A DNA stretch of 64,000 nucleotides from Desulfococcaceae bacterium (GTDB lineage Bacteria > Desulfobacterota > Desulfobacteria > Desulfobacterales > Desulfosalsimonadaceae), in NCBI GenBank assembly GCA_030145385.1, contig JAQYVU010000002.1, positions 62,001 through 126,000 on the forward strand, given 5' to 3'. The position numbers were made by a program, and so were the translations under genes. Shown here piece by piece: positions 1-64,000 of the stretch; positions within the stretch are counted from its first letter, which is position 1; each line of letters opens with the position of its first letter. The notes under the pieces are model-generated. The model worked only from the letters and a program-made list of their open reading frames with translations. It made no database searches and had not been told where the DNA came from.

Positions 1-161
1 CAGTTAGGTGCAATGTCAACATACGGGTCAATCGTAACATGCGGCCCGATAAAAGTCCCGGAACCAATGGATACATTCCCGTTAACAATCGAATAAGGCC
101 CGATTTCAACATTGGAATCAATCTCTGCACTGGGATCAATTATTGCGGTTGGATGTATCAT
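1..161 (-). CDS. lpxA: UDP-N-acetylglucosamine O-acyltransferase, N-terminal part (runs off left edge)
   Basis: The first 53 codons of LpxA, which puts the first acyl chain on UDP-GlcNAc in lipid A synthesis (cytoplasm). The visible start reads [18 protein letters not shown] and continues with hexapeptide-type [IV]-G-x-x-x repeats of a left-handed beta-helix. The ATG at 161-159 overlaps the fabZ stop in an ATGA junction and a GGAGGA-like ribosome site sits just upstream, so translation is coupled to fabZ. The order lpxD-fabZ-lpxA is the classic one. The C-terminal part lies outside the window. Confidence 0.93.
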
Positions 162-601
162 TCTTTTCCTCCGATCAAAGCCATAATTTTTGCTTCTGCT
201 ACGCGATTATTATCTACAAAAGCCTTAGCACTCATTTTCACAACTCTGGTTCGCTGCTTTTCTATTGTCACCTCAAAAATCAACTGATCTCCCGGAATAA
301 CAGGCGCCCTGAACCGGGCCCGGTCCACACCTGAAAAACAAACCTGAGAATGGGTTTCCGGAGGCAGACTTTCTGCCAGCAGCAACCCACCGGCCTGTAC
401 AATCCCCTCAAGGATTAAAACACCGGGCATGATGGGTTTGTCGGGAAAATGCCCCTGAAAAAAGGGTTCATTGATTGTCACATTTTTTAATGCACAAATT
501 TTCACACCCGGTTCCAGTTCCAGAACCCGGTCGACAAGAACAAACGGGTATCGGTGCGGCAGCAGGTTTAAAATTCTTTCAATATCATAGCCTTGTTTCA
601 T
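158..601 (-). CDS. fabZ: 3-hydroxyacyl-ACP dehydratase FabZ
   Basis: Dehydrates (3R)-hydroxyacyl-ACP to trans-2-enoyl-ACP in type II fatty acid synthesis (cytoplasm). At 147 residues it has the usual length of the family. The hot-dog fold motifs are clear: [12 protein letters not shown] near residues 14-25, the catalytic histidine in [11 protein letters not shown] (His51), and Glu65 in the following helix. It lies between lpxD and lpxA in the lipid A operon, where it competes with LpxA/LpxD for hydroxyacyl-ACP, and overlaps the lpxA start by 4 bases. Start codon ATG at 601. Confidence 0.97.
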
Positions 602-651
602 TCGTAGTCCTATAAACCTAATAGATGATCGGAATAATCAAGTGTATGGTA

Positions 652-1677
652 TTATTTATTTGAAAAAGAATCCAGGCGCTTTTCGATATCTTTAATTTTT
701 CTTTTCAATTCCGGCAGTCGGGGAATCAGCTGGCTGACACGAAGCCATAATTTATGAGGCATTTCAGGAGTCCCGGAAACCACTTTGCCATTGGGAACGG
801 ATCGGGTGACACCTGCCTGCGGCCCGACTGTCGCATAATCACCAACGCAAATATGTCCTCCAATGCCTGCCTGGCCGGCCAGTATGACATTTTTTCCGAT
901 TGTCGCACTCCCGGCGATCCCCACCTGTGCGACGATGAGTGTATTTTCTCCGATCACCACATTATGAGCGATTTGAACATGGTTATCCGTCTTCACCCCA
1001 CTTTTAATCCATGTTTTGCCAAAAGTGGCCCTGTCAATGGTGTTACAGGCACCGATTTCAACATCATCATCAATCTGAACAATACCCAGCTGCGGAATCT
1101 TATAATGCTTTTCCCCGTCCGGAACAAATCCGAATCCGTCACTGCCGATCACCGTACCGGCGTGAACGATCACCCGATTACCGATGGTGCAACGCTCCAG
1201 AATCGTTACATTCGGATATATTTCAACATCATCTCCGATGCATGCCCCATTACCGATAACCACATGAGGGTGTATAGTCACCCGGCAGCCGATGGTCACA
1301 TTGTCCTGAATCACGGCAAGCGGTGCCAGACTGACATCTTTGCCAAAAGAGACATTCCGCCCAATCGATGCCTGGGGGCTGATATTTTCCGCAGAACGGG
1401 AAGCGGGAAAACACAGATTCATAATCTTTGCAAATGCCAGGCGCGGATTATCAGACATGATAAGATTGGTTGCCACTTCCTGCTGAAAATTCTGAGGCAC
1501 AATTACCGCACCGGCGTTTGTCTCGGGGACTCGTTTTAAAATTTTAGGCGAATCCGCAAAAGAGATGTCATCGATGCCGGCTTCATCAAACGGAGCAATT
1601 CCACGTACAATCTTTTGGGGGTCACCCTGGATTTGCCCGCCAATCACCGTAATTAATTCGGCTAAAGATATCTCCAC
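652..1677 (-). CDS. lpxD: UDP-3-O-(3-hydroxyacyl)glucosamine N-acyltransferase LpxD
   Basis: Third step of lipid A synthesis: transfers a hydroxyacyl chain from ACP to the 2-amino group of UDP-3-O-acyl-glucosamine. The protein has 341 residues. An N-terminal uridine-binding domain covers about residues 1-95. Residues about 100-290 are left-handed beta-helix hexapeptide repeats. The catalytic histidine is in DNHVQIAHNVVIGENT (His238, matching E. coli His239). A charged C-terminal helix (315-340) is the usual trimer/ACP-binding extension. It lies 50 bases upstream of fabZ and downstream of skp, all on the minus strand. Confidence 0.97.
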   Translation of the reverse strand: MEISLAELITVIGGQIQGDPQKIVRGIAPFDEAGIDDISFADSPKILKRVPETNAGAVIVPQNFQQEVATNLIMSDNPRLAFAKIMNLCFPASRSAENISPQASIGRNVSFGKDVSLAPLAVIQDNVTIGCRVTIHPHVVIGNGACIGDDVEIYPNVTILERCTIGNRVIVHAGTVIGSDGFGFVPDGEKHYKIPQLGIVQIDDDVEIGACNTIDRATFGKTWIKSGVKTDNHVQIAHNVVIGENTLIVAQVGIAGSATIGKNVILAGQAGIGGHICVGDYATVGPQAGVTRSVPNGKVVSGTPEMPHKLWLRVSQLIPRLPELKRKIKDIEKRLDSFSNK

Positions 1678-1741
1678 ACCCGACTCCTTAAAATGCTAAA
1701 TCATAGATCCGACGCAGCAATGCTGATGAAAAAAATTCAAG

Positions 1742-2272
1742 TTAATTGGAACCATTTGGCTGAGCATTGTACTTTTCAATTAATAAATCCGTCATATCAA
1801 TGGTACTCGGGTAATAAATGGCCGCACTTTTTTCAATAATCAGCAAATACCCTTCTTTTTTCCCTATTTTTTCAGCCAGTTCAAATATATCGTTTTTTAA
1901 TTTTTCAACCTCTGTTGCCTCAAGTTCCCTGAATTCCATTTGAAATTTTTTCTGCAACGATTGAAAATCATACTTTTTAATTTCAAGTTCCCGCTGTTGC
2001 TCTTCTCGCTTTTCCTTGCTCATGACCATGGACTCGCGACTCATTTGCTCGGAAAGGCTCTCAATCTCTTTTCCCAATTCGATGAGCTTTGCTTCCATCG
2101 TCCGGCCTTTTTTCTGTATTTCCCCTTGAACCAACTTCCCGGCTTCAGACTCCGTCAGGACTCTTTGAAAATCAACAATTCCTATTTTCGCCACATCCGC
2201 CGCATATGCCGGCAGGACATAAAAGATAACCAATACAACTGCTACGATTAAACCGAATTTTCCGAGTCTCAT
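1742..2272 (-). CDS. skp: OmpH/Skp-type periplasmic chaperone
   Basis: Skp-family chaperone that holds unfolded outer-membrane proteins in the periplasm and hands them to BamA. There are 176 residues, with a signal peptide whose cleavage is expected after PAYA (residue 24). The mature start KIGIVDFQRVLTES is the conserved Skp beta-strand. It is followed by a long charged coiled coil (about 45-130) rich in K, E and Q, the tentacles of the family. It sits between bamA and lpxD, the standard order in Gram-negative bacteria. The bamA stop is about 50 bases upstream, so the genes are probably cotranscribed. Confidence 0.92.
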   Translation of the reverse strand: MRLGKFGLIVAVVLVIFYVLPAYAADVAKIGIVDFQRVLTESEAGKLVQGEIQKKGRTMEAKLIELGKEIESLSEQMSRESMVMSKEKREEQQRELEIKKYDFQSLQKKFQMEFRELEATEVEKLKNDIFELAEKIGKKEGYLLIIEKSAAIYYPSTIDMTDLLIEKYNAQPNGSN

Positions 2273-2325
2273 TTAATAACCCCCTTAGTCAGCAAACAAA
2301 AAAATTTCCAAAGCAACTATTATAA

Positions 2326-4581
2326 TTAAAAACTTCCGCCCATGGAAAACTCCCATCGACCCGAACCTTCACCAGGCTGTGGATCAATAATATACCCCCG
2401 CTCCAGGCGTAAAGGCCCCATCGGGGAAAACCACCGAATCCCGAATCCGAAACTGTCACGCAATCCGCTGTCAGAAGTACCTTCATCCGCCCAGGTATTA
2501 CCCGCATCATAAAAAAACAACCCGACAAGTCCGCTCTCTTTGATGATCGGAAACAGGTATTCAACATTAAACTGAACAAACTCCGTGCCGCCGATCTCAA
2601 TATCATCGTCAATGACCGGGCTGATTTCCCGCCAGTCAAATCCTCTGACGGAATTGATACCACCCAGATAAAACCGTTCATAATCCGGCAGATATTTTTC
2701 AGAACGTTCCCAAATATAGCCGCCTTCACCGTGTAGAAACCCCACGGTTCCCCAAAATAAGGGGAAGTACCAACCGGTTTCTGCGGTTACTTTGGAAAAT
2801 CCAATATTTCCCCCCAGTCCGGAATATTTGAACGTGAGACTGTGTTTGGAACCTTCCGAGGGATTGAACTGTCGATTCCGTGAATCATAAACGACACTCA
2901 ACGAGACACTGCTTTCCACGTTTCTTCCGGGAAAAATATATGGCGACGCTTCTTCTGAAATATTATCAATATCACTGACATCATAGGCATATTTGATATA
3001 TCCCCGCGTAAAATCAAAAAGAGGATACCCGAATCGAACGCCCCCGCCGAAACTGTCCCGGTCGTAATCATCATATTCGCGTTCCTGCTTATAGGCATCA
3101 ATGCCTGCCGACAATGGGATATCAAACAACCACGGTTCAGTAAATCCAAAGGAATACTGCCGGGAGGTTCCGCCGGTCTGAACGGCGAATTCAAGTATCT
3201 GCCCCCGCCCTAAAAAATTTCGTTCAGACACGGAAGCCATCACGTAGAGCTTGTCCACCGCACTGTATCCGCCGCCGAAAGTAAAGGTCCCGGTGGGTTT
3301 TTCAACCACTTCAATACCTAAAATCATCTGATCTTCTGCAGAACCTCTCTGGGGTTTCACCTTGACATCTTCAAAAAAATCCTGCCGGTATAAATCACTG
3401 ACACTTCTTTTTAAGCGCCTGCTGCTGTATAGCTCCTGCTCATAAACCTTTAACTCGCGACGAATCACCTTGTCCCTGGTTTTCGTATTTCCGTGTATGT
3501 TGATTCTTTCAAAATAAACCGGTTTATTTTTTGTTATATGAAAAGTAATATCAACGGTTAAATTTTCCGGATCGGTTCCTATTTCAGGAAAGACATCGGC
3601 ATGCGCATACCCTCTGTCCGCATAAATATCGGTCAATGCAAGAACATCCTGCCGGATGACATCCCGATTAAAATAGGCTTCTTCGTCCACCATGATATGG
3701 GTAATAAGTTCTTCTTTTAGTATAATAAAATCCCCTTTCAAATCAACCTGGCCCATTTTAAAACGAGGGCCTTCGTTAATTTTTATGAGAATATATATCC
3801 ATTCATCCCTGTATTCAATCTCCGGTTCACCGATTCTGGCTTCGGCATATCCATTATTCTGATAAAAAGCAGATAGTTGGTAAATATCCTGCTGCAGCTC
3901 CTCGCGATTCAGCTCACCGGAGGATGTCAGCCAGGACCAAAAACCTTTTTCCGATGTTTCCATTATTTTTAAAAGCTCTTTTGAATCATAGGCACTGTTT
4001 CCGTCAAACGTGATTGTCTTGATACGAACCTTTTCACCTTCTTCTATTTCAAACTCCAGATTCGCCTGACTATCTTCCAGCGGCTCAATGATATATGAAA
4101 CCTTCGCGTTATGATAGTTCTTATCCTTATACAATGATTCTATAATTTTAATATTCCGGCGTATTTTAAAAATATTTAAAATCGATCCGCTGCTGATATC
4201 AACATTTTCTTTGAGTTCTTCGTCATCAAGCACCGCATTTCCGGAAAATATTGTTTCACGAATGGTGGGTTTCTCTTTAATAATAAAAATCACTGTATTG
4301 CCATCAAGGTTTTTTTCAACTTCGACGCGGACATCATCAAACCACCCCATGTTATAAATCGCCTGAAGGTCTTCAGAAAGTAAAGCGTCGCTATACACAT
4401 CACCGGCTTTTGCCCGGGTAACCCTTAAAATCGCATCATCCTCAATACGCTGATTCCCCTGCACCAGAACCTGTTGGATCAAAACAGCATCTTCAGCCCC
4501 TGCCACAGCGGTAGTTAAAAAAATCAAATTCAGAACTATAATCAACATCATGCATTTTTGCATGTAATTATCATATTTCAT
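2326..4581 (-). CDS. bamA: Outer-membrane protein assembly factor BamA
   Basis: The Omp85 core of the BAM complex, which folds and inserts beta-barrel proteins. There are 751 residues. A hydrophobic signal segment covers about residues 10-28. Five POTRA repeats lie between about 30 and 425, with openings such as VLVQGNQRI and INIHGNTKT. The 16-strand barrel fills about 430-751 and ends in a terminal phenylalanine, the normal beta-signal. The strand carrying YLGGINSVRGFDW is the conserved L6 VRGF motif. The ATG at 4581 overlaps the lolD stop (ATGA). A second methionine (Met7) is a possible alternative start with an equally good signal peptide. Confidence 0.97.
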   Translation of the reverse strand: MKYDNYMQKCMMLIIVLNLIFLTTAVAGAEDAVLIQQVLVQGNQRIEDDAILRVTRAKAGDVYSDALLSEDLQAIYNMGWFDDVRVEVEKNLDGNTVIFIIKEKPTIRETIFSGNAVLDDEELKENVDISSGSILNIFKIRRNIKIIESLYKDKNYHNAKVSYIIEPLEDSQANLEFEIEEGEKVRIKTITFDGNSAYDSKELLKIMETSEKGFWSWLTSSGELNREELQQDIYQLSAFYQNNGYAEARIGEPEIEYRDEWIYILIKINEGPRFKMGQVDLKGDFIILKEELITHIMVDEEAYFNRDVIRQDVLALTDIYADRGYAHADVFPEIGTDPENLTVDITFHITKNKPVYFERINIHGNTKTRDKVIRRELKVYEQELYSSRRLKRSVSDLYRQDFFEDVKVKPQRGSAEDQMILGIEVVEKPTGTFTFGGGYSAVDKLYVMASVSERNFLGRGQILEFAVQTGGTSRQYSFGFTEPWLFDIPLSAGIDAYKQEREYDDYDRDSFGGGVRFGYPLFDFTRGYIKYAYDVSDIDNISEEASPYIFPGRNVESSVSLSVVYDSRNRQFNPSEGSKHSLTFKYSGLGGNIGFSKVTAETGWYFPLFWGTVGFLHGEGGYIWERSEKYLPDYERFYLGGINSVRGFDWREISPVIDDDIEIGGTEFVQFNVEYLFPIIKESGLVGLFFYDAGNTWADEGTSDSGLRDSFGFGIRWFSPMGPLRLERGYIIDPQPGEGSGRWEFSMGGSF

Positions 4582-5324
4582 TCAATCTCAACCAGTTTTC
4601 CTTCTACCAGAGTCATCTGCCTGTTCATGTACTCTGCAAGTTGCATATTATGTGTCACCGTAATTATCGTCATATTATATTCATCATTGAGTTCAAACAA
4701 TAAATCATGCACCTGTTTACTGTTTTTCTTATCAAGATTTCCTGTCGGTTCATCGGCCAGCAGTATCGCCGGATTCAGAACAAGCGCACGGGCAAGCGCG
4801 ACACGCTGCTGCTCCCCGCCGGACAGATCTCTGACACGATGTTTTATTCTTTCCTTGAGACCTACCCGAACAAGAATCGCTTCAGCACTTTGTCTTATCT
4901 CTTTGGATTTTAACCCTTTGATCAGTCCGGGCATTAAAACATTTTCAAGTGCGGAAAATTCCGATAAAAGATAATGAAACTGAAAGACAAACCCCATGGT
5001 TTTATTTCTGAAATCCGCCAGGTTTTTTTTATCAAATTCAAACACATCGGTTTCTTTATATAAAAGGGTGCCGCTGTCCGGCTGATCCAGGGTACCGAGA
5101 ATATGCAGAAATGTCGATTTGCCGATACCGGATTCCCCAACAATCGCGATTGTATCACCGGAAAATATATCCACCGATAAATCGGTCAGTACCTCTATTT
5201 TAGCGCCATTATTCCGGTAACTCTTGTTAATACCACTTAATGACAGCAACGGGACCGAATCTTTCTCCGGATTTTCCATGTTTGATTGGGTTTGATTATT
5301 AAACTTTTCCCGGCGATTATCCAT
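4578..5324 (-). CDS. lolD: Lipoprotein-releasing ABC transporter ATPase LolD
   Basis: ATPase of LolCDE, which releases outer-membrane lipoproteins from the inner membrane to LolA. There are 248 residues. Walker A is GESGIGKST (63-71), the Q-loop glutamine is in FVFQFHYLL (115), the signature is LSGGE (167-171), and Walker B is ILLADEPTG (from 187). All catalytic positions are intact. It overlaps lolC by 8 bases and bamA by 4 bases, so all three are translationally coupled. The first 20 residues are weakly conserved, and Met16 is a possible alternative start. Confidence 0.95.
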   Translation of the reverse strand: MDNRREKFNNQTQSNMENPEKDSVPLLSLSGINKSYRNNGAKIEVLTDLSVDIFSGDTIAIVGESGIGKSTFLHILGTLDQPDSGTLLYKETDVFEFDKKNLADFRNKTMGFVFQFHYLLSEFSALENVLMPGLIKGLKSKEIRQSAEAILVRVGLKERIKHRVRDLSGGEQQRVALARALVLNPAILLADEPTGNLDKKNSKQVHDLLFELNDEYNMTIITVTHNMQLAEYMNRQMTLVEGKLVEIE

Positions 5325-6552
5325 ATCTGAGGGCCTCGACCGGATTAAGTTTTGATGCTTTGTATGCAGGATAAAGTGTTGAAATAAAGCAGATTGCCAT
5401 TGCCGCTGAAATGATCAGAAAAACATCTAAAAATTCCAGTTGCACCGGGAGGCTGGTAAAATAATAAACATCTCCGGGAAGTTCGATAAATTTGTAATAT
5501 TTTAAAACGACACACCCCAGCATTCCGAGAACAACCCCGGTCAACGTTCCGATAAAACCGATCACCGTGCCTTTAAAAACAAAAATTTTCCAGATGCTCC
5601 GGTCTGTTGCTCCCATGGCTTTTAAAATGGCGATATCCTGGGTTTTCCCCATCACCATCATAATCAGGGTACTGGCAATATTAAACGCCGCCACCATAAT
5701 AATCAGTGTCAGGATCACGAACATGGCCTTTTTTTCAAGCTTCAGGGCTGAAAAAAAATTCCGGTTCATCTGCATCCAGTCCATGGTCCAGTAGGGGAAT
5801 CCTAAATCAGCCAGAATCGTTTCCGAAATTTTATCAGCTTGATAGATATCATCCACCCGGACCCCGATACCGGAAACCGAATCCCCTATTTTAATGAGTT
5901 TCTGGGCGGTTTTTAAATGGATGAACGCCAGTGAGGCGTCATATTCATAGAAACCGGACTCAAAAATACCTGTCACTTCAAACCGTTTCATTGTCGGCAT
6001 GTGACCGATGGGGGACATCATTCCCTTGGGGGATATCAGATAAATTATTTCTCCTTCAGCGGCTCCGATGGTCAAGGCAAGTTCCTTGCCTAAAATAATT
6101 CCCGGCGACAGGACGCCTGCGTCTGCAGTCACCTGAGGTCTTATTTTTTCAATTAAAGTTTCTTTATCATATCCTTTTATCGGGCTTCCGCCGGCCCGGG
6201 GGTCAATACCTCTGAGAACAGCACCGGAAATACCGGAAGAAGACCGCAGCATCACCTGAGAATACACAAAAGGCGCAGCTGACTGGACCCCTGCTTCAGA
6301 TTTAACCTGACGGATAACCCCATCATAATCAGCGATTGTTCCACCATGCCGGCGAATGATAATATGCGATTCAACACCTAAAATCTGCGATGTAAAATAT
6401 GATTCCGCTCCTGCCATTACTGCAATAACAATAATCAGTGCCATCACACCGACAGTAACCCCTGCCATGGAAAGAAACGTGATAAAAGAAATAAAGGCAT
6501 GTTTATGTTTGGACCTGAGATAACGGCCACCTACAAAATATTCAAAAGACAT
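5317..6552 (-). CDS. lolC: Lipoprotein-releasing ABC transporter permease LolC/LolE
   Basis: Inner-membrane permease of the lipoprotein sorting transporter, with the MacB/FtsX fold. There are 411 residues. One transmembrane helix lies near the N terminus (about 22-48), followed by a large periplasmic domain (about 50-265), then three helices (about 270-300, 320-350 and 370-395). The N-terminal FVGGRYLRSKHKHAFISFI and the C-terminal LYPAYKASKLNPVEALRYG are hallmark LolC/E sequences. Only one permease gene is present beside lolD, so the complex may be a LolF-like homodimer, as in many bacteria outside the gamma class. This last point is inference. Confidence 0.94.
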   Translation of the reverse strand: MSFEYFVGGRYLRSKHKHAFISFITFLSMAGVTVGVMALIIVIAVMAGAESYFTSQILGVESHIIIRRHGGTIADYDGVIRQVKSEAGVQSAAPFVYSQVMLRSSSGISGAVLRGIDPRAGGSPIKGYDKETLIEKIRPQVTADAGVLSPGIILGKELALTIGAAEGEIIYLISPKGMMSPIGHMPTMKRFEVTGIFESGFYEYDASLAFIHLKTAQKLIKIGDSVSGIGVRVDDIYQADKISETILADLGFPYWTMDWMQMNRNFFSALKLEKKAMFVILTLIIMVAAFNIASTLIMMVMGKTQDIAILKAMGATDRSIWKIFVFKGTVIGFIGTLTGVVLGMLGCVVLKYYKFIELPGDVYYFTSLPVQLEFLDVFLIISAAMAICFISTLYPAYKASKLNPVEALRYG

Positions 6553-6586
6553 CGGTCAATCCGTATCTGAATGGCTAAATCACATT

Positions 6587-8077
6587 TTATTTATCTGTGG
6601 GCTTCATGTGGGGGAATAAAATCACATCACGAATGGAAGCAGAATCCGTCAAAAGCATGGCCAGCCTGTCAATGCCGATGCCTTCTCCCGCTGTGGGAGG
6701 CATCCCGTATTCCAGTGCCCTGATATAATCGTCATCAATGATTTGCGGCGTTTCATCCCCGGCTTCCTTATTTTCAAGCTGATGCAGGAACCTGTTTTTC
6801 TGGTCTTCCGGATCATTTAACTCGGAAAATCCGTTGGCAATCTCCCTTCCGGCAATGAACAATTCAAATCGATCCGTCAACTCTGGATTTTCCTTGTTTC
6901 GACGCGAAAGCGGTGAAACTTCGACCGGATAACCGGTGATGAATGTCGGCTGAATCAATTTGGGTTCCACAAGGGCATCAAATATTTTTGTCATTATTTT
7001 TCCAACACCCATTGCATCCTCGGAACGGTTACCAAAAGAAATCCCTTTTGACAGTGCAAAATTCATCAGCTCATCTTTTTGGCTGAATAAAGACGGGTCC
7101 ACGCCGGCAATTTTTTCCAAAGATTCCAGAAGCGGCAGCCGTTTCCATGAACCGCTGAATTTAATCTGCACCCCCTGATATTCAAAATCCATTGCGCCGG
7201 CAATACTGAGAGCAAGCGACTGGAACAGTTCTTCCGTTAAATTCATGAGATCTTCGTATGTGGCATATGCCTGATAAAATTCAAGCATGGTAAATTCAGG
7301 ATTGTGCTGAGTTGAAATTCCTTCATTCCTGAAACTTCTGTTGATTTCAAAAACTCTTTCAAACCCCCCGGTAACCAGCCTTTTTAAATAGAGTTCCGGC
7401 GCAATTCGCAAAAAAAGATCCATACTGAGCGAATTATGATATGTCTTAAAGGGCTTGGCATCCGCGCCACCGGGAAGGGGCTGCATCATTGGGGTTTCCA
7501 CCTCGAGAAAGTCCCGACCCAGCAAAAACATCCTGATTGCCTGAACCAGTTGACTCCTTTTGATAAATAACTCCCGGACATCTGCATTCATAATCAAATC
7601 CAGATATCGCTGGCGATACCGTTTCTCAGGATCTTTGAGTCCATGAAATTTTTCCGGCAGCGGCCTCGTTGCCTTGGAAATTAATTGTAAAGAATTTGCC
7701 AGAAGAGACCATTCGCCTGTTTTTGTCTTAAACATCGTGCCGGTCATTCCGACAAAATCACCAATATCCAGTTTTTTAAACAAGGTATATGTATCATCGC
7801 CTACTATATCCGTTCTGATATATGCCTGAAGCTGGCCGCTCCGGTCATTGAATCGTATAAAGGCTGATTTCCCGAAACGGTTGACGGCCATAATACGCCC
7901 GGCCACTGAATATGAAGCATCCTCTGCGATTTCGGCTGATTCATTTTCCACTAAATCTTTAATATCTTTTACTGTATGCGATACCTTATAGTCATTCGGA
8001 AAAAGTTCAATCCCCGATTCTTTTAACGTTTGGATTTTTTCTTTTCTCTTTTCAATTACATCGTTTTTTTTGCTCAT
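6587..8077 (-). CDS. lysS: Lysyl-tRNA synthetase, class II
   Basis: Charges tRNA-Lys with lysine in the cytoplasm. There are 496 residues. An N-terminal OB-fold anticodon-binding domain covers about 60-150. The class II catalytic core has motif 2 around residues 247-262 (FRNEGISTQHNPEF) and motif 3 GEGIGIDRLAMLLT near 462-476. It lies upstream of lolC with a 34-base gap on the same strand, a neighbour order often seen in deltaproteobacteria. A strong hairpin separates it from the histidine kinase further upstream, so it may have its own promoter. Confidence 0.97.
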   Translation of the reverse strand: MSKKNDVIEKRKEKIQTLKESGIELFPNDYKVSHTVKDIKDLVENESAEIAEDASYSVAGRIMAVNRFGKSAFIRFNDRSGQLQAYIRTDIVGDDTYTLFKKLDIGDFVGMTGTMFKTKTGEWSLLANSLQLISKATRPLPEKFHGLKDPEKRYRQRYLDLIMNADVRELFIKRSQLVQAIRMFLLGRDFLEVETPMMQPLPGGADAKPFKTYHNSLSMDLFLRIAPELYLKRLVTGGFERVFEINRSFRNEGISTQHNPEFTMLEFYQAYATYEDLMNLTEELFQSLALSIAGAMDFEYQGVQIKFSGSWKRLPLLESLEKIAGVDPSLFSQKDELMNFALSKGISFGNRSEDAMGVGKIMTKIFDALVEPKLIQPTFITGYPVEVSPLSRRNKENPELTDRFELFIAGREIANGFSELNDPEDQKNRFLHQLENKEAGDETPQIIDDDYIRALEYGMPPTAGEGIGIDRLAMLLTDSASIRDVILFPHMKPTDK

Positions 8078-8128
8078 TTTCTTATCCGGAACTTTTCTAA
8101 GTAATTATTTTAAAAATATGAAAAAATA

Positions 8129-8163
8129 ATGTACCAAACCAGAGATGCTCTGTTTTGGTACAT
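8129..8163 (-). terminator. Probable Rho-independent terminator after the histidine kinase
   Basis: Arms of 16 bases (minus strand ATGTACCAAAACAGAG against CTCTGGTTTGGTACAT) pair with one mismatch around a 3-base loop. On the minus strand the hairpin is followed by TATTTTTTC. It lies about 125 bases after the kinase stop codon and about 50 bases before lysS, so it would end pilC-kinase transcripts. The near-perfect symmetry would also suit an operator site. Confidence 0.55.
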
Positions 8164-8288
8164 AACTTAAATTCAGGTGAATTAATATCCATCAGGTTGG
8201 CTACCCCATTTATAATCTACAGTCAAGATTAACTTAACTTGCCCCCTCGATTGGGAGCCTGCCGGCACAACAATCTTTAAATCTGGCT

Positions 8289-9617
8289 TCAACCCGGCCT
8301 GACCGATGCCAACTGACGGGAATTAAACTCACGACGTAATCGAACATTAAAGATAGTCCCTTTCTCAGGGGAACTCTGGACATCTATCAGTCCATTGTAC
8401 GAGGTAATAATCCGTTGAACAATCGACAACCCGAGACCGGTCCCCTTGGGTTTTGCGGTAAAAAACGGATCAAAGATTGATTTCATTGTCTCTTCGCTCA
8501 TCCCGCATCCATTATCCGCGATGGTGATACAGACATAGATTTTATCCACCGGATACATCTTAATATCAATCCATCCTTCCGTTTCTATTGCTTCATCCGC
8601 ATTTAGCAGCAAATTCCATACAACCTGGCGCAAATGCTCCGGGTCTATTTCGATAAATACAGTTTCCGCAAGCTGCCTGGTTACTGTAATCCTTTTATTG
8701 CGACGGTTATCCGCTGTAAAAACCTTTATGATTTCTTCAAGTGCGACATCCAATTCCACAATTCTTGTCTGCCCGGGCTGTGGTTTTGCAAACATTAAAA
8801 AATCATTGACTAATGCAGTAAGACGATCCGCTTCTCTTAATATGATATCCATAAGCCGGTCCCGATCCGGATCATAGGGAATATCTTCTCGTAAAAACTG
8901 TATAGATCCTGATAAAGAGGCCAGGGGATTTTTAATTTCATGGGCAAGACCGGAGGCCATTTCTCCGATTGCCGCCAACTTTTCAACACGTTTGACCTGA
9001 TCTTCCATTGCCCAGAGATCCTTTTTTGCCCGCCGTTCCTGTTCAGCAAGAAAACCGCTTAAAAAAGCAACGCCAAAGCATGCGACAATGGTAATAAAAA
9101 GCTTGTACAGCACATAATTCCAGTTGTAATTAATAAATATAAAATCAACATCAACACCAAGCGGATAAATGACCCCCTGGAATTCTAAAGCAATGAGCAC
9201 GCCGTATTGAACACTGCAGCAAAAAGCAATAAACATCCCGCCTCTTCTGGACAGAACCATGCCTGCGTATATAATCACAATAAGATATAAAAAAGAAAAG
9301 ATACTTGAAAAGCTTCCGGTAACAAAAATAATACTTGTTATGAGCAGGCTATCGATAAATATCTGGGCATATCCGAAGCGGGCACTCTGAAAAAGGCGCG
9401 GCAGTATAAAGGCATATAGCGCTGAAAGAATCAACAGCGCTCCGGCAATATAGTAGATAAACAAAAGAGGCTGACTGAAAAAAGGCAGATTTTCATGAAA
9501 CCCAACGAAAAAGGCTGAACCCAGCAGCACTGCCGCAAAAAGCCCCCGGAAGAATATCAGCCACTTTAATTTTCTGTATTGGTCCAGTTGGAACTTATTT
9601 TTACGGTCAATTTTCAA
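8289..9617 (-). CDS. Membrane sensor histidine kinase, PilS-like
   Basis: Sensor kinase of 442 residues. Six hydrophobic segments fill about residues 18-190, with only short loops and no large periplasmic domain, like PilS. Then come HisKA with the phosphorylated histidine in AHEIKNP (His226) and a HATPase domain with N-box NLLLNADEA, G1 DNGCG and FDPFFTAKPKGTGLGLS. The start is TTG at 9617, 11 bases after pilC, so the gene is probably coupled to pilC. Location next to pilC suggests control of pilin expression, normally with the NtrC-type regulator PilR. No such regulator is in the window. Confidence 0.85.
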   Translation of the reverse strand: MKIDRKNKFQLDQYRKLKWLIFFRGLFAAVLLGSAFFVGFHENLPFFSQPLLFIYYIAGALLILSALYAFILPRLFQSARFGYAQIFIDSLLITSIIFVTGSFSSIFSFLYLIVIIYAGMVLSRRGGMFIAFCCSVQYGVLIALEFQGVIYPLGVDVDFIFINYNWNYVLYKLFITIVACFGVAFLSGFLAEQERRAKKDLWAMEDQVKRVEKLAAIGEMASGLAHEIKNPLASLSGSIQFLREDIPYDPDRDRLMDIILREADRLTALVNDFLMFAKPQPGQTRIVELDVALEEIIKVFTADNRRNKRITVTRQLAETVFIEIDPEHLRQVVWNLLLNADEAIETEGWIDIKMYPVDKIYVCITIADNGCGMSEETMKSIFDPFFTAKPKGTGLGLSIVQRIITSYNGLIDVQSSPEKGTIFNVRLRREFNSRQLASVRPG

Positions 9618-9628
9618 CTGCGATATGC

Positions 9629-10834
9629 CTAAAGCGCTCCTGCCATCTGGAATATGGGGAGATACATGGAAACAACCAGGCCGCCAATGACAACACCGAG
9701 AAAAACAAGCATAAACGGCTCAATCATGGCCGTCATATTTTCCACTGCCTGATCCACTTCTTCATCATAAAAATCCGCAATCTTTTCCATCATCGCGTCA
9801 ATGGCACCGGTGGATTCACCAACGGCAATCATCGAGCAGACCATGGGGGGAAAAACACCGGTCTCGGACAGAGGATCTGCTATCGTCTGTCCTTCTGCGA
9901 TACCGGTACGAACCGTATAAATCGCTTTTTCAATGGTTTTGTTGCCTGCTGTTTTAGCAACAATATCCAGAGCTTCCAGGATTGCCACACCACTGGAAAG
10001 CATGGTACCCATAGTGCGCGTAAACTTGGCCACAGCCACCTTACGGATCAGAATACCGACCACCGGCATTTTCAGCAGGGCATCATCAATCAGCGCCCGG
10101 CCTTTTTCCGTTCTGTAAAACCGCTTAAACGCAAATGAAAATAAAACAAAAGCTCCGATTAGATATAATATTCGTGACTGCACAAACCGGCTCATAGCCA
10201 CAACAATCTGTGTTGGTGCGGGCAATGCGGACCCGAAGCTTTCAAACATTTCCTCAAAAACCGGAATAACAAACACCAGAATCACCGCAACAACGCCGAC
10301 GGCAATAAAAAGGGTGACAATCGGATATGTCATTGCTCCCTTGACCTGGGCTTTCAGCTTGGCCGCTTTTTCCATGTACGCGGACAGCCGTCTTAAAATC
10401 ACATCCAGAATACCACCGGCTTCACCGGCAGCCACCATATTAACAAACAAATTATCAAATTGCTCAGGATATTTTTTTAACGCTTCTGCCAAAGTCTGGC
10501 CGCTTTCAACAGACTCCTTGATATCTTTAAGCATTTTTTTAAACGTAACATTATCCTGCTGTGCCTGAAGGATATCAAGGCACTGGATGATTGGCAGCCC
10601 GGCATCAATCATGGTAGAAAACTGACGGCAAAAAATAATGATATCATGCATGACCACTTTTGGCTGCATGAATGCAACGTTTTCAAACAGATCTTTTGGT
10701 TTTTTCTTTATTTTATCAGGTGTTATGCCCTGCCTGGAAAGATTATTCCGGACCTCCTGATCGCTAGCCGCCTCGATTTCCCCTTTGCGAATCTGATTAT
10801 TTTTGCCCCGACCTTCCCATACATAAACCGGCAT
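9629..10834 (-). CDS. pilC: Type IV pilus inner-membrane platform protein PilC
   Basis: Platform protein that links the assembly ATPases to the growing pilus; GspF/PilC family. There are 401 residues, with a cytoplasmic N-terminal region starting MPVYVWEGRGKNN and two T2SSF repeats (about 70-195 and 270-395). Typical motifs include FCRQFSTMIDAGLPI and FTRTMGTMLSSGVAILEAL. Three membrane helices lie near 170-190, 215-235 and 375-395. The ATG has a strong GGAGG ribosome site. The expected neighbours pilB and pilT are not in the window. Confidence 0.95.
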   Translation of the reverse strand: MPVYVWEGRGKNNQIRKGEIEAASDQEVRNNLSRQGITPDKIKKKPKDLFENVAFMQPKVVMHDIIIFCRQFSTMIDAGLPIIQCLDILQAQQDNVTFKKMLKDIKESVESGQTLAEALKKYPEQFDNLFVNMVAAGEAGGILDVILRRLSAYMEKAAKLKAQVKGAMTYPIVTLFIAVGVVAVILVFVIPVFEEMFESFGSALPAPTQIVVAMSRFVQSRILYLIGAFVLFSFAFKRFYRTEKGRALIDDALLKMPVVGILIRKVAVAKFTRTMGTMLSSGVAILEALDIVAKTAGNKTIEKAIYTVRTGIAEGQTIADPLSETGVFPPMVCSMIAVGESTGAIDAMMEKIADFYDEEVDQAVENMTAMIEPFMLVFLGVVIGGLVVSMYLPIFQMAGAL

Positions 10835-11140
10835 ATTTCCTCCTTTGCTGATGTTTCAGCATGATCAGCATACACCTAAAAAAACAGATCTTTAAAAACA
10901 GAATTTAGTGAACATCAGTGATTGACTTACTGCTTGAAAAATGAACCCGCCAATCAAGAAATCAGCGGCAAGATAATAAATCTTGAATCATCAAATATGA
11001 TTATTAGCATATCATAAAAAATAAGACAAATTCTTTTAAAACAATTTTCCCGGACAAATCTCATGAACTTGTTTGCTCAAATTCTTTTTTTTTGTTAACA
11101 ATCTGTAAAACAATATAATTTTTCTCACAGGAATGGGCAT
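10835..11140. other. Divergent intergenic region between pilC and the nucleotidyltransferase fusion
   Basis: An AT-rich 306-base spacer that must carry the promoters of both divergent operons. A GGAGG site for pilC lies at the left end and an AGGA site before the GTG start lies at the right end. I found no convincing -35/-10 or -24/-12 pair, repeat or RNA structure. Confidence 0.5.
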
Positions 11141-13816
11141 GTGAAACAATCAAAACATTCACACTCTAAGAATCTGACTGTTATTACCACTCACGCGAAT
11201 GCGGATTTTGATGCAATTGGTTCTATGCTGGCAGCCCACAAATTATACCCCGGCTCCCTTGTCATCTATCCCGGATTTAATGAGAAAAGTTCGAAAAATT
11301 TCTTTGTTAGTTCGATGGCGTATCTCTTTAATATGATTGATATTAAAGAGATAAATAGTTCTGAAATTGACAAATTGATTATTGTTGATACCAAACAAGC
11401 GAACCGAATCGGAGAACTTTCTGAAATAGTTGATAAACCCGGCCTCGAAATACATATTTTCGACCATCATCCGGCAAGCAAGAAAGACATTAAGGCCCAC
11501 TTTCAAGTTAACAGTGCCACCGGTGCCAATGTGACGCTGTTAACCGAAATAATCCAGGAAAAAAAAATCCCTCTTTCTCCCGAAGAAGCCACCATCATGT
11601 GCCTTGGTATATATGAAGACACCGGTTCATTTACATTTCCCTCCACCACGGAAAGGGATTTTACCGCGGCTGCCTTTCTTGTTTCAAACGGCGCGGATCT
11701 TACCACCATATCAAATATGATTTCCAAGGAAATGGATCCACGCCAGATAAGCCTCTTAAACGATATGATCAACGCTGCCGTTCATCATACGATCAATGGA
11801 GTGGATATCTCCATTACGAGTGTTTCCTGCGATGAATATATACATGATCTGGCGTTTCTTGTTCAGAAAATGATGAAAATCGAATCACTCAATGCCCTGT
11901 TCGGCATTGCTTTGATGAAAAACAAAATATATATATCCGCACGAAGCCGATCGACTGAAGTCGATGTCGGAGCTATTGCTACGGAACTCGGTGGAGGGGG
12001 GCACAAATTTGCTGCCGCTGCCACAATTAAATACAAAACACTGGCGCAAACTGAAAATGACCTGGTTGCAATACTTCAAAGACATATTACATCAAAAAAC
12101 CTGGCCGTAAACATCATGTCGTCACCGGCAATTTCAGCAGCCCCTGAGATAACATGTAAAAATGCCCGCAACCTGTTATCAAGATATAACGTCAATGCGC
12201 TTCTGGTCGTAAAAAATTCCAATGCGAACAAACAACTTCTTGGGTTTATCTCACGCCAGGTAATTGAAAAAGCACTATACCATTCCCTGGACAATATTCC
12301 GATCAGCGAATATATGTCGACGGAATTTGCGGTTGTCGGCCCGGAAGCAAACCTTGTCGAAATCCAGCAAAAAATCATTGAAAACAAACAGCGGGTTCTT
12401 CCGGTCATAAAAAATGAGGACATTATCGGAGTTATCACCCGCACCGACCTGCTCAATATGCTGGTTCAGGAAGCCAATGCAAAAAAGCAGCAACTGACCG
12501 AGGAAAGACAGACGGCCGCCCACCCCCGGACCAAAAATATCAACGCCTTTATGAAAGAGCGGCTGCCAAAAAGGATACTGAAACTCTTAAGACATGTTGG
12601 TGAAGTGGCCGGGGAGTTTGGGTTTTCAGCTTACGTGGTGGGCGGTTTCGTGCGTGACCTGTTTTTATATCGTCACAATGAAGATATCGACATTGTGATT
12701 GAAGGTAATGGAATCGAGTTTGCGAAACGATTTGCCAAATTGTATGGTGCGCGAATAAATGCTTACGAAAAATTCGGCACGGCAATTATAATCTTTGCCG
12801 ATGGGTTTAAAATTGATGTTGCCTCTGCCCGAATGGAATATTACAATGCGCCGGCAGCCTTACCCACTGTTGAGATGAGTTCCATTAAAATGGATCTTTT
12901 CAGGCGGGACTTTACCGTTAACACGCTTTCCGTTGCCCTGAACTCTGCTACTTTCGGACATCTCATTGATTTTTTCGGTGCCCAGCGGGATCTTAAAGAA
13001 AAAGTGATCCGAATTCTCCACAATTTAAGTTTTGTGGAAGACCCGACCCGGGTATTTCGCGCAATCCGTTTTGAACAGCGCTTTGGCTTTACAATCGGCA
13101 AGCTCACTTCCGGATTAATTGAAAATGCCGTTCGAATGAATTTTTTCAAGCGGCTTTCGGGACGCAGGGTATTTTCCGAACTTTGCCATATCCTGAAAGA
13201 AGAAAACCCGACGCCCTATCTGATCCGGCTGAACGAATACAATTTGCTCAAAGTCGTAGACCCTTCTTTTGTGTTAAACCAGAAACTGATTTTCTATTTT
13301 AATTCAGCCCAAAAAGTCCTTTCTTGGTTCGATCTCCTTTTTACGGAAGAATCTTATATGAAGTGGACGGTTTATTTCATGATTATGCTCCGCCATAAGG
13401 ATAAAAATAAGTCTGAAGAAATCTGCCGCCGACTGGAACTGGCACCCAGATATACAAAAATTTTTATCAAAGAGCGGCTTTTTGCCGAAGAATGCTTAAA
13501 CCGGCTCCATCGTAACATGCCCAATAAAGTCAGCGATATATACCGGGAGCTCAAGGACCTGAAAATTGAGATGCTCCTTTACATCATGTCCATCACAACG
13601 CATCAGCATTTGATCAAAAATATATCGTCTTATGTGACCGACCTCAGAAATGCCAAACTTTCGGTGTGCGGCAAGGATATCCAGGCATTAGGTTTACCCC
13701 CCTCCCCTGTTTACGGAAAAATTCTATCCGCAGTAATGGATGCAAAATTAAACGGACTTGTCAAATCCGATGACGACGAAATGGATCTTTTAAAAAAATA
13801 TGTTGCCGAATTTTAA
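11141..13816 (+). CDS. DHH phosphoesterase - CBS pair - tRNA nucleotidyltransferase fusion
   Basis: A three-part protein of 891 residues. Residues about 10-315 form a DHH/DHHA1 phosphoesterase (NADFDAIGS, the DHH triad in IFDHHPAS, and GGGGHKFAAAAT). Residues about 320-440 form two CBS domains, probably nucleotide-sensing. From about 465 comes the poly(A) polymerase/CCA-adding family: head motif VVGGFVRDLFLYRHNEDID with the catalytic Asp pair, then RRDFTVN and the EDPTRVFRAIRFEQRF neck motif. The likely role is adding CCA, or the terminal A, to tRNA 3' ends. This architecture is known from deltaproteobacteria and Aquifex-type A-adding enzymes. Starts with GTG at 11141 after an AGGA site. The C-terminus overlaps the next gene by 17 bases. 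Confidence 0.88.
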   Translation: MKQSKHSHSKNLTVITTHANADFDAIGSMLAAHKLYPGSLVIYPGFNEKSSKNFFVSSMAYLFNMIDIKEINSSEIDKLIIVDTKQANRIGELSEIVDKPGLEIHIFDHHPASKKDIKAHFQVNSATGANVTLLTEIIQEKKIPLSPEEATIMCLGIYEDTGSFTFPSTTERDFTAAAFLVSNGADLTTISNMISKEMDPRQISLLNDMINAAVHHTINGVDISITSVSCDEYIHDLAFLVQKMMKIESLNALFGIALMKNKIYISARSRSTEVDVGAIATELGGGGHKFAAAATIKYKTLAQTENDLVAILQRHITSKNLAVNIMSSPAISAAPEITCKNARNLLSRYNVNALLVVKNSNANKQLLGFISRQVIEKALYHSLDNIPISEYMSTEFAVVGPEANLVEIQQKIIENKQRVLPVIKNEDIIGVITRTDLLNMLVQEANAKKQQLTEERQTAAHPRTKNINAFMKERLPKRILKLLRHVGEVAGEFGFSAYVVGGFVRDLFLYRHNEDIDIVIEGNGIEFAKRFAKLYGARINAYEKFGTAIIIFADGFKIDVASARMEYYNAPAALPTVEMSSIKMDLFRRDFTVNTLSVALNSATFGHLIDFFGAQRDLKEKVIRILHNLSFVEDPTRVFRAIRFEQRFGFTIGKLTSGLIENAVRMNFFKRLSGRRVFSELCHILKEENPTPYLIRLNEYNLLKVVDPSFVLNQKLIFYFNSAQKVLSWFDLLFTEESYMKWTVYFMIMLRHKDKNKSEEICRRLELAPRYTKIFIKERLFAEECLNRLHRNMPNKVSDIYRELKDLKIEMLLYIMSITTHQHLIKNISSYVTDLRNAKLSVCGKDIQALGLPPSPVYGKILSAVMDAKLNGLVKSDDDEMDLLKKYVAEF

Positions 13817-14459
13817 CCTGATTGAATTTATTATTATCATTATTCCCCTCCTGATTGCGGTCACGGCCCATGAATATGCTCATGGTTATGCGGCGTTTAT
13901 ATTAGGGGACTCCACCGCCAAGGATGCCGGACGGCTCAGCTTAAATCCTGTCAGACATCTGGATGTGTTCGGGTCTTTTATACTGCCGCTGATTTTAAAA
14001 TTATCCGGCGCCCCCCCTTTTGGGTATGCCAAACCCGTGCCGGTTAATTTTTCCAACCTCAAAAATTTCCGATCCGGAACCATCTGGGTTGCTTCGGCCG
14101 GGGTTATCACAAATTTTTTTCTGTCGCTTGCCTCTGCCGGCGCGTTTCACGGCCTCCTTCATCTTCAGCCGTTATGGCAAAACATGTTTTTGGCACCATT
14201 CATATTGATCCTTCTCAAGTTATTTTTCTACAGCGTCATGATTAACCTTGTTCTGGCAATTTTCAACCTGATCCCCATCCCGCCCCTTGACGGTGGTCGA
14301 ATCCTCACAGTCTTGCTGCCGATGCAGTTCAGACAAAAAATTACCCGCATTGAGCCGTTTGGATTTGTGATATTAATTCTGCTCATTATGACAAATTCAC
14401 TTGATCTTTTGTTTACTTCTTTTATAACTCCTTTAATAAACTTGCTGCTCAGTGCCTGA
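13800..14459 (+). CDS. Site-2 protease family metallopeptidase (M50B)
   Basis: An intramembrane zinc protease of 219 residues, minimal in size and without a PDZ domain. The zinc motif HEYAH is at residues 24-28 within the first helix, and the third ligand lies in NLIPIPPLDGGR near residue 163. About five to six hydrophobic segments span the protein. It resembles the YwhC/Rip3-like group that is often linked to scpA-scpB, as here. The substrate is unknown. It overlaps the end of the nucleotidyltransferase gene, and scpA follows after 7 bases. Confidence 0.9.
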   Translation: MLPNFNLIEFIIIIIPLLIAVTAHEYAHGYAAFILGDSTAKDAGRLSLNPVRHLDVFGSFILPLILKLSGAPPFGYAKPVPVNFSNLKNFRSGTIWVASAGVITNFFLSLASAGAFHGLLHLQPLWQNMFLAPFILILLKLFFYSVMINLVLAIFNLIPIPPLDGGRILTVLLPMQFRQKITRIEPFGFVILILLIMTNSLDLLFTSFITPLINLLLSA

Positions 14460-14466
14460 GTAAACT

Positions 14467-15189
14467 ATGCCAAGCCATACATATGAAATAAAACTGGACA
14501 ATATTTTTGAAGGCCCAATGGACCTTCTTGTCCATCTCATTAAAAAACACGAGGTGGATATTTACGACATTCCCATTTCTTTGATTACAGATCAGTTTCT
14601 GGCCTACCTTGAATGGATGAAGTCTTTAAATATTGAAGTCGCCAGTGATTTTCTTGTCATGGCGGCAACCCTTGCGCACATCAAATCAAGAATGCTGCTG
14701 CCGAAACGGGGGAATGAAACGTCAGGTGATGATGAAGAAGACTTCCGAATAGAGATTGCCGGTCAGCTCATAGAATACTTACAGATGAAAGACGTTGCAC
14801 AACAACTGTCTGAAAGGCCGGTTCTTGATGAAGATGTTTTTACCAGGACACCGGATAAATCATCTTTTCTGATCGATCCGGAAGAGGAAGTCGTTAAAAC
14901 AGATCTGTTCGACCTGATTTCCGCATACCATAAACTGCTTGATAAAACATCCGGCAAAGCCGGGATCCGAATCATCCCGGAACGTGTATCCGTTAAAGAC
15001 AGAATGACCGAGATCATCAATATCATTGAAGATAAAGGCACAATTACATTTATTGAACTGATGCCTATAAGACCGGAGCGCATTGATATCGTGATCACGT
15101 TTCTGGCAATCCTGGAAATTGTAAAATTAAACCTTGTTCGACTTGTCCAGAACGGACAAAAAAGCGGGTTAAGACTTTTTTATACATGA
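14467..15189 (+). CDS. scpA: Segregation and condensation protein A
   Basis: The kleisin subunit of the SMC-ScpAB condensin, which bridges the SMC heads during chromosome compaction. There are 240 residues. The N-terminal FEGPMDLLVHLIKKHEVDIY is the conserved SMC-neck-binding segment. An acidic middle holds the ScpB-binding part, and the C-terminal winged helix ends near TFLAILEIVKLNLVRLVQ. It sits 7 bases after the protease and 17 bases before scpB. Confidence 0.96.
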   Translation: MPSHTYEIKLDNIFEGPMDLLVHLIKKHEVDIYDIPISLITDQFLAYLEWMKSLNIEVASDFLVMAATLAHIKSRMLLPKRGNETSGDDEEDFRIEIAGQLIEYLQMKDVAQQLSERPVLDEDVFTRTPDKSSFLIDPEEEVVKTDLFDLISAYHKLLDKTSGKAGIRIIPERVSVKDRMTEIINIIEDKGTITFIELMPIRPERIDIVITFLAILEIVKLNLVRLVQNGQKSGLRLFYT

Positions 15190-15206
15190 AGAAAAAGGTT
15201 CAATAA

Positions 15207-15881
15207 ATGGAAGACATCAAAAATATCGTTGAAAGCCTTCTGTTTGTTGCAGAAACGCCATTGTCGGTGGAACATTTCAAAAATGCAATCCCTGAATCCG
15301 AAACTGATCAAATCAAACAAGCGATTCTTGCCTTAAAAAAAGAATATGAATTAAAAAACGGCGGCTTTCTAATCCATGAAGTTGCCGGCGGGTTTCAATT
15401 CAGAACCCGCCCGGAATACAAAGAATGGATACGGCGAATGCTGCAACCGAAACCGCCGAAACTCAGCAAACCGGCCATGGAAACATTGGCTATTATTGCC
15501 TACCGCCAACCGATTCTTCGAAGTGAAATGGAGCATATCCGGGGCGTTAACTCCGGGAATTCCATTCGGATTCTCCTGGAACGGAAACTGATTCGCGTAC
15601 TCGGACGCCGGGAGATTCCCGGGCGGCCCCTAGTGTATGCCACCACCAAAAAATTCCTGGAAACCTTTGACTTAATAGATTTAAAAGGCCTGCCGTCATT
15701 AAAGGAAATCGACGAACTCGAAAGTCAATCGGGAAAACTCCTCCAGCAGGAAATTGTTTTCGGAGACGCAAACAACACTGGCAGTAAAGATAGCATTAAA
15801 AGCAATGCCGGCAATAAAGATTCTGTGGAATTTATCAACGATTTTGGAGACAACGACTTAAGCATTAATAATAACACTTGA
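15207..15881 (+). CDS. scpB: Segregation and condensation protein B
   Basis: The winged-helix partner of ScpA in the SMC-ScpAB complex. There are 224 residues, with two winged-helix units: residues about 1-80 (IVESLLFVAETPLSVEHF) and 85-165 (PAMETLAIIAYRQPI and IRGVNSGNSIRILLERKLI). The last 30 residues are a low-complexity tail rich in N, D, S and K, with repeated NNTGSKDSIK/NAGNKDSVE units, likely disordered. It ends the operon, and the tRNA-Val gene follows after 37 bases. Confidence 0.95.
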   Translation: MEDIKNIVESLLFVAETPLSVEHFKNAIPESETDQIKQAILALKKEYELKNGGFLIHEVAGGFQFRTRPEYKEWIRRMLQPKPPKLSKPAMETLAIIAYRQPILRSEMEHIRGVNSGNSIRILLERKLIRVLGRREIPGRPLVYATTKKFLETFDLIDLKGLPSLKEIDELESQSGKLLQQEIVFGDANNTGSKDSIKSNAGNKDSVEFINDFGDNDLSINNNT

Positions 15882-15906
15882 CTTATCGGTGTCCGGAGAA
15901 TTAAGA
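15878..15906 (+). promoter_or_regulatory. Possible sigma70 promoter for tRNA-Val
   Basis: TTGACT (15878-15883), a 17-base spacer and TTAAGA (15901-15906) lie 12 bases before the mature tRNA 5' end, overlapping the end of scpB. The -10 box is poor, so the call rests mainly on position and spacing. Confidence 0.35.
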
Positions 15907-15918
15907 AATGGAAGACAC

Positions 15919-15993
15919 GGGCGGTTAACTCAGTGGGAGAGTGCTACCTTCACACGGTAGAAGTCGATGGTTCAAATCCATTACCGCCTACCA
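15919..15993 (+). tRNA. tRNA-Val (anticodon CAC)
   Basis: A 75-base cloverleaf. The acceptor stem GGGCGGT pairs with ACCGCCT (one G-U pair), followed by an encoded ACCA. The anticodon stem CTACC/GGTAG encloses loop TTCACAC with anticodon CAC, reading the valine codon GUG. The T arm contains GGTTCAAATCC. The D arm is short with GTGGGAGAG. All tRNA landmarks are intact. Confidence 0.96.
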
Positions 15994-16004
15994 CTTAGAA
16001 TTCA

Positions 16005-16038
16005 GGGGGTTACACTTCTTACTGTAACCCCTTTTTTT
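16005..16038 (+). terminator. Rho-independent terminator of tRNA-Val
   Basis: Stem GGGGTTACA/TGTAACCCC (9 perfect pairs) with an 8-base loop, followed directly by seven T residues. It starts 12 bases after the tRNA CCA end. Confidence 0.93.
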
Positions 16039-16068
16039 GTCGCTTAAATATCTGTCAATTTTCTCGAC

Positions 16069-16216
16069 ATCTTTGATTATTAAACTTTTCATAAAGAATC
16101 AATATCTATCAAATTTTGATGGACAATCACATTTTACTTGTATTGAAATATTTACAGTTAACTTTGATCCGAAAAAGGACATTGAAAAAAAAATTATTAA
16201 TGATAATATAAAATAA
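16069..16216 (+). pseudogene. Possible decayed coding remnant downstream of tRNA-Val
   Basis: An open frame without an ATG runs to TAA at 16214-16216 and reads like a real C-terminus, including NQYLSNFDGQSHFTCIEIF and VNFDPKKDIEKKIINDN. I do not recognise the family. It is AT-rich compared with the genes before it. Its position after a tRNA could mean the remnant of an integrated element, but this is inference. The rest of 16217-16415 is AT-rich with no gene. Confidence 0.35.
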
Positions 16217-16415
16217 GAACTTATAAAATTTTTTATCTATGCATTACGGTTGAACTGCATATGCAGAAATCACGCTCAAGTCATTTTAAAATATTAGGAG
16301 CCAAGAATTCGATCATAACGATTTCTGTTTTACTATAATTTTAAAAAGTGCTATTTATTAAAATAGTTGGCAAAAAATGCCCTTTGACAAAAAACACATT
16401 TAGGGGAGATTTTAA

Positions 16416-16805
16416 ATGCCGAATGCAAACTGGATTAAAAAGACAAAAGGCTTTTCATTACTCGAATTAATGGTAATAATCGCAATTATAAGCCTTTTAG
16501 TTGCGATCGCCATACCGAACTACATCAGCTTGCGCAACAAGCCCTATTGCAGCGATGTTGAATCTGATGCCGTCAATGTTGGCGCAGCTATTTCAAACTA
16601 TTTCGGCATCCCCACTCATTTTACACTCCCAAATATCTCTGATCTAAATATTAAAACTAATAATCCTGTGAAGATTTCCGGAGACCCGAATACAACGATT
16701 ACAATTACTGTAAAAGATCGGTCCGGAAGGTGTCCAAGAAATTACCAAAATCCAAACGAAAGATGGGATGCGACAAAAAAAGAATACACAAAATATATAA
16801 ATTGA
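16416..16805 (+). CDS. Type IV pilin-like protein
   Basis: A prepilin of 129 residues, short for a major pilin. The leader MPNANWIKKTKG ends in glycine 12, so prepilin peptidase should cut before FSLLELMVIIAIISLLVAIA, leaving Phe+1 and the required Glu+5. The hydrophobic alpha-1 helix spans about 13-40. Two cysteines (about 44 and 103) could form a disulfide. A perfect AGGGGAG site lies 7 bases before the ATG. It stands alone, but pilC and the PilS-like kinase are 6 kb away, so it may be a subunit of the same pilus. Confidence 0.9.
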   Translation: MPNANWIKKTKGFSLLELMVIIAIISLLVAIAIPNYISLRNKPYCSDVESDAVNVGAAISNYFGIPTHFTLPNISDLNIKTNNPVKISGDPNTTITITVKDRSGRCPRNYQNPNERWDATKKEYTKYIN

Positions 16806-16964
16806 TAAATTAAAATAAAAATCAGAAATTTATTTTCTGAGGGGGCTTTGACAGCACATCAGCCTAAACATTAGCGCCCCTCTTATTGCTTGTGTGTTAA
16901 TCAAGCTTGCAAGTACAAAAATCAAATAAGCGAATCATCGTATCCTGCAAAAACAAGATCTTTT

Positions 16965-17534
16965 TTATGAAAACAACATGGACATTATAGAGACAAGTGA
17001 GGCCAGATAAATAATAAAAAACAAAAAAGGCATCAGCAATGAAAGAAGCCTCGGCTTGGCTGCTCCGATAAACCCGTCCATTCGTAAAAAACCATCAGTT
17101 GGATAAAAAACGGTTTCTTTTCCATCAGGACTTTCAACTTTCCCGATTTCAGGATTAAAAAAAAACGATTCATCAGAAATCAAATATTCCCCTTTACGAT
17201 TTATCTTTCGTTCAAGATACCGTGCCTGGAAATATCGTAGTTTAAGTTTTAATTGAAGCCTTGTGGAGGATGCCGTCCAATAGGCATTAATGGATATCCC
17301 GATGGCATGGCTGAAAAATATAAAAAGCATAAAGATCGGGTTCAAAGGCTGACCAACATCTCCAATAACAATCGACAGAAAGCTCATGGTTGAAAAAATA
17401 ACAATCAGATTCAGCAAAATAAATGCAAGCTCCGACCACCTTAAACGGTTTTCAATTCCATCAATCAACGAAATGATGGTAAGGTATTTTTTTGTAGATT
17501 CACGACTTGTTTTTTTATCAACATCTTCCATCAC
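16965..17534 (-). CDS. Unknown membrane protein with three predicted helices
   Basis: A 189-residue protein of unrecognised family. Two helices lie at about 35-58 and 66-90. A cytoplasmic charged stretch rich in R, K and Y follows (LKLRYFQARYLERKINRKGE), and a third helix lies near 160-187 at the very C terminus. No enzyme motif is visible. The ATG at 17534 has an AGGAG site upstream. It is transcribed alone against its neighbours. The layout is reminiscent of small octameric or scaffold membrane proteins, but I cannot assign it. Confidence 0.6.
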   Translation of the reverse strand: MMEDVDKKTSRESTKKYLTIISLIDGIENRLRWSELAFILLNLIVIFSTMSFLSIVIGDVGQPLNPIFMLFIFFSHAIGISINAYWTASSTRLQLKLKLRYFQARYLERKINRKGEYLISDESFFFNPEIGKVESPDGKETVFYPTDGFLRMDGFIGAAKPRLLSLLMPFLFFIIYLASLVSIMSMLFS

Positions 17535-17851
17535 TCAACTCCTTCAATTTGAATTATGCATTGAACTGATCCATCCAGAACAATTAGCAATCTGATTTTA
17601 CACATAAAATAAATAAAATCGGCTTATCCGTCAAGTCATTATCCACGATTAAAAGTGTTTTGCCGAAATATTCGAGCTGTTTCTATAAAAATAATTTATT
17701 ACAATACCGCTTAGTATCGATTGACGATAACCATTAATTTAAATCAAATAAGATAGTTATATCCATTTAAATTTTAGTTGAAATCTTGTAAAAATCAGTT
17801 AATTTTATATAAGTTAAATCCAATCAGATAAGTATTTATATGGAGGGTATG
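17535..17851. other. AT-rich divergent spacer
   Basis: Separates the minus-strand membrane protein from the plus-strand single-helix protein. Apart from the ribosome sites at each end I see no repeat, RNA structure or clear promoter. Confidence 0.4.
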
Positions 17852-18202
17852 ATGGATGTGCTGAAAAAAATCGTTACACTGATAGCAGTGATGGTTGCGG
17901 GCTACTTTTTATACCAATATTTCATTATAACACCAGAGGAAGAATCTTACGAAGAAGAGGATGCCATTCCGGCATATATGCTGCCATCCATCCCCGAAGC
18001 CTGCCAGCCTAAAGTTCAAAAGCTTGAAAAAGCCATCTATGGCCATGGCAGTCACCAGGCTTCAGCCGCGCAACTCAACAGGACTCATCGGGAACTCGAA
18101 TCCTGCCTGAGAGATTCAGGATTTTCCGATGCTGAAATTCGAGGCACGATTGAGCAGATCAGAATTAAAGTACAAGGATACCTGAGACAGGATGGCTATT
18201 GA
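17852..18202 (+). CDS. Unknown small single-pass membrane protein
   Basis: A 116-residue protein: an N-terminal membrane anchor (about 5-23), an acidic linker (EEESYEEEDA), then a small helical domain with two cysteines (ACQPKV and LESCLRD). The start at 17852 is chosen because GGAGGG at 17842-17847 is 4-5 bases upstream. Upstream in-frame ATGs at 17840 and 17849 overlap or abut that site. Family not recognised. A terminator-like hairpin follows at 18279. Confidence 0.6.
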   Translation: MDVLKKIVTLIAVMVAGYFLYQYFIITPEEESYEEEDAIPAYMLPSIPEACQPKVQKLEKAIYGHGSHQASAAQLNRTHRELESCLRDSGFSDAEIRGTIEQIRIKVQGYLRQDGY

Positions 18203-18278
18203 TAGTTTTATAATTTAAGTCTTAAAAATCAGGTTACACAGATAAAAAACATTCTATCACTGCAGGTATAATTTCCAA

Positions 18279-18311
18279 AAAAGTCTATTCCTTTTCGAAC
18301 AGGCTTTTTTT
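18279..18311 (+). terminator. Probable Rho-independent terminator
   Basis: Stem AAAAGTCTATTC/GAACAGGCTTTT pairs throughout if two G-U pairs are allowed. The loop is CTTTTC and a T-run follows to 18311. It would end the transcript of the small membrane protein before hsp20. Confidence 0.6.
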
Positions 18312-18473
18312 GCAAAAATTATTATCAACAAAGCAATTAAACCACGTTCCATTTATTTCCATAGCTGACACTTCCTTTACAAATTTTCATTTTAGTGATA
18401 TTTTCATGCTAACCCAAAATATCGTTTTTTTTATAATAATTAAGATCAATCCTTAAATTATCAGGAGCCTCAT

Positions 18474-18920
18474 ATGGAATTTATCAAAATTCGGTTTACC
18501 AATGATTTTGATCGCATGGGGTCGAAATTCGAAAAAACCATCGCAGAAATGTTTCACACCATGAATCCCATGATCTCATTTGCTAAAAGTTCATGGAAAC
18601 CCCCGATTGACATCTTTGAAACACCGGACAGCATTCTGATTACCGCTGAAATCGCCGGTGTTGAAAAAGAAGACCTGGAACTCGAAATAAACAGCCGGGC
18701 TATCAGAATTTCAGGCAGACGAATTCCCATGCCTTCCGCCGATAACGGCAGGTACCGGCTGGCAGAAATTCAATACGGTGTTTTTGAACGAATCATGCAC
18801 CTGCCGGTCATGATAGATCCGGAAAAAGTCACTGCTTCATACAAAAAAGGACTTCTTCAGATTAATTTGACAAAATTAACACATGAAACCAGCTACAAAA
18901 TCCCCATCTCCGATGAATAA
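18474..18920 (+). CDS. Small heat-shock protein, Hsp20/alpha-crystallin family
   Basis: An ATP-independent holdase chaperone of 148 residues. The alpha-crystallin domain covers about 42-135, with KPPIDIFETPDSILITAEIAG at its start and the conserved beta-strand SYKKGLLQINL near its end. An ordinary C-terminal I-x-I/V anchor appears as YKIPISDE. AGGAG precedes the ATG. Pairing with lon downstream makes a small proteostasis cluster. A 16-base perfect palindrome AAATTCTTAAGAATTT lies at 18935-18950 between the two genes. Confidence 0.93.
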   Translation: MEFIKIRFTNDFDRMGSKFEKTIAEMFHTMNPMISFAKSSWKPPIDIFETPDSILITAEIAGVEKEDLELEINSRAIRISGRRIPMPSADNGRYRLAEIQYGVFERIMHLPVMIDPEKVTASYKKGLLQINLTKLTHETSYKIPISDE

Positions 18921-19034
18921 CGATTCAAACTTTAAAATTCTTAAGAATTTAAATTTAATGACTCTGTCAGCAACGGGATAATATTTTTTAATTCATCAAA
19001 TAACTTCATATAAGAATATATCCGGAGGAAACCC

Positions 19035-21383
19035 ATGAATCAAGATCAGCAAACCGAATCCTTTACAAACGAAAAAATACCCGAGATTTTACCGATTCTT
19101 CCTTTGTTTGATGTTGTCATGTTTCCAAAAATGGTTCTGCCGCTGATTGTATTACAGAAAGAATCCATTCAATTAATAGATGAAGCCATGTCCAAAAACA
19201 GGATCATCGGCACGGTGGCGTCAAAATTCACCGACCCGAAAACAGACTATACCCCTGATGACCTCTACACCATTGGCTCCAGCGCGGTGATTCTGAAAAT
19301 GGCGAAAGTGGATGAGGATAAAGCCCAGCTACTCCTTCAGGGGCTGGGAAGATTTGAAATAACGGATTATACCTCTGAAAAGCCTTACTTCCAGGCCCGT
19401 ATCAGTGAACTTGAGAGTCAATTGGTCAAAGACAAGGAAATCGAGGCACTGATGGCCAACCTGATCAATCAGTACCAGCGGATTGTCGAGCTGTCCACCG
19501 GTCTTCCCCCTGAAATTGCGTCTATGGCAAAGACTTTAGAAGAGCCGGACATCCTTGCGGACATGATTACATCCACCATCAATTCCACCACCAAGGAAAA
19601 GCAGGACATACTTGAAACACTGGATATCAAGGAGCGCCTGAACAAAGTGACAAAAATGGTCAACTACCAGCTGGAAATTCTGGAAATAGGCAATAAAATC
19701 CAGACCCAGGTGAAAGGAGACATGGACAAGCAGCAGCGGGAATATTATCTTCGCCAGCAGTTAAAAGCCATCCGTGAAGAACTGGGAGAAACCGATGACA
19801 GCAACGTGGAGATCGATGATTACCGAACTAAAATTACAGAAAAAGACCTTCCGGAAGTGGTAAAAAAAGAAGCGGAACGTGAGCTGAACCGGCTTTCCCG
19901 GATGCACTCTTCATCCGCCGAATACTCGGTTGCCCTTACCTACCTTGACTGGATTACCGAACTGCCATGGAACGAAGGTTCGGAAGACAACCTGGATCTT
20001 GTTAAGGCGCAAAAAATTCTGGACTCCGATCATTACGGTCTGGATAAAGCCAAAAAACGAATTCTGGAATATCTGGCAGTACGGAAACTCAACCCGGCGC
20101 TTAAAGGGCCCATTTTATGCCTGGTGGGCCCTCCGGGAACCGGAAAAACATCTTTGGGCCATTCTGTGGCAAATGCCCTTGGACGTAATTTCATCAGAAT
20201 CGCTTTGGGCGGTATCCGTGACGAGGCGGAAATCAGGGGACATCGCCGGACCTACGTGGGGGCCTTGCCTGGCCGAATCATTCAGGGAATCCGCCGGGCC
20301 GGCTCCAATAATCCGGTTTTCATGCTGGATGAAATCGATAAAGTGGGCAGCGATTTCCGCGGTGATCCGTCATCCGCTCTTTTAGAAGTCCTGGATCCGG
20401 AACAGAATTTTTCATTTGAGGACCATTACCTGGATGTCCCGTTCGATCTTTCCCAGGTGATGTTCATCACAACCGCCAACATGTTAGATACGATTCCCCC
20501 GGCTTTAAGAGACCGGATGGAGGTATTGAGACTGTCGGGCTACACGCTGGGGGAAAAAACCAAAATTGCCTCCCGTTACCTCATCCCCAGACAGAGAGAA
20601 GCAAACGGCTTGAAATCGGAACATATTTCATTTACCAAAGGGGCGATCAATCAGATCATCAGCGGGTATACACTGGAAGCCGGTTTAAGAAATCTTGAAC
20701 GGGAAATCGGGAATGTCTGCCGGGGGGTGGCGGCCAGTATAGCCAAGGAAGAAAAAGAATCCGTTAATATCAATACAAAAAACTTGGCCAAATATCTGGG
20801 TCCGATCCGCATCACCAATGAAATGAAAAAACGGGTGGCCACGCCGGGTGTTGTTATGGGGCTTGCCTGGACGCAGGCTGGCGGAGACATCCTTTTTATT
20901 GAAGCCACTTCCATGCGGGGCAACGGCCGACTGACATTAACCGGTCAACTGGGCGATGTCATGAAAGAATCGGCAACTGCCGCGTTGAGTTATATTCGTT
21001 CCAATGCTGCATCCATCGGTGTTGAAGATGACTACTTCCAGACCCACGACATACACATTCATGTGCCGGCCGGTGCAATCCCCAAAGACGGGCCGTCCGC
21101 CGGAGTGACCATGCTGACTGCCATCACATCCGTATTGACCGGCGCAACCACCCACAAGGACCTGGCCATGACCGGCGAAATTACGTTAAGGGGACAGGTC
21201 ATGCCTGTCGGGGGGATTAAGGAAAAAGTGCTTGCAGCCCACAGATCCGGCATAAAAACAATTATTATGCCCAAATTATGCGAAAAAGATTTACTTGATG
21301 TGCCCAAAAAAGTTAAATCTGCAATTAAATTTCATTTTGTAGATAATATGAAGGATGTTATAAAAATTGCACTTAACCAATAA
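19035..21383 (+). CDS. lon: ATP-dependent protease Lon
   Basis: AAA+ protease that degrades damaged and regulatory proteins in the cytoplasm. There are 782 residues. The N-terminal LON substrate domain covers about 18-215. The AAA+ module has Walker A GPPGTGKTS near 365 and Walker B FMLDEIDKVG. The C-terminal protease domain has the catalytic serine in DGPSAG (Ser688) and lysine in GGIKEKVLAAH (Lys731). The Ser-Lys spacing of 43 equals that in E. coli Lon. A GGAGG site lies before the ATG. Confidence 0.98.
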   Translation: MNQDQQTESFTNEKIPEILPILPLFDVVMFPKMVLPLIVLQKESIQLIDEAMSKNRIIGTVASKFTDPKTDYTPDDLYTIGSSAVILKMAKVDEDKAQLLLQGLGRFEITDYTSEKPYFQARISELESQLVKDKEIEALMANLINQYQRIVELSTGLPPEIASMAKTLEEPDILADMITSTINSTTKEKQDILETLDIKERLNKVTKMVNYQLEILEIGNKIQTQVKGDMDKQQREYYLRQQLKAIREELGETDDSNVEIDDYRTKITEKDLPEVVKKEAERELNRLSRMHSSSAEYSVALTYLDWITELPWNEGSEDNLDLVKAQKILDSDHYGLDKAKKRILEYLAVRKLNPALKGPILCLVGPPGTGKTSLGHSVANALGRNFIRIALGGIRDEAEIRGHRRTYVGALPGRIIQGIRRAGSNNPVFMLDEIDKVGSDFRGDPSSALLEVLDPEQNFSFEDHYLDVPFDLSQVMFITTANMLDTIPPALRDRMEVLRLSGYTLGEKTKIASRYLIPRQREANGLKSEHISFTKGAINQIISGYTLEAGLRNLEREIGNVCRGVAASIAKEEKESVNINTKNLAKYLGPIRITNEMKKRVATPGVVMGLAWTQAGGDILFIEATSMRGNGRLTLTGQLGDVMKESATAALSYIRSNAASIGVEDDYFQTHDIHIHVPAGAIPKDGPSAGVTMLTAITSVLTGATTHKDLAMTGEITLRGQVMPVGGIKEKVLAAHRSGIKTIIMPKLCEKDLLDVPKKVKSAIKFHFVDNMKDVIKIALNQ

Positions 21384-21384
21384 T

Positions 21385-22200
21385 ATGAATCAGATAAAAG
21401 GGATTGGAATTATATCTTATTTTTCAATTCTACTAAGAGAATCCGGACAAATAAAATTTCAATTAATTGCTGTCTTTGTTTTAACCGCAGCCGTCTTATG
21501 CGGCTGCGGCACCACCGAACCGGCTGCGCCGGTCACGCCGACTTCAAAAAATGCGTATGAAATTTACGGCAAAGTATACCACCCGATTGACAGCGCCAAA
21601 GGCTTCCAGCAGCAGGGCGTGGCTTCCTGGTACGGTAAACAATTCCATGAGAAGAAAACCGCCAATGGTGAAACCTATAACATGCATGCCATGACCGCTG
21701 CCCATAAAACATTGCCGTTCGGCACAATGGTTCAAGTCAGAAATGTTGAAAACGAAAAAACAACCATTGTCCGGATCAACGACCGTGGGCCTTTCTGCCG
21801 GGACCGCATTATTGACCTGTCCTTTTCTGCAGCCAAAGAAATTGAAATGATCAAAAACGGAACCGCATCGGTTGAGATCGCGGCATTGGGGACAGATGAC
21901 GAGGTTTTATCAGCAGCCGACAAAACCCGCCCTAACACCAAACCGGATAATCTTTATTTTACCGGAGACTTTACCATACAGGTGGGATCATTTGGTAACC
22001 CGGCCAATGCAGAGAAATTAAAAAAATCCCTTGAAAAAATCGCCCAAAACGTTCATGTCGTCCCAATTAAAAAAGACGGCCTGACCTTTTACAGGGTCCG
22101 CGTGGGCCGGTTTAATTCTCTCAAACAGGCCCAGCGCATGGAACAGCACCTGGAGCAAAACGGCTTTGGGAATGTTTACACCGTGGCGTGGGACTTATAA
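21385..22200 (+). CDS. RlpA-like lipoprotein with SPOR domain
   Basis: Septal-ring-type lytic transglycosylase or glycan-binding lipoprotein of the outer membrane, 271 residues from the ATG at 21385. The start is chosen because an earlier ATG at 21367 lies inside lon. A hydrophobic signal ends in a lipobox with Cys at VLCGC. The double-psi beta-barrel runs from GVASWYGKQFHEKKTANGE to INDRGPFCRDRIIDLS and keeps the catalytic-type Glu, His and Asp positions. The C-terminal SPOR domain (FTIQVGSFGNPANAEKL to the end) binds denuded peptidoglycan at division sites. The signal peptide is unusually long before the hydrophobic core. Confidence 0.88.
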   Translation: MNQIKGIGIISYFSILLRESGQIKFQLIAVFVLTAAVLCGCGTTEPAAPVTPTSKNAYEIYGKVYHPIDSAKGFQQQGVASWYGKQFHEKKTANGETYNMHAMTAAHKTLPFGTMVQVRNVENEKTTIVRINDRGPFCRDRIIDLSFSAAKEIEMIKNGTASVEIAALGTDDEVLSAADKTRPNTKPDNLYFTGDFTIQVGSFGNPANAEKLKKSLEKIAQNVHVVPIKKDGLTFYRVRVGRFNSLKQAQRMEQHLEQNGFGNVYTVAWDL

Positions 22201-22227
22201 TATGCCTGACAGGATTACAGCCCGCCC

Positions 22228-24426
22228 ATGATATCACTTGAAGGCACCCTGGAACATATCACCTTCTATAATGAACAGAATCATTATACGATTGCCCGTT
22301 TAAAAACCGGTTTTCCAAAAACAACGGTCACCATTGTGGGACACCTGCCAAAAGTGACAGTCGGTGAAACCATCAAGCTTAACGGAGATTGGACAACGCA
22401 TCACCGCTTTGGCCAGCAGTTCAAATTTGAGACCGCTGAAATTCTTCTTCCCGCAACCATTGACGGCATCCGGAATTATCTGGCATCCGGGGTCCTGAGC
22501 GGCATAGGGCCATCCACATCCGAAAAAATCATTGCCCGGTTTGGGGAACAAACCTTTTCCATCATAGAAGAAAGTCCTGAAAAATTAACTCAAATTGACG
22601 GCATCGGCAAAAAAAAAGCCGCCTTGATCCATTCACAATGGCAATCCCATCATTGCCTGACATCCATCATGAAATTTCTGCAGGAAAACGGCGTTAAAAC
22701 CGTTTACAGCGCTAAAATTTATAAAATTTACGGAAATGAAGCACTCGATATTATCCGCCAGGATCCTTATCAGCTGGCAAACGACATACCCGGAATCGGC
22801 TTTCCAATGGCTGACAAAATAGCCACAAACCTCGGCATTGAAATGAATGTCTATGACCGCGCACAATCATGTATTTTGCATTTACTCGCCGAAGCTGTCG
22901 GAGACGGCCATGTTTATATGCATGAAGAAAATATTTTAGAACGGATCATCGACCTTTATGCAATCGACTCCCGGACAGCGGGAGAAAGTCTTGAAGATCT
23001 TTCCAACGCCGGCGATATCGTGATTGAATCGTTTGCCGGCACTTCGTCCCCTGCAGTTACTACGTCAAACGACCGCGCGGTTTACTTAAAAAACATGTGG
23101 CAGGCAGAGCACGCCATTGCCAATCGAATTCTCGCCCTGCTTTCCATTCCAGTCACCCCATTGCCGACACCGGTGAAAAACGTTCTGGCCGAAGTGGAAA
23201 ACAAACTGATCATTTCGCTTTCCCCGGAGCAGCAAAGGGTATTGGAAGACGTAACAAAGCATAGAATCAGCATTATTACCGGCGGCCCGGGAACCGGAAA
23301 AACCACCCTGATCAAATCAATTACCGAAATGAACAGAATCCTTGGCCGGTGCGTGTGTCTTGCCGCACCGACCGGCCGTGCGGCCCGAAGACTTTCTGAG
23401 GTCACCGGCCACAAAGCGCATACCATTCATAAACTCCTGGAGTACAGCTTTGAAGAGCAGCTCTTTGGAAAAGACCAGGACGACCCCATTGATGCGGATA
23501 TTATTATCATAGACGAAGTATCCATGGTGGATACCATATTAATGCATCACCTCTTAAATGCCATACCGTTCAATGCCACGGTCATTATGGTCGGGGATGC
23601 TCATCAACTGCCCCCGGTAGGTCCCGGGAACATGCTTTCCGACATGATCGCATCAGAAAAGATTCCGGTCTTTTACTTAAAAACAATCTTTCGCCAGGCC
23701 GCAGAAAGCCAGATTATTGTTAGCGCGCACCATGTGAGAAATGGTGAATTCCCGCATTTAAATAAAATGAATGACCCCTTTGACAATCAGGCAGAATTTT
23801 TCTTTATTGAGCAGCATACGCCTGAAAACGTCGTATCATCAATCGTAGACCTGTGTTCAAAAAAACTGCCGGACATGTTTAACTTAAATCCGGTTGACGA
23901 TATCCAGGTCCTGACCCCCATGCACAAAGGCGTGGCCGGCACCATTAATTTAAACCGGCAGCTTCAGACATCGTTAAATACGAACCCGGGCACTTTGTCC
24001 CACGGGAATAACCGGTTTAAAGTCGGCGATAAGGTCATGCACCTGAAAAACAATTATCAAAAAGATGTTTTTAACGGGGATATCGGAACCATCTCCCACA
24101 TGGACAAAGCCGACGACCTGCTGTGTGTGGACTTTTACGGAAGAAATGTTGAATACAGCCTTGAAGAAATTGACGAACTGGCACTTGGATACGCCATATC
24201 CGTTCATAAATCCCAGGGGTCGGAATACCCCGCAGTGGTGCTGCCGCTGATCACTCAGCATTACATCATGCTCCAGCGCAACCTGCTGTATACCGGGATC
24301 ACGCGTGCAAAAAAATATGTGGTGCTGGTCGGCACGAAAAAAGCCCTTTCCATTGCCTTGAAAAATAATAAACCGCAATTGAGATGTTCCGGATTATCCG
24401 ACCGATTGTGTTCAATGGTCCGTTAA
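22228..24426 (+). CDS. recD2: RecD2-type DNA helicase
   Basis: A 5'-3' superfamily 1B helicase of 732 residues, the form that works without RecB/RecC. The N-terminal OB-like domain begins MISLEGTLEHITFYNEQNHY. Helix-hairpin-helix motifs follow (LASGVLSGIGPSTSEKI and KLTQIDGIGKKKA). Helicase motif I is GGPGTGKTT (about 352-360), motif II is IIIIDEVSMVD, and the C-terminal motif VI region has YAISVHKSQGSE and LLYTGITRAKK. The likely role is DNA repair or mismatch tolerance. It starts 27 bases after rlpA. Confidence 0.93.
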   Translation: MISLEGTLEHITFYNEQNHYTIARLKTGFPKTTVTIVGHLPKVTVGETIKLNGDWTTHHRFGQQFKFETAEILLPATIDGIRNYLASGVLSGIGPSTSEKIIARFGEQTFSIIEESPEKLTQIDGIGKKKAALIHSQWQSHHCLTSIMKFLQENGVKTVYSAKIYKIYGNEALDIIRQDPYQLANDIPGIGFPMADKIATNLGIEMNVYDRAQSCILHLLAEAVGDGHVYMHEENILERIIDLYAIDSRTAGESLEDLSNAGDIVIESFAGTSSPAVTTSNDRAVYLKNMWQAEHAIANRILALLSIPVTPLPTPVKNVLAEVENKLIISLSPEQQRVLEDVTKHRISIITGGPGTGKTTLIKSITEMNRILGRCVCLAAPTGRAARRLSEVTGHKAHTIHKLLEYSFEEQLFGKDQDDPIDADIIIIDEVSMVDTILMHHLLNAIPFNATVIMVGDAHQLPPVGPGNMLSDMIASEKIPVFYLKTIFRQAAESQIIVSAHHVRNGEFPHLNKMNDPFDNQAEFFFIEQHTPENVVSSIVDLCSKKLPDMFNLNPVDDIQVLTPMHKGVAGTINLNRQLQTSLNTNPGTLSHGNNRFKVGDKVMHLKNNYQKDVFNGDIGTISHMDKADDLLCVDFYGRNVEYSLEEIDELALGYAISVHKSQGSEYPAVVLPLITQHYIMLQRNLLYTGITRAKKYVVLVGTKKALSIALKNNKPQLRCSGLSDRLCSMVR

Positions 24427-24473
24427 CCCGCATTTTAACCTTGAATGTCACGGAAATTTCATATATGGTTTAC

Positions 24474-24499
24474 AATTAACTAAATTCATTTAGTTAATT
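24474..24499. repeat. Perfect AT-only hairpin after recD2
   Basis: AATTAACTAAA and TTTAGTTAATT form 11 perfect pairs around loop TTCA. It could stop transcription weakly or act as a binding site between recD2 and the next gene. No T-run of terminator type follows. Confidence 0.4.
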
Positions 24500-24566
24500 T
24501 AGATAGTTACAAACTTAATAATAAAACGGCGCAGCCTGGAAATTCAATTTTGACCGGAGCTTTTAC

Positions 24567-25223
24567 ATGAAAAATTATTTAGCGGTGTTGCTGGTAGCGT
24601 TCATATTAATCATCGGTTATACAACCGTCTGCTTTGCAAAAGACATGTATGTCGGAGATATTAACAAACTGAATCTCCGGTCCGGCAAGGGGGTAAAATA
24701 TCGGGTCATTACAACACTGGGCCCCGGGGAAAAAGTGACGGTCATGTCAACTGCCAATGGGTGGATAAAAGTAGGCACTATGGACGGAAACGAGGGCTGG
24801 GTGGTTTCCAAATATCTGACCAGTGAAAAACCGGCTAATGTCAAAATTGAAGATTTAAAAATTCAGATGGAAACCGTTCAGGAACAGCTTGAAATTTCAA
24901 CGATAGAAAACCGGAAATTAAAAGAAGAAAATATCAATTTGACAACCCGCTTGAATGAGAACAGTATCAAGCTGGGAAACGTGAAAAAATCATTTAATGA
25001 CTTAAAAACCGATTCCGTTGAATACCTTACCTTAAAAGAAAAATATGATAAAATCGCCAAAGGTGTAAACGAAAAGGATGCCAGAATACGATCATTGGAA
25101 AACAAGGTAGATGATCAGTATATTTCCATGGCGGTTAAGTGGTCTCTGACGGGTGCCGGAATCCTTCTTGTCGGTTTTTTTCTGGGTTCCAGGACAAAAC
25201 GAAAACGATCGTCCCTCTTATAA
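24567..25223 (+). CDS. SH3-domain/coiled-coil envelope protein (TIGR04211/YgiM-like)
   Basis: A 218-residue protein with a signal peptide (about 1-24), a bacterial SH3 domain (about 25-92; LNLRSGKGVKYRVI and GNEGWVVSKYL), a coiled coil of about 95-190, and one C-terminal helix (LTGAGILLVGFFLGS) followed by basic RTKRKR. The layout matches the YgiM-type family: a periplasmic SH3 head on a coiled-coil stalk anchored in the inner membrane. The function is poorly known and peptidoglycan sensing is often supposed. It lies 36 bases before nadB, same strand. Confidence 0.85.
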   Translation: MKNYLAVLLVAFILIIGYTTVCFAKDMYVGDINKLNLRSGKGVKYRVITTLGPGEKVTVMSTANGWIKVGTMDGNEGWVVSKYLTSEKPANVKIEDLKIQMETVQEQLEISTIENRKLKEENINLTTRLNENSIKLGNVKKSFNDLKTDSVEYLTLKEKYDKIAKGVNEKDARIRSLENKVDDQYISMAVKWSLTGAGILLVGFFLGSRTKRKRSSLL

Positions 25224-25259
25224 AACCCTAAATTATGATGTTAATGCAGAATTAATAAA

Positions 25260-26900
25260 ATGAAATATGAATCAGATTTTTTAGTTATCGGAAGCGGCGT
25301 TGCCGGGCTGCTGTTTGCCTTAAAAGTAGCGGAACATGGCACGGTCACCATTATTACCAAACGTAACATTGCGGAAAGCAACACCGCATATGCCCAGGGT
25401 GGTATTGCATCGGTTATAGCCGAAACAGACTCCTTTGAAGCGCACATTGCAGACACCCATGCGTCCGGCGACGGTATATGTGATAAAAAAGTCGTGGAAA
25501 TGGTGGTCAAAAACGCGCCGGAACGGATACAGGAACTGATTGACCTGGGAGTGAAATTCAACCGGAACAAAAACACATCCGAGTGCTCGTTAGACCTCCA
25601 TCTGGATCTTTGCCGCGAGGGCGGCCATTCTCACAACCGCATTGTCCATGCAGACGATTTGACGGGTCTTGCCGTGGAGGAAGCCCTGGTTGACCAGGTG
25701 ATGAATCATAAAAACATCACCGTGTTTGAGGACCATATCGCCATTGACCTGATTACCAGATCCACACGCCTGCAGCGGGGGATGACCGTCACCACCCATG
25801 AAGATTACTGCTACGGCGCGTATGTACTGGACCGGAACACCAGTGACATAAATACATTCTGTGCCCGGACAATCATGCTTGCCACCGGAGGGGCCGGAAA
25901 AGTGTATACCTATACCAGCAATCCGGATATTGCCACCGGAGACGGCATTGCCATGGCCTACCGGACGGGCGCCACGGTTGCCAACCTGGAATTTGTTCAG
26001 TTTCATCCCACCTGCCTGTATCACCCGGAAGCTAAAAATTTCCTTATTTCAGAAGCGGTACGCGGAGACGGCGGGATTCTGATCAACGCTGCGGGTGAAC
26101 GTTTTATGGAAAACTATTCGCCTTTAAAGGAACTTGCCTGCCGGGATGTGGTTGCCCGGGCCATTGATGCGGAACTGAAAAAAAGAGGCGACGACTCTGT
26201 CTTTCTTGATATCAGCCATAAAGATCCGGATTTCATTAAAACCCGCTTTCCCAATCTGTATGCGAAATGTCTGACATTTGGGATCGATATGACAAAAGAC
26301 CCCATACCGGTGGTCCCTGCAGCCCACTATATGTGCGGCGGAGTTGCCACTGATCTTTGTGGAAGAACCAATATTCAGCGGCTGTTTGCTGTTGGTGAAA
26401 CCGCCTGCACCGGGCTTCACGGCGCCAACCGCCTGGCCAGCAACTCGTTGCTCGAAGCCCTGGTTTATGCCCACAATGCCGCAGCCCAGGCCATTGAAGA
26501 TTCCAAAAATTTTACGTTTGAATCCTCTCCCCAACTGCCGTCCTGGGATGATTTAGGGGCCATTGACAGCGATGAGGTGATCATGGTGACCCACTCATGG
26601 AATGCCGTACGCCGGCTGATGTGGAATTATGTCGGTATTGTCCGCTCAGACAAACGGCTGGAAAGGGCCAAACGGCGGATTGATATGATACAGGCTGAAA
26701 TTAACGAATATTACTGGGATTTTAAAATCACACCGGATCTTATTGAACTGCGAAACATTGCCACTGTGGCGGAATTAATCATCCGTTGCGCCACCCATCG
26801 CAAGGAAAGCCGGGGACTGCATTATAACATCGCATATCCGGAAAAAAATGATGAGCGGTGGATGAAAGATACCGTACTCCGCCGACCCTTCGTAAGTTGA
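25260..26900 (+). CDS. nadB: L-aspartate oxidase
   Basis: Flavoenzyme that oxidises L-aspartate to iminoaspartate, the first step of de novo NAD synthesis. There are 546 residues. The FAD-binding N-terminus is FLVIGSGVAGLLFALKVAEHG, substrate and flavin segments include SNTAYAQGGIA and GGHSHNRIVHADD, and GLHGANRLASNSLLEALVYA is a conserved C-terminal FAD motif. The helical C-terminal domain is complete. nadA and nadC are not in the window. The stop codon lies at the very edge of a repeat-derived region. Confidence 0.97.
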   Translation: MKYESDFLVIGSGVAGLLFALKVAEHGTVTIITKRNIAESNTAYAQGGIASVIAETDSFEAHIADTHASGDGICDKKVVEMVVKNAPERIQELIDLGVKFNRNKNTSECSLDLHLDLCREGGHSHNRIVHADDLTGLAVEEALVDQVMNHKNITVFEDHIAIDLITRSTRLQRGMTVTTHEDYCYGAYVLDRNTSDINTFCARTIMLATGGAGKVYTYTSNPDIATGDGIAMAYRTGATVANLEFVQFHPTCLYHPEAKNFLISEAVRGDGGILINAAGERFMENYSPLKELACRDVVARAIDAELKKRGDDSVFLDISHKDPDFIKTRFPNLYAKCLTFGIDMTKDPIPVVPAAHYMCGGVATDLCGRTNIQRLFAVGETACTGLHGANRLASNSLLEALVYAHNAAAQAIEDSKNFTFESSPQLPSWDDLGAIDSDEVIMVTHSWNAVRRLMWNYVGIVRSDKRLERAKRRIDMIQAEINEYYWDFKITPDLIELRNIATVAELIIRCATHRKESRGLHYNIAYPEKNDERWMKDTVLRRPFVS

Positions 26901-27155
26901 ATCCTACGCGATTTCCAATTTCACCACATCTACTGCGTCAAATGCCGCCCCGCATAGCAAGCTATAGCGAGGGCAGCATTTTCCTTGTATATGCGGCAAA
27001 CTTGAAAATCTTGTAACCTATGCTTCAATGACTATCCAGAAATTGCAATTTCTTTGATCTTGAACAAATATTCTTATTTATAAATTGGGAAATATTGATT
27101 AATTCTGCTTAATCTGGAATTACGTGGACACTTTCTTTTTTTTCTTTTTTTCGCC
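26901..27155. repeat. Intergenic spacer with diverged MITE-like copy A
   Basis: About 26905-27015 matches the core of the 206-bp repeat found at 32314 and 34462, in inverse orientation. It shares CATCTACTGCGTCAAATGC and CAGCATTTTCCTTGTATATG. The ends are not complete, so this is a decayed or truncated copy. The rest is AT-rich, with a pyrimidine tract before the attC-like site. Confidence 0.7.
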
Positions 27156-27242
27156 GTTTAACGTACCGCTTCACCGGGCGTAAAATGTGGAGCGAGGAAC
27201 GAGCGGTGCTTTTTGCTGTCCGAGTGTATGCGATTGTTCGTC
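27156..27242 (-). mobile_element. attC-like integron recombination site (attC2)
   Basis: On the minus strand an 87-base imperfect palindrome starts GACGAACAATCGCATACAC and ends AAGCGGTACGTTAAACGG. The right core GTTAAAC fits GTTRRRY exactly. The left core GACGAAC keeps the AAC. The arms pair with an unpaired extra base, as in attC sites, around a central CGCTCGTTCCTCGCTC hairpin. It begins 12 bases after the stop of the preceding gene, the normal place for attC. Confidence 0.6.
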
Positions 27243-27254
27243 AAGTCATGCTAC

Positions 27255-27566
27255 CTATCGTAACGGAAGGTTAATTCCGAGTTTCTGAGATACTTGATCA
27301 AGCGTACCCTTTCCCACTGATTTCACAATGAACTCATCTCCTATCAGGTCTTTTATGTACAGCTTGTTGTAAATAAACATAAACAATAGCCCGCTTAAAC
27401 CCATCGTAATCATGGTGAGCAAGAATATGATAATTGCCCATTTCCAATCCCCTCGAAAAAGAGGCGGAAAGAATGCAAAAAATAAGACTGTCCAAGAGAA
27501 GCCGACTGGCGCCTCCTTCATAATCCCGGTATAGGGGTTTTCCATCACAAGTTTCGTATAAGCCAT
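27255..27566 (-). CDS. Small unknown membrane protein of the GFSWT/FRGDWK type
   Basis: A 103-residue protein with start at 27566, chosen because GGGAG lies about 8-10 bases upstream; an earlier in-frame start has no such site. It has two helices (about 22-40 and 44-65) and a short C-terminal domain. The signature GFSWTVLFFAFFPPLFRGDWK occurs in a widespread family of small unknown membrane proteins (HrgC-like or DUF2628-like) that is common in gene cassettes. It is immediately followed by the attC-like site at 27156. Confidence 0.65.
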   Translation of the reverse strand: MAYTKLVMENPYTGIMKEAPVGFSWTVLFFAFFPPLFRGDWKWAIIIFLLTMITMGLSGLLFMFIYNKLYIKDLIGDEFIVKSVGKGTLDQVSQKLGINLPLR

Positions 27567-27659
27567 TTTCTTCTTTCTCCCTTGTTGCCCCGCTTTGGTT
27601 ATGTGTGGCGATAAGGCGAGGTATCCATATTGCCTCACATGAAATCGGAGAGATAAAAA

Positions 27660-27731
27660 GTGTCAGATTTTGAATAGTGAATTACTTCAATAATCTCTCA
27701 ATGCTTTAATTCACTATTCAATACCTGACAC
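27660..27731. repeat. REP-type palindrome P1
   Basis: A 72-base palindrome: outer arms GTGTCAG/CTGACAC and inner arms TTGAATAGTGAATTA/TAATTCACTATTCAA, both perfect. The centre CTTCAATAATCTCTCAATG is shared with the copies at 29601 and 31531. It lies between the TIR operon and the small membrane protein gene. Confidence 0.85.
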
Positions 27732-27755
27732 GGATTCTTTTTCCCGGCTACCCAA

Positions 27756-28064
27756 TTAGCTGGTGAGATTATCTATTGATTGTTTGCATGTTTTATATAT
27801 TGATCCAATTGAGGTCCAAATAACAGCAAGGGCTCCCAAAACAACTGGAACTCTGTGAGTAGCTAATTTCCCTAATTCTTTATCAGGGATAGTAGAAGCA
27901 ACAAAACCGAGGTGTAGCCCAATTACCACACCTGTACATGATAATATAATGACTACAATTTCTAAAAATTCAGGTACTTTTTTGTACCTAATAATAGCAA
28001 ATAATAAAAAACAACCACCAATCAACATACCAATATAAAGGCCAACAAGGTTCAAGTTAAGCAT
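27756..28064 (-). CDS. Unknown three-helix membrane protein partnered with the TIR protein
   Basis: A 102-residue hydrophobic protein with three helices (about 5-25, 33-56 and 71-90), the last followed by a short basic tail. No known motif. Its ATG at 28064 overlaps the TIR gene by 8 bases and has a strong AGGGGGT site inside the TIR coding end, so the two proteins are probably made together. A role as membrane partner, anchor or immunity/effector subunit of the TIR protein is inference from this coupling. Composition is AT-rich like the rest of the island. Confidence 0.7.
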   Translation of the reverse strand: MLNLNLVGLYIGMLIGGCFLLFAIIRYKKVPEFLEIVVIILSCTGVVIGLHLGFVASTIPDKELGKLATHRVPVVLGALAVIWTSIGSIYKTCKQSIDNLTS

Positions 28065-28671
28065 TATTCTTTACCCCCTTGTTAGCGTTACCAAGAACAC
28101 CACCAATTAAACCACCAATAATTGCACCACCACCACCAGGAAGAAGTAAATTACCGATTGTGGCTCCACCTATTGCAGAAGCTAAAACTTGTACAGAGTT
28201 GGTTTCAATATTCTTTTTATAATCACTAATTGCTGTATTAATTTTTTTAGCAATCTCAATTATTAATTGTTCCTGTTGGCGAGGAGGCATGGATTTTAAT
28301 GATTGACTATTTATAAATTGATAAGTTTGAAATTCATTAAGCATTTGAAATTGAAAATCATTTATCAAGACGGGAAGTATTAAAGCACCTTCAACAACTG
28401 CTTTTTGTATAAGTGGTAATTCCACAAAATTAGCAAATTGAGATGAAAAATAATCAGAGCTAACAAGAATTACAAACACCTTAGATTCATTTATTGCATT
28501 TTTGATTTGTTGTTTTAACTCACTTCCTGTCAACAATTCCTGGTCATTCCAATATTCTACTAGCCCTTGAGATTCAGCTTTGGTGAGATGAGCCTTTAGA
28601 CGTTCTGCCCATTCGGAATCCTTATGGCTGTAGCTGAGAAAAACTTTTATTCGTTCATTTTTCTTCTTCAT
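28057..28671 (-). CDS. TIR-domain protein with C-terminal glycine zipper
   Basis: A 204-residue protein. The TIR domain (about 8-140) opens with IKVFLSYSHKDSEWAERLK. The alphaC region SSDYFSSQFANFVELPL contains Glu84 at the position of the catalytic glutamate of NAD-cleaving TIRs. Residues 164-199 form a glycine-rich hydrophobic zipper (GGATIGNLLLPGGGGAIIGG), a segment that can enter membranes. Bacterial TIR proteins often act in anti-phage defence by depleting NAD. The combination with a zipper and an overlapping membrane protein gene suggests a membrane-linked effector; this is inference. The gene follows an attC-like site. Confidence 0.82.
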   Translation of the reverse strand: MKKKNERIKVFLSYSHKDSEWAERLKAHLTKAESQGLVEYWNDQELLTGSELKQQIKNAINESKVFVILVSSDYFSSQFANFVELPLIQKAVVEGALILPVLINDFQFQMLNEFQTYQFINSQSLKSMPPRQQEQLIIEIAKKINTAISDYKKNIETNSVQVLASAIGGATIGNLLLPGGGGAIIGGLIGGVLGNANKGVKNNA

Positions 28672-28700
28672 TCTTTACCTTTTTAAATTTCGAAATGCAA

Positions 28701-28760
28701 AGCTAACGTTTAAATCACGGAGCGCGGCTTTTTGCACTCCCGTGCATTTTATTGTTAAGT
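28701..28760 (-). mobile_element. attC-like integron recombination site (attC1)
   Basis: A 60-base site on the minus strand. The left core ACTTAAC fits RYYYAAC, and the right core GTTAGCT fits GTTRRRY except at one base. The arms ATGCACGGGAGTGC and GCGCTCCGTGATTT pair with one extra unpaired G, like the extrahelical base of attC sites. It begins 4 bases after the stop of the 108-residue gene and ends about 30 bases before the TIR gene, the spacing expected between cassettes. Confidence 0.7.
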
Positions 28761-28764
28761 GTTT

Positions 28765-29091
28765 TTATATAATTGCATCTAAGGCTTTGTTTAAAATAAG
28801 ATCAATTAAACTAATGGTCACTTTTTCTAACCTTGCCCTAACCGAAATTTCCTGTGAATTAAGAAACTGTCGAACAGTTCGTCTACGAGAATTTAGCAGA
28901 GCCTCAAGCTCATCAGAATCTATTTCGCCTTTGACTTTTAAAACTAACCACTTTTCAATTTTTTCACCGGTTTCTTTAGCAACTGTTTCTGCTTCTGATT
29001 TTGCTCCTTGAATAAGCTCAAGCAAGTTGGTTTTAATTAAATCTTTAGCCTCATCGCCAGTAGTGTTTATCAATTCATCTAAAGTGGACAT
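28765..29091 (-). CDS. Unknown small helical protein
   Basis: A 108-residue protein rich in E, K, L and S, predicted almost fully helical, with no signal peptide or membrane segment. The middle has basic RRRTVRQFL and the end LIDLILNKALDAII is amphipathic. It starts with ATG at 29091 after AAGGAGG. It lies 12 bases after the lipoprotein gene, so the two are coupled, and is followed by the attC-like site. Family not recognised. Confidence 0.6.
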   Translation of the reverse strand: MSTLDELINTTGDEAKDLIKTNLLELIQGAKSEAETVAKETGEKIEKWLVLKVKGEIDSDELEALLNSRRRTVRQFLNSQEISVRARLEKVTISLIDLILNKALDAII

Positions 29092-29103
29092 ATAACCTCC
29101 TTC

Positions 29104-29544
29104 TTATGGTGCGCTTACGCGAGATAGCTCACCGGATATAGCATAGCCATAATTTCTTTCGATTTCGGACAACAACTCATCTTTAAAAGTTTTACTGAAT
29201 AATTTTTCCTTTTTTAATAAAAGCTTACAATTGTCATTGAACTCATCCCAAAGAATTTTTACAGCTCTCTGGCCTGTTTTATCATTATTGTCCTTAGATT
29301 TCGCGAATTCATATGCTTCCCTAAACTTCAAGTCAGCTTCATCGCAATACGATCTTACTTCGCTTTTATTCCACACCTTTTGAGAGCCTTCGCTCCAATT
29401 TTCTAAAAGCTTCACATGAACAGCCTTCAATTTAGTAAAGTTTTCGTGCCTTGTGGCATCATAATGAGAAGTAAACAATGCGCAGCCATTTAATAACAGC
29501 GCAATGCACATTGAAAAAACAACAACTTTTGCTTTTGTAATCAT
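29104..29544 (-). CDS. Unknown lipoprotein
   Basis: A 146-residue protein from the ATG at 29544, supported by an AGGAGG site upstream. The signal peptide ends in lipobox LLNGC. The mature part is charged and helical, with cysteines in SYCDEADL and DNCKLLLKKE. No known family. It forms a two-gene unit with the downstream 108-residue gene. The amino acid after the lipid cysteine is Ala, so sorting to the outer membrane is expected. Confidence 0.65.
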   Translation of the reverse strand: MITKAKVVVFSMCIALLLNGCALFTSHYDATRHENFTKLKAVHVKLLENWSEGSQKVWNKSEVRSYCDEADLKFREAYEFAKSKDNNDKTGQRAVKILWDEFNDNCKLLLKKEKLFSKTFKDELLSEIERNYGYAISGELSRVSAP

Positions 29545-29600
29545 ATAAACCTCCTTATTTTGCTTGCTTAAAAAGTTAAAAAGATCTGCCAAAAGTATTG

Positions 29601-29668
29601 GTGTCTTGAACTGTGAATTACTTCAATAATCTCTCAATGTTTTAATCCACTATTCAAGGCCCGACCCT
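29601..29668. repeat. REP-type palindrome P2
   Basis: A copy of the P1/P3 family with inner arms CTTGAACTGTGAATTA and TAATCCACTATTCAAG (some mismatches) and the same centre CTTCAATAATCTCTCAATG. The sequence AAGTATTGG just left of it is also shared with P3. It lies between the 477-residue membrane protein gene and the lipoprotein gene. Confidence 0.85.
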
Positions 29669-29699
29669 GACTACACAGACGTATTTTCCGCCCAGTTCA

Positions 29700-31133
29700 T
29701 TAAGTTGTTAGGGCTACGTCTTGAATAGTTTCATATCTTTGCATTAATAGCTGAGGGTAAAATTCTTTTATGGAAGAATTATCCATGACATGTGGATTGT
29801 TTAATAGATATATAACCATATCAAGAGCAATTTCATTTTCTCTATTTAGTTCATATGCCTCAAACTCTTTGTTTATTATAAATAACTCTTCTAGATGCAT
29901 GATCGACACTACTGCCTCAAGGAAGGGTTGGCCAGATATCTCAGAATTCAAAATTCCAACAGAACCTTTATGATTTATGACTTCTTTATGACTATCTATA
30001 TTTTTTGAAAAATCCAGCACCTTTAAACGAGAAACTACCATTTTTAGTGGATCTAGTGAATCAACAATACTACTGTTCTTTGAGACCGCATTGCTTACAG
30101 CAACCAGTCTTGCCCCAAACTTATATAATCTAGATACGTCTATTCCATGGCTCTTGCCTTCGTGAACAATCACCTTGTTAGCAGAAACCTCTTTTCTGAT
30201 GTTTTTGATTCTGATAACTCCATAGTGGAGACTTCTGAGTAAATTTACGGTTCGATCAATAATAGGATCTTTTTTGGACTTATTTCTGTTTATCCAGATG
30301 AATCCAACAACGAATGAGGCCAAGTCAAATAAGGTTGACCAGATCATGCTAGAGACTAAGCTGATTGACTTAAATTCACCTTTTAAAACAGGGTCGATTG
30401 CTTTCTCCACTGGTGATTTAAGTGAAACAACGTAATTATCTAAATCAGAACGATCAATTGATTCAGAGTTGTTAACAAAGCTTTCGAGTTCGTTTATTCT
30501 TGAAACTGTAGATGCATAATTTTGTGAGCTTGATTGGCTTTCAATTAATTTTCTTATTTCAATCAGTTTGTTTTGAAATTCTCCGTAATAATCTTTGAAT
30601 TGTTCATATTTAAAGTTCAAGGTGTTATAAAGCTCCTCTTTCTGAAAGTATATAGGACCTCTCCCCCGACCTTTGCCAGATTTTAAACCAAAACTTTCCT
30701 CTTCTTCCATGCTTTTCTTGGCTAAATTAGTTCTATTTTTTAGTTCGGAAAGTTCCACTTTGAGTTTAGAGTCAATCTTACTTATGTGTTTTGATGTAAC
30801 AGAAATAAACTTTATATCATGATCTGATATGTCTCCAGATGTGGATTGCTGATTGAAGATATAGACATATGCTGTGCCAGATGAAATTAATAAAAATACT
30901 ATATATACAATGAGAACAACTGCTCTTGGAAAAAAACCATTCACAAATGGAAAGCTAATTACTGTTGTCGCGATTGTTATTTGAATCACTGCCGCCAAAA
31001 TTATAGCTGTAACTTTACTGTCCATTAACAGCCCTATTCCAGAGAAAGTATATACTCCAGAGAGTGTTCCTAATCCTATGATTGATATAAAAAAAAGACT
31101 TGGAATGATTTTTTGTGCTGGCGACTCAAACAT
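29700..31133 (-). CDS. Unknown large membrane protein with extracytoplasmic coiled coil
   Basis: A 477-residue AT-rich gene. Three N-terminal helices (about 8-34, 40-62 and 68-93) precede a long charged region (about 100-255) with coiled-coil character, then one helix (about 262-282). A soluble C-terminal domain of about 190 residues has no recognised motif. GGAGGG precedes the ATG. The design (membrane sensor, stalk, cytoplasmic domain) suits a signalling or defence sensor, but no family could be assigned. GTTAGGG overlapping its last codons resembles half an attC core. Confidence 0.6.
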   Translation of the reverse strand: MFESPAQKIIPSLFFISIIGLGTLSGVYTFSGIGLLMDSKVTAIILAAVIQITIATTVISFPFVNGFFPRAVVLIVYIVFLLISSGTAYVYIFNQQSTSGDISDHDIKFISVTSKHISKIDSKLKVELSELKNRTNLAKKSMEEEESFGLKSGKGRGRGPIYFQKEELYNTLNFKYEQFKDYYGEFQNKLIEIRKLIESQSSSQNYASTVSRINELESFVNNSESIDRSDLDNYVVSLKSPVEKAIDPVLKGEFKSISLVSSMIWSTLFDLASFVVGFIWINRNKSKKDPIIDRTVNLLRSLHYGVIRIKNIRKEVSANKVIVHEGKSHGIDVSRLYKFGARLVAVSNAVSKNSSIVDSLDPLKMVVSRLKVLDFSKNIDSHKEVINHKGSVGILNSEISGQPFLEAVVSIMHLEELFIINKEFEAYELNRENEIALDMVIYLLNNPHVMDNSSIKEFYPQLLMQRYETIQDVALTT

Positions 31134-31236
31134 TTTTCCCTCCGAATAGAATTTTAATTTTTATTATATCCACTTCGCTCAAGTAGAAGATAATGACATA
31201 ATTTCATTATATTATCGCACAAGCCCTGTTCAACCA

Positions 31237-31353
31237 CTTGATTTTAAAGGCATTTAAATTCTTTCGCCATGTGTGACCAAATCCGCACACATGAGATGCG
31301 CGTGATCTGGGGTTGATCTGGGATCAGACCACGCTAATCTCTTTAATATCAAG
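31237..31353. repeat. Cloverleaf-like palindromic element
   Basis: Outer arms CTTGATTTTAAAG (31237) and CTTTAATATCAAG (31341) match at 12 of 13 pairs and enclose two hairpins: CATGTGTG/CACACATG (31268-31293) and GCGTGATCTG/CAGACCACGC (31300-31334). The fold could be a mobile palindromic unit or a structured RNA. Upstream of the 477-residue gene on its minus strand. Confidence 0.55.
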
Positions 31354-31530
31354 CCTTCTCTTCCCAACAATGGGTGTTTTCAGGGGCTATATCGCACTTT
31401 TAACTATCAAAAAGGGGATTATAGGATTCCCTTTCCTCTCGGATTTAAAAAGTCTGCCCCTTTTCGAGAATTTGGCGGCCTTTTGCCCGTAAACCCAATT
31501 GAGACAACATTTTATTTGTAAGAAGTATTG

Positions 31531-31604
31531 GCGTCAGATCTTGAACTGTGAATTACTTCAATAATCTCTCAATGTTTTAATTCACTAATCAAGGCCCGAC
31601 CCCG
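31531..31604. repeat. REP-type palindrome P3
   Basis: Third copy of the P1/P2 family: GCGTCAGATCTTGAACTGTG on the left, the same centre CTTCAATAATCTCTCAATG, and AAGGCCCGACCCCG on the right. It contains the stop codon of the HNH gene. Confidence 0.85.
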
Positions 31605-31840
31605 ATTACAAGCCAAACAGAAAGTTGTTTTTGACCTTTACTTGCGTTGCAACCACAGCAACAAAGGGCAATGTTTTCTCTGGTTATTATTTTGGCATCA
31701 TTGATAATATGCTCCCAGCTCGCAGCAGTTTTTTTAGAAATTTTTGCTGGAGTAAACTCAACACCACAATAAACACACACCTTGCCTCTTCCCCTAACTT
31801 CTTTCTCTATCCAGGCAGGTATGTTCCAGTTATTTGCCAT
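31589..31840 (-). pseudogene. HNH endonuclease, C-terminus replaced by REP element
   Basis: An 83-residue HNH protein: CVYCGVEF supplies the first zinc cysteines, WEHIINDA holds the HNH histidine and asparagine, and ALCCCGCNASKGQK the second zinc pair and final motif. HNH proteins of this type normally continue after a ..LxxWL segment. Here the frame runs from LSVWLV into palindrome P3, which supplies the last codons IGVGP and the TGA. It is therefore probably truncated, though the zinc and HNH motifs survive. Only a weak ribosome site precedes the ATG. Confidence 0.65.
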
Positions 31841-32313
31841 TCATCCGTCTCTTCATTTATATAACAATAAATTATAATGTTTCCGTTTAATTTCAAGTAC
31901 AGCAATTCTTGATAAAAAAGAAACCAGGCTGTTTAAAATTTTCTAACTGTATAACACCACAATTTGAATATCAGTCTGGAAATCGTATAATCATTATATG
32001 TACTCAGGGTTGTATTATTTTACAGCCATTTTGCTTACGAAATCTTCATATCGAGCGAATTGGGTCGATATCACGCTTTAAAAGGGTGATATGAAGAAAA
32101 AATGCTTGATATCACATCTTCCAATAGCGACCGCACAACAGAAAAATAAGCAAAGATCAATTTTTGAATTTTTCCGCCTGTTCCCGGAATATGAATTATT
32201 ACCGCAAAGTTTTTTTGAAATATAGTCGCATTGAAATGAAATTTATATCAAATTATTTCTCTAAATAAAAGAACTAATTCGAATAACAAATGATTTTAGA
32301 AAATTAAGTTTGA
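31841..32313. other. Gene-free AT-rich stretch with small hairpins
   Basis: No convincing gene. The motif GATATCAC or its complement recurs three times near 32070-32120 and can form small hairpins (CTTCATATC with GATATGAAG). Confidence 0.4.
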
Positions 32314-32519
32314 CCTAATTTGAGCGATTGTCGAGGTTGCCGCATATAGAAGGAAAATGCGTTGCCGCTATAGTCGTTTATGCGGTTGCGCATTTGACGC
32401 AGTAGATGCGGTGCGATCAGCAATCCCGGAGGGTTTTAAATTTTGAAATTTGAGACAGGTCAACATCTTTAAATAAATATTAAAACAATTTTTTCAAAAT
32501 TTAAAACGATTAACTTAGG
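32314..32519. mobile_element. MITE-like 206-bp repeat, copy B
   Basis: 206 bases from CCTAATTTGAGCG to a right end ending TTAGG. It is near-identical over its length to the 206-base copy at 34462. Terminal inverted repeats match at about 10 of 13 positions. Flanks TTTGA and CTTGA may be a worn 5-bp target duplication. It encodes nothing, so it would need a transposase supplied in trans. Confidence 0.8.
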
Positions 32520-32849
32520 CTTGAAGAAGCTTGGACTGATGGGGGACAGATCTGCATTTAAAAAATTCTTATAAGAATATAAATGGTTCATTTGTTAATC
32601 ATTATTTGATCAGGCGAAAAACCAAATCCGAATATTGAACCCTGAATAATAACAAGTGACCGCCGGGATGTTCCCCATCGCAACGCAGCCGAGAGCCGAT
32701 AGTTTCCATGTGGAGTTCCGGGGACAGTTCACACAATTCTTCATAAAATAGAAATGATCTAAAAATCAAATTGTTAAAATCTTTAATGCTCAATTCAAGA
32801 TATAATCACATTTTTGCAGATCCGTTATTCGCAGGCCGATTGCATCGGC
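32520..32849. other. Gene-free stretch with degenerate REP-like fragments
   Basis: Contains GGGGACAGATCT and CCGGGGACAGTTCACAC, which resemble ends of RAYT-associated REP elements. A short open frame on the minus strand (32602-32793) has no ribosome site. I see no real gene. Confidence 0.4.
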
Positions 32850-33770
32850 TCAAAACAGCGGAAACAGCTTCTCCAGGATGTAGCCCACTCCCAGGAGCAC
32901 CTGGGTGAACAGAATAAATTTTACGTTATCTCCCAGGGCCGGAACCAGCTTGCTCCTGTCATGATATTCTTTGGATCCCCGCATGGCCTTTACAGCCCAG
33001 GGCAGCGTAAACAAAGCGATCAGGCAATAGACCGGCATGACAACCTTTCCGGTTAAAAGGGTTGCCAGCACACACCCGATAATCCAGACATAGACCGCGA
33101 CCGTTGCCAATATGAAAAATTTTGCGGCAGCGTCCAGGCCGAATGCGACCGGGATCGTTTTCCTACCGCCCTTTCTGTCAGCCTCCACATCCGGAAACTC
33201 GTTGAGCAGGAGCAGGTTGTGCACCAGGATGCCGCTGGGAATTGAGGCAATCAGGACCATCCAGTCATATCTGCCGGCCTGGATAAAATAGAAACCCAGA
33301 ATGGGCAGAACGCCCAGCCCCACCCCCGGTGACCATTCGGGCCAGGGGGTTTTCAGGATCACCGGCGTATAAAGTACCAGACAGAGGGCGGCCACAATCA
33401 GGAGCGGCAGCAACAGCCAGCCCTTTAAGGCGATGAAAAAAAGGCCGATCAGCAGTGCGACCAGCGAGGTAACGATCCCCACCCAAAGAGCCTGGTTTAA
33501 CGAAATTTTTCCGTCAGGCACAAGCCCGCTGCCCCCGCTGAAGGGTGTCCGCTCGACATCCAGATCAATGCCGCTTTTGTAATCAAAATAATCGTTGATC
33601 GCATTAACACTGCCGTGAGTTAACATCAGACCAAAACCGGCCAGCAGGGCATACCCCAGATTGACGGGACCATCGTACCAGGCAATCGAAGTGCCGAGAA
33701 AGGCAAGCACGACGGGAAGCGAAAGGAACTGGGGTCTGGTTTCCTTGATCCACAGTAGCAGTCTATTCAT
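32850..33770 (-). CDS. UbiA-family prenyltransferase, MenA-like
   Basis: Integral membrane prenyltransferase of 306 residues, probably attaching a polyprenyl chain to 1,4-dihydroxy-2-naphthoate for menaquinone. About eight to nine helices are visible. The first Asp-rich motif is NDYFDYKSGIDLD (about 59-71) and the second is DVEADRKGGRKT. The SVNAINDYFDY context is typical of MenA and related UbiA proteins. It stands with the phosphoesterase gene between two 206-bp repeats. The exact acceptor is not certain because no other men gene is nearby. Confidence 0.85.
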   Translation of the reverse strand: MNRLLLWIKETRPQFLSLPVVLAFLGTSIAWYDGPVNLGYALLAGFGLMLTHGSVNAINDYFDYKSGIDLDVERTPFSGGSGLVPDGKISLNQALWVGIVTSLVALLIGLFFIALKGWLLLPLLIVAALCLVLYTPVILKTPWPEWSPGVGLGVLPILGFYFIQAGRYDWMVLIASIPSGILVHNLLLLNEFPDVEADRKGGRKTIPVAFGLDAAAKFFILATVAVYVWIIGCVLATLLTGKVVMPVYCLIALFTLPWAVKAMRGSKEYHDRSKLVPALGDNVKFILFTQVLLGVGYILEKLFPLF

Positions 33771-33791
33771 ACCGTCTCCCTGGATTCTTTT

Positions 33792-34430
33792 TTAAACCAT
33801 TTCAATTTCAGGTTTTTTCCCCACCCTCACCTCAATCATCATCCCCTGACCTTTCCTTGGCATACTGCAATTCACCACCGTAGTTTCACCAATTTCTGAA
33901 ATACCGGCAGCTTCATGGATATGTCCGCAGATCAATAAACAGGGCTGTTTTTTCTCAACCAGGTTTCGGACCATTTTAGAGCCCGAATGAAACCGGCCCA
34001 TGACCTGGTCTTGAAATCCCCAGGGTGGTGTGTGAACAACGAATACGGTTTTGGAATCAATTAACGGTGAGACTTTCTTCATCAGATAGTTTTCACGCAA
34101 CCCGACCCGGTTTCGAAACGGCAAAGGGATAGTTCCGGACAGGCCGGTAAAAGGGATGGATTTAATTGTTACCCTGTTCAGGTGCAATGATGTCAGATTT
34201 GAAAACCGGTTAAAATATTTTTCAATATACGCAGGATCAGAATTGCCCCGCACAGCCAGCACCGGAACAGATAAATCATTTAGAATATTAAATGTCTTTT
34301 CCGGACGAATATAATTAATGATATCCCCGGCAACCACAAGCACATCCGGCTTGTATTCATCAACAACCGAACAAATCTTTTGAAGACTTGCCGGGTCTGC
34401 ATGAATATCTGCAACTGCGTAAATCTGCAT
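33792..34430 (-). CDS. Metallophosphoesterase, calcineurin-like
   Basis: A 212-residue binuclear metal phosphoesterase. Ligand motifs are in order: VADIHADP (D and H), VVAGDIIN (bridging D), AVRGNSDP (N), VVHTPPWG (H) and CGHIHEAAG (H-x-H). The size fits the YfcE/MJ0936-like single-domain group. The substrate is unknown; phosphodiesters are usual. It lies 21 bases upstream of the prenyltransferase, same strand. Confidence 0.88.
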   Translation of the reverse strand: MQIYAVADIHADPASLQKICSVVDEYKPDVLVVAGDIINYIRPEKTFNILNDLSVPVLAVRGNSDPAYIEKYFNRFSNLTSLHLNRVTIKSIPFTGLSGTIPLPFRNRVGLRENYLMKKVSPLIDSKTVFVVHTPPWGFQDQVMGRFHSGSKMVRNLVEKKQPCLLICGHIHEAAGISEIGETTVVNCSMPRKGQGMMIEVRVGKKPEIEMV

Positions 34431-34461
34431 ATCTCTCTCATTCGACTAAAATTATGTCAAT

Positions 34462-34667
34462 CCTAAGTTGAGCGATTATCGAGGTTGCCGCATATACAAG
34501 AAAAATGCGTTGCCGCTATAGTCGTTTATGCGGTTGCGCATTTGACGCAGCAGATGAGGTGAGATCGGCAATCCCGTCGGGTTTAAAATTTTGAAAATTG
34601 AAATAGATCAACATCCTTAAATAAATATAAAACAATTTTTTTTTAAATTTAAAACGCTCAATTTAGG
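34462..34667. mobile_element. MITE-like 206-bp repeat, copy C, with target duplication
   Basis: 206 bases with 13-base terminal inverted repeats CCTAAGTTGAGCG and CGCTCAATTTAGG (one mismatch). It is flanked by TCAAT directly on both sides, a clear 5-bp target duplication. It has the same length and near-identical sequence as copy B in the same orientation. The right end supplies the stop codon of the phosphoglycerate mutase gene. Confidence 0.88.
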
Positions 34668-35964
34668 TCAATGTAAACGGCGGGTAATCATCCGGAATAA
34701 AAGCTCTCACTTCATCTCCCAGCTGATGCGTGGCCAGCACGGATTGATCGGCAAAATTAAGCGCCATCTGCATCAGTTCCGGCCCTCTCAGCAGGCCGAG
34801 GCACCCGGATGCCGCACTGATCTCATTAAATATTTTCACATGATCACGACGAATGTTCGGGCCGGCAATGAGCACGGGCACGGTTTCACCGGAATGGATC
34901 AACCCTGATTTTCCCGGATTGGAGCCACTGGGGGTTGAATGGTCGCCGGTGACAATCACCATGACATTTTTGCGTTGTTCCACTATACCCACAAGTTCTC
35001 CCAGGCCGCTGTCAAGCGCCTCAAGCGCCTGCTTTTTTAACATGGGGTTACCCTTATGGGAAATTTCATCCGGCACCTTTGTATGAACATGGAAAAACTC
35101 ATGTTCCGGATCATCCAAAGCCAGCCGGATTCGTTCTTCTAAATCTTGACCCGGATTTTTACTGTCCTTTACCCGAAAAAAATCAAAGCCCAGTTCATGG
35201 GCCAGACCTTCGTAAACCGTTGGAGATGCGATCATCATGGGCTTTAATCCCCAGACAGCTTCAAACGGTTTCAGCGTAACCCGCCGCCCGCATCGCTGGG
35301 TCACCAGAAAATTGGCTTTTTTTCCTAACACCTGATTGCCGGATAACTGCTGATGGCAGTTAGCCAGATACCGATTTAACGCATCTGCGGTTTGTTTTGC
35401 CCGCACCGGTTCCGGGTTGTTTTTCAAAGGCAGAATACGTGCGATTTTTTTGCCGCAGGTAATCGGATCGGAATCTGAAATATACGGGGAAACGTCTCCG
35501 CTGATAACAATAATTCCGTCATTGCGCCGGGTCTGGTGCAGCTTGAATCTTATGCCCCCTTCTTCATAGAACTCAACCGCCTGAAACAATTTGCTTAAAT
35601 CTTCTTTTGATCCCGCAATATCATCCCGGCCTTGATCTAAAACAAAGATACCATCCTCAATACGAACCCCTGAAAAATGTGCCAGAGCTAAAACATCGTT
35701 ATCATTAAAGGGGACTTTCTCGCCCACAGCCTCTAGCAGCCCTCTGCCGGGAAAATTTTCCCGGTCATATCCGAAAAGCAGAAAATGGGCCATTTCACTG
35801 GGCAGGCATTCCCCAGGAGTCGATGCATGAAACATCCCCGTGCTTCCGATTTCCGCCAAGCGATCCATATTCGGCGTCTTCGCAGCTTCAAGAGGCGTCT
35901 GGTGGTTGAGAACATCGTAGGAGCGGTCGCCAAAACCATCCAGCAAGACTAAGATAATTTTCAT
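34663..35964 (-). CDS. apgM: 2,3-bisphosphoglycerate-independent phosphoglycerate mutase, archaeal type
   Basis: Interconverts 3- and 2-phosphoglycerate in glycolysis/gluconeogenesis; alkaline phosphatase superfamily. There are 433 residues. Metal-binding Asp sits in LVLLDGFGDRS near the start, the phospho-acceptor Ser in LPSEMAHFLLFGY, and the late metal ligands in HVHTKVPDEISHKGN and TGDHSTPS. The stop TAA and the last residues come from the target duplication and the end of repeat copy C, so the native C-terminus may have been slightly different. ATGA overlap with the gene upstream. A relative acting on other phosphates is possible. Confidence 0.87.
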   Translation of the reverse strand: MKIILVLLDGFGDRSYDVLNHQTPLEAAKTPNMDRLAEIGSTGMFHASTPGECLPSEMAHFLLFGYDRENFPGRGLLEAVGEKVPFNDNDVLALAHFSGVRIEDGIFVLDQGRDDIAGSKEDLSKLFQAVEFYEEGGIRFKLHQTRRNDGIIVISGDVSPYISDSDPITCGKKIARILPLKNNPEPVRAKQTADALNRYLANCHQQLSGNQVLGKKANFLVTQRCGRRVTLKPFEAVWGLKPMMIASPTVYEGLAHELGFDFFRVKDSKNPGQDLEERIRLALDDPEHEFFHVHTKVPDEISHKGNPMLKKQALEALDSGLGELVGIVEQRKNVMVIVTGDHSTPSGSNPGKSGLIHSGETVPVLIAGPNIRRDHVKIFNEISAASGCLGLLRGPELMQMALNFADQSVLATHQLGDEVRAFIPDDYPPFTLT

Positions 35965-36791
35965 ATTTCTCTCTGCCTGGCTTCGTCTTCTTCCCTTTCC
36001 AGATATTCTTCCACAATCTTCTTGGTTTGCAGTAATTCCTCGACATTTTTTAATTCAATCAGCCACCAGTAACACGGCGTTCGTTTTAAAAGATCCAGGC
36101 GGTCTGAGATGTCTTCAAGGCATTTTGGCGGGAAATGCCCCACGCCCGAGACTTCATGATGATAAATATGGGCGTTGACAACGCGGCCGGCATGGGGTGT
36201 GACAAAATCTTTAACCGCATATGTCTGACTTTCAACGGATTCACACGAATAAGCATGGCCGAAATCAAATGTCACGGCAGCACCGCTTCTTCTGACCATT
36301 TTTTCAAACAGGTTCGGTTTGCTGCTCCATCCCCAGATCAGGTTTTCAAGACAGACCGTCACATTGGACTCAATACCGAATTGAACCAGTTGTCTTAAAT
36401 TGGCAATACTCGACTCCCATGAAAGAATTTTAGTAGTGTTATGGCCGAGACCCACATGAATGGACAGATATTTTCTGCGTGCTTTTGATACCAGGCGAAT
36501 CATCCGGCGAAAAATATCCATGGCAGAAGCCTGTATATCTTTATCTTCATGCCCGATATCGACCTGTAAAAAGGGACAATGGTAACGGACTTCAAACGGT
36601 TTTAACAGTTCCTGGCGACTGGCCCATCGGGATTCTTCCGCCGGCGTTGCCGGTAAATGCGCCAGGTCAAAAGACCAGTCAATGCCGTCAAACCCATTGT
36701 CTGCGGCAAACTGCCTCATTTTCTCAGGGTCGGTGAGCAGGTTCGGTGCCACCAGCTTGGGACGATGAAACGAAAAATCATTCATATTCAT
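35961..36791 (-). CDS. Xylose isomerase-like TIM-barrel protein
   Basis: A 276-residue sugar phosphate isomerase/epimerase-family protein (AP endonuclease 2 fold). Candidate metal ligands are in YLSIHVGLGHN, CLENLIWGW (Glu), TFDFGHAYS (Asp, His) and VNAHIYHHE (His). The substrate is unknown. It overlaps apgM by 4 bases and follows the PP-loop-like gene after 23 bases, so the three form one operon. The joint pathway is not clear from the sequence. Confidence 0.8.
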   Translation of the reverse strand: MNMNDFSFHRPKLVAPNLLTDPEKMRQFAADNGFDGIDWSFDLAHLPATPAEESRWASRQELLKPFEVRYHCPFLQVDIGHEDKDIQASAMDIFRRMIRLVSKARRKYLSIHVGLGHNTTKILSWESSIANLRQLVQFGIESNVTVCLENLIWGWSSKPNLFEKMVRRSGAAVTFDFGHAYSCESVESQTYAVKDFVTPHAGRVVNAHIYHHEVSGVGHFPPKCLEDISDRLDLLKRTPCYWWLIELKNVEELLQTKKIVEEYLEREEDEARQREI

Positions 36792-36814
36792 GGCTAAAAT
36801 TTAAAACACCTGTA

Positions 36815-37687
36815 TTAATCAGAATTTTGCTTTTGATCAGGCTCGCTCCGGTCCAGAACACGCCGGGCAATACCCATGGCATCTGCAATCTTTTCTTTTG
36901 CATATTCCGCTATAATTTCATTTGCTGCCGGGACGGCAAATTCCTCGAAAAACCGGCTCACGTCTTTAATTAAAGGGCCGACCGAACCGTCACGCAGGCG
37001 GTAATTCCCGGAAAATACGCATTCCAGCTGATCTTTGTCTCTTTGCCAGGAAAACTGCAGAATATTTTCAATTTCTTTGCTTTGTTTGATATATCGGAGC
37101 GGAAATAGTAACCGGATATTAAACCGGGCCGCAACATCAAGATAATACTCCAGGGCCTGGCCGGTCTGGTTGATCTTCACCTGGCCGCTGTGCAGTTCCC
37201 GTTCCCCGGATATAATGGGAATGTTGCCCAGTTTTTTTGCCAAAGGAATTCGAATGGCATGCAGGTATAAATGACACCCCGGGCACGGGGAAAAAAAATT
37301 ATATCGCAAAATCAGCTCAGATACAAAGCGGCCGTTTAAAGCCCGCCAGAAATCAGGGGACCCGACCACAAGCAGCGGGTGGATTTTTACCCGGGGCAAT
37401 CGGGCGGACAAGCGTTCAACTGCCTGTTCCACACTGTGCCAGGCACCGTATTCCGTACCGGTGTACGCATATACCGGAAGCAGGTCGGTAAACCCCTTTT
37501 CCTCAACACTTTTAACCGCCGCAGCCACGCTGTCCCGTCCGGCGATTTCCACAATCGCCAGATTTTCCATCTGCCGGTAAGCGTCAATCTGTTTAGCAGA
37601 CAGCATCCAGTCCGGAAAATCAATCACCAGTTCCGGCTTATCCAGAAAAATATCAGCTAATTTTTTATTATATCCCAATGATTCCAT
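36815..37687 (-). CDS. PP-loop-like (adenine nucleotide alpha hydrolase fold) protein, function unknown
   Basis: A 290-residue protein. EIAGRDSVAAA near residues 47-57 resembles the PP-loop S-G-G-x-D-S of ATP pyrophosphatases, followed by a strand-helix unit with YAYTGTEYG. A conserved CPGCHLYLH later in the chain could bind metal or serve in catalysis, and SGERELHSGQVKINQ looks like a second active-site segment. This pattern suggests adenylation-type chemistry on an unknown substrate. First gene of the operon with the TIM-barrel protein and apgM. The family assignment is moderate. Confidence 0.6.
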   Translation of the reverse strand: MESLGYNKKLADIFLDKPELVIDFPDWMLSAKQIDAYRQMENLAIVEIAGRDSVAAAVKSVEEKGFTDLLPVYAYTGTEYGAWHSVEQAVERLSARLPRVKIHPLLVVGSPDFWRALNGRFVSELILRYNFFSPCPGCHLYLHAIRIPLAKKLGNIPIISGERELHSGQVKINQTGQALEYYLDVAARFNIRLLFPLRYIKQSKEIENILQFSWQRDKDQLECVFSGNYRLRDGSVGPLIKDVSRFFEEFAVPAANEIIAEYAKEKIADAMGIARRVLDRSEPDQKQNSD

Positions 37688-37990
37688 GCGACTTATCGAC
37701 AGAATTTAGACTCCCAAATAACTTCTTTTTAACCATGAAGCAAATTGTAGGTCGGGATTCCATTCCCGACAAATAGCACCTGCTTTTTACCGGGTAAGAA
37801 ACCCGGCCTAATTTATGGAGATTACTTATTTTTTTAACAGTTTATAATCCCTATAAAAATATTTTCTGCTGAGTTCTTTAAAAAGAGATAAGTTCAAGGC
37901 GCACAAATCCTTTGCAATAAGACGTGCCTCGCCCACTCCGCTATCTTTGTCCAATATCATAAAAAAACTTTTTATTGGATTCGAGTTTAC
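37688..37990. repeat. Intergenic hairpins
   Basis: Two short perfect hairpins: GTCGGGA/TCCCGAC (about 37753-37772) and CCGGGT/ACCCGG (about 37789-37806). They look like dispersed repeat units. A weak open frame at 37826-38020 on the minus strand has no ribosome site and I do not call it. Confidence 0.45.
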
Positions 37991-37997
37991 CCAGAAA

Positions 37998-38104
37998 TGA
38001 GAAATTTTGTTCAAGTTCAAGGAAGGCGAAAATTTTAACCGGAGACATACGGAGTTGTATTTCGAGGATTAAAATTTGAGCCTGACGCAGAAATTGGGCA
38101 AAAT
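37998..38104 (+). repeat. Inverted repeat flanking the SDR gene, left copy
   Basis: About 100 bases sharing GGCGAAAATTTTAACCGGAG and GAGGATTAAAATTTGAGCC with the inverse copy at 38917-39018. The unit is itself a hairpin (AAATTTTAACC with GGATTAAAATTT). It lies directly downstream of the SDR stop. Confidence 0.8.
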
Positions 38105-38127
38105 AGCCATTTCAAGATGAATACAAA

Positions 38128-38868
38128 CTACATTTTGGAGATGACGCCAGTGGGCAGTACCTTCATCAAACGCCCCACAATATTCCAAGGATACACCGGA
38201 ACGGTCGACGATTTAACCTTTTTCTCTATCAAACGGGCAATGATGGCCGCCCCTTTTTCAACAGATATCAGAAACGGCCGGGTTTTCAGCATATTATTGA
38301 GCGGCGTGTCAATATACCCCGGATACAGTACCGTCACATCAATATTTTTTTTAAACAGTTCCGCCCGGACCGCTTCTAAGTATATGGCAAACCCGGCTTT
38401 TGAGGCACAATACGCCGAACTGTTTGGCATTCCCCGGAAAGCCGCCACGGAACTTGTTCCGACGATATGCCCTTTTCCTTTATCCAGAAAATAGGCAGCT
38501 GCCGCATCCACGGTGGCAATGGCACCGATCAGGTTCACCTCAATGGTTCGCCGGGCCTTTTCAAAATCGCCGCGTCCGACCTTTTCACCCAACCCGATGC
38601 CGGCATTGGCAAATACAATATCCAGGCCGCCCAGTTCATCCGCCAGTTCATTGACAGCCTTAAACACGTCATCATAGTCCGTGACATCCAATGGGCGAAC
38701 GGCAACTGCCGGCGGATTATGGGCGGCGATGATGTCATCGCGGACCTGATTTAACTGATCCGCCTCCCTGGATGCCAGTGCCAGAGAATAACCTTTTTGA
38801 GCCAGTTCAAAAGCCAGGGCTTTTCCGATTCCTGAAGAGGCCCCGGTGATTAAAATGGATGAGGACAT
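38128..38868 (-). CDS. Short-chain dehydrogenase/reductase
   Basis: NAD(P)-dependent oxidoreductase of the classical SDR type, 246 residues. The cofactor motif TGASSGIGKA is at about 8-17, the NAG motif in FANAGIGLG, the catalytic serine in VGTSSVAAF, and the YxxxK pair in SSAYCASKAGF. A C-terminal hydrophobic helix region is present. The substrate is unknown. It is a single gene flanked by inverted 100-base repeats on both sides. Confidence 0.9.
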   Translation of the reverse strand: MSSSILITGASSGIGKALAFELAQKGYSLALASREADQLNQVRDDIIAAHNPPAVAVRPLDVTDYDDVFKAVNELADELGGLDIVFANAGIGLGEKVGRGDFEKARRTIEVNLIGAIATVDAAAAYFLDKGKGHIVGTSSVAAFRGMPNSSAYCASKAGFAIYLEAVRAELFKKNIDVTVLYPGYIDTPLNNMLKTRPFLISVEKGAAIIARLIEKKVKSSTVPVYPWNIVGRLMKVLPTGVISKM

Positions 38869-38916
38869 AAGAAACTCCTATGATCAAAAGGTTTGAATAG
38901 TACAAAAAACGCTAAT

Positions 38917-39018
38917 TTCCCCAATTTCGTCGTTGGGCTCAAATTTTAATCCTCAAAATACAACCACGTATGTCTCCGGTTAAAATTTTCGCCCGCCTTG
39001 AACTTGGAAAAATTTTCA
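38917..39018 (-). repeat. Inverted repeat flanking the SDR gene, right copy
   Basis: Inverse copy of the unit at 37998-38104, with the shared blocks GGCTCAAATTTTAATCCTC and CTCCGGTTAAAATTTTCGCC. Together they bracket a segment of about 1.0 kb with one gene. Confidence 0.8.
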
Positions 39019-39060
39019 GTTTTTTTGTTCAGGCACTAAAATATCTGGGGAATTTACAAT

Positions 39061-40026
39061 CTATTTCATTATGGCTGATTTGATTTTTTCGATGCGCCCC
39101 GGCAGGTTTTTGTCTTTTGCCATCTGCTGTTTCATACGGACAATCGCACTGCTCACGGAGCTGTATCCAGCCATTGAAAATTCATTTCCGATAGCTTCAA
39201 GGCTGTCTTTTCTCAATATGCGTGTCAAATAAATGGCAACACCCCTGGGTTCATTAAAACTCCCCCGCCTTGATTTCATCAGCTCTTTTTCATCCACCCG
39301 GTACTCTCTTGAAACAGCGTCTTTAATCAGGCCCACGTCCGGTGCCAGAATTGCTGAATCCGGTACCTGCCGATGCGATTTGCCGACATAAAATTCATTG
39401 CGAACCCATTTAATAAAACTGTTTTCACCTAAAATCGCCGGAAATTTTTTCATGGAAAATACCCGGAGGATATCCTCGTTGATATTTTCTAGCATGGCTT
39501 GCCTGTAAGCCTTCACACTGCCCCGCCGAATATCTGAAATCAATGAAAAAATTATTTTTTTATTGAGCCAGTCCCATTTTTTTGCCCTGGATACATAGCC
39601 GGAATGACTGCTCCAGGGGTAACGGTCAATCTGATCAACAATTTTTTCTTTTTTTGGGTATTGATGAATATATTTTACCATTTCCAAAAGATATTCACCC
39701 TCTTCGACCAGAATACTCTTGAATCGTCCTCTGAACAAGGGGCCGTCGAAATTATGCGCCCGGTTATAACGCTGGGTATAGATCCCGTTAATATGGCGCA
39801 TACTCCTGGAAAGGTTGCTTTCCGGCGTCTGGACTAGCATATGATACTGGTTGGGCATCAGGCAATATGCGCTGATACCGATATTCCACAAAGAGACGGA
39901 TTCTTCAAGTAAATCGACAAAGACCTGATAGTCATACTTATCGACAAACACGATGTCTCCATGCCGTCCCCGGTTCGTCACATAATACCAAGCATCCGGA
40001 AATTCTATTCTTAAGGGCCTGCTCAT
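39061..40026 (-). CDS. RAYT-type Y1 transposase (TnpA-REP)
   Basis: A 321-residue member of the REP-associated tyrosine transposases, related to IS200/IS605 TnpA. The N-terminal MSRPLRIEFPDAWYYVTNRG is characteristic. The catalytic HuH-like motif reads YHMLVQT (in MPNQYHMLVQTP), and the tyrosine lies in YIHQYPKKEKI. The C-terminal part (about 230-310) carries a DnaA-type helix-turn-helix (YLTRILRKDSLEAIGNEFSM). RAYTs move short palindromes rather than themselves. It may be the source of the REP-like elements in the island; GGGGTC-type ends lie just upstream at about 40069-40080. Confidence 0.9.
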   Translation of the reverse strand: MSRPLRIEFPDAWYYVTNRGRHGDIVFVDKYDYQVFVDLLEESVSLWNIGISAYCLMPNQYHMLVQTPESNLSRSMRHINGIYTQRYNRAHNFDGPLFRGRFKSILVEEGEYLLEMVKYIHQYPKKEKIVDQIDRYPWSSHSGYVSRAKKWDWLNKKIIFSLISDIRRGSVKAYRQAMLENINEDILRVFSMKKFPAILGENSFIKWVRNEFYVGKSHRQVPDSAILAPDVGLIKDAVSREYRVDEKELMKSRRGSFNEPRGVAIYLTRILRKDSLEAIGNEFSMAGYSSVSSAIVRMKQQMAKDKNLPGRIEKIKSAIMK

Positions 40027-40538
40027 AACTTATATAAATAACAATTAATAAAACAAATGTCAAACGAAGACTTGACCCCTTACAACTCTTTTTCCGATAA
40101 CAATATAATGAGGTTTTAAAATATATGTCATGAACATATTGGGTATTCGACCGATTTTAAATGTCAAAAGCCAGGGATCATATTTGCACTCCAAAATAAA
40201 TTATTGCATACTCATCTTTAACGGCCTGGTTTTTTCACATATGCTTCAACACCTGCATTAAAACGGGTTCACATATCAATCTTTTGAAATACCGGTAGAA
40301 AAAATTTAACGGATTTCAGATTCTATTTTAAATCTATATTATACAATAACCATATAAAATAATAGTTTATTTTTTGAACGCTTAAACATACACAGATAAA
40401 AATTTATATTCATTTTACATAAAAATCCGATTTTCTCATTGAATTTTTTTCTGATTACTACATATAGATATATATAAAACATCTACTTAAAATACAGGAT
40501 TCATCATTTAATTTTTTTCTTTGAGGCTGGAGGTAATT
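40027..40538. other. AT-rich intergenic spacer
   Basis: Divergent region between the RAYT and the rubredoxin-fusion gene. Contains one REP-like end (GACTTGACCCC at about 40069-40079). Otherwise I see no gene, repeat or RNA. Confidence 0.4.
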
Positions 40539-41210
40539 ATGAAAAAGTGGCAATGCACGGTCTGCGGATATATTCATGATGGAGAGCAACCGCCTGAAAC
40601 ATGCCCGGTCTGTGGTGCGGACAAAAGTCAGTTTATTGAACTCCCTGACACAATTGATAAAATTGATACAATTGATAAAATTGACACTAAAGAAGAACAA
40701 GCCGATGAAACCGCTGAAACAAAACCTGAGGGACAGTCAACGGCACCGGACGCTCCGAGCCCTCGGCTTTTCTCTTTTGGCTCAATAACCAACCTGATGC
40801 TCAAGCACCACGCCCACCCCATAACAGTTCATTTTCCAAATGGTGTGATTCCGGTGGCTGTGGCATTTATTTTTCTGGCCGTAATTTTTCAATTTGCCGG
40901 TCTGTCAAAAGCTTCCTTTTACAATATGGTCTTTGTAATCCTGACGCTTCCGATCGTCATGTTCACCGGGTATAATGAGTGGAAAAAGAAATATCAGGGC
41001 AATTTCACCACTATCTTTACCATCAAAATTATTGCAGCGATTGTTGTGTCAGCCACGGCAATCATTATTGTTGCATGGCACATCATTTCTCCTGAAATCC
41101 TCCGGACTTCATCTGCAATGCGGACCGGCTTTCTGATGCTCCACCTGATTATGCTCGCGGCAACAGGTATTGCAGGGCATATCGGGGGGAAACTGGTTTT
41201 TAAGGACTGA
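40539..41210 (+). CDS. Rubredoxin-like domain fused to a four-helix membrane domain (DUF2231-like)
   Basis: A 223-residue protein. Start at 40539 is chosen for its GGAGG site. The N-terminal rubredoxin-like knuckles [21 protein letters not shown] bind one iron or zinc. A linker made of a repeated DKIDT unit plus acidic residues follows (18-bp tandem repeat in DNA near 40648-40683). The C-terminal half has four membrane helices beginning with a histidine-rich entry ([15 protein letters not shown]), like DUF2231 proteins, and could bind haem. The likely role is electron transfer between a soluble redox centre and the membrane (inference). Followed by a strong terminator. Confidence 0.82.
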
Positions 41211-41240
41211 TCCGGACGCCTGAAATATTATTTAGATTAA

Positions 41241-41290
41241 AAGCGGGTGGCATATCACCATTTGATGGTATGAAACCCGCTTTTTTATTT
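41241..41290 (+). terminator. Rho-independent terminator of the rubredoxin-fusion gene
   Basis: AAGCGGGT (41241-41248) pairs with ACCCGCTT (41275-41282), with an inner CATATCACCAT/ATGGTATG extension, and is followed by a T-rich run. Confidence 0.85.
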
Positions 41291-41357
41291 CTTTTCAAAT
41301 AGTCCGCAGCAGGTACAAACAAATGTCACGGACGCATGCTTCCTTTAAAAAGAATCA

Positions 41358-41969
41358 TCAGGAGGCGATGGTATCGATAAATAAAGATTCCACCTGTTTT
41401 CTTAACTTACCGATATCGGCTATCACGGGCAGTAAATGATCGGATGAAATTTCATGATGGCCGGCCAGAATTTTTTTCTGTACCGGGCAAATGTACCATG
41501 TACAGATCCACGGACGTTGGAAACGGGGAATCAAACAGCCCGCCGGCCCCAGGTAGCGACAGACCTCACCAGCCGAACGCCGGGGCTGCCCTGTCGGCAT
41601 CGCCAGATCCGTCAATTGAATAATCAGCAGATCCCTGAAATCATATGAAACATCAGCGACCAGACAGCATGGCGCGGTACATTGGCTGCAACTCTCGCAG
41701 CAAAGCCGATCGAGCACATTATCAATAGAAGAAAGCAGACCTTTAATACATTCTGCTGTACCTTTTACCTGCGCCAGATGATGCCGATGACGATCTATCA
41801 GATAGTGTAACGTGCTGTCGGCTGCCTGCCATAATTGATCATTACGCCAGGACGGGGCATTGTCTTCAAATGCCACGGCGCATACCCTGTCAAGGCCTGA
41901 TGGCAAGGCGATGGAATTGCAAAATTGCTCAGCCACAGTTTGAATCTTTATTTGGGTATAAACCGGCAT
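41358..41969 (-). CDS. Cysteine-rich putative metal-cluster protein
   Basis: A 203-residue protein without a signal peptide. The middle holds a dense cluster CCESCSQCTAPCC, and a later group CRYLGPAGCLIPRFQRPWIC ends in CTWYICP. The pattern resembles YkgJ-type CxxCx..CC zinc/iron-binding proteins but is longer. A metal or Fe-S binding role is inferred. It is 6 bases downstream of the SlyD-like gene on the same strand and so probably coexpressed. Confidence 0.65.
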   Translation of the reverse strand: MPVYTQIKIQTVAEQFCNSIALPSGLDRVCAVAFEDNAPSWRNDQLWQAADSTLHYLIDRHRHHLAQVKGTAECIKGLLSSIDNVLDRLCCESCSQCTAPCCLVADVSYDFRDLLIIQLTDLAMPTGQPRRSAGEVCRYLGPAGCLIPRFQRPWICTWYICPVQKKILAGHHEISSDHLLPVIADIGKLRKQVESLFIDTIAS

Positions 41970-41975
41970 AAACCA

Positions 41976-42377
41976 CTAATGGAACCCGCCACAACCGCAG
42001 TCACAGCCATCTCCACAACCACCGCCGGAAGCAGCCATTGATTTTACAATTTCCCTTGAAGACGCATCTGAGATTTCGGTGATGTTATAATGCAAATAAA
42101 AATGGCCGGCACTAACCGGAAATGATTGTGTGCACGGTATGATATGACCAAAAATTTCCGCAAGGTCATTTTTATCAACTTCAATAAACCCTTTATCACC
42201 GGGTTGCTTCCCGTCCAGCGCACACTCAAACGATGTCAGCCCTTCTGTTCCTATGCCGAAAATAAATTCCAGGGCCTCGGGGGCGGATGTCAGATCCTTT
42301 AATTCAGGAGTTGTTCCCGCAGTAAAGAGCAGCGAAATCTTTTTCAGCGGCCCGACAATATTAGGATTATTTCCCAT
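41976..42377 (-). CDS. SlyD/FKBP-like protein with Cys-rich tail
   Basis: A 133-residue protein. FGIGTEGLTSFECALDGKQ followed by PGDKGFIEV resembles the FKBP/SlyD core (..GLE.AL.G...GDK..), where peptidyl-prolyl isomerase activity resides. The C-terminal tail GGGCGDGCDCGCGGFH is a metal-binding extension like that of SlyD. The domain is shorter than E. coli SlyD, so a reduced or altered insert domain is likely. A role in metal delivery or folding of metalloproteins is inferred. Confidence 0.7.
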   Translation of the reverse strand: MGNNPNIVGPLKKISLLFTAGTTPELKDLTSAPEALEFIFGIGTEGLTSFECALDGKQPGDKGFIEVDKNDLAEIFGHIIPCTQSFPVSAGHFYLHYNITEISDASSREIVKSMAASGGGCGDGCDCGCGGFH

Positions 42378-42506
42378 GAGTCTCTCCAGTAAAATTTATT
42401 TATAATTGAATTTGAATATGTGATTACTATAATTATAATATATCTTAAATCAACCGGCTGACAGCTTTTTCTTAACCGGTGTAAAAACAGAGAAAGGAGC
42501 GCTTAC

Positions 42507-42713
42507 ATGAAATGCCCATATTGCGGATGTCAAAAATTTTACGTAAAAGATACAGATGATGAATATGAAACATACGGATTTGATTGTGAATCCGGCCAGG
42601 CCTGCTTTGATCCGGACATCGATGATTCGGTTATCCCGGAGCTCTGCGATGATTCCCATATCTATTGTGAAAAGTGTGCCTGGAATGGCAAGTATGATGA
42701 AATCAAAACTTAA
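42507..42713 (+). CDS. Small zinc-ribbon-like protein
   Basis: A 68-residue protein with two knuckles, CPYCGC at the N-terminus and CEKCAW near the C-terminus, suited to one zinc ion, and an acidic middle. AAAGGAG precedes the ATG. It is convergent with tamB and the two stop codons overlap by 4 bases. No specific function is recognisable. Confidence 0.75.
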   Translation: MKCPYCGCQKFYVKDTDDEYETYGFDCESGQACFDPDIDDSVIPELCDDSHIYCEKCAWNGKYDEIKT

Positions 42714-45700
42714 AACTCATATTTCCAGATCAGGTCCAGCGCGGATGTCTGTTCATTATCAATCTGGGTTTCGAGATCAAAATTTTTATTTATCTCGTAA
42801 GTCACTTCCACTTTTTGTGTAACAGTTTCATCAAACCCCTGGCGAAAGGTTACAAAGACCTTGGGCAGCACATACTTGCCCATGGTCAATGATCCCTGGC
42901 GGAGCCCGCCGCTGCCGGCGCTAATGTTAAGATAATCTATTCCTAAGGTTTCGCCGACAATATCTCTGAGCTTGTCTGCCGCAATCTGGCCTGTAAAACT
43001 GAGCGCAGCCTCTTCAGCCTGAAAACTTTCCTTTTCCGAAAGATCATCCGGTGAGCGCCCGAATACCAGGTAAGCGATGATTTCAGACTGAGCCAGTGCC
43101 GGTTCGCTGTCTAAAACCAGGTTAAGATTCTCAAACGTTCCGGTCAGCCGAATAATTATTTCCACATCACCAATTGAGGTAAACGCTTCAATATTGATTG
43201 ACGGATTAATATCCTCCTGGCCGGCAAAAATTAATTCGCCCTCCCGGATCTGAAAAATCCGGCCGCGGAAGCGGTATGTCCCACGCACTGGTAAAACCGA
43301 ACCAAAGAGCACAAACGGTTTGTGCGGGTCTTTTTTTAACTGAATATTCCCTTTGATTTCAATAAATTCGTCTTTGCCCTTAAACCAGAAATCATTTGGT
43401 ATAATCACTGCAACGTCTGCGGCCAGCGGATCGACAAACTCAAGGGGTTCCGGTTCCTTTTCCGGAATCTGAAGCATACCGTTTTCAGCAGACACCGGAG
43501 CAACGATTTCAATCTCTGAGAGTTTCTTTTCAAGAAACCGCTCCAGGTTGACCTGGCCCTCGAAGACCTTGATTTCACCTGACAGCACGGGCGCTTCCCA
43601 CGCTCCGGAAAGAGTTATATCCGGATTAATCCGTGCATAAACCCCACTGTGAAAGGGAATATATAATTGATCTCCCACGGCCCGGATATTAAATGTCCGG
43701 GGTTTAAAATTATCATGCGTCAAAGCACCGGACAGATGCAGGGTGCCCTCGGTATCGCCTTTTATTTTTAAATCATCTATGGTGATTGTTTCTTTTGCAA
43801 ACCTCAGGTCCGCAGTCAAATTTTCATAAATCAATCCCTGCTTTTTCAAATCCAGAGCGCCGTCTTTAAGGCGCATCCGGCCCTGAACCTGGGGTTTGAA
43901 AACATCTCCGGAAACGGATGCCGTGGCATCCAAAATACCTCTGATATCATACTCCGGATCATTGATAATATCTGATATCCATGCAATATCCACCTGATCC
44001 AGTCCCATTGTAAGGTCAAGCCCGCCCGGCTTTGGAACAAATTCAAACGGATATAATGACAATGCCACTAAGGCTGTGCCATTCACATCCAGCAACTTTT
44101 CGTTTTGACGGTAAGCGCATGCTTCTATCTGCGCTTTTGAATCCGAATACGTTATGGATGCCAATGCATTTGATACTGAAAATTTATCAAACACCCCTTC
44201 TTTTATTGATAACTCAATATCAATTATCGGGTCTTCCAAAAATCCGGACAATTGAATATTCGATGATAACCGCCCCTGGACTTGATCCCCCCCTGCCAAA
44301 AATGCTGAAAACTCTGAAAGATCCACCTCATCTACGTTCAAATCAGCAACAAGACTTTCAGGCCGGGAAGTGAATTTAAAAGGGAACAATGCCAAATGCA
44401 TGGATGCCGATCCATTGGCATCTATGATCTTTCTTCCCTGCCTGAGACCGGAACCAGTTACATCTATTCGCGAATCTTCATACTTAAGGGCAACCGACAT
44501 ATCCGTCACCGGCAACCTGTCATAGGAAGCCTCTTTGATGGAAGCTGTCATATTAATCACCGGATTTTCCAAAAATCCGGACAATTGAATATCTGATGAC
44601 ACCCGGCCCTGTATTTTTTCACCATCTTCCCAGAAACCGGAAAGCCGCTTGAGATTTAAGTCGCGCAGCATCAAAACAGCCGACACATCCGCCAATGGAT
44701 CCATCCCCGCTTCACCTTTCAGAACAAGAGACGCATCACCGGAAACCAGATGCAATGAATCAACACGGATCCGGTCCGAAGAGACAGACAGCTTTACCGG
44801 CTCCTGGTTGACCAGCGGCGGCTGATTAAAAGACACCAGTGTCATCTTGTCAATCAGAACCTCTTTCACCGGTTCCAGCCAGCCGCTGATATTGCCGGAA
44901 AGCTTAAACTCTTCTTTCTGACCGCCCTGAAGTTCAACGTCTGCCTGCATGGATGCAGGTGTCATGGTTGTTGTGAAATTCAGCACGGGTATTTTTAACC
45001 CGCTGCTTTGAATGTTTTTCACCCCGCATTCGGCTGACATACTAAAATCTTTAAAACCGCCGTTCCAATGTCCGTTACCAATCAGAGAATCTGCCGACAC
45101 ATCCTTATATATAACATTTTCCGCATTTACCGTTGCCGCGACATCAGGTTTTTCCCATCTGCCGCTGATATCCGCTGTAAACGACACATTGCCCGAAAGC
45201 GTCTCATCCTCACCCATATCCGGGATAAATGTTTTGATTAATTCTATATCCGGCAACGTCGCAGCCGCGTTGAACCGGCAGGTTTCATCTTTGATTGAGG
45301 CCGTGCCTGTGACAGCGGCGGTTCCGAGCAGGGTTTGCAGATCAAATCTTTTGAGAGTAACCTTTTCATCCCGCCAGGCTGCGTCGATATCCGCCGACTG
45401 GATATCAATATCCTTTACGCGTGACGGGTCTATCCGGCAGGTCGCCTCGGCAGTAATCCCTTCTGAGGCAAACGTTTTAGGAATAAAGATGGTGGAACGC
45501 ACATTGCCGTTAACATTGCCGGTATATTGGCTGCTCTTAACAAATTTTTCCGGATTAACACCTTCAAGGTCTGCGGCAAACTGAATCTGATTGTCCGTTT
45601 CCGATGACATGATCCCGGCCAGAGTTCCGCTGCCGGCCAGTTTTCCATAGGGTGTTTTCAGTTGCAGATGCTCAAAAATAAAATCATCCCCGGCAATGCG

Positions 45701-46933
45701 CACGCCCAGCGCTGCTTTGTCGATCAAATAACCCCACATTTGAGAAGACGTCAGATCCAGGGTGATCTTCCCGGTTTGATCCGGCATACCGATTTGCTGC
45801 CAGACAAGCGAAAAATCAGTATTTAAATCGCTGCGAAATGAATTCAGATCAAGAACCGGCAGGGCGGACAAATCCAGGCTGCTGATTTTCCCGGCAAGAT
45901 CCAGACCGACATCATTGGACGCATCAATGATGACCAGTCCCTGTGACGCCACATGGCATTTGTCCATGCGCAAGTCCACTTGACAATCCATTTTCGAAAC
46001 CGGCCCTGCAACGGAGATATTTCCGGAAACAATATCCTCATCCGGCATTTGAATCGGGAACGCCTGCCCGAACTCGCCCAGAGACAATTTTTTAATGTCA
46101 GCACGAAGGTCCATTTTGAACCTATCCTGACCCGTGCCGAAAAAGCTTATCCGACCGTCTACCGTAAAATCGGATTTTCCTCCCTGAATCCTGGCTTTGT
46201 GGACATCCACCTGACTTTTGCCGAAATCATAGCGGATATCACCGGACAAATCTGTCAGATCCACACGGGGATTATCCATGCGCACCGCAAGGTGCCGTAT
46301 TTTTGCAGAAATTTCTTTTCCGATCACCAGCCGGGCCTGGCATTCAATACCCTTGAAATGACGAATTGTTTCGTCCGCATCCGTTTGTTGAACCAGCGTA
46401 ACATCTGAATCCCGGATCATCAGTCGCCGGACTTCGACCTTGAATGCGGGGAAGCCTTCGGAATTGGGTGGCTGCGAGACAGAGTTATCATCCGGTCTTT
46501 CCGATACTTGTCCTTGCAGATCCCCTGCTGCCAGCATTTCAAAATTCCATGTGCCGCCTTTTGTCTGAATCAGATTAACGGATGCACCGTCTACCGTCAG
46601 CCGGTTAATCCACAGCACCCGCCGCAACAGCATGGGGATGCTGTATGAGACATCGAGATTGCCCGCCGACATCAAGGGAATTCCGGTCTTTGAATCCTTT
46701 AGTTCAACTCCTTTGATCTCAAAACGGGAAAACAGATTCCCACTCAGCGCCTCAATACGGCAGACTGCCCGGGTATTTTGTTCAATCGCTTTTACAATGA
46801 CCCCTGTTATCGCATCCCTGACCGGCCGGGTCTGTAAAGACAGAAAAGCCCCGACAAATACAATGAGCAGTCCTGCTGCTATGTAAAGGATCCCACGGGC
46901 AATGATCATGTATATTCTATTAACTTTTATCAT
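42710..46933 (-). CDS. tamB: Translocation and assembly module protein TamB
   Basis: AsmA-like bridge protein of 1407 residues, longer than E. coli TamB (1259). One N-terminal membrane anchor (about 8-31) is followed by a long periplasmic beta-rich body. The C-terminal DUF490 region (about 1050-1407) includes RFRGRIFQIREGELIFAGQ and IIAYLVFGRSPDDLSE. The chain ends in phenylalanine. It works with TamA in outer-membrane protein and lipid transport. Residues about 770-990 contain a tandem duplication. It lies about 300 bases after tamA in the same direction, with a repeat in between. Confidence 0.93.
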   Translation of the reverse strand: MIKVNRIYMIIARGILYIAAGLLIVFVGAFLSLQTRPVRDAITGVIVKAIEQNTRAVCRIEALSGNLFSRFEIKGVELKDSKTGIPLMSAGNLDVSYSIPMLLRRVLWINRLTVDGASVNLIQTKGGTWNFEMLAAGDLQGQVSERPDDNSVSQPPNSEGFPAFKVEVRRLMIRDSDVTLVQQTDADETIRHFKGIECQARLVIGKEISAKIRHLAVRMDNPRVDLTDLSGDIRYDFGKSQVDVHKARIQGGKSDFTVDGRISFFGTGQDRFKMDLRADIKKLSLGEFGQAFPIQMPDEDIVSGNISVAGPVSKMDCQVDLRMDKCHVASQGLVIIDASNDVGLDLAGKISSLDLSALPVLDLNSFRSDLNTDFSLVWQQIGMPDQTGKITLDLTSSQMWGYLIDKAALGVRIAGDDFIFEHLQLKTPYGKLAGSGTLAGIMSSETDNQIQFAADLEGVNPEKFVKSSQYTGNVNGNVRSTIFIPKTFASEGITAEATCRIDPSRVKDIDIQSADIDAAWRDEKVTLKRFDLQTLLGTAAVTGTASIKDETCRFNAAATLPDIELIKTFIPDMGEDETLSGNVSFTADISGRWEKPDVAATVNAENVIYKDVSADSLIGNGHWNGGFKDFSMSAECGVKNIQSSGLKIPVLNFTTTMTPASMQADVELQGGQKEEFKLSGNISGWLEPVKEVLIDKMTLVSFNQPPLVNQEPVKLSVSSDRIRVDSLHLVSGDASLVLKGEAGMDPLADVSAVLMLRDLNLKRLSGFWEDGEKIQGRVSSDIQLSGFLENPVINMTASIKEASYDRLPVTDMSVALKYEDSRIDVTGSGLRQGRKIIDANGSASMHLALFPFKFTSRPESLVADLNVDEVDLSEFSAFLAGGDQVQGRLSSNIQLSGFLEDPIIDIELSIKEGVFDKFSVSNALASITYSDSKAQIEACAYRQNEKLLDVNGTALVALSLYPFEFVPKPGGLDLTMGLDQVDIAWISDIINDPEYDIRGILDATASVSGDVFKPQVQGRMRLKDGALDLKKQGLIYENLTADLRFAKETITIDDLKIKGDTEGTLHLSGALTHDNFKPRTFNIRAVGDQLYIPFHSGVYARINPDITLSGAWEAPVLSGEIKVFEGQVNLERFLEKKLSEIEIVAPVSAENGMLQIPEKEPEPLEFVDPLAADVAVIIPNDFWFKGKDEFIEIKGNIQLKKDPHKPFVLFGSVLPVRGTYRFRGRIFQIREGELIFAGQEDINPSINIEAFTSIGDVEIIIRLTGTFENLNLVLDSEPALAQSEIIAYLVFGRSPDDLSEKESFQAEEAALSFTGQIAADKLRDIVGETLGIDYLNISAGSGGLRQGSLTMGKYVLPKVFVTFRQGFDETVTQKVEVTYEINKNFDLETQIDNEQTSALDLIWKYEF

Positions 46934-47232
46934 TTTATCAAATAGCTATCATGTTTATTTTAATCGAAATATATTCAATATTCTTTCCTGCACCTCTCGG
47001 CCAATCAACTCTAACAATTATCTCGAATTTATTTATCCCTAAATGCCTTTCACCTTCTGCCTCCCTGCCTGAGCCACGAACAGGTTATTAAAAAACGTTA
47101 TAAGCGCAGTCCAAAGCTAAGATCTGGACAAGGCAAAATTCGACGAAAAAGCGGAGTTTATATTTATAAATGAGCATTTTGAGCCGAATTTTAACGCCGT
47201 ATTGACAAGCGCAATAGTTTTTCATTCGCCGG
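46934..47232. repeat. Palindromic repeat between tamA and tamB
   Basis: About 47095-47220 holds an imperfect palindrome. AAAATTCGACG near 47143 pairs with CGAATTTT near 47186, and outer AAAAAACGTTATAAGCGC faces GCGCAATAGTTTTT. It shows a weak resemblance in layout to the repeats around the SDR gene. It interrupts an otherwise tight operon. Confidence 0.55.
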
Positions 47233-49212
47233 TTAAAATGTCTGGCCGATATTAAAATGTATATACCACCTGTCTTTATTCAGCAAATCAGTCAGCAAGG
47301 GATCATCGCTTGCCGTGCTTTTCGCAGGATTCAGCTGATACCCGAAATCAAGCTGGATCGGCCCGATAATCGTATTATACCTCATTCCCAGGCCGCTTGT
47401 GTAGCGGAGACTGCGCAAATCAACCTTGAACGAGTCTTTATTTAATGCACCCGTATCCAGGAACACGACCCCTCCAAAATCTTTATAAATCGGAAACCGG
47501 AGTTCCATATTGCCGATAAACGAAGACAACCCGCTGACATCCTGGATGACATCATTTTTATCAATCACCCCAAGCTTCTCAAAGCCGTATCCCCGGACCG
47601 ACTTGCTGCCGCCCAGAAAATACTGCTTGGAAATCGGTATATAATCCGTATCGCCGGATTCCCGGATGGTCCTGAAATCCGCTCTCCCTGCCAGGACCAG
47701 CCCCCAGGGGAGCGGAATAAATCCTTTGGCTTCAATACCCGGCCGTATATAACTGATTTCAGACCCGAGATAGCCGGAAGCATTTTCAATTGAAAAAGTG
47801 ACCGCCGTACCCTTTCGTGAATTTAACACATCATCAACCGTATTACGTTCAAGATTGAACTTAACTGATGATACAAGGTAATTCTCCGTATCCCGGGGGT
47901 CGATAACACCTTCGGAATCTTCAACACGGACATCATCGGGCCGGTTGATCTCCAGGTTATAACCGAAGGCGGAAAACCAGTGTGCTTCCAGTTTGCGGTA
48001 GAAATTAACTTCCGAACTTGTCCGCTGAAGGGTATAATAATCCTTTTCCTCACGCTCAAAACCGGCTGTGGAAACCAGATTATTCCGGGCTGAAAGAAAA
48101 TACGGCAAAAGATATTCAGCATAAACATTTTCCAGAATATCAGACCGCCGGGCGCGAAAAGTCAGCCTGTCCGCCCGGCCGGTTAAATTCCGATAACTCC
48201 ATGCCGCCTGAAGCCTTAAGCCGTCATCCGTGCCGTACCCCACACCGAGTTTCACACTTCGTTTTTTCCGCTTTCTTACCTGAATATCGATGGGAACGTT
48301 ATTTTTTCCTGGTTCCGGATCGCCCCTCTTGATCATGGCTGTTCTAAAGATATTCAAGTCAAACAGGTTCCGGCGGCTCTCATCGATATTTTCTGCGGAA
48401 AATCTCTCTCCGCTTTTAAACGTTATTGCTCGGCGAATGACTTGTTCACGGACATAATCTTCATGCCCGGTGATTCGGATATCTCCAAAGTTATAAAGCT
48501 GCCCCGGATCAATATCAAAGGAGATGTCCACTGAATTATCATTTAAATCAACAATTGCGCTGCCGGTGACTCTGACAAAAGGATAGGCCCGGTTTCCCAG
48601 CAGTTTTCGTATCAAAATTTTGGACTGGTCATACGCTTCGGTTTTAAATATACTGCCGGGTTCCAGAGCAAGGATTTTCCTGATCTGAGCGTCTGTTACG
48701 GTTTCAAGTTCACACTCACAGTTAAGCACAATGTCCCGAATAATGACGCCAGGACCTTCTTTGATTTGAAATGTGATATCATATTCCGGGGCCCGATCAT
48801 TTTCCGAGCCATTGCTTTTATCTGCCGATTGTTTCAGCGACGCTTCCGGAAATTCGTCAACATCTGCCTGCTCAACAGAGCCCACTTCCGGGTGAAGCTG
48901 CGTAATGGTGTATTCAGCCGTTGCCTGATAATAACCCTGTGCCTGGTAATACTGTTTGATTCGAATCGTGTCATCGTCCAGGTCCTTGATATGAATCACC
49001 GGATGCGCTGCCCAGAACTTCCAGAAAGACGGTGTCCGGGTCGCAAGGGATTCGGCAAGCTCATTTTTATTGATCGCCTTAACCCCGATAAAACTGACGC
49101 TCCGAACTTGAAACCGAATATTTTTATCGGCACCAGCATAAGACGATCCGGCCATCAAAAAGGTCATCAGAGCCAGTAATAGAAGAACTCCCGGGATTTC
49201 AATCTTTCGCAA
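47233..49212 (-). CDS. tamA: Outer-membrane Omp85-family protein TamA
   Basis: Outer-membrane partner of TamB, 659 residues. A signal peptide (cleavage near SSYAGA, about residue 27) is followed by POTRA domains (to about 310) and a 16-strand barrel, with the L6 motif KSVRGYGFEKLG and terminal phenylalanine. Three POTRA-like units agree with TamA rather than BamA, and bamA is elsewhere in the window. Starts with TTG at 49212; AAGGAG is 8 bases upstream. Overlaps the yihY stop by 14 bases. Confidence 0.9.
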   Translation of the reverse strand: MRKIEIPGVLLLLALMTFLMAGSSYAGADKNIRFQVRSVSFIGVKAINKNELAESLATRTPSFWKFWAAHPVIHIKDLDDDTIRIKQYYQAQGYYQATAEYTITQLHPEVGSVEQADVDEFPEASLKQSADKSNGSENDRAPEYDITFQIKEGPGVIIRDIVLNCECELETVTDAQIRKILALEPGSIFKTEAYDQSKILIRKLLGNRAYPFVRVTGSAIVDLNDNSVDISFDIDPGQLYNFGDIRITGHEDYVREQVIRRAITFKSGERFSAENIDESRRNLFDLNIFRTAMIKRGDPEPGKNNVPIDIQVRKRKKRSVKLGVGYGTDDGLRLQAAWSYRNLTGRADRLTFRARRSDILENVYAEYLLPYFLSARNNLVSTAGFEREEKDYYTLQRTSSEVNFYRKLEAHWFSAFGYNLEINRPDDVRVEDSEGVIDPRDTENYLVSSVKFNLERNTVDDVLNSRKGTAVTFSIENASGYLGSEISYIRPGIEAKGFIPLPWGLVLAGRADFRTIRESGDTDYIPISKQYFLGGSKSVRGYGFEKLGVIDKNDVIQDVSGLSSFIGNMELRFPIYKDFGGVVFLDTGALNKDSFKVDLRSLRYTSGLGMRYNTIIGPIQLDFGYQLNPAKSTASDDPLLTDLLNKDRWYIHFNIGQTF

Positions 49213-50539
49213 CAGTATCGCTCCTTAAGACAAGATCCAGCATTGTTACTTTTCCCAGCTGTTCTGATTCCACTTCTTTTCTGGATTTCATCAACGCCAG
49301 AAGCATATCGTTTTGTTCATTTCCCGGAACCTGCCAGTCCCCGTCCCCTTCATGACGAAGCGCAACACATACATCCAAAATACTGATCAGTTCGATATTC
49401 TTTGACGGTTGCAAGGTAATTTCATCACCAAATATCTCCAACAGCAGCCCGCGGTCGCATAACTTCCGGGTAATTTCTCTGACAAGACGCACCGGTACAG
49501 CCAGTGCGTTTGATAATTCTTCAACCCCCATTTGCGCCATGCCGTGATGAAACATTGCCGATATTTTCAGCATAATATTTAATGCCATTTCTTCTTTCTG
49601 ATCGTATGCGACATCGTATACATTAACTTCCTGCTGGTAAGACCGGACATTCTGGATCGCGTATGAGAGCTGAGCCCCGATCAGCACGATCAGCCAGCTG
49701 ATATAAAGCCAGATGATAAAAATTGGGAGAACGGCAAACGTTCCGTATATCGTGTTATATTTTGCCACACCAATATTGAAATCCGTATAAATCCGGAATG
49801 CGCCTTCCCAGATACTGCCGCAGATAATTCCCGCGACCAGCGCCGGGACAAACTTTACCCGGGTATTCGGCATCAATATATACATCACCGTAAACGCAAC
49901 CCAGAGGGTGGCATGGGGGATAATCCTGGAAAAGAGAATAAAAAACTGCTCAAAAATTTCATATTCCGTCAATGCCGCAACAACGGTATTTGATGAAAAT
50001 GAAGCAATCATGGCGGTTGACAACACCATCAGAAACGGGCCTAAAAAAAGCACGCTGATGTAGTTTGAAATTTTTCGGGAAATGGTTCTTTGCTGGGGCA
50101 CGCCCCATAGCTCATTAAATGTTCTTTCCACATTACTGAGCATCATCACGGACGCATAAATCAACAACGCCGTACCAAATGCGCCCAGCGCCTTAAAATT
50201 CGTGTTGGCAATATATTCTACGATCCGGCTGGTCAGCGCTTCCTGTTCGGCTGTCAGATAATTGACCAGCACATGTTCCAGCCGGCTGTGAAATCCTAAA
50301 CCTTTTAGCATGGAAAATGCGATGGCCAGCAGGGGAACAATAGCAAGCAATGTGCTATAAGAAAGGGCTGACGCACGCAGCAGGATCATCCGGTTCTTCA
50401 GACCATGGATGGTCAGCAGAATAATTCGAACCGACTGGTAATAGAAAAAATACAAACGGCCGGCATCTTTGGGATCATGCCATACTTCATTTCGCAAAAA
50501 ATCGGAAAGCTTCCGCAGATACGCTATAATCGGCCCCAT
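49199..50539 (-). CDS. YihY/BrkB-family inner-membrane protein with winged-helix tail
   Basis: A 446-residue protein with six helices (about 45-290) of the YihY family, once misnamed RNase BN. Family landmarks are RASALSYSTLLAIVPLLAI and FNELWGVPQQRTISRKI. The region after 315 is a soluble winged-helix-like domain (MGVEELSNALAVPVRLVREI), the common C-terminal extension in deltaproteobacteria. The function is unknown. It is coupled with tamA-tamB, which suggests an envelope lipid or barrel role. Confidence 0.88.
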   Translation of the reverse strand: MGPIIAYLRKLSDFLRNEVWHDPKDAGRLYFFYYQSVRIILLTIHGLKNRMILLRASALSYSTLLAIVPLLAIAFSMLKGLGFHSRLEHVLVNYLTAEQEALTSRIVEYIANTNFKALGAFGTALLIYASVMMLSNVERTFNELWGVPQQRTISRKISNYISVLFLGPFLMVLSTAMIASFSSNTVVAALTEYEIFEQFFILFSRIIPHATLWVAFTVMYILMPNTRVKFVPALVAGIICGSIWEGAFRIYTDFNIGVAKYNTIYGTFAVLPIFIIWLYISWLIVLIGAQLSYAIQNVRSYQQEVNVYDVAYDQKEEMALNIMLKISAMFHHGMAQMGVEELSNALAVPVRLVREITRKLCDRGLLLEIFGDEITLQPSKNIELISILDVCVALRHEGDGDWQVPGNEQNDMLLALMKSRKEVESEQLGKVTMLDLVLRSDTVAKD

Positions 50540-50563
50540 CGCACCTCCCCGTTACAAAAGAAG

Positions 50564-52174
50564 TTAGCTTAACAACCCGTCAAAAAAATCATTCCCCTTA
50601 TCATCAACTATAATAAATGCCGGAAAATCCTTAACAGTGATCATGAAGACCGCTTCCATGCCCAGCTCGGGATACTCAAGGATCTCTAGATGGGTAATAC
50701 ATTCCTTGCCCAGGCGGGCTGCCGGGCCGCCGATGGATCCGAGATAGAACCCGCCATATTTTTTACAGGAATCGGTCACCGCCTGTGTCCGGTTTCCCTT
50801 TGCCAGCATGACCATGGAACCGCCGTATTTCTGGAATTCCGGCACATAGGGGTCCATGCGTCCGGCGGTGGTCGGACCAAAAGAGCCGGAGGCAAAGCCT
50901 TCCGGGGTCTTGGCCGGGCCTGCGTAATAAACAATGTGGTCTTTCAGGTATTGCGGCAAATCCCCCTCTTTTTGCAGTCTTTCAGAAATTTTCGCATGGG
51001 CGATGTCCCGGGCAACGATAATTTTTCCGGAAAGCAGCAAACGGGTGGCCACCGGATATTTGCTCAATTCATTCCGGATATCATTCATGGGCTGGTTTAA
51101 ATTTAAATGAACCGCAGCACCATCCTCAGCCGGCGGGTCAGGGAGAAAGCGGGCCGGATCTTTGTCCAGCTGTTCTAAAAAAATCCCTTCCTGATTGATT
51201 TTACCTTTAATATTTCGATCCGCACTGCAGCTCACGCCAATTCCCACGGGACAGGATGCGCCGTGACGCGGCATCCGGATGACCCGGATATCATGACAGA
51301 AATATTTTCCGCCGAACTGGGCGCCGATTCCCAGCTTTTGTGAAATATTCAGCAATTCTTTTTCAAGTTCAATGTCCCGGAACGCATGCCCGTTTTCATT
51401 GCCCTGCAGCGGGAGATGATCCAGATACCCGGCAGATGCCAGCTTAACGGTTTTTAAATTCATTTCAGCAGACGTGCCGCCCACCACAACAGCCAGGTGA
51501 TACGGCGGGCATGCTGCGGTTCCCAGAGATTTCATTTTCCGGGTTAAAAAGGCAGTCAGCGTTTTCGGATTCAATATTGCCTTGGTTTCCTGATATAAAT
51601 AGGTTTTATTGGCTGATCCGCCGCCTTTGGCAATAAAGAGAAACTTATAGGCATCCCCTTCGGTTGCATAGACTTCAACCTGGGCCGGCAGATTGCATCC
51701 GGTATTTTTCTCTTCATACATGGTTAAAGGGGCCATCTGGGAATAGCGCAGGTTGTTTTTTGTATATGCATTAAAAACACCTTTTGACAGCGCTTCTTCA
51801 TCTGAAAACCCGGTCCAGACCTGCTGGCCTTTTTTCCCCATGATAATCGCGGTCCCGGTATCCTGGCACATGGGAAAAACAAAATCTGCAGCGATCACGG
51901 CATTTTTCAGCATTTCCAGCGCCACATACCGGTCATTTTCCGAACTATCCGTGTCTTGAATGATCTTTGACAGCTGTTCAAGATGCGAGGTCCGGTAAAG
52001 ATGCGCCACATTCTGAAAGGCTTTTTCCGAAAGCAGCGTCAGGCCTTCGGCTTTGACCCGGACAATCTCTTTTCCGTCAAATGAATCAGCCGTCACATGT
52101 TCGGTTGACAAACACTCATATTCGGTTGTGTCCTCTCCAATCGGAAACATGGATTGATAAATAAACTCAGCCAT
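50564..52174 (-). CDS. fumA: Fumarate hydratase, class I (single chain)
   Basis: Iron-sulfur dehydratase that interconverts fumarate and malate in the TCA cycle, 536 residues, so both alpha and beta parts are in one chain. Cluster cysteines are in [12 protein letters not shown] (about 106), NTGCNLPAQ and [11 protein letters not shown]. The C-terminal beta-type domain contains [12 protein letters not shown] and [13 protein letters not shown]. Such oxygen-sensitive enzymes suit an anaerobe. Same strand as thiC, 93 bases downstream, without an obvious terminator between. Confidence 0.94.
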
Positions 52175-52267
52175 TTCAGACTCCTGTTTTTTTTATGTTA
52201 TATCTTCAGCAGGAACAATATATACCAAAAAAAGTTTGAAGTTAAAAATAACTTAAATCACTTTAGT

Positions 52268-53560
52268 TCACTCATTTTCTTTATCGCCAAACGCCCGCGC
52301 GTGGGTTTTTAATGCACACATATCACCGCACATGGTACAGACATCACGATCCTTATCTTCACTGCTGTGACGCACTCTTCTTGCTTTTTCCGGATCAATG
52401 CATACCTCAAACATGGTTTTCCAGTCAAACCGGTTGCGGGCATCGGACATTTTCCGATCCCGTTCCCAGGCTGAGGCAATACCTTTTTCCAGGTCACCGA
52501 TATGGGCGGCAATTTTCGATGCAATCACCCCTTCCCTGACGTCATCAATACTGGGCAGGGCCAGGTGTTCGGCCGGAGTCACATAACACAAGAAGTCGGC
52601 CCCGTTTGCCGCGGCAATCGCTCCGCCGATGGCAGCGGTGATGTGATCGTATCCTGCGGCAATATCCGTGGGCAGCGGCCCCAGAACATAATACGGCGCA
52701 CCGCCGCAAACCCGCTTCTGCATCTTCATATCACCGGCAATCCGGGAAAGCGGCACATGCCCGGGCCCTTCAATCATCACCTGCACCCCGGCATCCCTTG
52801 CCTGCTGCGCCAGGTGCCCGAGGGTGATCATCTCCGTGATCTGGGCCCCGTCTTCGGCATCAAAAATAGTTCCCGGCCGCAGGCCGTCTCCCAGAGAAAG
52901 CGTCACGTCATATTCTCTGGCAATTTCCAGGAGGCGGTCGTATTTTTCATACAATGGATTTTCAGCATTATTTTTGATAATCCATTCCGCCATCAGGCTG
53001 CCGCCTCGGGATACAATCCCCATCATCCGGTTGCTTTTTTTTAAAACCCTTATGGTCTCCCGTGTAATGCCGCAATGGACGGTTACAAAATCAATGCCTG
53101 TTTTTGCCTGGTATTCGATTTCATCAAAAATCTCATCTTCAGTGACATCGGCACAGAGGCGGTCTTCAGCAAATACTTTGCTGATGGTTTTGTAAATGGG
53201 CACAGTTCCGATCATCACCGGCGAATGTTTAATAATTGATTTTAATATCTGATCCAGATCCCCTCCGGTTGAAAGATCCATGACCGCATCCGCACCGGCT
53301 GCCACCGCCACATCCAGCTTCCCAAGTTCCTCATCAATATCAAAATGGCTGGGGGACGTCCCTATATTGGCATTGATCTTGGTTTTCAATCCTTTGCCCA
53401 CGCCCATGGCTGTAAACGCATGGTTGATATTTTTCGGAATCACAACAGAGCCCCCGGCGACCCGCTGCCGGATTTCCTCTGCTGAAAGGTCTTCATAATC
53501 CGCGACCTGCTTCATTGCCTCTGTTATTATGCCATTTCTGGCTTCCTCAAGTTGTGTCAT
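52268..53560 (-). CDS. thiC: Phosphomethylpyrimidine synthase ThiC
   Basis: Radical SAM enzyme that rearranges aminoimidazole ribotide to HMP-phosphate for thiamine. There are 430 residues, the short form without the N-terminal domain of E. coli ThiC. The C-terminal cluster motif reads CTMCGDMCALK (as seen, CxxCxxxC). Substrate loops include SLGDGLRPGTIFDAED and MIEGPGHVPLSRI. It follows thi4 after 273 bases that hold repeat copy D and is probably read from the same riboswitch-controlled transcript. Confidence 0.96.
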   Translation of the reverse strand: MTQLEEARNGIITEAMKQVADYEDLSAEEIRQRVAGGSVVIPKNINHAFTAMGVGKGLKTKINANIGTSPSHFDIDEELGKLDVAVAAGADAVMDLSTGGDLDQILKSIIKHSPVMIGTVPIYKTISKVFAEDRLCADVTEDEIFDEIEYQAKTGIDFVTVHCGITRETIRVLKKSNRMMGIVSRGGSLMAEWIIKNNAENPLYEKYDRLLEIAREYDVTLSLGDGLRPGTIFDAEDGAQITEMITLGHLAQQARDAGVQVMIEGPGHVPLSRIAGDMKMQKRVCGGAPYYVLGPLPTDIAAGYDHITAAIGGAIAAANGADFLCYVTPAEHLALPSIDDVREGVIASKIAAHIGDLEKGIASAWERDRKMSDARNRFDWKTMFEVCIDPEKARRVRHSSEDKDRDVCTMCGDMCALKTHARAFGDKENE

Positions 53561-53581
53561 AATATAACCTGTTAATTTCTA

Positions 53582-53777
53582 TCTAAATTTAGCGTTTAAA
53601 GTTTTTAAACCCTCCGGGATTTCCAATTTCATCGCATTTAGGGTGTCAAATGCCGCCTCGCATAGCTGACTATTGCGAGGCAGCATTTTCCTTGTATCTG
53701 CGGAAAACTAATATAATCCATTAAAAAATCGTTAATGGCAAATCAAATCCGTTGGATTTTAAATTCGCTAAACTAAA
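53582..53777. mobile_element. MITE-like repeat, diverged copy D, in the thi4-thiC gap
   Basis: About 196 bases, inverse to copies B and C. It has worn terminal repeats (TCTAAATTTAGCG on the left, CGCTAAACTAAA on the right) and a core sharing AAACCCTCCGGGATT and GCAGCATTTTCCTTGTAT. The centre GCCTCGCA/TGCGAGGC is a perfect hairpin. Confidence 0.7.
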
Positions 53778-53833
53778 CAGTTATGCATTACTATCCGTTA
53801 AAAATAATGGACTCGTTTAAACCGCAGCACCCA

Positions 53834-54607
53834 TTAAAGCCGGCCGGCCAGTTCAGCAGCCACCTTTTCTCCGGAAAGCAGCATCCCGCCGAATATCGGC
53901 CCCATTCTCGGGCCGCCGGCTGTTGCGTTGGCCGCCATTCCGGCCACATAGAGCCCCGGAAAGACCTCACAGGTATTTTCGATGGTCTGATTTTCCGCAT
54001 GATCCGCCCACATGGACTTTTCACCTTCAATCTTTCCGCTGGACGTCATCAGCTCTCCCGGGACTTTACGGACTACGACCTTCACGACTTCCGTGGCATG
54101 GCCGGTGGCATCCACAACAAACTTCGACCGGACAGTCAGCGGGTCAATATGCAGGCCGGCCATTTCAACCGGGGACCAGTTAATGACGAGCCCTGTAATC
54201 CCTTCCGGGCGCATCATCACATCTTCTACGGATACACAGTTAAATATGGTCAACCCCGCCTGAACCGCTTTTGCAGTCAAAGAGCTAATGGCTTCCACGG
54301 CATCTGCGGTATAATAATTTTCCTGAAATTCTCTAAACCGGATACCGAACTCTTCTAAAATATGCAGTGCGTCTTTTTGCACAACGATTTCATTAAACAT
54401 CATGCCGCCGCCCCACATGCCGCCGCCGATACTTAATTTTCGTTCGTACATTACCACCTTTTTACCTGCTTTTGCAAGAAAGTACCCGGCGACCAGACCT
54501 GACGGACCGCCGCCCACGATGGCCACGTCTGTTTCAAGATTATTGATTAATTTTTCATAATATCGATCGATGATTGCTTTTGAGATAATAACTTCATCCA
54601 ATGCCAT
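53834..54607 (-). CDS. thi4: Thi4-type thiazole synthase
   Basis: Builds the thiazole phosphate of thiamine from NAD and glycine, with sulfide. There are 257 residues. The dinucleotide motif is [19 protein letters not shown] (about 28-46), [16 protein letters not shown] follows, and [20 protein letters not shown] closes the site. Where yeast Thi4 has its sacrificial cysteine this protein has histidine (GLHIDPLT), as in methanococcal enzymes that use free sulfide catalytically. That fits an anaerobe making sulfide (inference). A TPP riboswitch with attenuator precedes it, and thiC follows. Confidence 0.94.
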
Positions 54608-54679
54608 GCGAGCTACTCCTTTAATTTATAAATATTTTCAATTAAGCTTTATGGTTATGCTAAGCCATAGGCCTTAAAA

Positions 54680-54713
54680 CAAAAAAAACCGTTTCCCGGC
54701 AAAGAGAAACGGT
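54680..54713 (-). terminator. Attenuator terminator of the TPP riboswitch
   Basis: On the minus strand ACCGTTTC pairs with GAAACGGT and is followed by eight T residues. It lies about 40 bases after the riboswitch aptamer and about 75 bases before thi4, so it can stop transcription when TPP is bound. Confidence 0.88.
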
Positions 54714-54751
54714 CTACATGGGGCAACCCACTATTCCCATAGAAATTTATC

Positions 54752-54835
54752 GTTTCCCTTCGCAGGTATTATCCTGATCAGGTTCGAAGGGTTACCCGGG
54801 ATTCGGGTTCTCAGTTGCTGCGCAACACCCCTAAC
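54752..54835 (-). promoter_or_regulatory. TPP riboswitch (THI element)
   Basis: The minus strand carries the conserved aptamer: GGGGTGTTGCGCAGCAACTG, then CTGAGAACCCGAA, ending in GAACCTGATCAGGATAATAC with CTGCGAAGGG. Both the pyrimidine-sensing CUGAGA and pyrophosphate-binding ACCUGAUCxGGAUAAU segments are intact. It controls thi4 and probably thiC. Confidence 0.96.
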
Positions 54836-55379
54836 ATCTTTATGTGTTGTAAAATATGATCCGGTTGTCAAGAAAAATTAAAACCGGCTGACGGGTCTGC
54901 GGATGCCACTGAAATCCAGGATTCCAGCCTTGCTTTAATTGATGTCCGGAACATCCGTTTTCGCTTTCTTTCGCTCGGCCTGCGGACCCGTTCCCGAAAC
55001 TTTAAACATGTATTTAAATACGACAGCGACAGAGCGCATGTTATCGCATTTGGTGCGGAAAAATTTTTCAATGATTACATGTCATACTGCTGCATGGGGC
55101 CAAAATCCCGAAAAATTTTTATTACGTTTTTAAATCAACATATTCCAAAACTGTTTAGAAACATAACAAGACAATTTCTGACATAACAGCGGAAGAAAAA
55201 TAAAAATCTGTTTAAAAAATATTTTTCAGGCTGCTTTTTCCCTGGAAGCTTTTGCGCGAATCGGCGAGACGGGTCGAAAAATCAAAAAAAATTGACATTC
55301 GACAATTTTTTTTATAATATTTATCTAACATTTTAAATAAAATCATTTTAAATAATTTTGTTTAAATGAGTCTATCCTG
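54836..55379. other. Gene-free upstream region
   Basis: Holds the promoter region of the thi4 transcript at its left part and the promoter of the PilZ gene at its right. A 67-codon open frame on the minus strand (54868-55071) lacks a ribosome site and is not called. Confidence 0.4.
55292..55318 (+). promoter_or_regulatory. Probable sigma70 promoter for the PilZ gene
   Basis: TTGACA (55292-55297) and TATAAT (55313-55318) are both perfect matches, but the spacer is 15 bases, two shorter than optimal. It lies about 62 bases before the ATG. Confidence 0.5.
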
Positions 55380-55802
55380 ATGAATACCTCCGACAAAAAT
55401 AAAAACATTTCAATGATTACCTCAAAACTTTTCGGGCTGATCCTGAAAATGCCGTTGGAAGACCGACGCAGGCTTCTGACGGAAGTGGAGCGCAAGCAGC
55501 AGGGTCAGGAAAATCATATCCGCAGAAAACATAACCGGCAGGACTATTTAATAAATATCGACTATTCAGTCAGCGATCGTCTTTACAACGGTTTTGCTGT
55601 AAACCTGAGCGCCAGCGGCGTATTTATTGAATCTCCCAAAAGCATCCTGCCGAAATTTTCACAGGGTGATCATGTAATACTCTCCTTTGACCATCCGAAC
55701 AAACAAGCGCATATGAAAATAACCGGAGAAATCGCCAGGGTTGATAAAACCGGGATTGGCGTTATGTTTGACCAATCAATTCTGGACTGGTGGACCACAT
55801 AA
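55380..55802 (+). CDS. PilZ-domain protein
   Basis: A probable c-di-GMP receptor of 140 residues. The PilZ domain covers about 48-135. The R-x3-R type motif lies in IRRKHNRQDY, and NLSASGVFIES matches the (D/N)xSxxG motif that contacts the nucleotide. An N-terminal basic helical part (RRLLTEVERKQQ) precedes it. Single gene. It may link c-di-GMP to pili or motility, but no partner is nearby. Confidence 0.88.
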   Translation: MNTSDKNKNISMITSKLFGLILKMPLEDRRRLLTEVERKQQGQENHIRRKHNRQDYLINIDYSVSDRLYNGFAVNLSASGVFIESPKSILPKFSQGDHVILSFDHPNKQAHMKITGEIARVDKTGIGVMFDQSILDWWTT

Positions 55803-55886
55803 TTTATCAGAATCAGATCTCCGAAATTTTTTGATCCACATTACCACCAATTCATTTACCTGTCCCGGATTTTCGTCCCCTGTTTC

Positions 55887-56411
55887 TTAACGGATAACCA
55901 GCTTTATTTCATAACATGGATGGGCTCTCCAATCCGTATTCATTGTCCATTCTTTTCGCGCAACCTCAAAGAGAAACCCATCAGCTAAAAATATCTGATT
56001 CCCGCCGTTTGCAATTGCATGTGAAAAATTTTCAGGCACAGGCCTTGGGGTAAGTTTCCTGATCAGAAACTGTGCGGCTTTTTGAAATTCGGCATGCGCG
56101 ATTTTTGATTCATCCGGATTAAGGACACTGACAATCAACCGGATTTGATTAACGGTTTGCCCGACGCCTTCCACATAGTATGAGATTACATTTTTAAAGG
56201 GATTTCCAGAACCAAGGGATATTTGACGACTGGAACATCCGCATTCATTATCCAAAAAAATCTTCCAGCCTAAAGTAGGCAAACCAAAACTGGTTAAAAG
56301 ATTACAGGCCTCAGACGGAGGGATGTTTTTTACACCAGCCTCACCGCCCGTGACGTTCAACAGACAGAAAACACTGATCAGCATAAAACACGAAATGATT
56401 TTGGAAGTCAT
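55887..56411 (-). CDS. Unknown secreted protein
   Basis: A 174-residue protein with start at 56411, supported by GGAGAAGG upstream; a longer frame to 56441 lacks a ribosome site. The signal peptide is MTSKIISCFMLISVFCLLNV with probable cleavage near GEAG. The mature part has cysteines in ECGCSS and HPCYE and a mix of beta strands. No family recognised. Single gene. Confidence 0.6.
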   Translation of the reverse strand: MTSKIISCFMLISVFCLLNVTGGEAGVKNIPPSEACNLLTSFGLPTLGWKIFLDNECGCSSRQISLGSGNPFKNVISYYVEGVGQTVNQIRLIVSVLNPDESKIAHAEFQKAAQFLIRKLTPRPVPENFSHAIANGGNQIFLADGFLFEVARKEWTMNTDWRAHPCYEIKLVIR

Positions 56412-56621
56412 AATCCTTCTCCTGCTTATTATCATAATCATCAGTCAAACAAATGCTCCGCCTTTCCGAATTCTAATTCCAGAATGGTATAGTAACACCA
56501 TCCTTCTTCATTTGATACATTGATGACAAATCCGGATTTGAGGCAGAGCAGGATATGTCACAGGTCTTTTTATAATATTATGAAAATAAGGAATTAAAGT
56601 GAAGTCTTTTCTGAGAGAAGA

Positions 56622-56723
56622 ACAAGCCGGCTCGGTCAGGGTGAAGGGCAAGGGGAAAATCAATATTTAAACCCCAAGCCCTTACCTGATCCGGTATGTC
56701 AGTCTTGTGTTTAGCCGGCTTGT
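56622..56723. repeat. Large nested stem-loop element
   Basis: Outer arms ACAAGCCGGCT (56622-56632) and AGCCGGCTTGT (56713-56723) pair perfectly over 11 bases. Inside, CAGG (56637), AAGGGC (56644) and GGGG (56652) face CCCC (56672), GCCCTT (56678) and CCTG (56685) in register. The fold could be a noncoding RNA, an mRNA 3' end of metF (which it follows on the minus strand) or a mobile palindrome. Confidence 0.55.
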
Positions 56724-56801
56724 ATTTGGAATGACAAGCAAATCAATTAAAACAAAATCACCGTTTAAAAAAGGCCTTTGCCAGCCGGTCAGCTGTCATG
56801 A

Positions 56802-57686
56802 CTACAACAGCCCTTCATTCTGAAGCGTTGTGACAATGGCATTTACTGATTTTCCACGGTTCATTGTATAAAAATGAAGACCCGGAACACCGTGTTTCAA
56901 TAAATCTCTGCATTGCTGTGTGGCAAGCTCGATGCCGAACTGAACCACCGCCTCCTTATCATCAGCCGATATGCTGTCCAATCCGTTCCGGACCTCATCC
57001 GGAATGGATGATCCGCAAACGCTGGTAAGAATTTCAAGAAGTTTGACCGTATAAATCGGCATAATACCCGGAATAATGGGGATAGTGATCCCGATTTCCC
57101 GGCAGCGGTCGACATATTCATAGAAGAACCGGTTGTCATAGAAATACTGGGCCACAATATATTGGGCACCATTGTCCTGTTTCAGCTTGGCGTATTCAAT
57201 ATCTTTTTCCAGGCTTTGTGCGTGAATGTGCCCTTCCGGATAACCGGCGGCCCCCAGACAGAAATCATACCGGTCTTTAATAAACGCCAGCAGATCCGAG
57301 GCATGGGCCAATGCGTCCGCATGGGGCTTAAAGGAGACATCGTCCTGGGGCTCATCCCCCTGGATAACAAAAACCGTTTCAATACTCTGACTTTGAAATT
57401 TATCCAGTACCTGCGCCAAATCATCCGGACCCATGCCAACACCGGCGATATATGCCACGACATTAAGGCTGCGGTCTTTTTTGAGTTTATCAATCAATTC
57501 ATAGGATCCGTCACGTGTTGATCCCCCGGCACCAAACGTCACCGACATATAATCATGTTTGGTTTCAGACAGCAGATCCAGGACTTTTTCAAGGTTTTGT
57601 GCCGATTTTTCGGTTTTGGCCCGGAAAAATTCAAACGAAATAACCGGTTTATCCCCTGCTTGCTTATATAAATTTGCAACCTTCAT
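56802..57686 (-). CDS. metF: 5,10-methylenetetrahydrofolate reductase
   Basis: Flavoenzyme that reduces methylene-THF to methyl-THF for methionine synthesis and C1 metabolism. There are 294 residues, a complete TIM barrel. Motifs: VISFEFFRAKTEK (folate/flavin site Glu), SVTFGAGGSTRDGS, and YIVAQYFYDNRFFYEYVDRC. A GGAGG-type site precedes the ATG. No riboswitch was seen upstream. Confidence 0.96.
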   Translation of the reverse strand: MKVANLYKQAGDKPVISFEFFRAKTEKSAQNLEKVLDLLSETKHDYMSVTFGAGGSTRDGSYELIDKLKKDRSLNVVAYIAGVGMGPDDLAQVLDKFQSQSIETVFVIQGDEPQDDVSFKPHADALAHASDLLAFIKDRYDFCLGAAGYPEGHIHAQSLEKDIEYAKLKQDNGAQYIVAQYFYDNRFFYEYVDRCREIGITIPIIPGIMPIYTVKLLEILTSVCGSSIPDEVRNGLDSISADDKEAVVQFGIELATQQCRDLLKHGVPGLHFYTMNRGKSVNAIVTTLQNEGLL

Positions 57687-57754
57687 TATTTTCCTCCATT
57701 AACTCTTGATATGATTTATAATTTATTCAAAAATAAAGTTTTAAGCAAATACTT

Positions 57755-57954
57755 ATAACACCCGAATGAATCATGGACAATAAGAAATTTGATTTAAAAT
57801 TTGCTTCAGTAATGCATAAAAGAAAGTCAAATAGATGATTCAAAAGCAATCAAGCCAATCTCAAATATCGCATCCGTTAAATGCTAACGCCTGAAAATTT
57901 CAATGTTGTGTTTAAGTTATTTCAAATGTATTTAAAACCTGAATCGGGTGTTAT
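57755..57954. repeat. Intergenic element bounded by 11-bp inverted repeats
   Basis: ATAACACCCGA (57755-57765) and TCGGGTGTTAT (57944-57954) are exact inverse copies bounding a 200-base AT-rich segment without coding potential, in the metF/helicase divergent region. It could be a worn MITE. Confidence 0.4.
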
Positions 57955-58010
57955 TAATTTTTAACCGCTTGACTCAAAAATAATCATACATTCGAAAATA
58001 AAGAGGCATT

Positions 58011-59255
58011 ATGAAGTTTGAGAATTACCATATTTCAGAAGAAATAAAAAAAAACCTTGTCCAGCTCGGCTTTAAGCGGCCCACGGATATCCAATATAAA
58101 TCCATCCCGTCGATCATGAAAGGCGAAGACGTTCTTGCCATTGCCCAGACAGGCACCGGCAAGACAGCGGCGTTTGCCATCCCGGTCATTAACAAGATTC
58201 ACACGAATAAAAGCAGTAAACGGTCTTACGGCATCAAATGCATTGTAATGGTGCCGACCCGGGAACTGGCAGTTCAGATCGGCGATGTCTTTAATTCTCT
58301 GGCCCGGCATACCAAAGCCAAAGCCTTCACCGTTTACGGCGGTGTGGAACAGGATGCCCAAATCAAAAAGCTGCAGGACGGCATTGATATCCTTGTGGCC
58401 ACGCCCGGGCGCATGTTTGATTTGATCAGCCAGGGATATATACGACTGGAAAATGTCGACACCCTTATTTTGGATGAAGCGGATCACATGCTGGATCTGG
58501 GGTTTATCAAAGATATAAAATATGTAAAAAAAATGCTCACCCGCAAACATCAGACCCTGTTTTTTTCCGCCACCATCAACAAGGAAATCAAAAAACTGGC
58601 GTTTTCCCAGGTAAAAACTTCCGCCATTCGGATTCAGGTGTCTCCGGAAGACCCGGTTTCAAAAAATGTTTCCCACTTTGTCATGTTTGTGGAAATGGAT
58701 GACAAACGCTTTTTTTTGGAAAAATTCATCAAAGATCATCCGGACAGCAAACTTATCGTCTTTGTCCGAACCCGGGTGCGCGCCGAGCGCGTGGCAAAGG
58801 CCATGGAAAGAGTTCAGATAACCGCATCTACCATTCATGGTGAAAAAGAACAAAGCAGCCGATCGGATGTGATGCAAAAATTTAAAAACGGGGACTTCAA
58901 TCTTTTAATTGCAACCGATGTCAGCGCCCGGGGAATTGATATTGCCGATGTGAATTATGTCATCAATTATGACCTGCCGGACAAGGCGGAAAACTATGTC
59001 CATCGCGTGGGCCGAACCGGCCGGGGGGTCAATAAAGGCATTGCCGTCTCGTTCTGCAGTACCGAGGAAAAAGAACGCCTTTTGGAAATCCAGGCATTTT
59101 TAAACAAAGACATTGAGGTGATCAAAACCAGTAAAGCAGATTACGCCCATACCATTGAAACGACCTCAGCCGTAGACGATATCCAGACGTTGATTGAAAC
59201 TCATGAAAACCGGCCAAGACGCAAAAAAAAGAAAAAGCCTAAGAAAAAAAAATAA
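58011..59255 (+). CDS. DEAD-box RNA helicase
   Basis: ATP-dependent RNA helicase of 414 residues, RhlE/CshA-like. Motifs: Q motif FKRPTDIQYKSIPSI, motif I AQTGTGKTAAF, Ia VPTRELAVQI, II LDEADHML, III FFSATI, and VI HRVGRTGRG. The C-terminus ends in a very basic lysine tail (RRKKKKKPKKKK) likely to bind RNA. The likely role is ribosome assembly or RNA turnover. The glycosyltransferase gene follows after 12 bases. Confidence 0.95.
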   Translation: MKFENYHISEEIKKNLVQLGFKRPTDIQYKSIPSIMKGEDVLAIAQTGTGKTAAFAIPVINKIHTNKSSKRSYGIKCIVMVPTRELAVQIGDVFNSLARHTKAKAFTVYGGVEQDAQIKKLQDGIDILVATPGRMFDLISQGYIRLENVDTLILDEADHMLDLGFIKDIKYVKKMLTRKHQTLFFSATINKEIKKLAFSQVKTSAIRIQVSPEDPVSKNVSHFVMFVEMDDKRFFLEKFIKDHPDSKLIVFVRTRVRAERVAKAMERVQITASTIHGEKEQSSRSDVMQKFKNGDFNLLIATDVSARGIDIADVNYVINYDLPDKAENYVHRVGRTGRGVNKGIAVSFCSTEEKERLLEIQAFLNKDIEVIKTSKADYAHTIETTSAVDDIQTLIETHENRPRRKKKKKPKKKK

Positions 59256-59267
59256 CCAGGAAAAAAG

Positions 59268-60356
59268 TTGAAATATCTGTTTATTGAATCATTTTCCATC
59301 GGTTCCCATGCCCTTTTCGCCAACGGACTGAAGGATCATTCTTCACATACGATTGACCTCATTGAAATGCCTGGTGAAAACTTTCGCTGGCGCATGCTCG
59401 GGGCAGCCCTTTATATGGCGGAGAACATCCCGACCCCTGACATATATGACGGCATTATCGTCACCGACCTGTTCAACCTGGCGGATTTCAAGGCGCTAAT
59501 GGGACCGAGATGCCCGCCGGTCATGGTTTATTTCCATGAAAACCAGCTGACATATCCCCAGCCGGTCGGAGACAAAAGCGTATTTATGCTTGGCATGATA
59601 AACATTACCACAGCCCTTGCAGCGGATATGGTGCTGTTTAATTCAAAAATGCACAGAGATGCCTTTTTAAATGCCGTGCCGGAGTTTTTAAACAGAGGAC
59701 GTGATTTTCAACCCAAAGGGATTGCCGAAAAAATCCGTCAAAAATCAAACGTGCTTTATCCCGGCATCACCCTGCCTCTGGCTCCTGAAATTCATTTTGC
59801 AAAACAAGCAGATCCGCCTCTGATCATCTGGAACCACCGGTGGGGATTTGATAAGAATCATCAGCTGTTTTTTAATGTGCTTGAAGCGCTTCAGGAGCAG
59901 GGATTTGATTTTAAGCTGGCGCTGATGGGCGAAAATTTCGGCAAAATTCCGGAAGAGTTTTTCCAGGCACAAAAAATCTTTGGCGATAAAATCGTTGCCT
60001 TCGGATATGTCCCTTCCAGAGCCGAATATATCGACTGGCTGAAAGCAGGAACCATTGTTATCAGCACGGCTGTACAGGAGAATTTCGGCATGTCCGTGAT
60101 CGAAGCAATGATCATGGGCTGCATCCCGCTGCTGCCCAACCGGCTGGCATATCCGGAGATACTTTCCGAAGAATTTCATGAACAATTTCTGTACAAGAAT
60201 AAATACGATTTAATTGAAAAGCTTGCCCGAATTCTCTCAGATGTGACGGCATATGAAGAGCCAGGCAAAAAACTTGCCCGGGAAATGGAATCTTATTTAT
60301 GGGAAAATGTCGCCCCCGGCTATGACAACATGCTTGAGCAGCTTGCGAAGATTTAA
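59268..60356 (+). CDS. tRNA-queuosine mannosyltransferase-like glycosyltransferase (DUF3524)
   Basis: A GT4-type glycosyltransferase of 362 residues. The N-terminal YLFIESFSIGSHALFANGL and NFRWRMLGAALYMAE fit the DUF3524 family, whose animal member (GTDC1/QTMAN) adds mannose to queuosine in tRNA-Asp. The C-terminal domain has the nucleotide-sugar motif VQENFGMSVIEAMIMGCIP. Starts with TTG at 59268 after an AGGA site. Pairing with a DEAD-box helicase fits an RNA role (inference). Confidence 0.82.
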   Translation: MKYLFIESFSIGSHALFANGLKDHSSHTIDLIEMPGENFRWRMLGAALYMAENIPTPDIYDGIIVTDLFNLADFKALMGPRCPPVMVYFHENQLTYPQPVGDKSVFMLGMINITTALAADMVLFNSKMHRDAFLNAVPEFLNRGRDFQPKGIAEKIRQKSNVLYPGITLPLAPEIHFAKQADPPLIIWNHRWGFDKNHQLFFNVLEALQEQGFDFKLALMGENFGKIPEEFFQAQKIFGDKIVAFGYVPSRAEYIDWLKAGTIVISTAVQENFGMSVIEAMIMGCIPLLPNRLAYPEILSEEFHEQFLYKNKYDLIEKLARILSDVTAYEEPGKKLAREMESYLWENVAPGYDNMLEQLAKI

Positions 60357-60396
60357 AAGGAATTGTTGATTTTTTGGTAGCCGCCAAAATTCAGTA

Positions 60397-61071
60397 TCAA
60401 GCAGTCTTGTTTTTAACATTAGACTGCGAAAAGGCTTGCCCCTTCAACCGGGACTTGTCGATATGCGAAAAATTTAGATATTCGAAAACTTCTTTTAAGG
60501 TTTCTTTAACTGTCTTTCCTGTTGTGTCCAATATATAGGCATCTTTTGGAATTTTTAATGGTGATTCCATTCGGTGCGCATCTTTAAAATCTCTGGCCTT
60601 AATATTTTTCATGATTTCTTCTAATTTAATTTTTTCTATTTGCTTAATTTGCAGATGTCTTCGCTTTGCTCTTTCTTCAATGGATGCTGTTATGAATATT
60701 TTATAATCAGCATTCGGGAATACCACTGTCCCTATATCCCTGCCTTCAATTACAATATCTTTATTCCTTGCTATCTTTTGTTGGAATTTTCTCACTTCAC
60801 TTCTTACTGCCGAAATTTTTGATATAAATGGCACCATTTGTGATACATTTTCAGAATGCAATCCTTCAATTTCTTGATGAAAATCAAAATCAGTTGCCAG
60901 CATTATAATCTCGACTATGTTTTCTTTATTGATATTATTTGCAAGACAAGAGTTTGTTATTTTTCTATAGAGCAGTCCTGTATTAAGGATATCAAAGGAT
61001 AGCTCTTTTGCAGTTAGTTCAGCAAGTGTACTTTTCCCTGAACCACTTGTTCCATCAATCGCAATTATCAT
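60397..61071 (-). CDS. cmk: Cytidylate kinase
   Basis: Phosphorylates CMP/dCMP. There are 224 residues, the normal size. P-loop IAIDGTSGSGKST (about 3-15), then LNTGLLYRKI of the NMP site, VIEGRDIGTVVFPNADYKIF, and the lid basic stretch RAKRRHLQIKQIEKIKLEEI. The gene is visibly AT-richer and more lysine-rich than its neighbours, so it may have arrived by transfer. The C-terminal 25 residues are not typical and rich in S, K and N. Confidence 0.9.
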   Translation of the reverse strand: MIIAIDGTSGSGKSTLAELTAKELSFDILNTGLLYRKITNSCLANNINKENIVEIIMLATDFDFHQEIEGLHSENVSQMVPFISKISAVRSEVRKFQQKIARNKDIVIEGRDIGTVVFPNADYKIFITASIEERAKRRHLQIKQIEKIKLEEIMKNIKARDFKDAHRMESPLKIPKDAYILDTTGKTVKETLKEVFEYLNFSHIDKSRLKGQAFSQSNVKNKTA

Positions 61072-61173
61072 TTTTTGTCCCTGACAGCTGATGGACTCTA
61101 AAAAAAATCGTGAGCCCCACGGTATGAAAAACAGTTAAACGCCTTATCAAACAAATCCCTTGTTCCCACGAGG

Positions 61174-61404
61174 TTATTCTAAAATTTCCAAAACCGCTCT
61201 TTTTTTTCCCTTGGCTGACACCGCGCTTAAGATCAATCGCATCGCTTGAGCTGTTTTGCCCATCTTCCCGATAACTTTTCCCAAATCTTCTTTGGCAACC
61301 TTTAATTCGATAACAGAAGAGTGGTGTCCCTCTATCGCTTCCACCTTTACTTGTTTTGGATCGTCAACCAGTGATTGGGCAATATACTTGATCAACTCTT
61401 TCAT
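61174..61404 (-). CDS. khpA: KH-domain RNA-binding protein KhpA
   Basis: A 76-residue single KH domain protein. The RNA-binding loop GKVIGKMGKTAQAMR has the GxxG core. Members (KhpA/YlqC) bind many RNAs, and in Gram-positive bacteria pair with KhpB. The usual neighbour rpsP is not here. GGAGAAG precedes the ATG. Confidence 0.92.
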   Translation of the reverse strand: MKELIKYIAQSLVDDPKQVKVEAIEGHHSSVIELKVAKEDLGKVIGKMGKTAQAMRLILSAVSAKGKKRAVLEILE

Positions 61405-61714
61405 CGTTTCTTCTCCTTAAATCGTATCGGTTATTGAGAGATTAGAATAAAAAGAATATGATGATCCTGTTTACTAGCGGAGACATATTTTTTTTGGAAC
61501 ATTCCCCAGTCCAAATGGATGGAAAAAAGCAGGAATGAATTTTACTCCACGTGCTCAAACAATCTTAGTCAAATATCAGAACCGGTCAAAAAAATACTGT
61601 TTAACGGTCCGAAGCGATTCATTTTTGAGTGAATGAACCGTTTTATATGTATTTTTAAACCGGAAAGCACTGTCCATATCAACCATACGGCAATAAATCA
61701 GACTCCCGCTATCT
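61405..61714. other. Gene-free spacer
   Basis: AT-rich. I see no gene, strong hairpin or repeat in it. Confidence 0.4.
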
Positions 61715-61903
61715 TTATTTCATATTATTACGCGTTTCTTTCAGGCAATATTCCCGCCACAGACAGTCTGTACGGGCACACTTTCTTGTTGCTGTTCCGA
61801 AACAATCCGGGTCACCCTCAAGCCGCTGAACGCTTCGAATAAAATGTGCCAGGTCCGGCACATTAACGTTTGCGTCTGCTGTCGTGTCTGGCATTTCAAT
61901 CAA
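61715..61903 (-). CDS. Small Cys-rich protein
   Basis: A 62-residue protein. The C-terminal motif CFGTATRKCARTDCLWREYC has four cysteines spaced C-x8-C-x4-C-x5-C, which could bind a metal. I recall similar short CxxxxCxWRxxC modules in other Desulfobacterales but know no function. No strong ribosome site was seen. Confidence 0.5.
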   Translation of the reverse strand: MIEMPDTTADANVNVPDLAHFIRSVQRLEGDPDCFGTATRKCARTDCLWREYCLKETRNNMK

Positions 61904-62101
61904 ATTCGGATTTCGGTTTTATTTAATAAGTGCATGTAAAAATAGCCGCTTCCTGAAGCCGGAAATCACGGCTGGTTTGCTTAATAAGCTACATGATGGA
62001 AATATCTGATATGGTGTGTCGAAATAAATTAATTGAGTTTTATTATTTGCTGATTTTACTAATTTTGTCCATAAGGGGAGCGCCTCATTTATTCTGGGGA
62101 A

Positions 62102-62134
62102 ATATCCTATATGGGGATTTCCCCTATAGGATAT
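62102..62134. promoter_or_regulatory. Perfect nested palindrome next to the response-regulator gene
   Basis: ATATCCTATA (62102) and TATAGGATAT (62125) pair over 10 bases. GGGG/CCCC with loop ATTT lies inside and one T is unpaired. It is 27 bases after the regulator stop on the minus strand, has no T-run, and so looks more like a binding site or dispersed repeat than a terminator. Confidence 0.45.
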
Positions 62135-62161
62135 CCGATTGGATGGGATGGTGATGTGGGG

Positions 62162-62839
62162 TTATTCTTTCCAGAGATCAATATCGATGAGGCCGATTTT
62201 TGCGGCATAACGTACCAGTTCGATGGTACTTTGCAGCCCGAGTTTGCGCATGATATTGGCGCGGTGATTTTCAACCGTTTTTGGACTGATGAATAGCCTG
62301 GCGGCCACTTGCTTTATGGATAGCCCTTCAGCCATCAGGATCACGACCTCCTGCTCCCGGGGGGTTAGCGCATCATAACCGGTATCGGTCGCGCCGGTCT
62401 CTCTGGGCGGCATGCCAACCAGTTTTTTTACCACCTGATGAGAAACTGAAGTGTCCATAAAATAGTTTCCCAGCAAGACTTGACTCATTCCCTTCAAAAG
62501 CATGTCCGTGGCTGATTCTTTTACAATATATCCCTTGGCCCCGGTCTGAAATGCTTTGACGATATAGTCGATTTTGGAATGCATGCTGACAATTATGACA
62601 AGGGTTTGGGGGGAGTTTTTTACAATTTCACGGATCAATTCAATGCCGCTTTGATCCGGCAGCGACACATCCACCAATGCCAGATCCGGCTTTAATTCTC
62701 TGACTTTTTGAAGGCCCTGACTGCCGGTGCCTGCTTCCCCCACCACTTTATACCCGGCATCCTGTCCGATAATCGACTTGAGACCTTCCCGAAAAAAAGG
62801 ATGATCATCAATGATGATGATTCGTTTTTTATGAGGCAT
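62162..62839 (-). CDS. NarL/FixJ-family response regulator
   Basis: A 225-residue DNA-binding regulator. Receiver domain about 4-125, with acidic pocket IIDDHPF and the phospho-acceptor Asp in LALVDVSLPD (about 57). LuxR-type helix-turn-helix about 155-220 (LTPREQEVVILMAEGLSIKQ and FISPKTVENHRANIM). It overlaps the kinase gene by 11 bases, so the two are an operon and a cognate pair. Confidence 0.94.
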   Translation of the reverse strand: MPHKKRIIIIDDHPFFREGLKSIIGQDAGYKVVGEAGTGSQGLQKVRELKPDLALVDVSLPDQSGIELIREIVKNSPQTLVIIVSMHSKIDYIVKAFQTGAKGYIVKESATDMLLKGMSQVLLGNYFMDTSVSHQVVKKLVGMPPRETGATDTGYDALTPREQEVVILMAEGLSIKQVAARLFISPKTVENHRANIMRKLGLQSTIELVRYAAKIGLIDIDLWKE

Positions 62840-64000
62840 TGATATCTTCTTTAAATGGAAATTTTATATATATTTTGGTGCCCTTGCTGGGACGTGATTG
62901 AACCGTCATTTGGCCTTGCAGCAGTTTGACCCGCTCTTTCATACTTCGAAGGCCCATCCTTCTTTCACTGTCTAAGGCATGCGCTCGCGCCTCTATGTCA
63001 AACCCCTTACCGTCGTCCTCAATGCGGAGAATGATCTCCGGATATGCGCCCACCAGCTTAACTGTCACCCGGACTGCATCGGCATGCTTCCAGACGTTGT
63101 TTAGCCCTTCCTGAACCAAACGGTACAGATTGATTTCAATAAAAGAATCCATCATTACTTTTTTCAAGCCGGCCGGAGAGAACGCCACATTTATCCCGGT
63201 ATTTTTTGCAAATTCCTCACAATACGTGGAAAGCGTCTGGAGAAGCCCGAATTCCTTCAATCCCGGAGGGCGTAAATCATATGCCAAATTTCGAACGGTG
63301 GAAATTGATCGATTAAGTATTTTGGATAATTCTGAAAGTTTTTGTGTTGTATTACGAGGCAATTTTAACTGACTGTCAAAAAGCATCTCAAGGGATATTT
63401 TTAACGTGGAAAGGTCCTGAGCCACACTGTCATGCAGCTCCCTGGAAATCATTTGGCGCTCCGCTTCCTGAGCATTCAGGATCTGATGGGACAGGTTCTG
63501 AATATGCTTCTCGGTCCGCTTACGCTCGGTGATGTCTTCAACCATCTCAATGGCGGCAACCACCTTGCCTGTATGATCTTTGATGGGAGATGAGATGATC
63601 CGATAATGAAGAATTTGATCTCCAATCGGTGTGTCGGTGATGGATTCATGCATCTCACCATCCTGTAATGTTTTAATCGCCGGGCAGTAGGGGCACACGC
63701 TTTCGCGGGGCGGATCATTATAGGCCTGATAGCATACCGGATGCTTTGACGTATCAATATAAGGAAACCACTGTTTCATCTGATTGTTTATGGTCAAAAT
63801 TTCCATATCCGGACTGATCAGGGCCACGCCGATGCCAATGTTGTCTACCAGACTTCGATATCTTTCTTCAGATTCCTGCAGTTTTTCTTGTACATGCCGA
63901 CGCTCGGTAATATCCCGTGCTGATCCTTCCCAGCCAATCGGTTTCCCGGCATCATCACAAAGGATACGCGAATTGAGGGAGGCATATATCAATCGATTGT
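62829..64000 (-). CDS. PAS-domain histidine kinase (HisKA_3 type), N-terminus off right edge
   Basis: At least 390 residues of a sensor kinase that is still open at the window end. A PAS fragment (..GWEGSARDITERRHVQ) is at the edge, then a second PAS (about 45-160) with cysteines in PVCYQAYNDPPRESVCPYCP that may bind a metal or haem. Then HisKA_3 with ISRELHDSVAQDLSTLK (phospho-His) and a HATPase_c domain (DDGKGFD, GLRSMKERVKLLQG). The apparent TTG start at 63992 lies inside a PAS domain and is not real. Partner of the NarL-type regulator that follows. Confidence 0.92.
   Translation of the reverse strand, partial: NRLIYASLNSRILCDDAGKPIGWEGSARDITERRHVQEKLQESEERYRSLVDNIGIGVALISPDMEILTINNQMKQWFPYIDTSKHPVCYQAYNDPPRESVCPYCPAIKTLQDGEMHESITDTPIGDQILHYRIISSPIKDHTGKVVAAIEMVEDITERKRTEKHIQNLSHQILNAQEAERQMISRELHDSVAQDLSTLKISLEMLFDSQLKLPRNTTQKLSELSKILNRSISTVRNLAYDLRPPGLKEFGLLQTLSTYCEEFAKNTGINVAFSPAGLKKVMMDSFIEINLYRLVQEGLNNVWKHADAVRVTVKLVGAYPEIILRIEDDGKGFDIEARAHALDSERRMGLRSMKERVKLLQGQMTVQSRPSKGTKIYIKFPFKEDINAS

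Follow-up and report, generated by a model that had tools for sequence, protein, structure and literature searches.

The 206-bp repeat at positions 34462-34667 of the window, the 64,000-nucleotide stretch of a Desulfococcaceae genome analysed here, is a non-autonomous transposon. Our preferred reading, to which we assign a probability of roughly 0.7, is that this unit is an IS1380-mobilised MITE carrying a structured, RNA-like module, which often persists once the element has inserted. The original prediction had proposed a MITE-like, non-autonomous repeat with a target duplication, and each of these points found support, including in both of the checks that it had suggested. What it overlooked is the nature of the left arm, a structure that covaries, is strand-specific and turns up under other ends, or with none, as well. 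The features of the window are listed below, with copies A and B denoting the two full-length elements, arm 1 the left arm, arm 2 the right arm, and bit scores taken from a covariance model of arm 1 (R1; 100 positions, 36 pairs).

34462..34667, + strand: copy B, 206-bp non-autonomous IS1380-type element, the strand being that on which the left arm comes first
34457..34461, no strand: target duplication TCAAT left of copy B, from the sequence
34668..34672, no strand: target duplication TCAAT right of copy B, from the sequence
34462..34474, + strand: left inverted end CCTAAGTTGAGCG of copy B, from the sequence and the end-motif search
34655..34667, - strand: right inverted end of copy B, CCTAAATTGAGCG on the - strand
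34474..34573, + strand: arm 1, the structured module; 96.6 bits on the + strand, 26.0 on the - strand
34573..34581, + strand: small hairpin CCCGTCGGG; family consensus CCCGnAGGG
34582..34654, no strand: arm 2, AT-rich inverted repeat folding without strand preference
32314..32519, + strand: copy A, 206 bp, 89% identical to copy B, with an imperfect duplication
32326..32425, + strand: arm 1 of copy A, 94.4 bits
26910..27010, - strand: bare arm-1 module lacking recognisable inverted ends, 103.5 bits
53618..53718, - strand: older copy with the arm-1 module, a short right arm and a degenerate right end, 77.5 bits

Copies A and B lie where they had been placed and are both exactly 206 bp long, but the description of them as near-identical did not survive alignment, as they share 89% identity over 206 bp and 86% over 220 nt. 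Copy B is bounded by CCTAAGTTGAGCG and CGCTCAATTTAGG, which form 13-bp inverted repeats with one mismatch between flanking TCAAT sequences just as predicted, and it holds no internal ORF of 60 aa or more, in agreement with the claim that it lacks coding capacity. The ends of copy A have diverged (CCTAATTTGAGCG / CGATTAACTTAGG), and its duplication, TTTGA/CTTGA, matches at 4 of 5 bases. The ORF at 34663-35964 on the - strand, which we take to be a phosphoglycerate-mutase-like gene, overlaps copy B solely by the last 5 bases of the element. Its stop codon (34663-34665) sits in the terminal CCTAA of copy B, so that the insertion ends this ORF without a long extension. Two - strand ORFs close to the repeats, at 28057-28671 and 31589-31840, presumably encode a TIR/SEFIR-like protein (FLSYSHKDSEWAERLKAHL) and a small HNH-like protein, respectively, and are perhaps part of a defence island. 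A 321-aa ORF at 39061-40026 on the - strand reads like a RAYT-type Y1 transposase.

A search of the host genome (G000; 5.24 Mb in 209 contigs, assembly 97% complete) with the 206-bp unit, as the original prediction had proposed, found 41 matches, 10 of which span positions 1-206 and share one end type, some with a few mismatches. The end motif, allowing up to 1 mismatch, occurs 69 times in this genome versus 6 times for the reversed control. Matches to the element were present in 26 of 60 relatives and in 11 of 34 genera, and the named contigs among the left-end matches listed (80 of at least 117) were MAGs of Desulfobacterales, Desulfobacteraceae, Desulfococcus or Deltaproteobacteria. From 135 end pairs spaced 180-235 bp apart in the host and its relatives, we removed 24 that were duplicates or lacked interior similarity, leaving 111 distinct full-length elements. 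An exact 5-bp target duplication flanks 76 of these 111 copies versus 3.2% for shuffled flanks, and 19 further copies match at 4 of 5 bases. Only 5 bp stands out as a duplication length, and the duplicated sequence is mostly TNNNA (T at the first base in 69 and A at the fifth in 63 of the 76). Nor is the sequence fixed in related genomes without empty sites, since of the four same-genus genomes in which the copy B locus aligned on both flanks, three (G003, G004 and G010) are empty and the fourth carries unrelated DNA of about the same length as the element. The exact duplications and the empty sites together identify the 206-bp unit as transposable. It is short and multi-copy, has inverted ends but no transposase gene, and resembles an autonomous IS only in the first 13 bp or slightly more of its ends, all as in a type II MITE. 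In G009, the locus orthologous to copy B (L244, about 630-834) is occupied by a different sequence of about 205 bp that contains CCACAGAG / CTCTGTGG repeats.

Exact 5-bp duplications also flank elements that have these ends but other lengths, from a scar of 27 bp up to 370 bp, the longest having another repeat nested in arm 2; a 542-bp end pair comprised two copies around a spacer and was excluded as a single element. The shortest (L289, L294, L295, L297, L299 and L302, in G021 and G020) are scars of 27-64 bp with exact 5-bp duplications and scarcely more than two inverted ends, and their sequences suggest internal deletion between short direct repeats. In L172, L146 and L223, a hairpin repeat rich in GTAAAAAGTC / GACTTTTTACG, whose interior also has a CAAGGCG..CAACGCAG-like motif, is nested inside arm 2.

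By its matching ends and duplication length, the partner of the MITE appears to be the IS1380 family. Searching 116 relatives with PF13701 (IS1380-family transposase) gave matches in 35, with 22 over the cut-off, and returned 30 loci, three of which (L310, L312 and L313) are bounded by the MITE's ends. L310 is 1733 bp long, with the duplication ATAAT and 2 mismatches in its right end, and three of three proteins exceeded the NCBIfam NF033539 (IS1380 family transposase) cut-off. When the L312 protein was then used as the query against 389 genomes of the order, 26 loci were found in 19 genomes, and the MITE end type, with up to 2 mismatches, flanks both sides of five of them: L424, L425, L426, L434 and L444, the places L424, L426 and L434 being L312, L310 and L313 of the first search. 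Exact duplications surround L426 (ATAAT) and L444 (TTATA), which are thus real IS1380 elements with these ends and a 5-bp duplication, and are lacking at L424, L425 and L434. G714 has four copies whose ends are related (CCTAAACGAGGCG/CCTAAAATACGCG) and which are all flanked by exact duplications (CACTA, TATAA, TAAAT, TATTT). L427 and L430 have CCTAA-type ends with no duplication, and 15 of the 26 loci, many of which are gene fragments, yielded no end pair in this test. The published IS1380 member IS1247 is reported to make 5-bp duplications (PMC3281130).

The full-length transposon with the same ends that the original prediction called for was therefore found in the IS1380 family elsewhere in the Desulfobacterales, but not in the host genome. 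No PF13701 match occurs in G000, no L312-type transposase was detected at E<=1e-20 in the host or in 10 other genomes of the genus, and within the genus PF13701 matched only G005 and G008, both below the cut-off. We rejected an autonomous copy in the host, given the lack of a PF13701 match and of a long end pair around a transposase among the matches inspected. Also rejected were L285, a 2122-bp end pair in G021 in which two MITEs flank ordinary cell genes, and L286, whose ORF list contains no transposase; L287 and L288 were inspected by their ends alone. With the assembly 97% complete in 209 contigs, an unassembled IS1380 copy is possible. In genomes with other MITE families, an IS1380 match is co-resident in 9 of 18, exceeding the cut-off in 3. 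Ends matching those of MITEs (CCCGGATTATGC) adjoin IS1380 fragments in G356 and G180 (L455, L461 and L462), which is suggestive of a link between IS1380 and these MITEs. The IS ends in G256 and G474 (CCTGAATCCGTGA, CCTGAATTTTGCA) are unlike the element ends seen there.

The interior of the element was analysed in an alignment (A1) of thirty diverse full-length copies, which fold into a closing stem made of the inverted ends, a long left arm, the CCCGnAGGG hairpin and an AT-rich right arm. Paired cells make up 94.5% of this alignment, versus 88.3% in shuffled and at most 45.4% in slid controls, although the structure was derived from the same sequences, so that the slid control favours it. Two-sided changes occur at 23 of 63 pairs versus 11.8 in shuffles, with 0 of 500 shuffles reaching the observed value; relatedness can raise both of the measures compared with shuffles. 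On the strand that places arm 1 first, 16 cluster consensuses contain 75 G-U pairs and 4 A-C mismatches. The 95 sequences in clusters of at least 4 copies keep this bias in the one-sided changes that more than one copy carries (G-U 18 versus A-C 3; p=0.0015), whereas the bias of private changes is not significant (40 versus 27; p=0.14); matching transitions at unpaired positions gave 38:27 shared and 47:40 private. Because shared changes are biased and private ones not significantly so, new copies seem to decay nearly freely while persisting lineages retain the fold of one strand.

Folding stability pointed to the same strand. The arm-1-first strand gives arm 1 the more stable fold in every one of 104 MITEs and 67 module copies from the genus, and in 24 of 25 distant relatives, but arm 2 in 42 of 104; the copies are related and these counts are therefore non-independent trials, for which distant families with different stem sequences provide the best control. 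Model-fitted alignments, which are biased towards the structure, contain 321 G-U versus 34 A-C pairs in the genus set and 79 versus 43 in the distant set, where 33 of the 43 A-C pairs fall in three scarcely pairing columns. The internal loop consensus, AgATgCnaGgcg / aACncaGcAGAT, is conserved though stem sequences differ. These findings establish that the left arm, about 100 nt long, covaries, folds on one strand and is not filler. The module looks like a structured RNA, and in our judgement RNA is considerably likelier than single-stranded DNA as the folded strand. Rfam 15 gave no hit at E<=1 for window positions 32000-35000 and three hits among 8 other loci, all far below the gathering score, so that no known structured RNA family was recognised at that score.

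Model R1 also located the module beyond these ends. The host genome contains 42 places at E<=4.7e-10, of which 10 are full-length elements, and the seven best-scoring copies lack full inverted ends. Among 395 sampled Desulfobacterota genomes, 24 have the module at E<=1e-3, a patchy distribution in the phylum. Since the end search picks the best of many pairs, we used only the 8 of its 28 rows in which a module copy lies within a similarly organised element flanked by an exact 5-bp duplication; the ends are of other types in five of these eight, for example CCTAAATCCTGC (L341) and CCCGGATTATGC (L342, L349 and L351). The interior of IS1380 elements was rejected as the source of arm 1, as R1 matched none of the 30 PF13701 loci. 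Hairpins of about 110 bp that share the internal loop but lack the second arm (L377, L380, L345, L347 and L350), most with GTAAGCG..CGCTTAC ends and none with a clear target duplication that we could see, are possibly a second vehicle for the module. The window has one further, weak R1 match at 37995-38112 on the + strand (22.3 bits, E=0.0016), with a CAAGGAAG / CTGACGCAG loop and other stems; a similar sequence is present in G058 (L353).

Flank comparison of bare modules identified 11 orthologous pairs at 7 loci, at which the module persists alone while most flanks have diverged more. Core identity is 77-97%, and the 50-nt flanks are 39-96% identical on the left and 53-88% on the right; random controls gave 51% for flanks and 77% for cores, so that the 77% core of L018/L389 is no higher than random core pairs. 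In L386/L411 and L020/L391 the flanks are well kept too. The clearest pair, between G000 and G003, has a module 97% identical beside neighbouring DNA that is 83% identical. We omitted L085/L404 from the pair table as different insertions. In nine contrasts, two of them drawing on a sequence already used, changes between orthologues comprise 21 G-U versus 7 A-C (p=0.013), 12 losses of a standard pair to mismatches other than A-C, and 6 two-sided compensations. Remnants of the left inverted end were recognised by eye in many bare modules, which were found by core match alone, so that absence of arm 2 is not itself a finding.

The full-length copies sit near randomly with respect to genes in both orientation and side. 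After setting aside 4 of the 111 that overlap an ORF and 11 that lack a neighbour, 96 intergenic copies remained, with the left gene reading in sense into 47 and the right gene antisense into 38, which does not agree with a simple cis-acting mRNA element; a role as a cis-acting element of neighbouring genes was rejected. Of 67 bare modules, 38 contexts were taken, and 34 lie between genes on both sides without overlapping any, with orthologues included and the contexts thus partly non-independent. The gene to the right is antisense to the folding strand, and so reads towards the module, in 23 of these 34; its stop codon is 1-14 nt away in 19 of the 23. Genes reading in from the left come that near in 0 of 15, the nearest being at 18 nt. 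The four dropped contexts include L416 and L029, each 10 nt from such a right-side stop, and L402, where a 95-aa ORF on the left ends 2 nt away. The near-random orientation together with the frequent antisense position argues against a simple leader or 3' UTR role.

Three other explanations have to be weighed. An ordinary IS1380 MITE could have palindromic arms that are functionless filler, with covariation arising from template-switch correction of quasi-palindromes and shared ancestry. Stem-loop MITEs are indeed described as common (PMC10969869), the ends and duplications are ordinary, and private mutations have no significant strand bias. The spread of element sizes behind identical ends further implies that interiors vary or are lost, and losses after insertion would look alike. 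Template switching, as we reason, would favour neither strand, yet the subfamily-level G-U:A-C ratio is 75:4, and the 104/104 strand bias of arm 1 is not matched by the equally palindromic arm 2. An unpaired loop that is conserved and a module that outlasts most of its flanks at orthologous sites also count against this explanation, which we consider improbable. Alternatively, the module may be a small mobile element or sRNA gene in its own right that was captured by an IS1380 MITE, with the end-less copies being its native form. The best-scoring host copies without full inverted ends would fit such an origin, as would the ~110-bp form with its GTAAGCG..CGCTTAC-like ends and single arm, and IS1380 elements are described as acquiring adjacent DNA by misread ends (PMC9330008). 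Many copies without arm 2 nevertheless retain, by eye, remnants of the left CCTAARTTGAGCG end and resemble worn MITEs, and inspection showed no target duplication around the bare module. We regard capture as doubtful.

The folded strand might also be single-stranded DNA that a DNA-binding enzyme reads in replication or transfer, as attC sites or REP hairpins are read. Integron attC sites have RYYYAAC/GTTRRRY boxes in an integrase context, and REP/RAYT (Y1) elements are short hairpins moved by a Y1 transposase without target duplication. Such a substrate would be strand-specific and would retain structure while stem sequence remained free, near-random orientation to genes and the lack of a known promoter would be natural, and the window itself contains a presumed RAYT-like Y1 transposase gene at 39061-40026. 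The full 206-bp unit, however, has 5-bp duplications and inverted ends and in this differs from REP/RAYT elements; we know of no Y1 or integron system that makes 5-bp duplications with inverted ends. Copies of the module also stay in place at orthologous sites. We judge this explanation unlikely.

In the IS1380-mobilised MITE that we favour, a type II MITE would be moved in trans by an IS1380-family (DDE) transposase, which probably recognises the CCTAARTTGAGCG ends and inserts the element by a 5-bp staggered cut at TNNNA. This transposase may come from another lineage or from an unassembled copy. The left arm, a conserved one-strand module found also inside other inverted ends, makes it hard to see the 206-bp unit as a mere deletion derivative of an IS1380 element. 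The ~100-nt left-arm module is a long one-strand hairpin broken by a conserved internal loop, and it could have been gained when an IS1380 element misread an end and carried adjacent DNA, as has been described for IS1380 elements (PMC9330008). After insertion, the right arm and ends decay or vanish while the module often stays in place between species, as seen at the 7 loci. The module would be transcribed as an RNA hairpin whose internal loop is read by a factor common in the phylum, and the MITE would persist by placing a tolerated or useful element beside genes.

A broader version of this idea, which we put forward tentatively and at less than even odds, is that mobile structured RNAs circulate in one phylum: an RNA of ~100 nt with the loop AUACAAGG / GACGCAGUAGAU, carried in IS1380-type MITEs whose ends were swapped between clades, would have been seeded beside dozens of genes and domesticated as the transposon eroded. 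If so, one transposon family supplied many genes with the same RNA element. MITEs are often regarded as passive deletion derivatives; here, one MITE arm occurs under several end sets, is selected on one strand and often outlasts the transposon. Should the module be RNA, it would provide a concrete case of bacterial RNA elements traceable to transposition, in which the transposase family is named and both empty sites and orthologues are at hand. The analysis also gives an IS1380 partner to a repeat family that is abundant in Desulfobacterales.

The matches listed in literature searches, which paired MITEs with Desulfobacter or Desulfobacterota and with IS1380, included no description of this family and no account of IS1380-derived MITEs in Desulfobacterales; Desulf, Geobacter and delta have no occurrence in PMC2267715. 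The Chunjie MITE of Geobacter uraniireducens is similar in being about 200 bp long, mostly intergenic and accompanied by many partial, end-less copies (PMC10969869), and differs, as compared by description only, in that the relevant passages of that paper make no mention of a conserved structured module. QMITE1 and QMITE2 of Coxiella burnetii are also MITEs, with truncated copies that resemble repetitive extragenic palindromes; QMITE2 makes 7-9-bp duplications, and one-strand fold conservation goes unmentioned in the same passages (PMC10969869). The MRSC motifs, such as MRSC-65-2, are like the module in that they covary, have many copies in inconsistent orientation to genes and are undecided between RNA and DNA, but MRSC-65-2 is one long stem with UYCCGG repeats (PMC11109978). 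That study reports 250 mobile/repeat (MRSC) motifs, and the arm-1 module may be among them. Compared with IS1380 elements of 1.7-1.9 kb, the MITE has 206 bp and no transposase, and its arm-1 module is absent from the IS1380 copies seen (0/30 PF13701 loci with R1). With the IS1380 family (NF033539, PF13701; ISEcp1, ISPme1, IS1247) it shares CC-starting CCTAARTTGAGCG-type ends and a 5-bp duplication.
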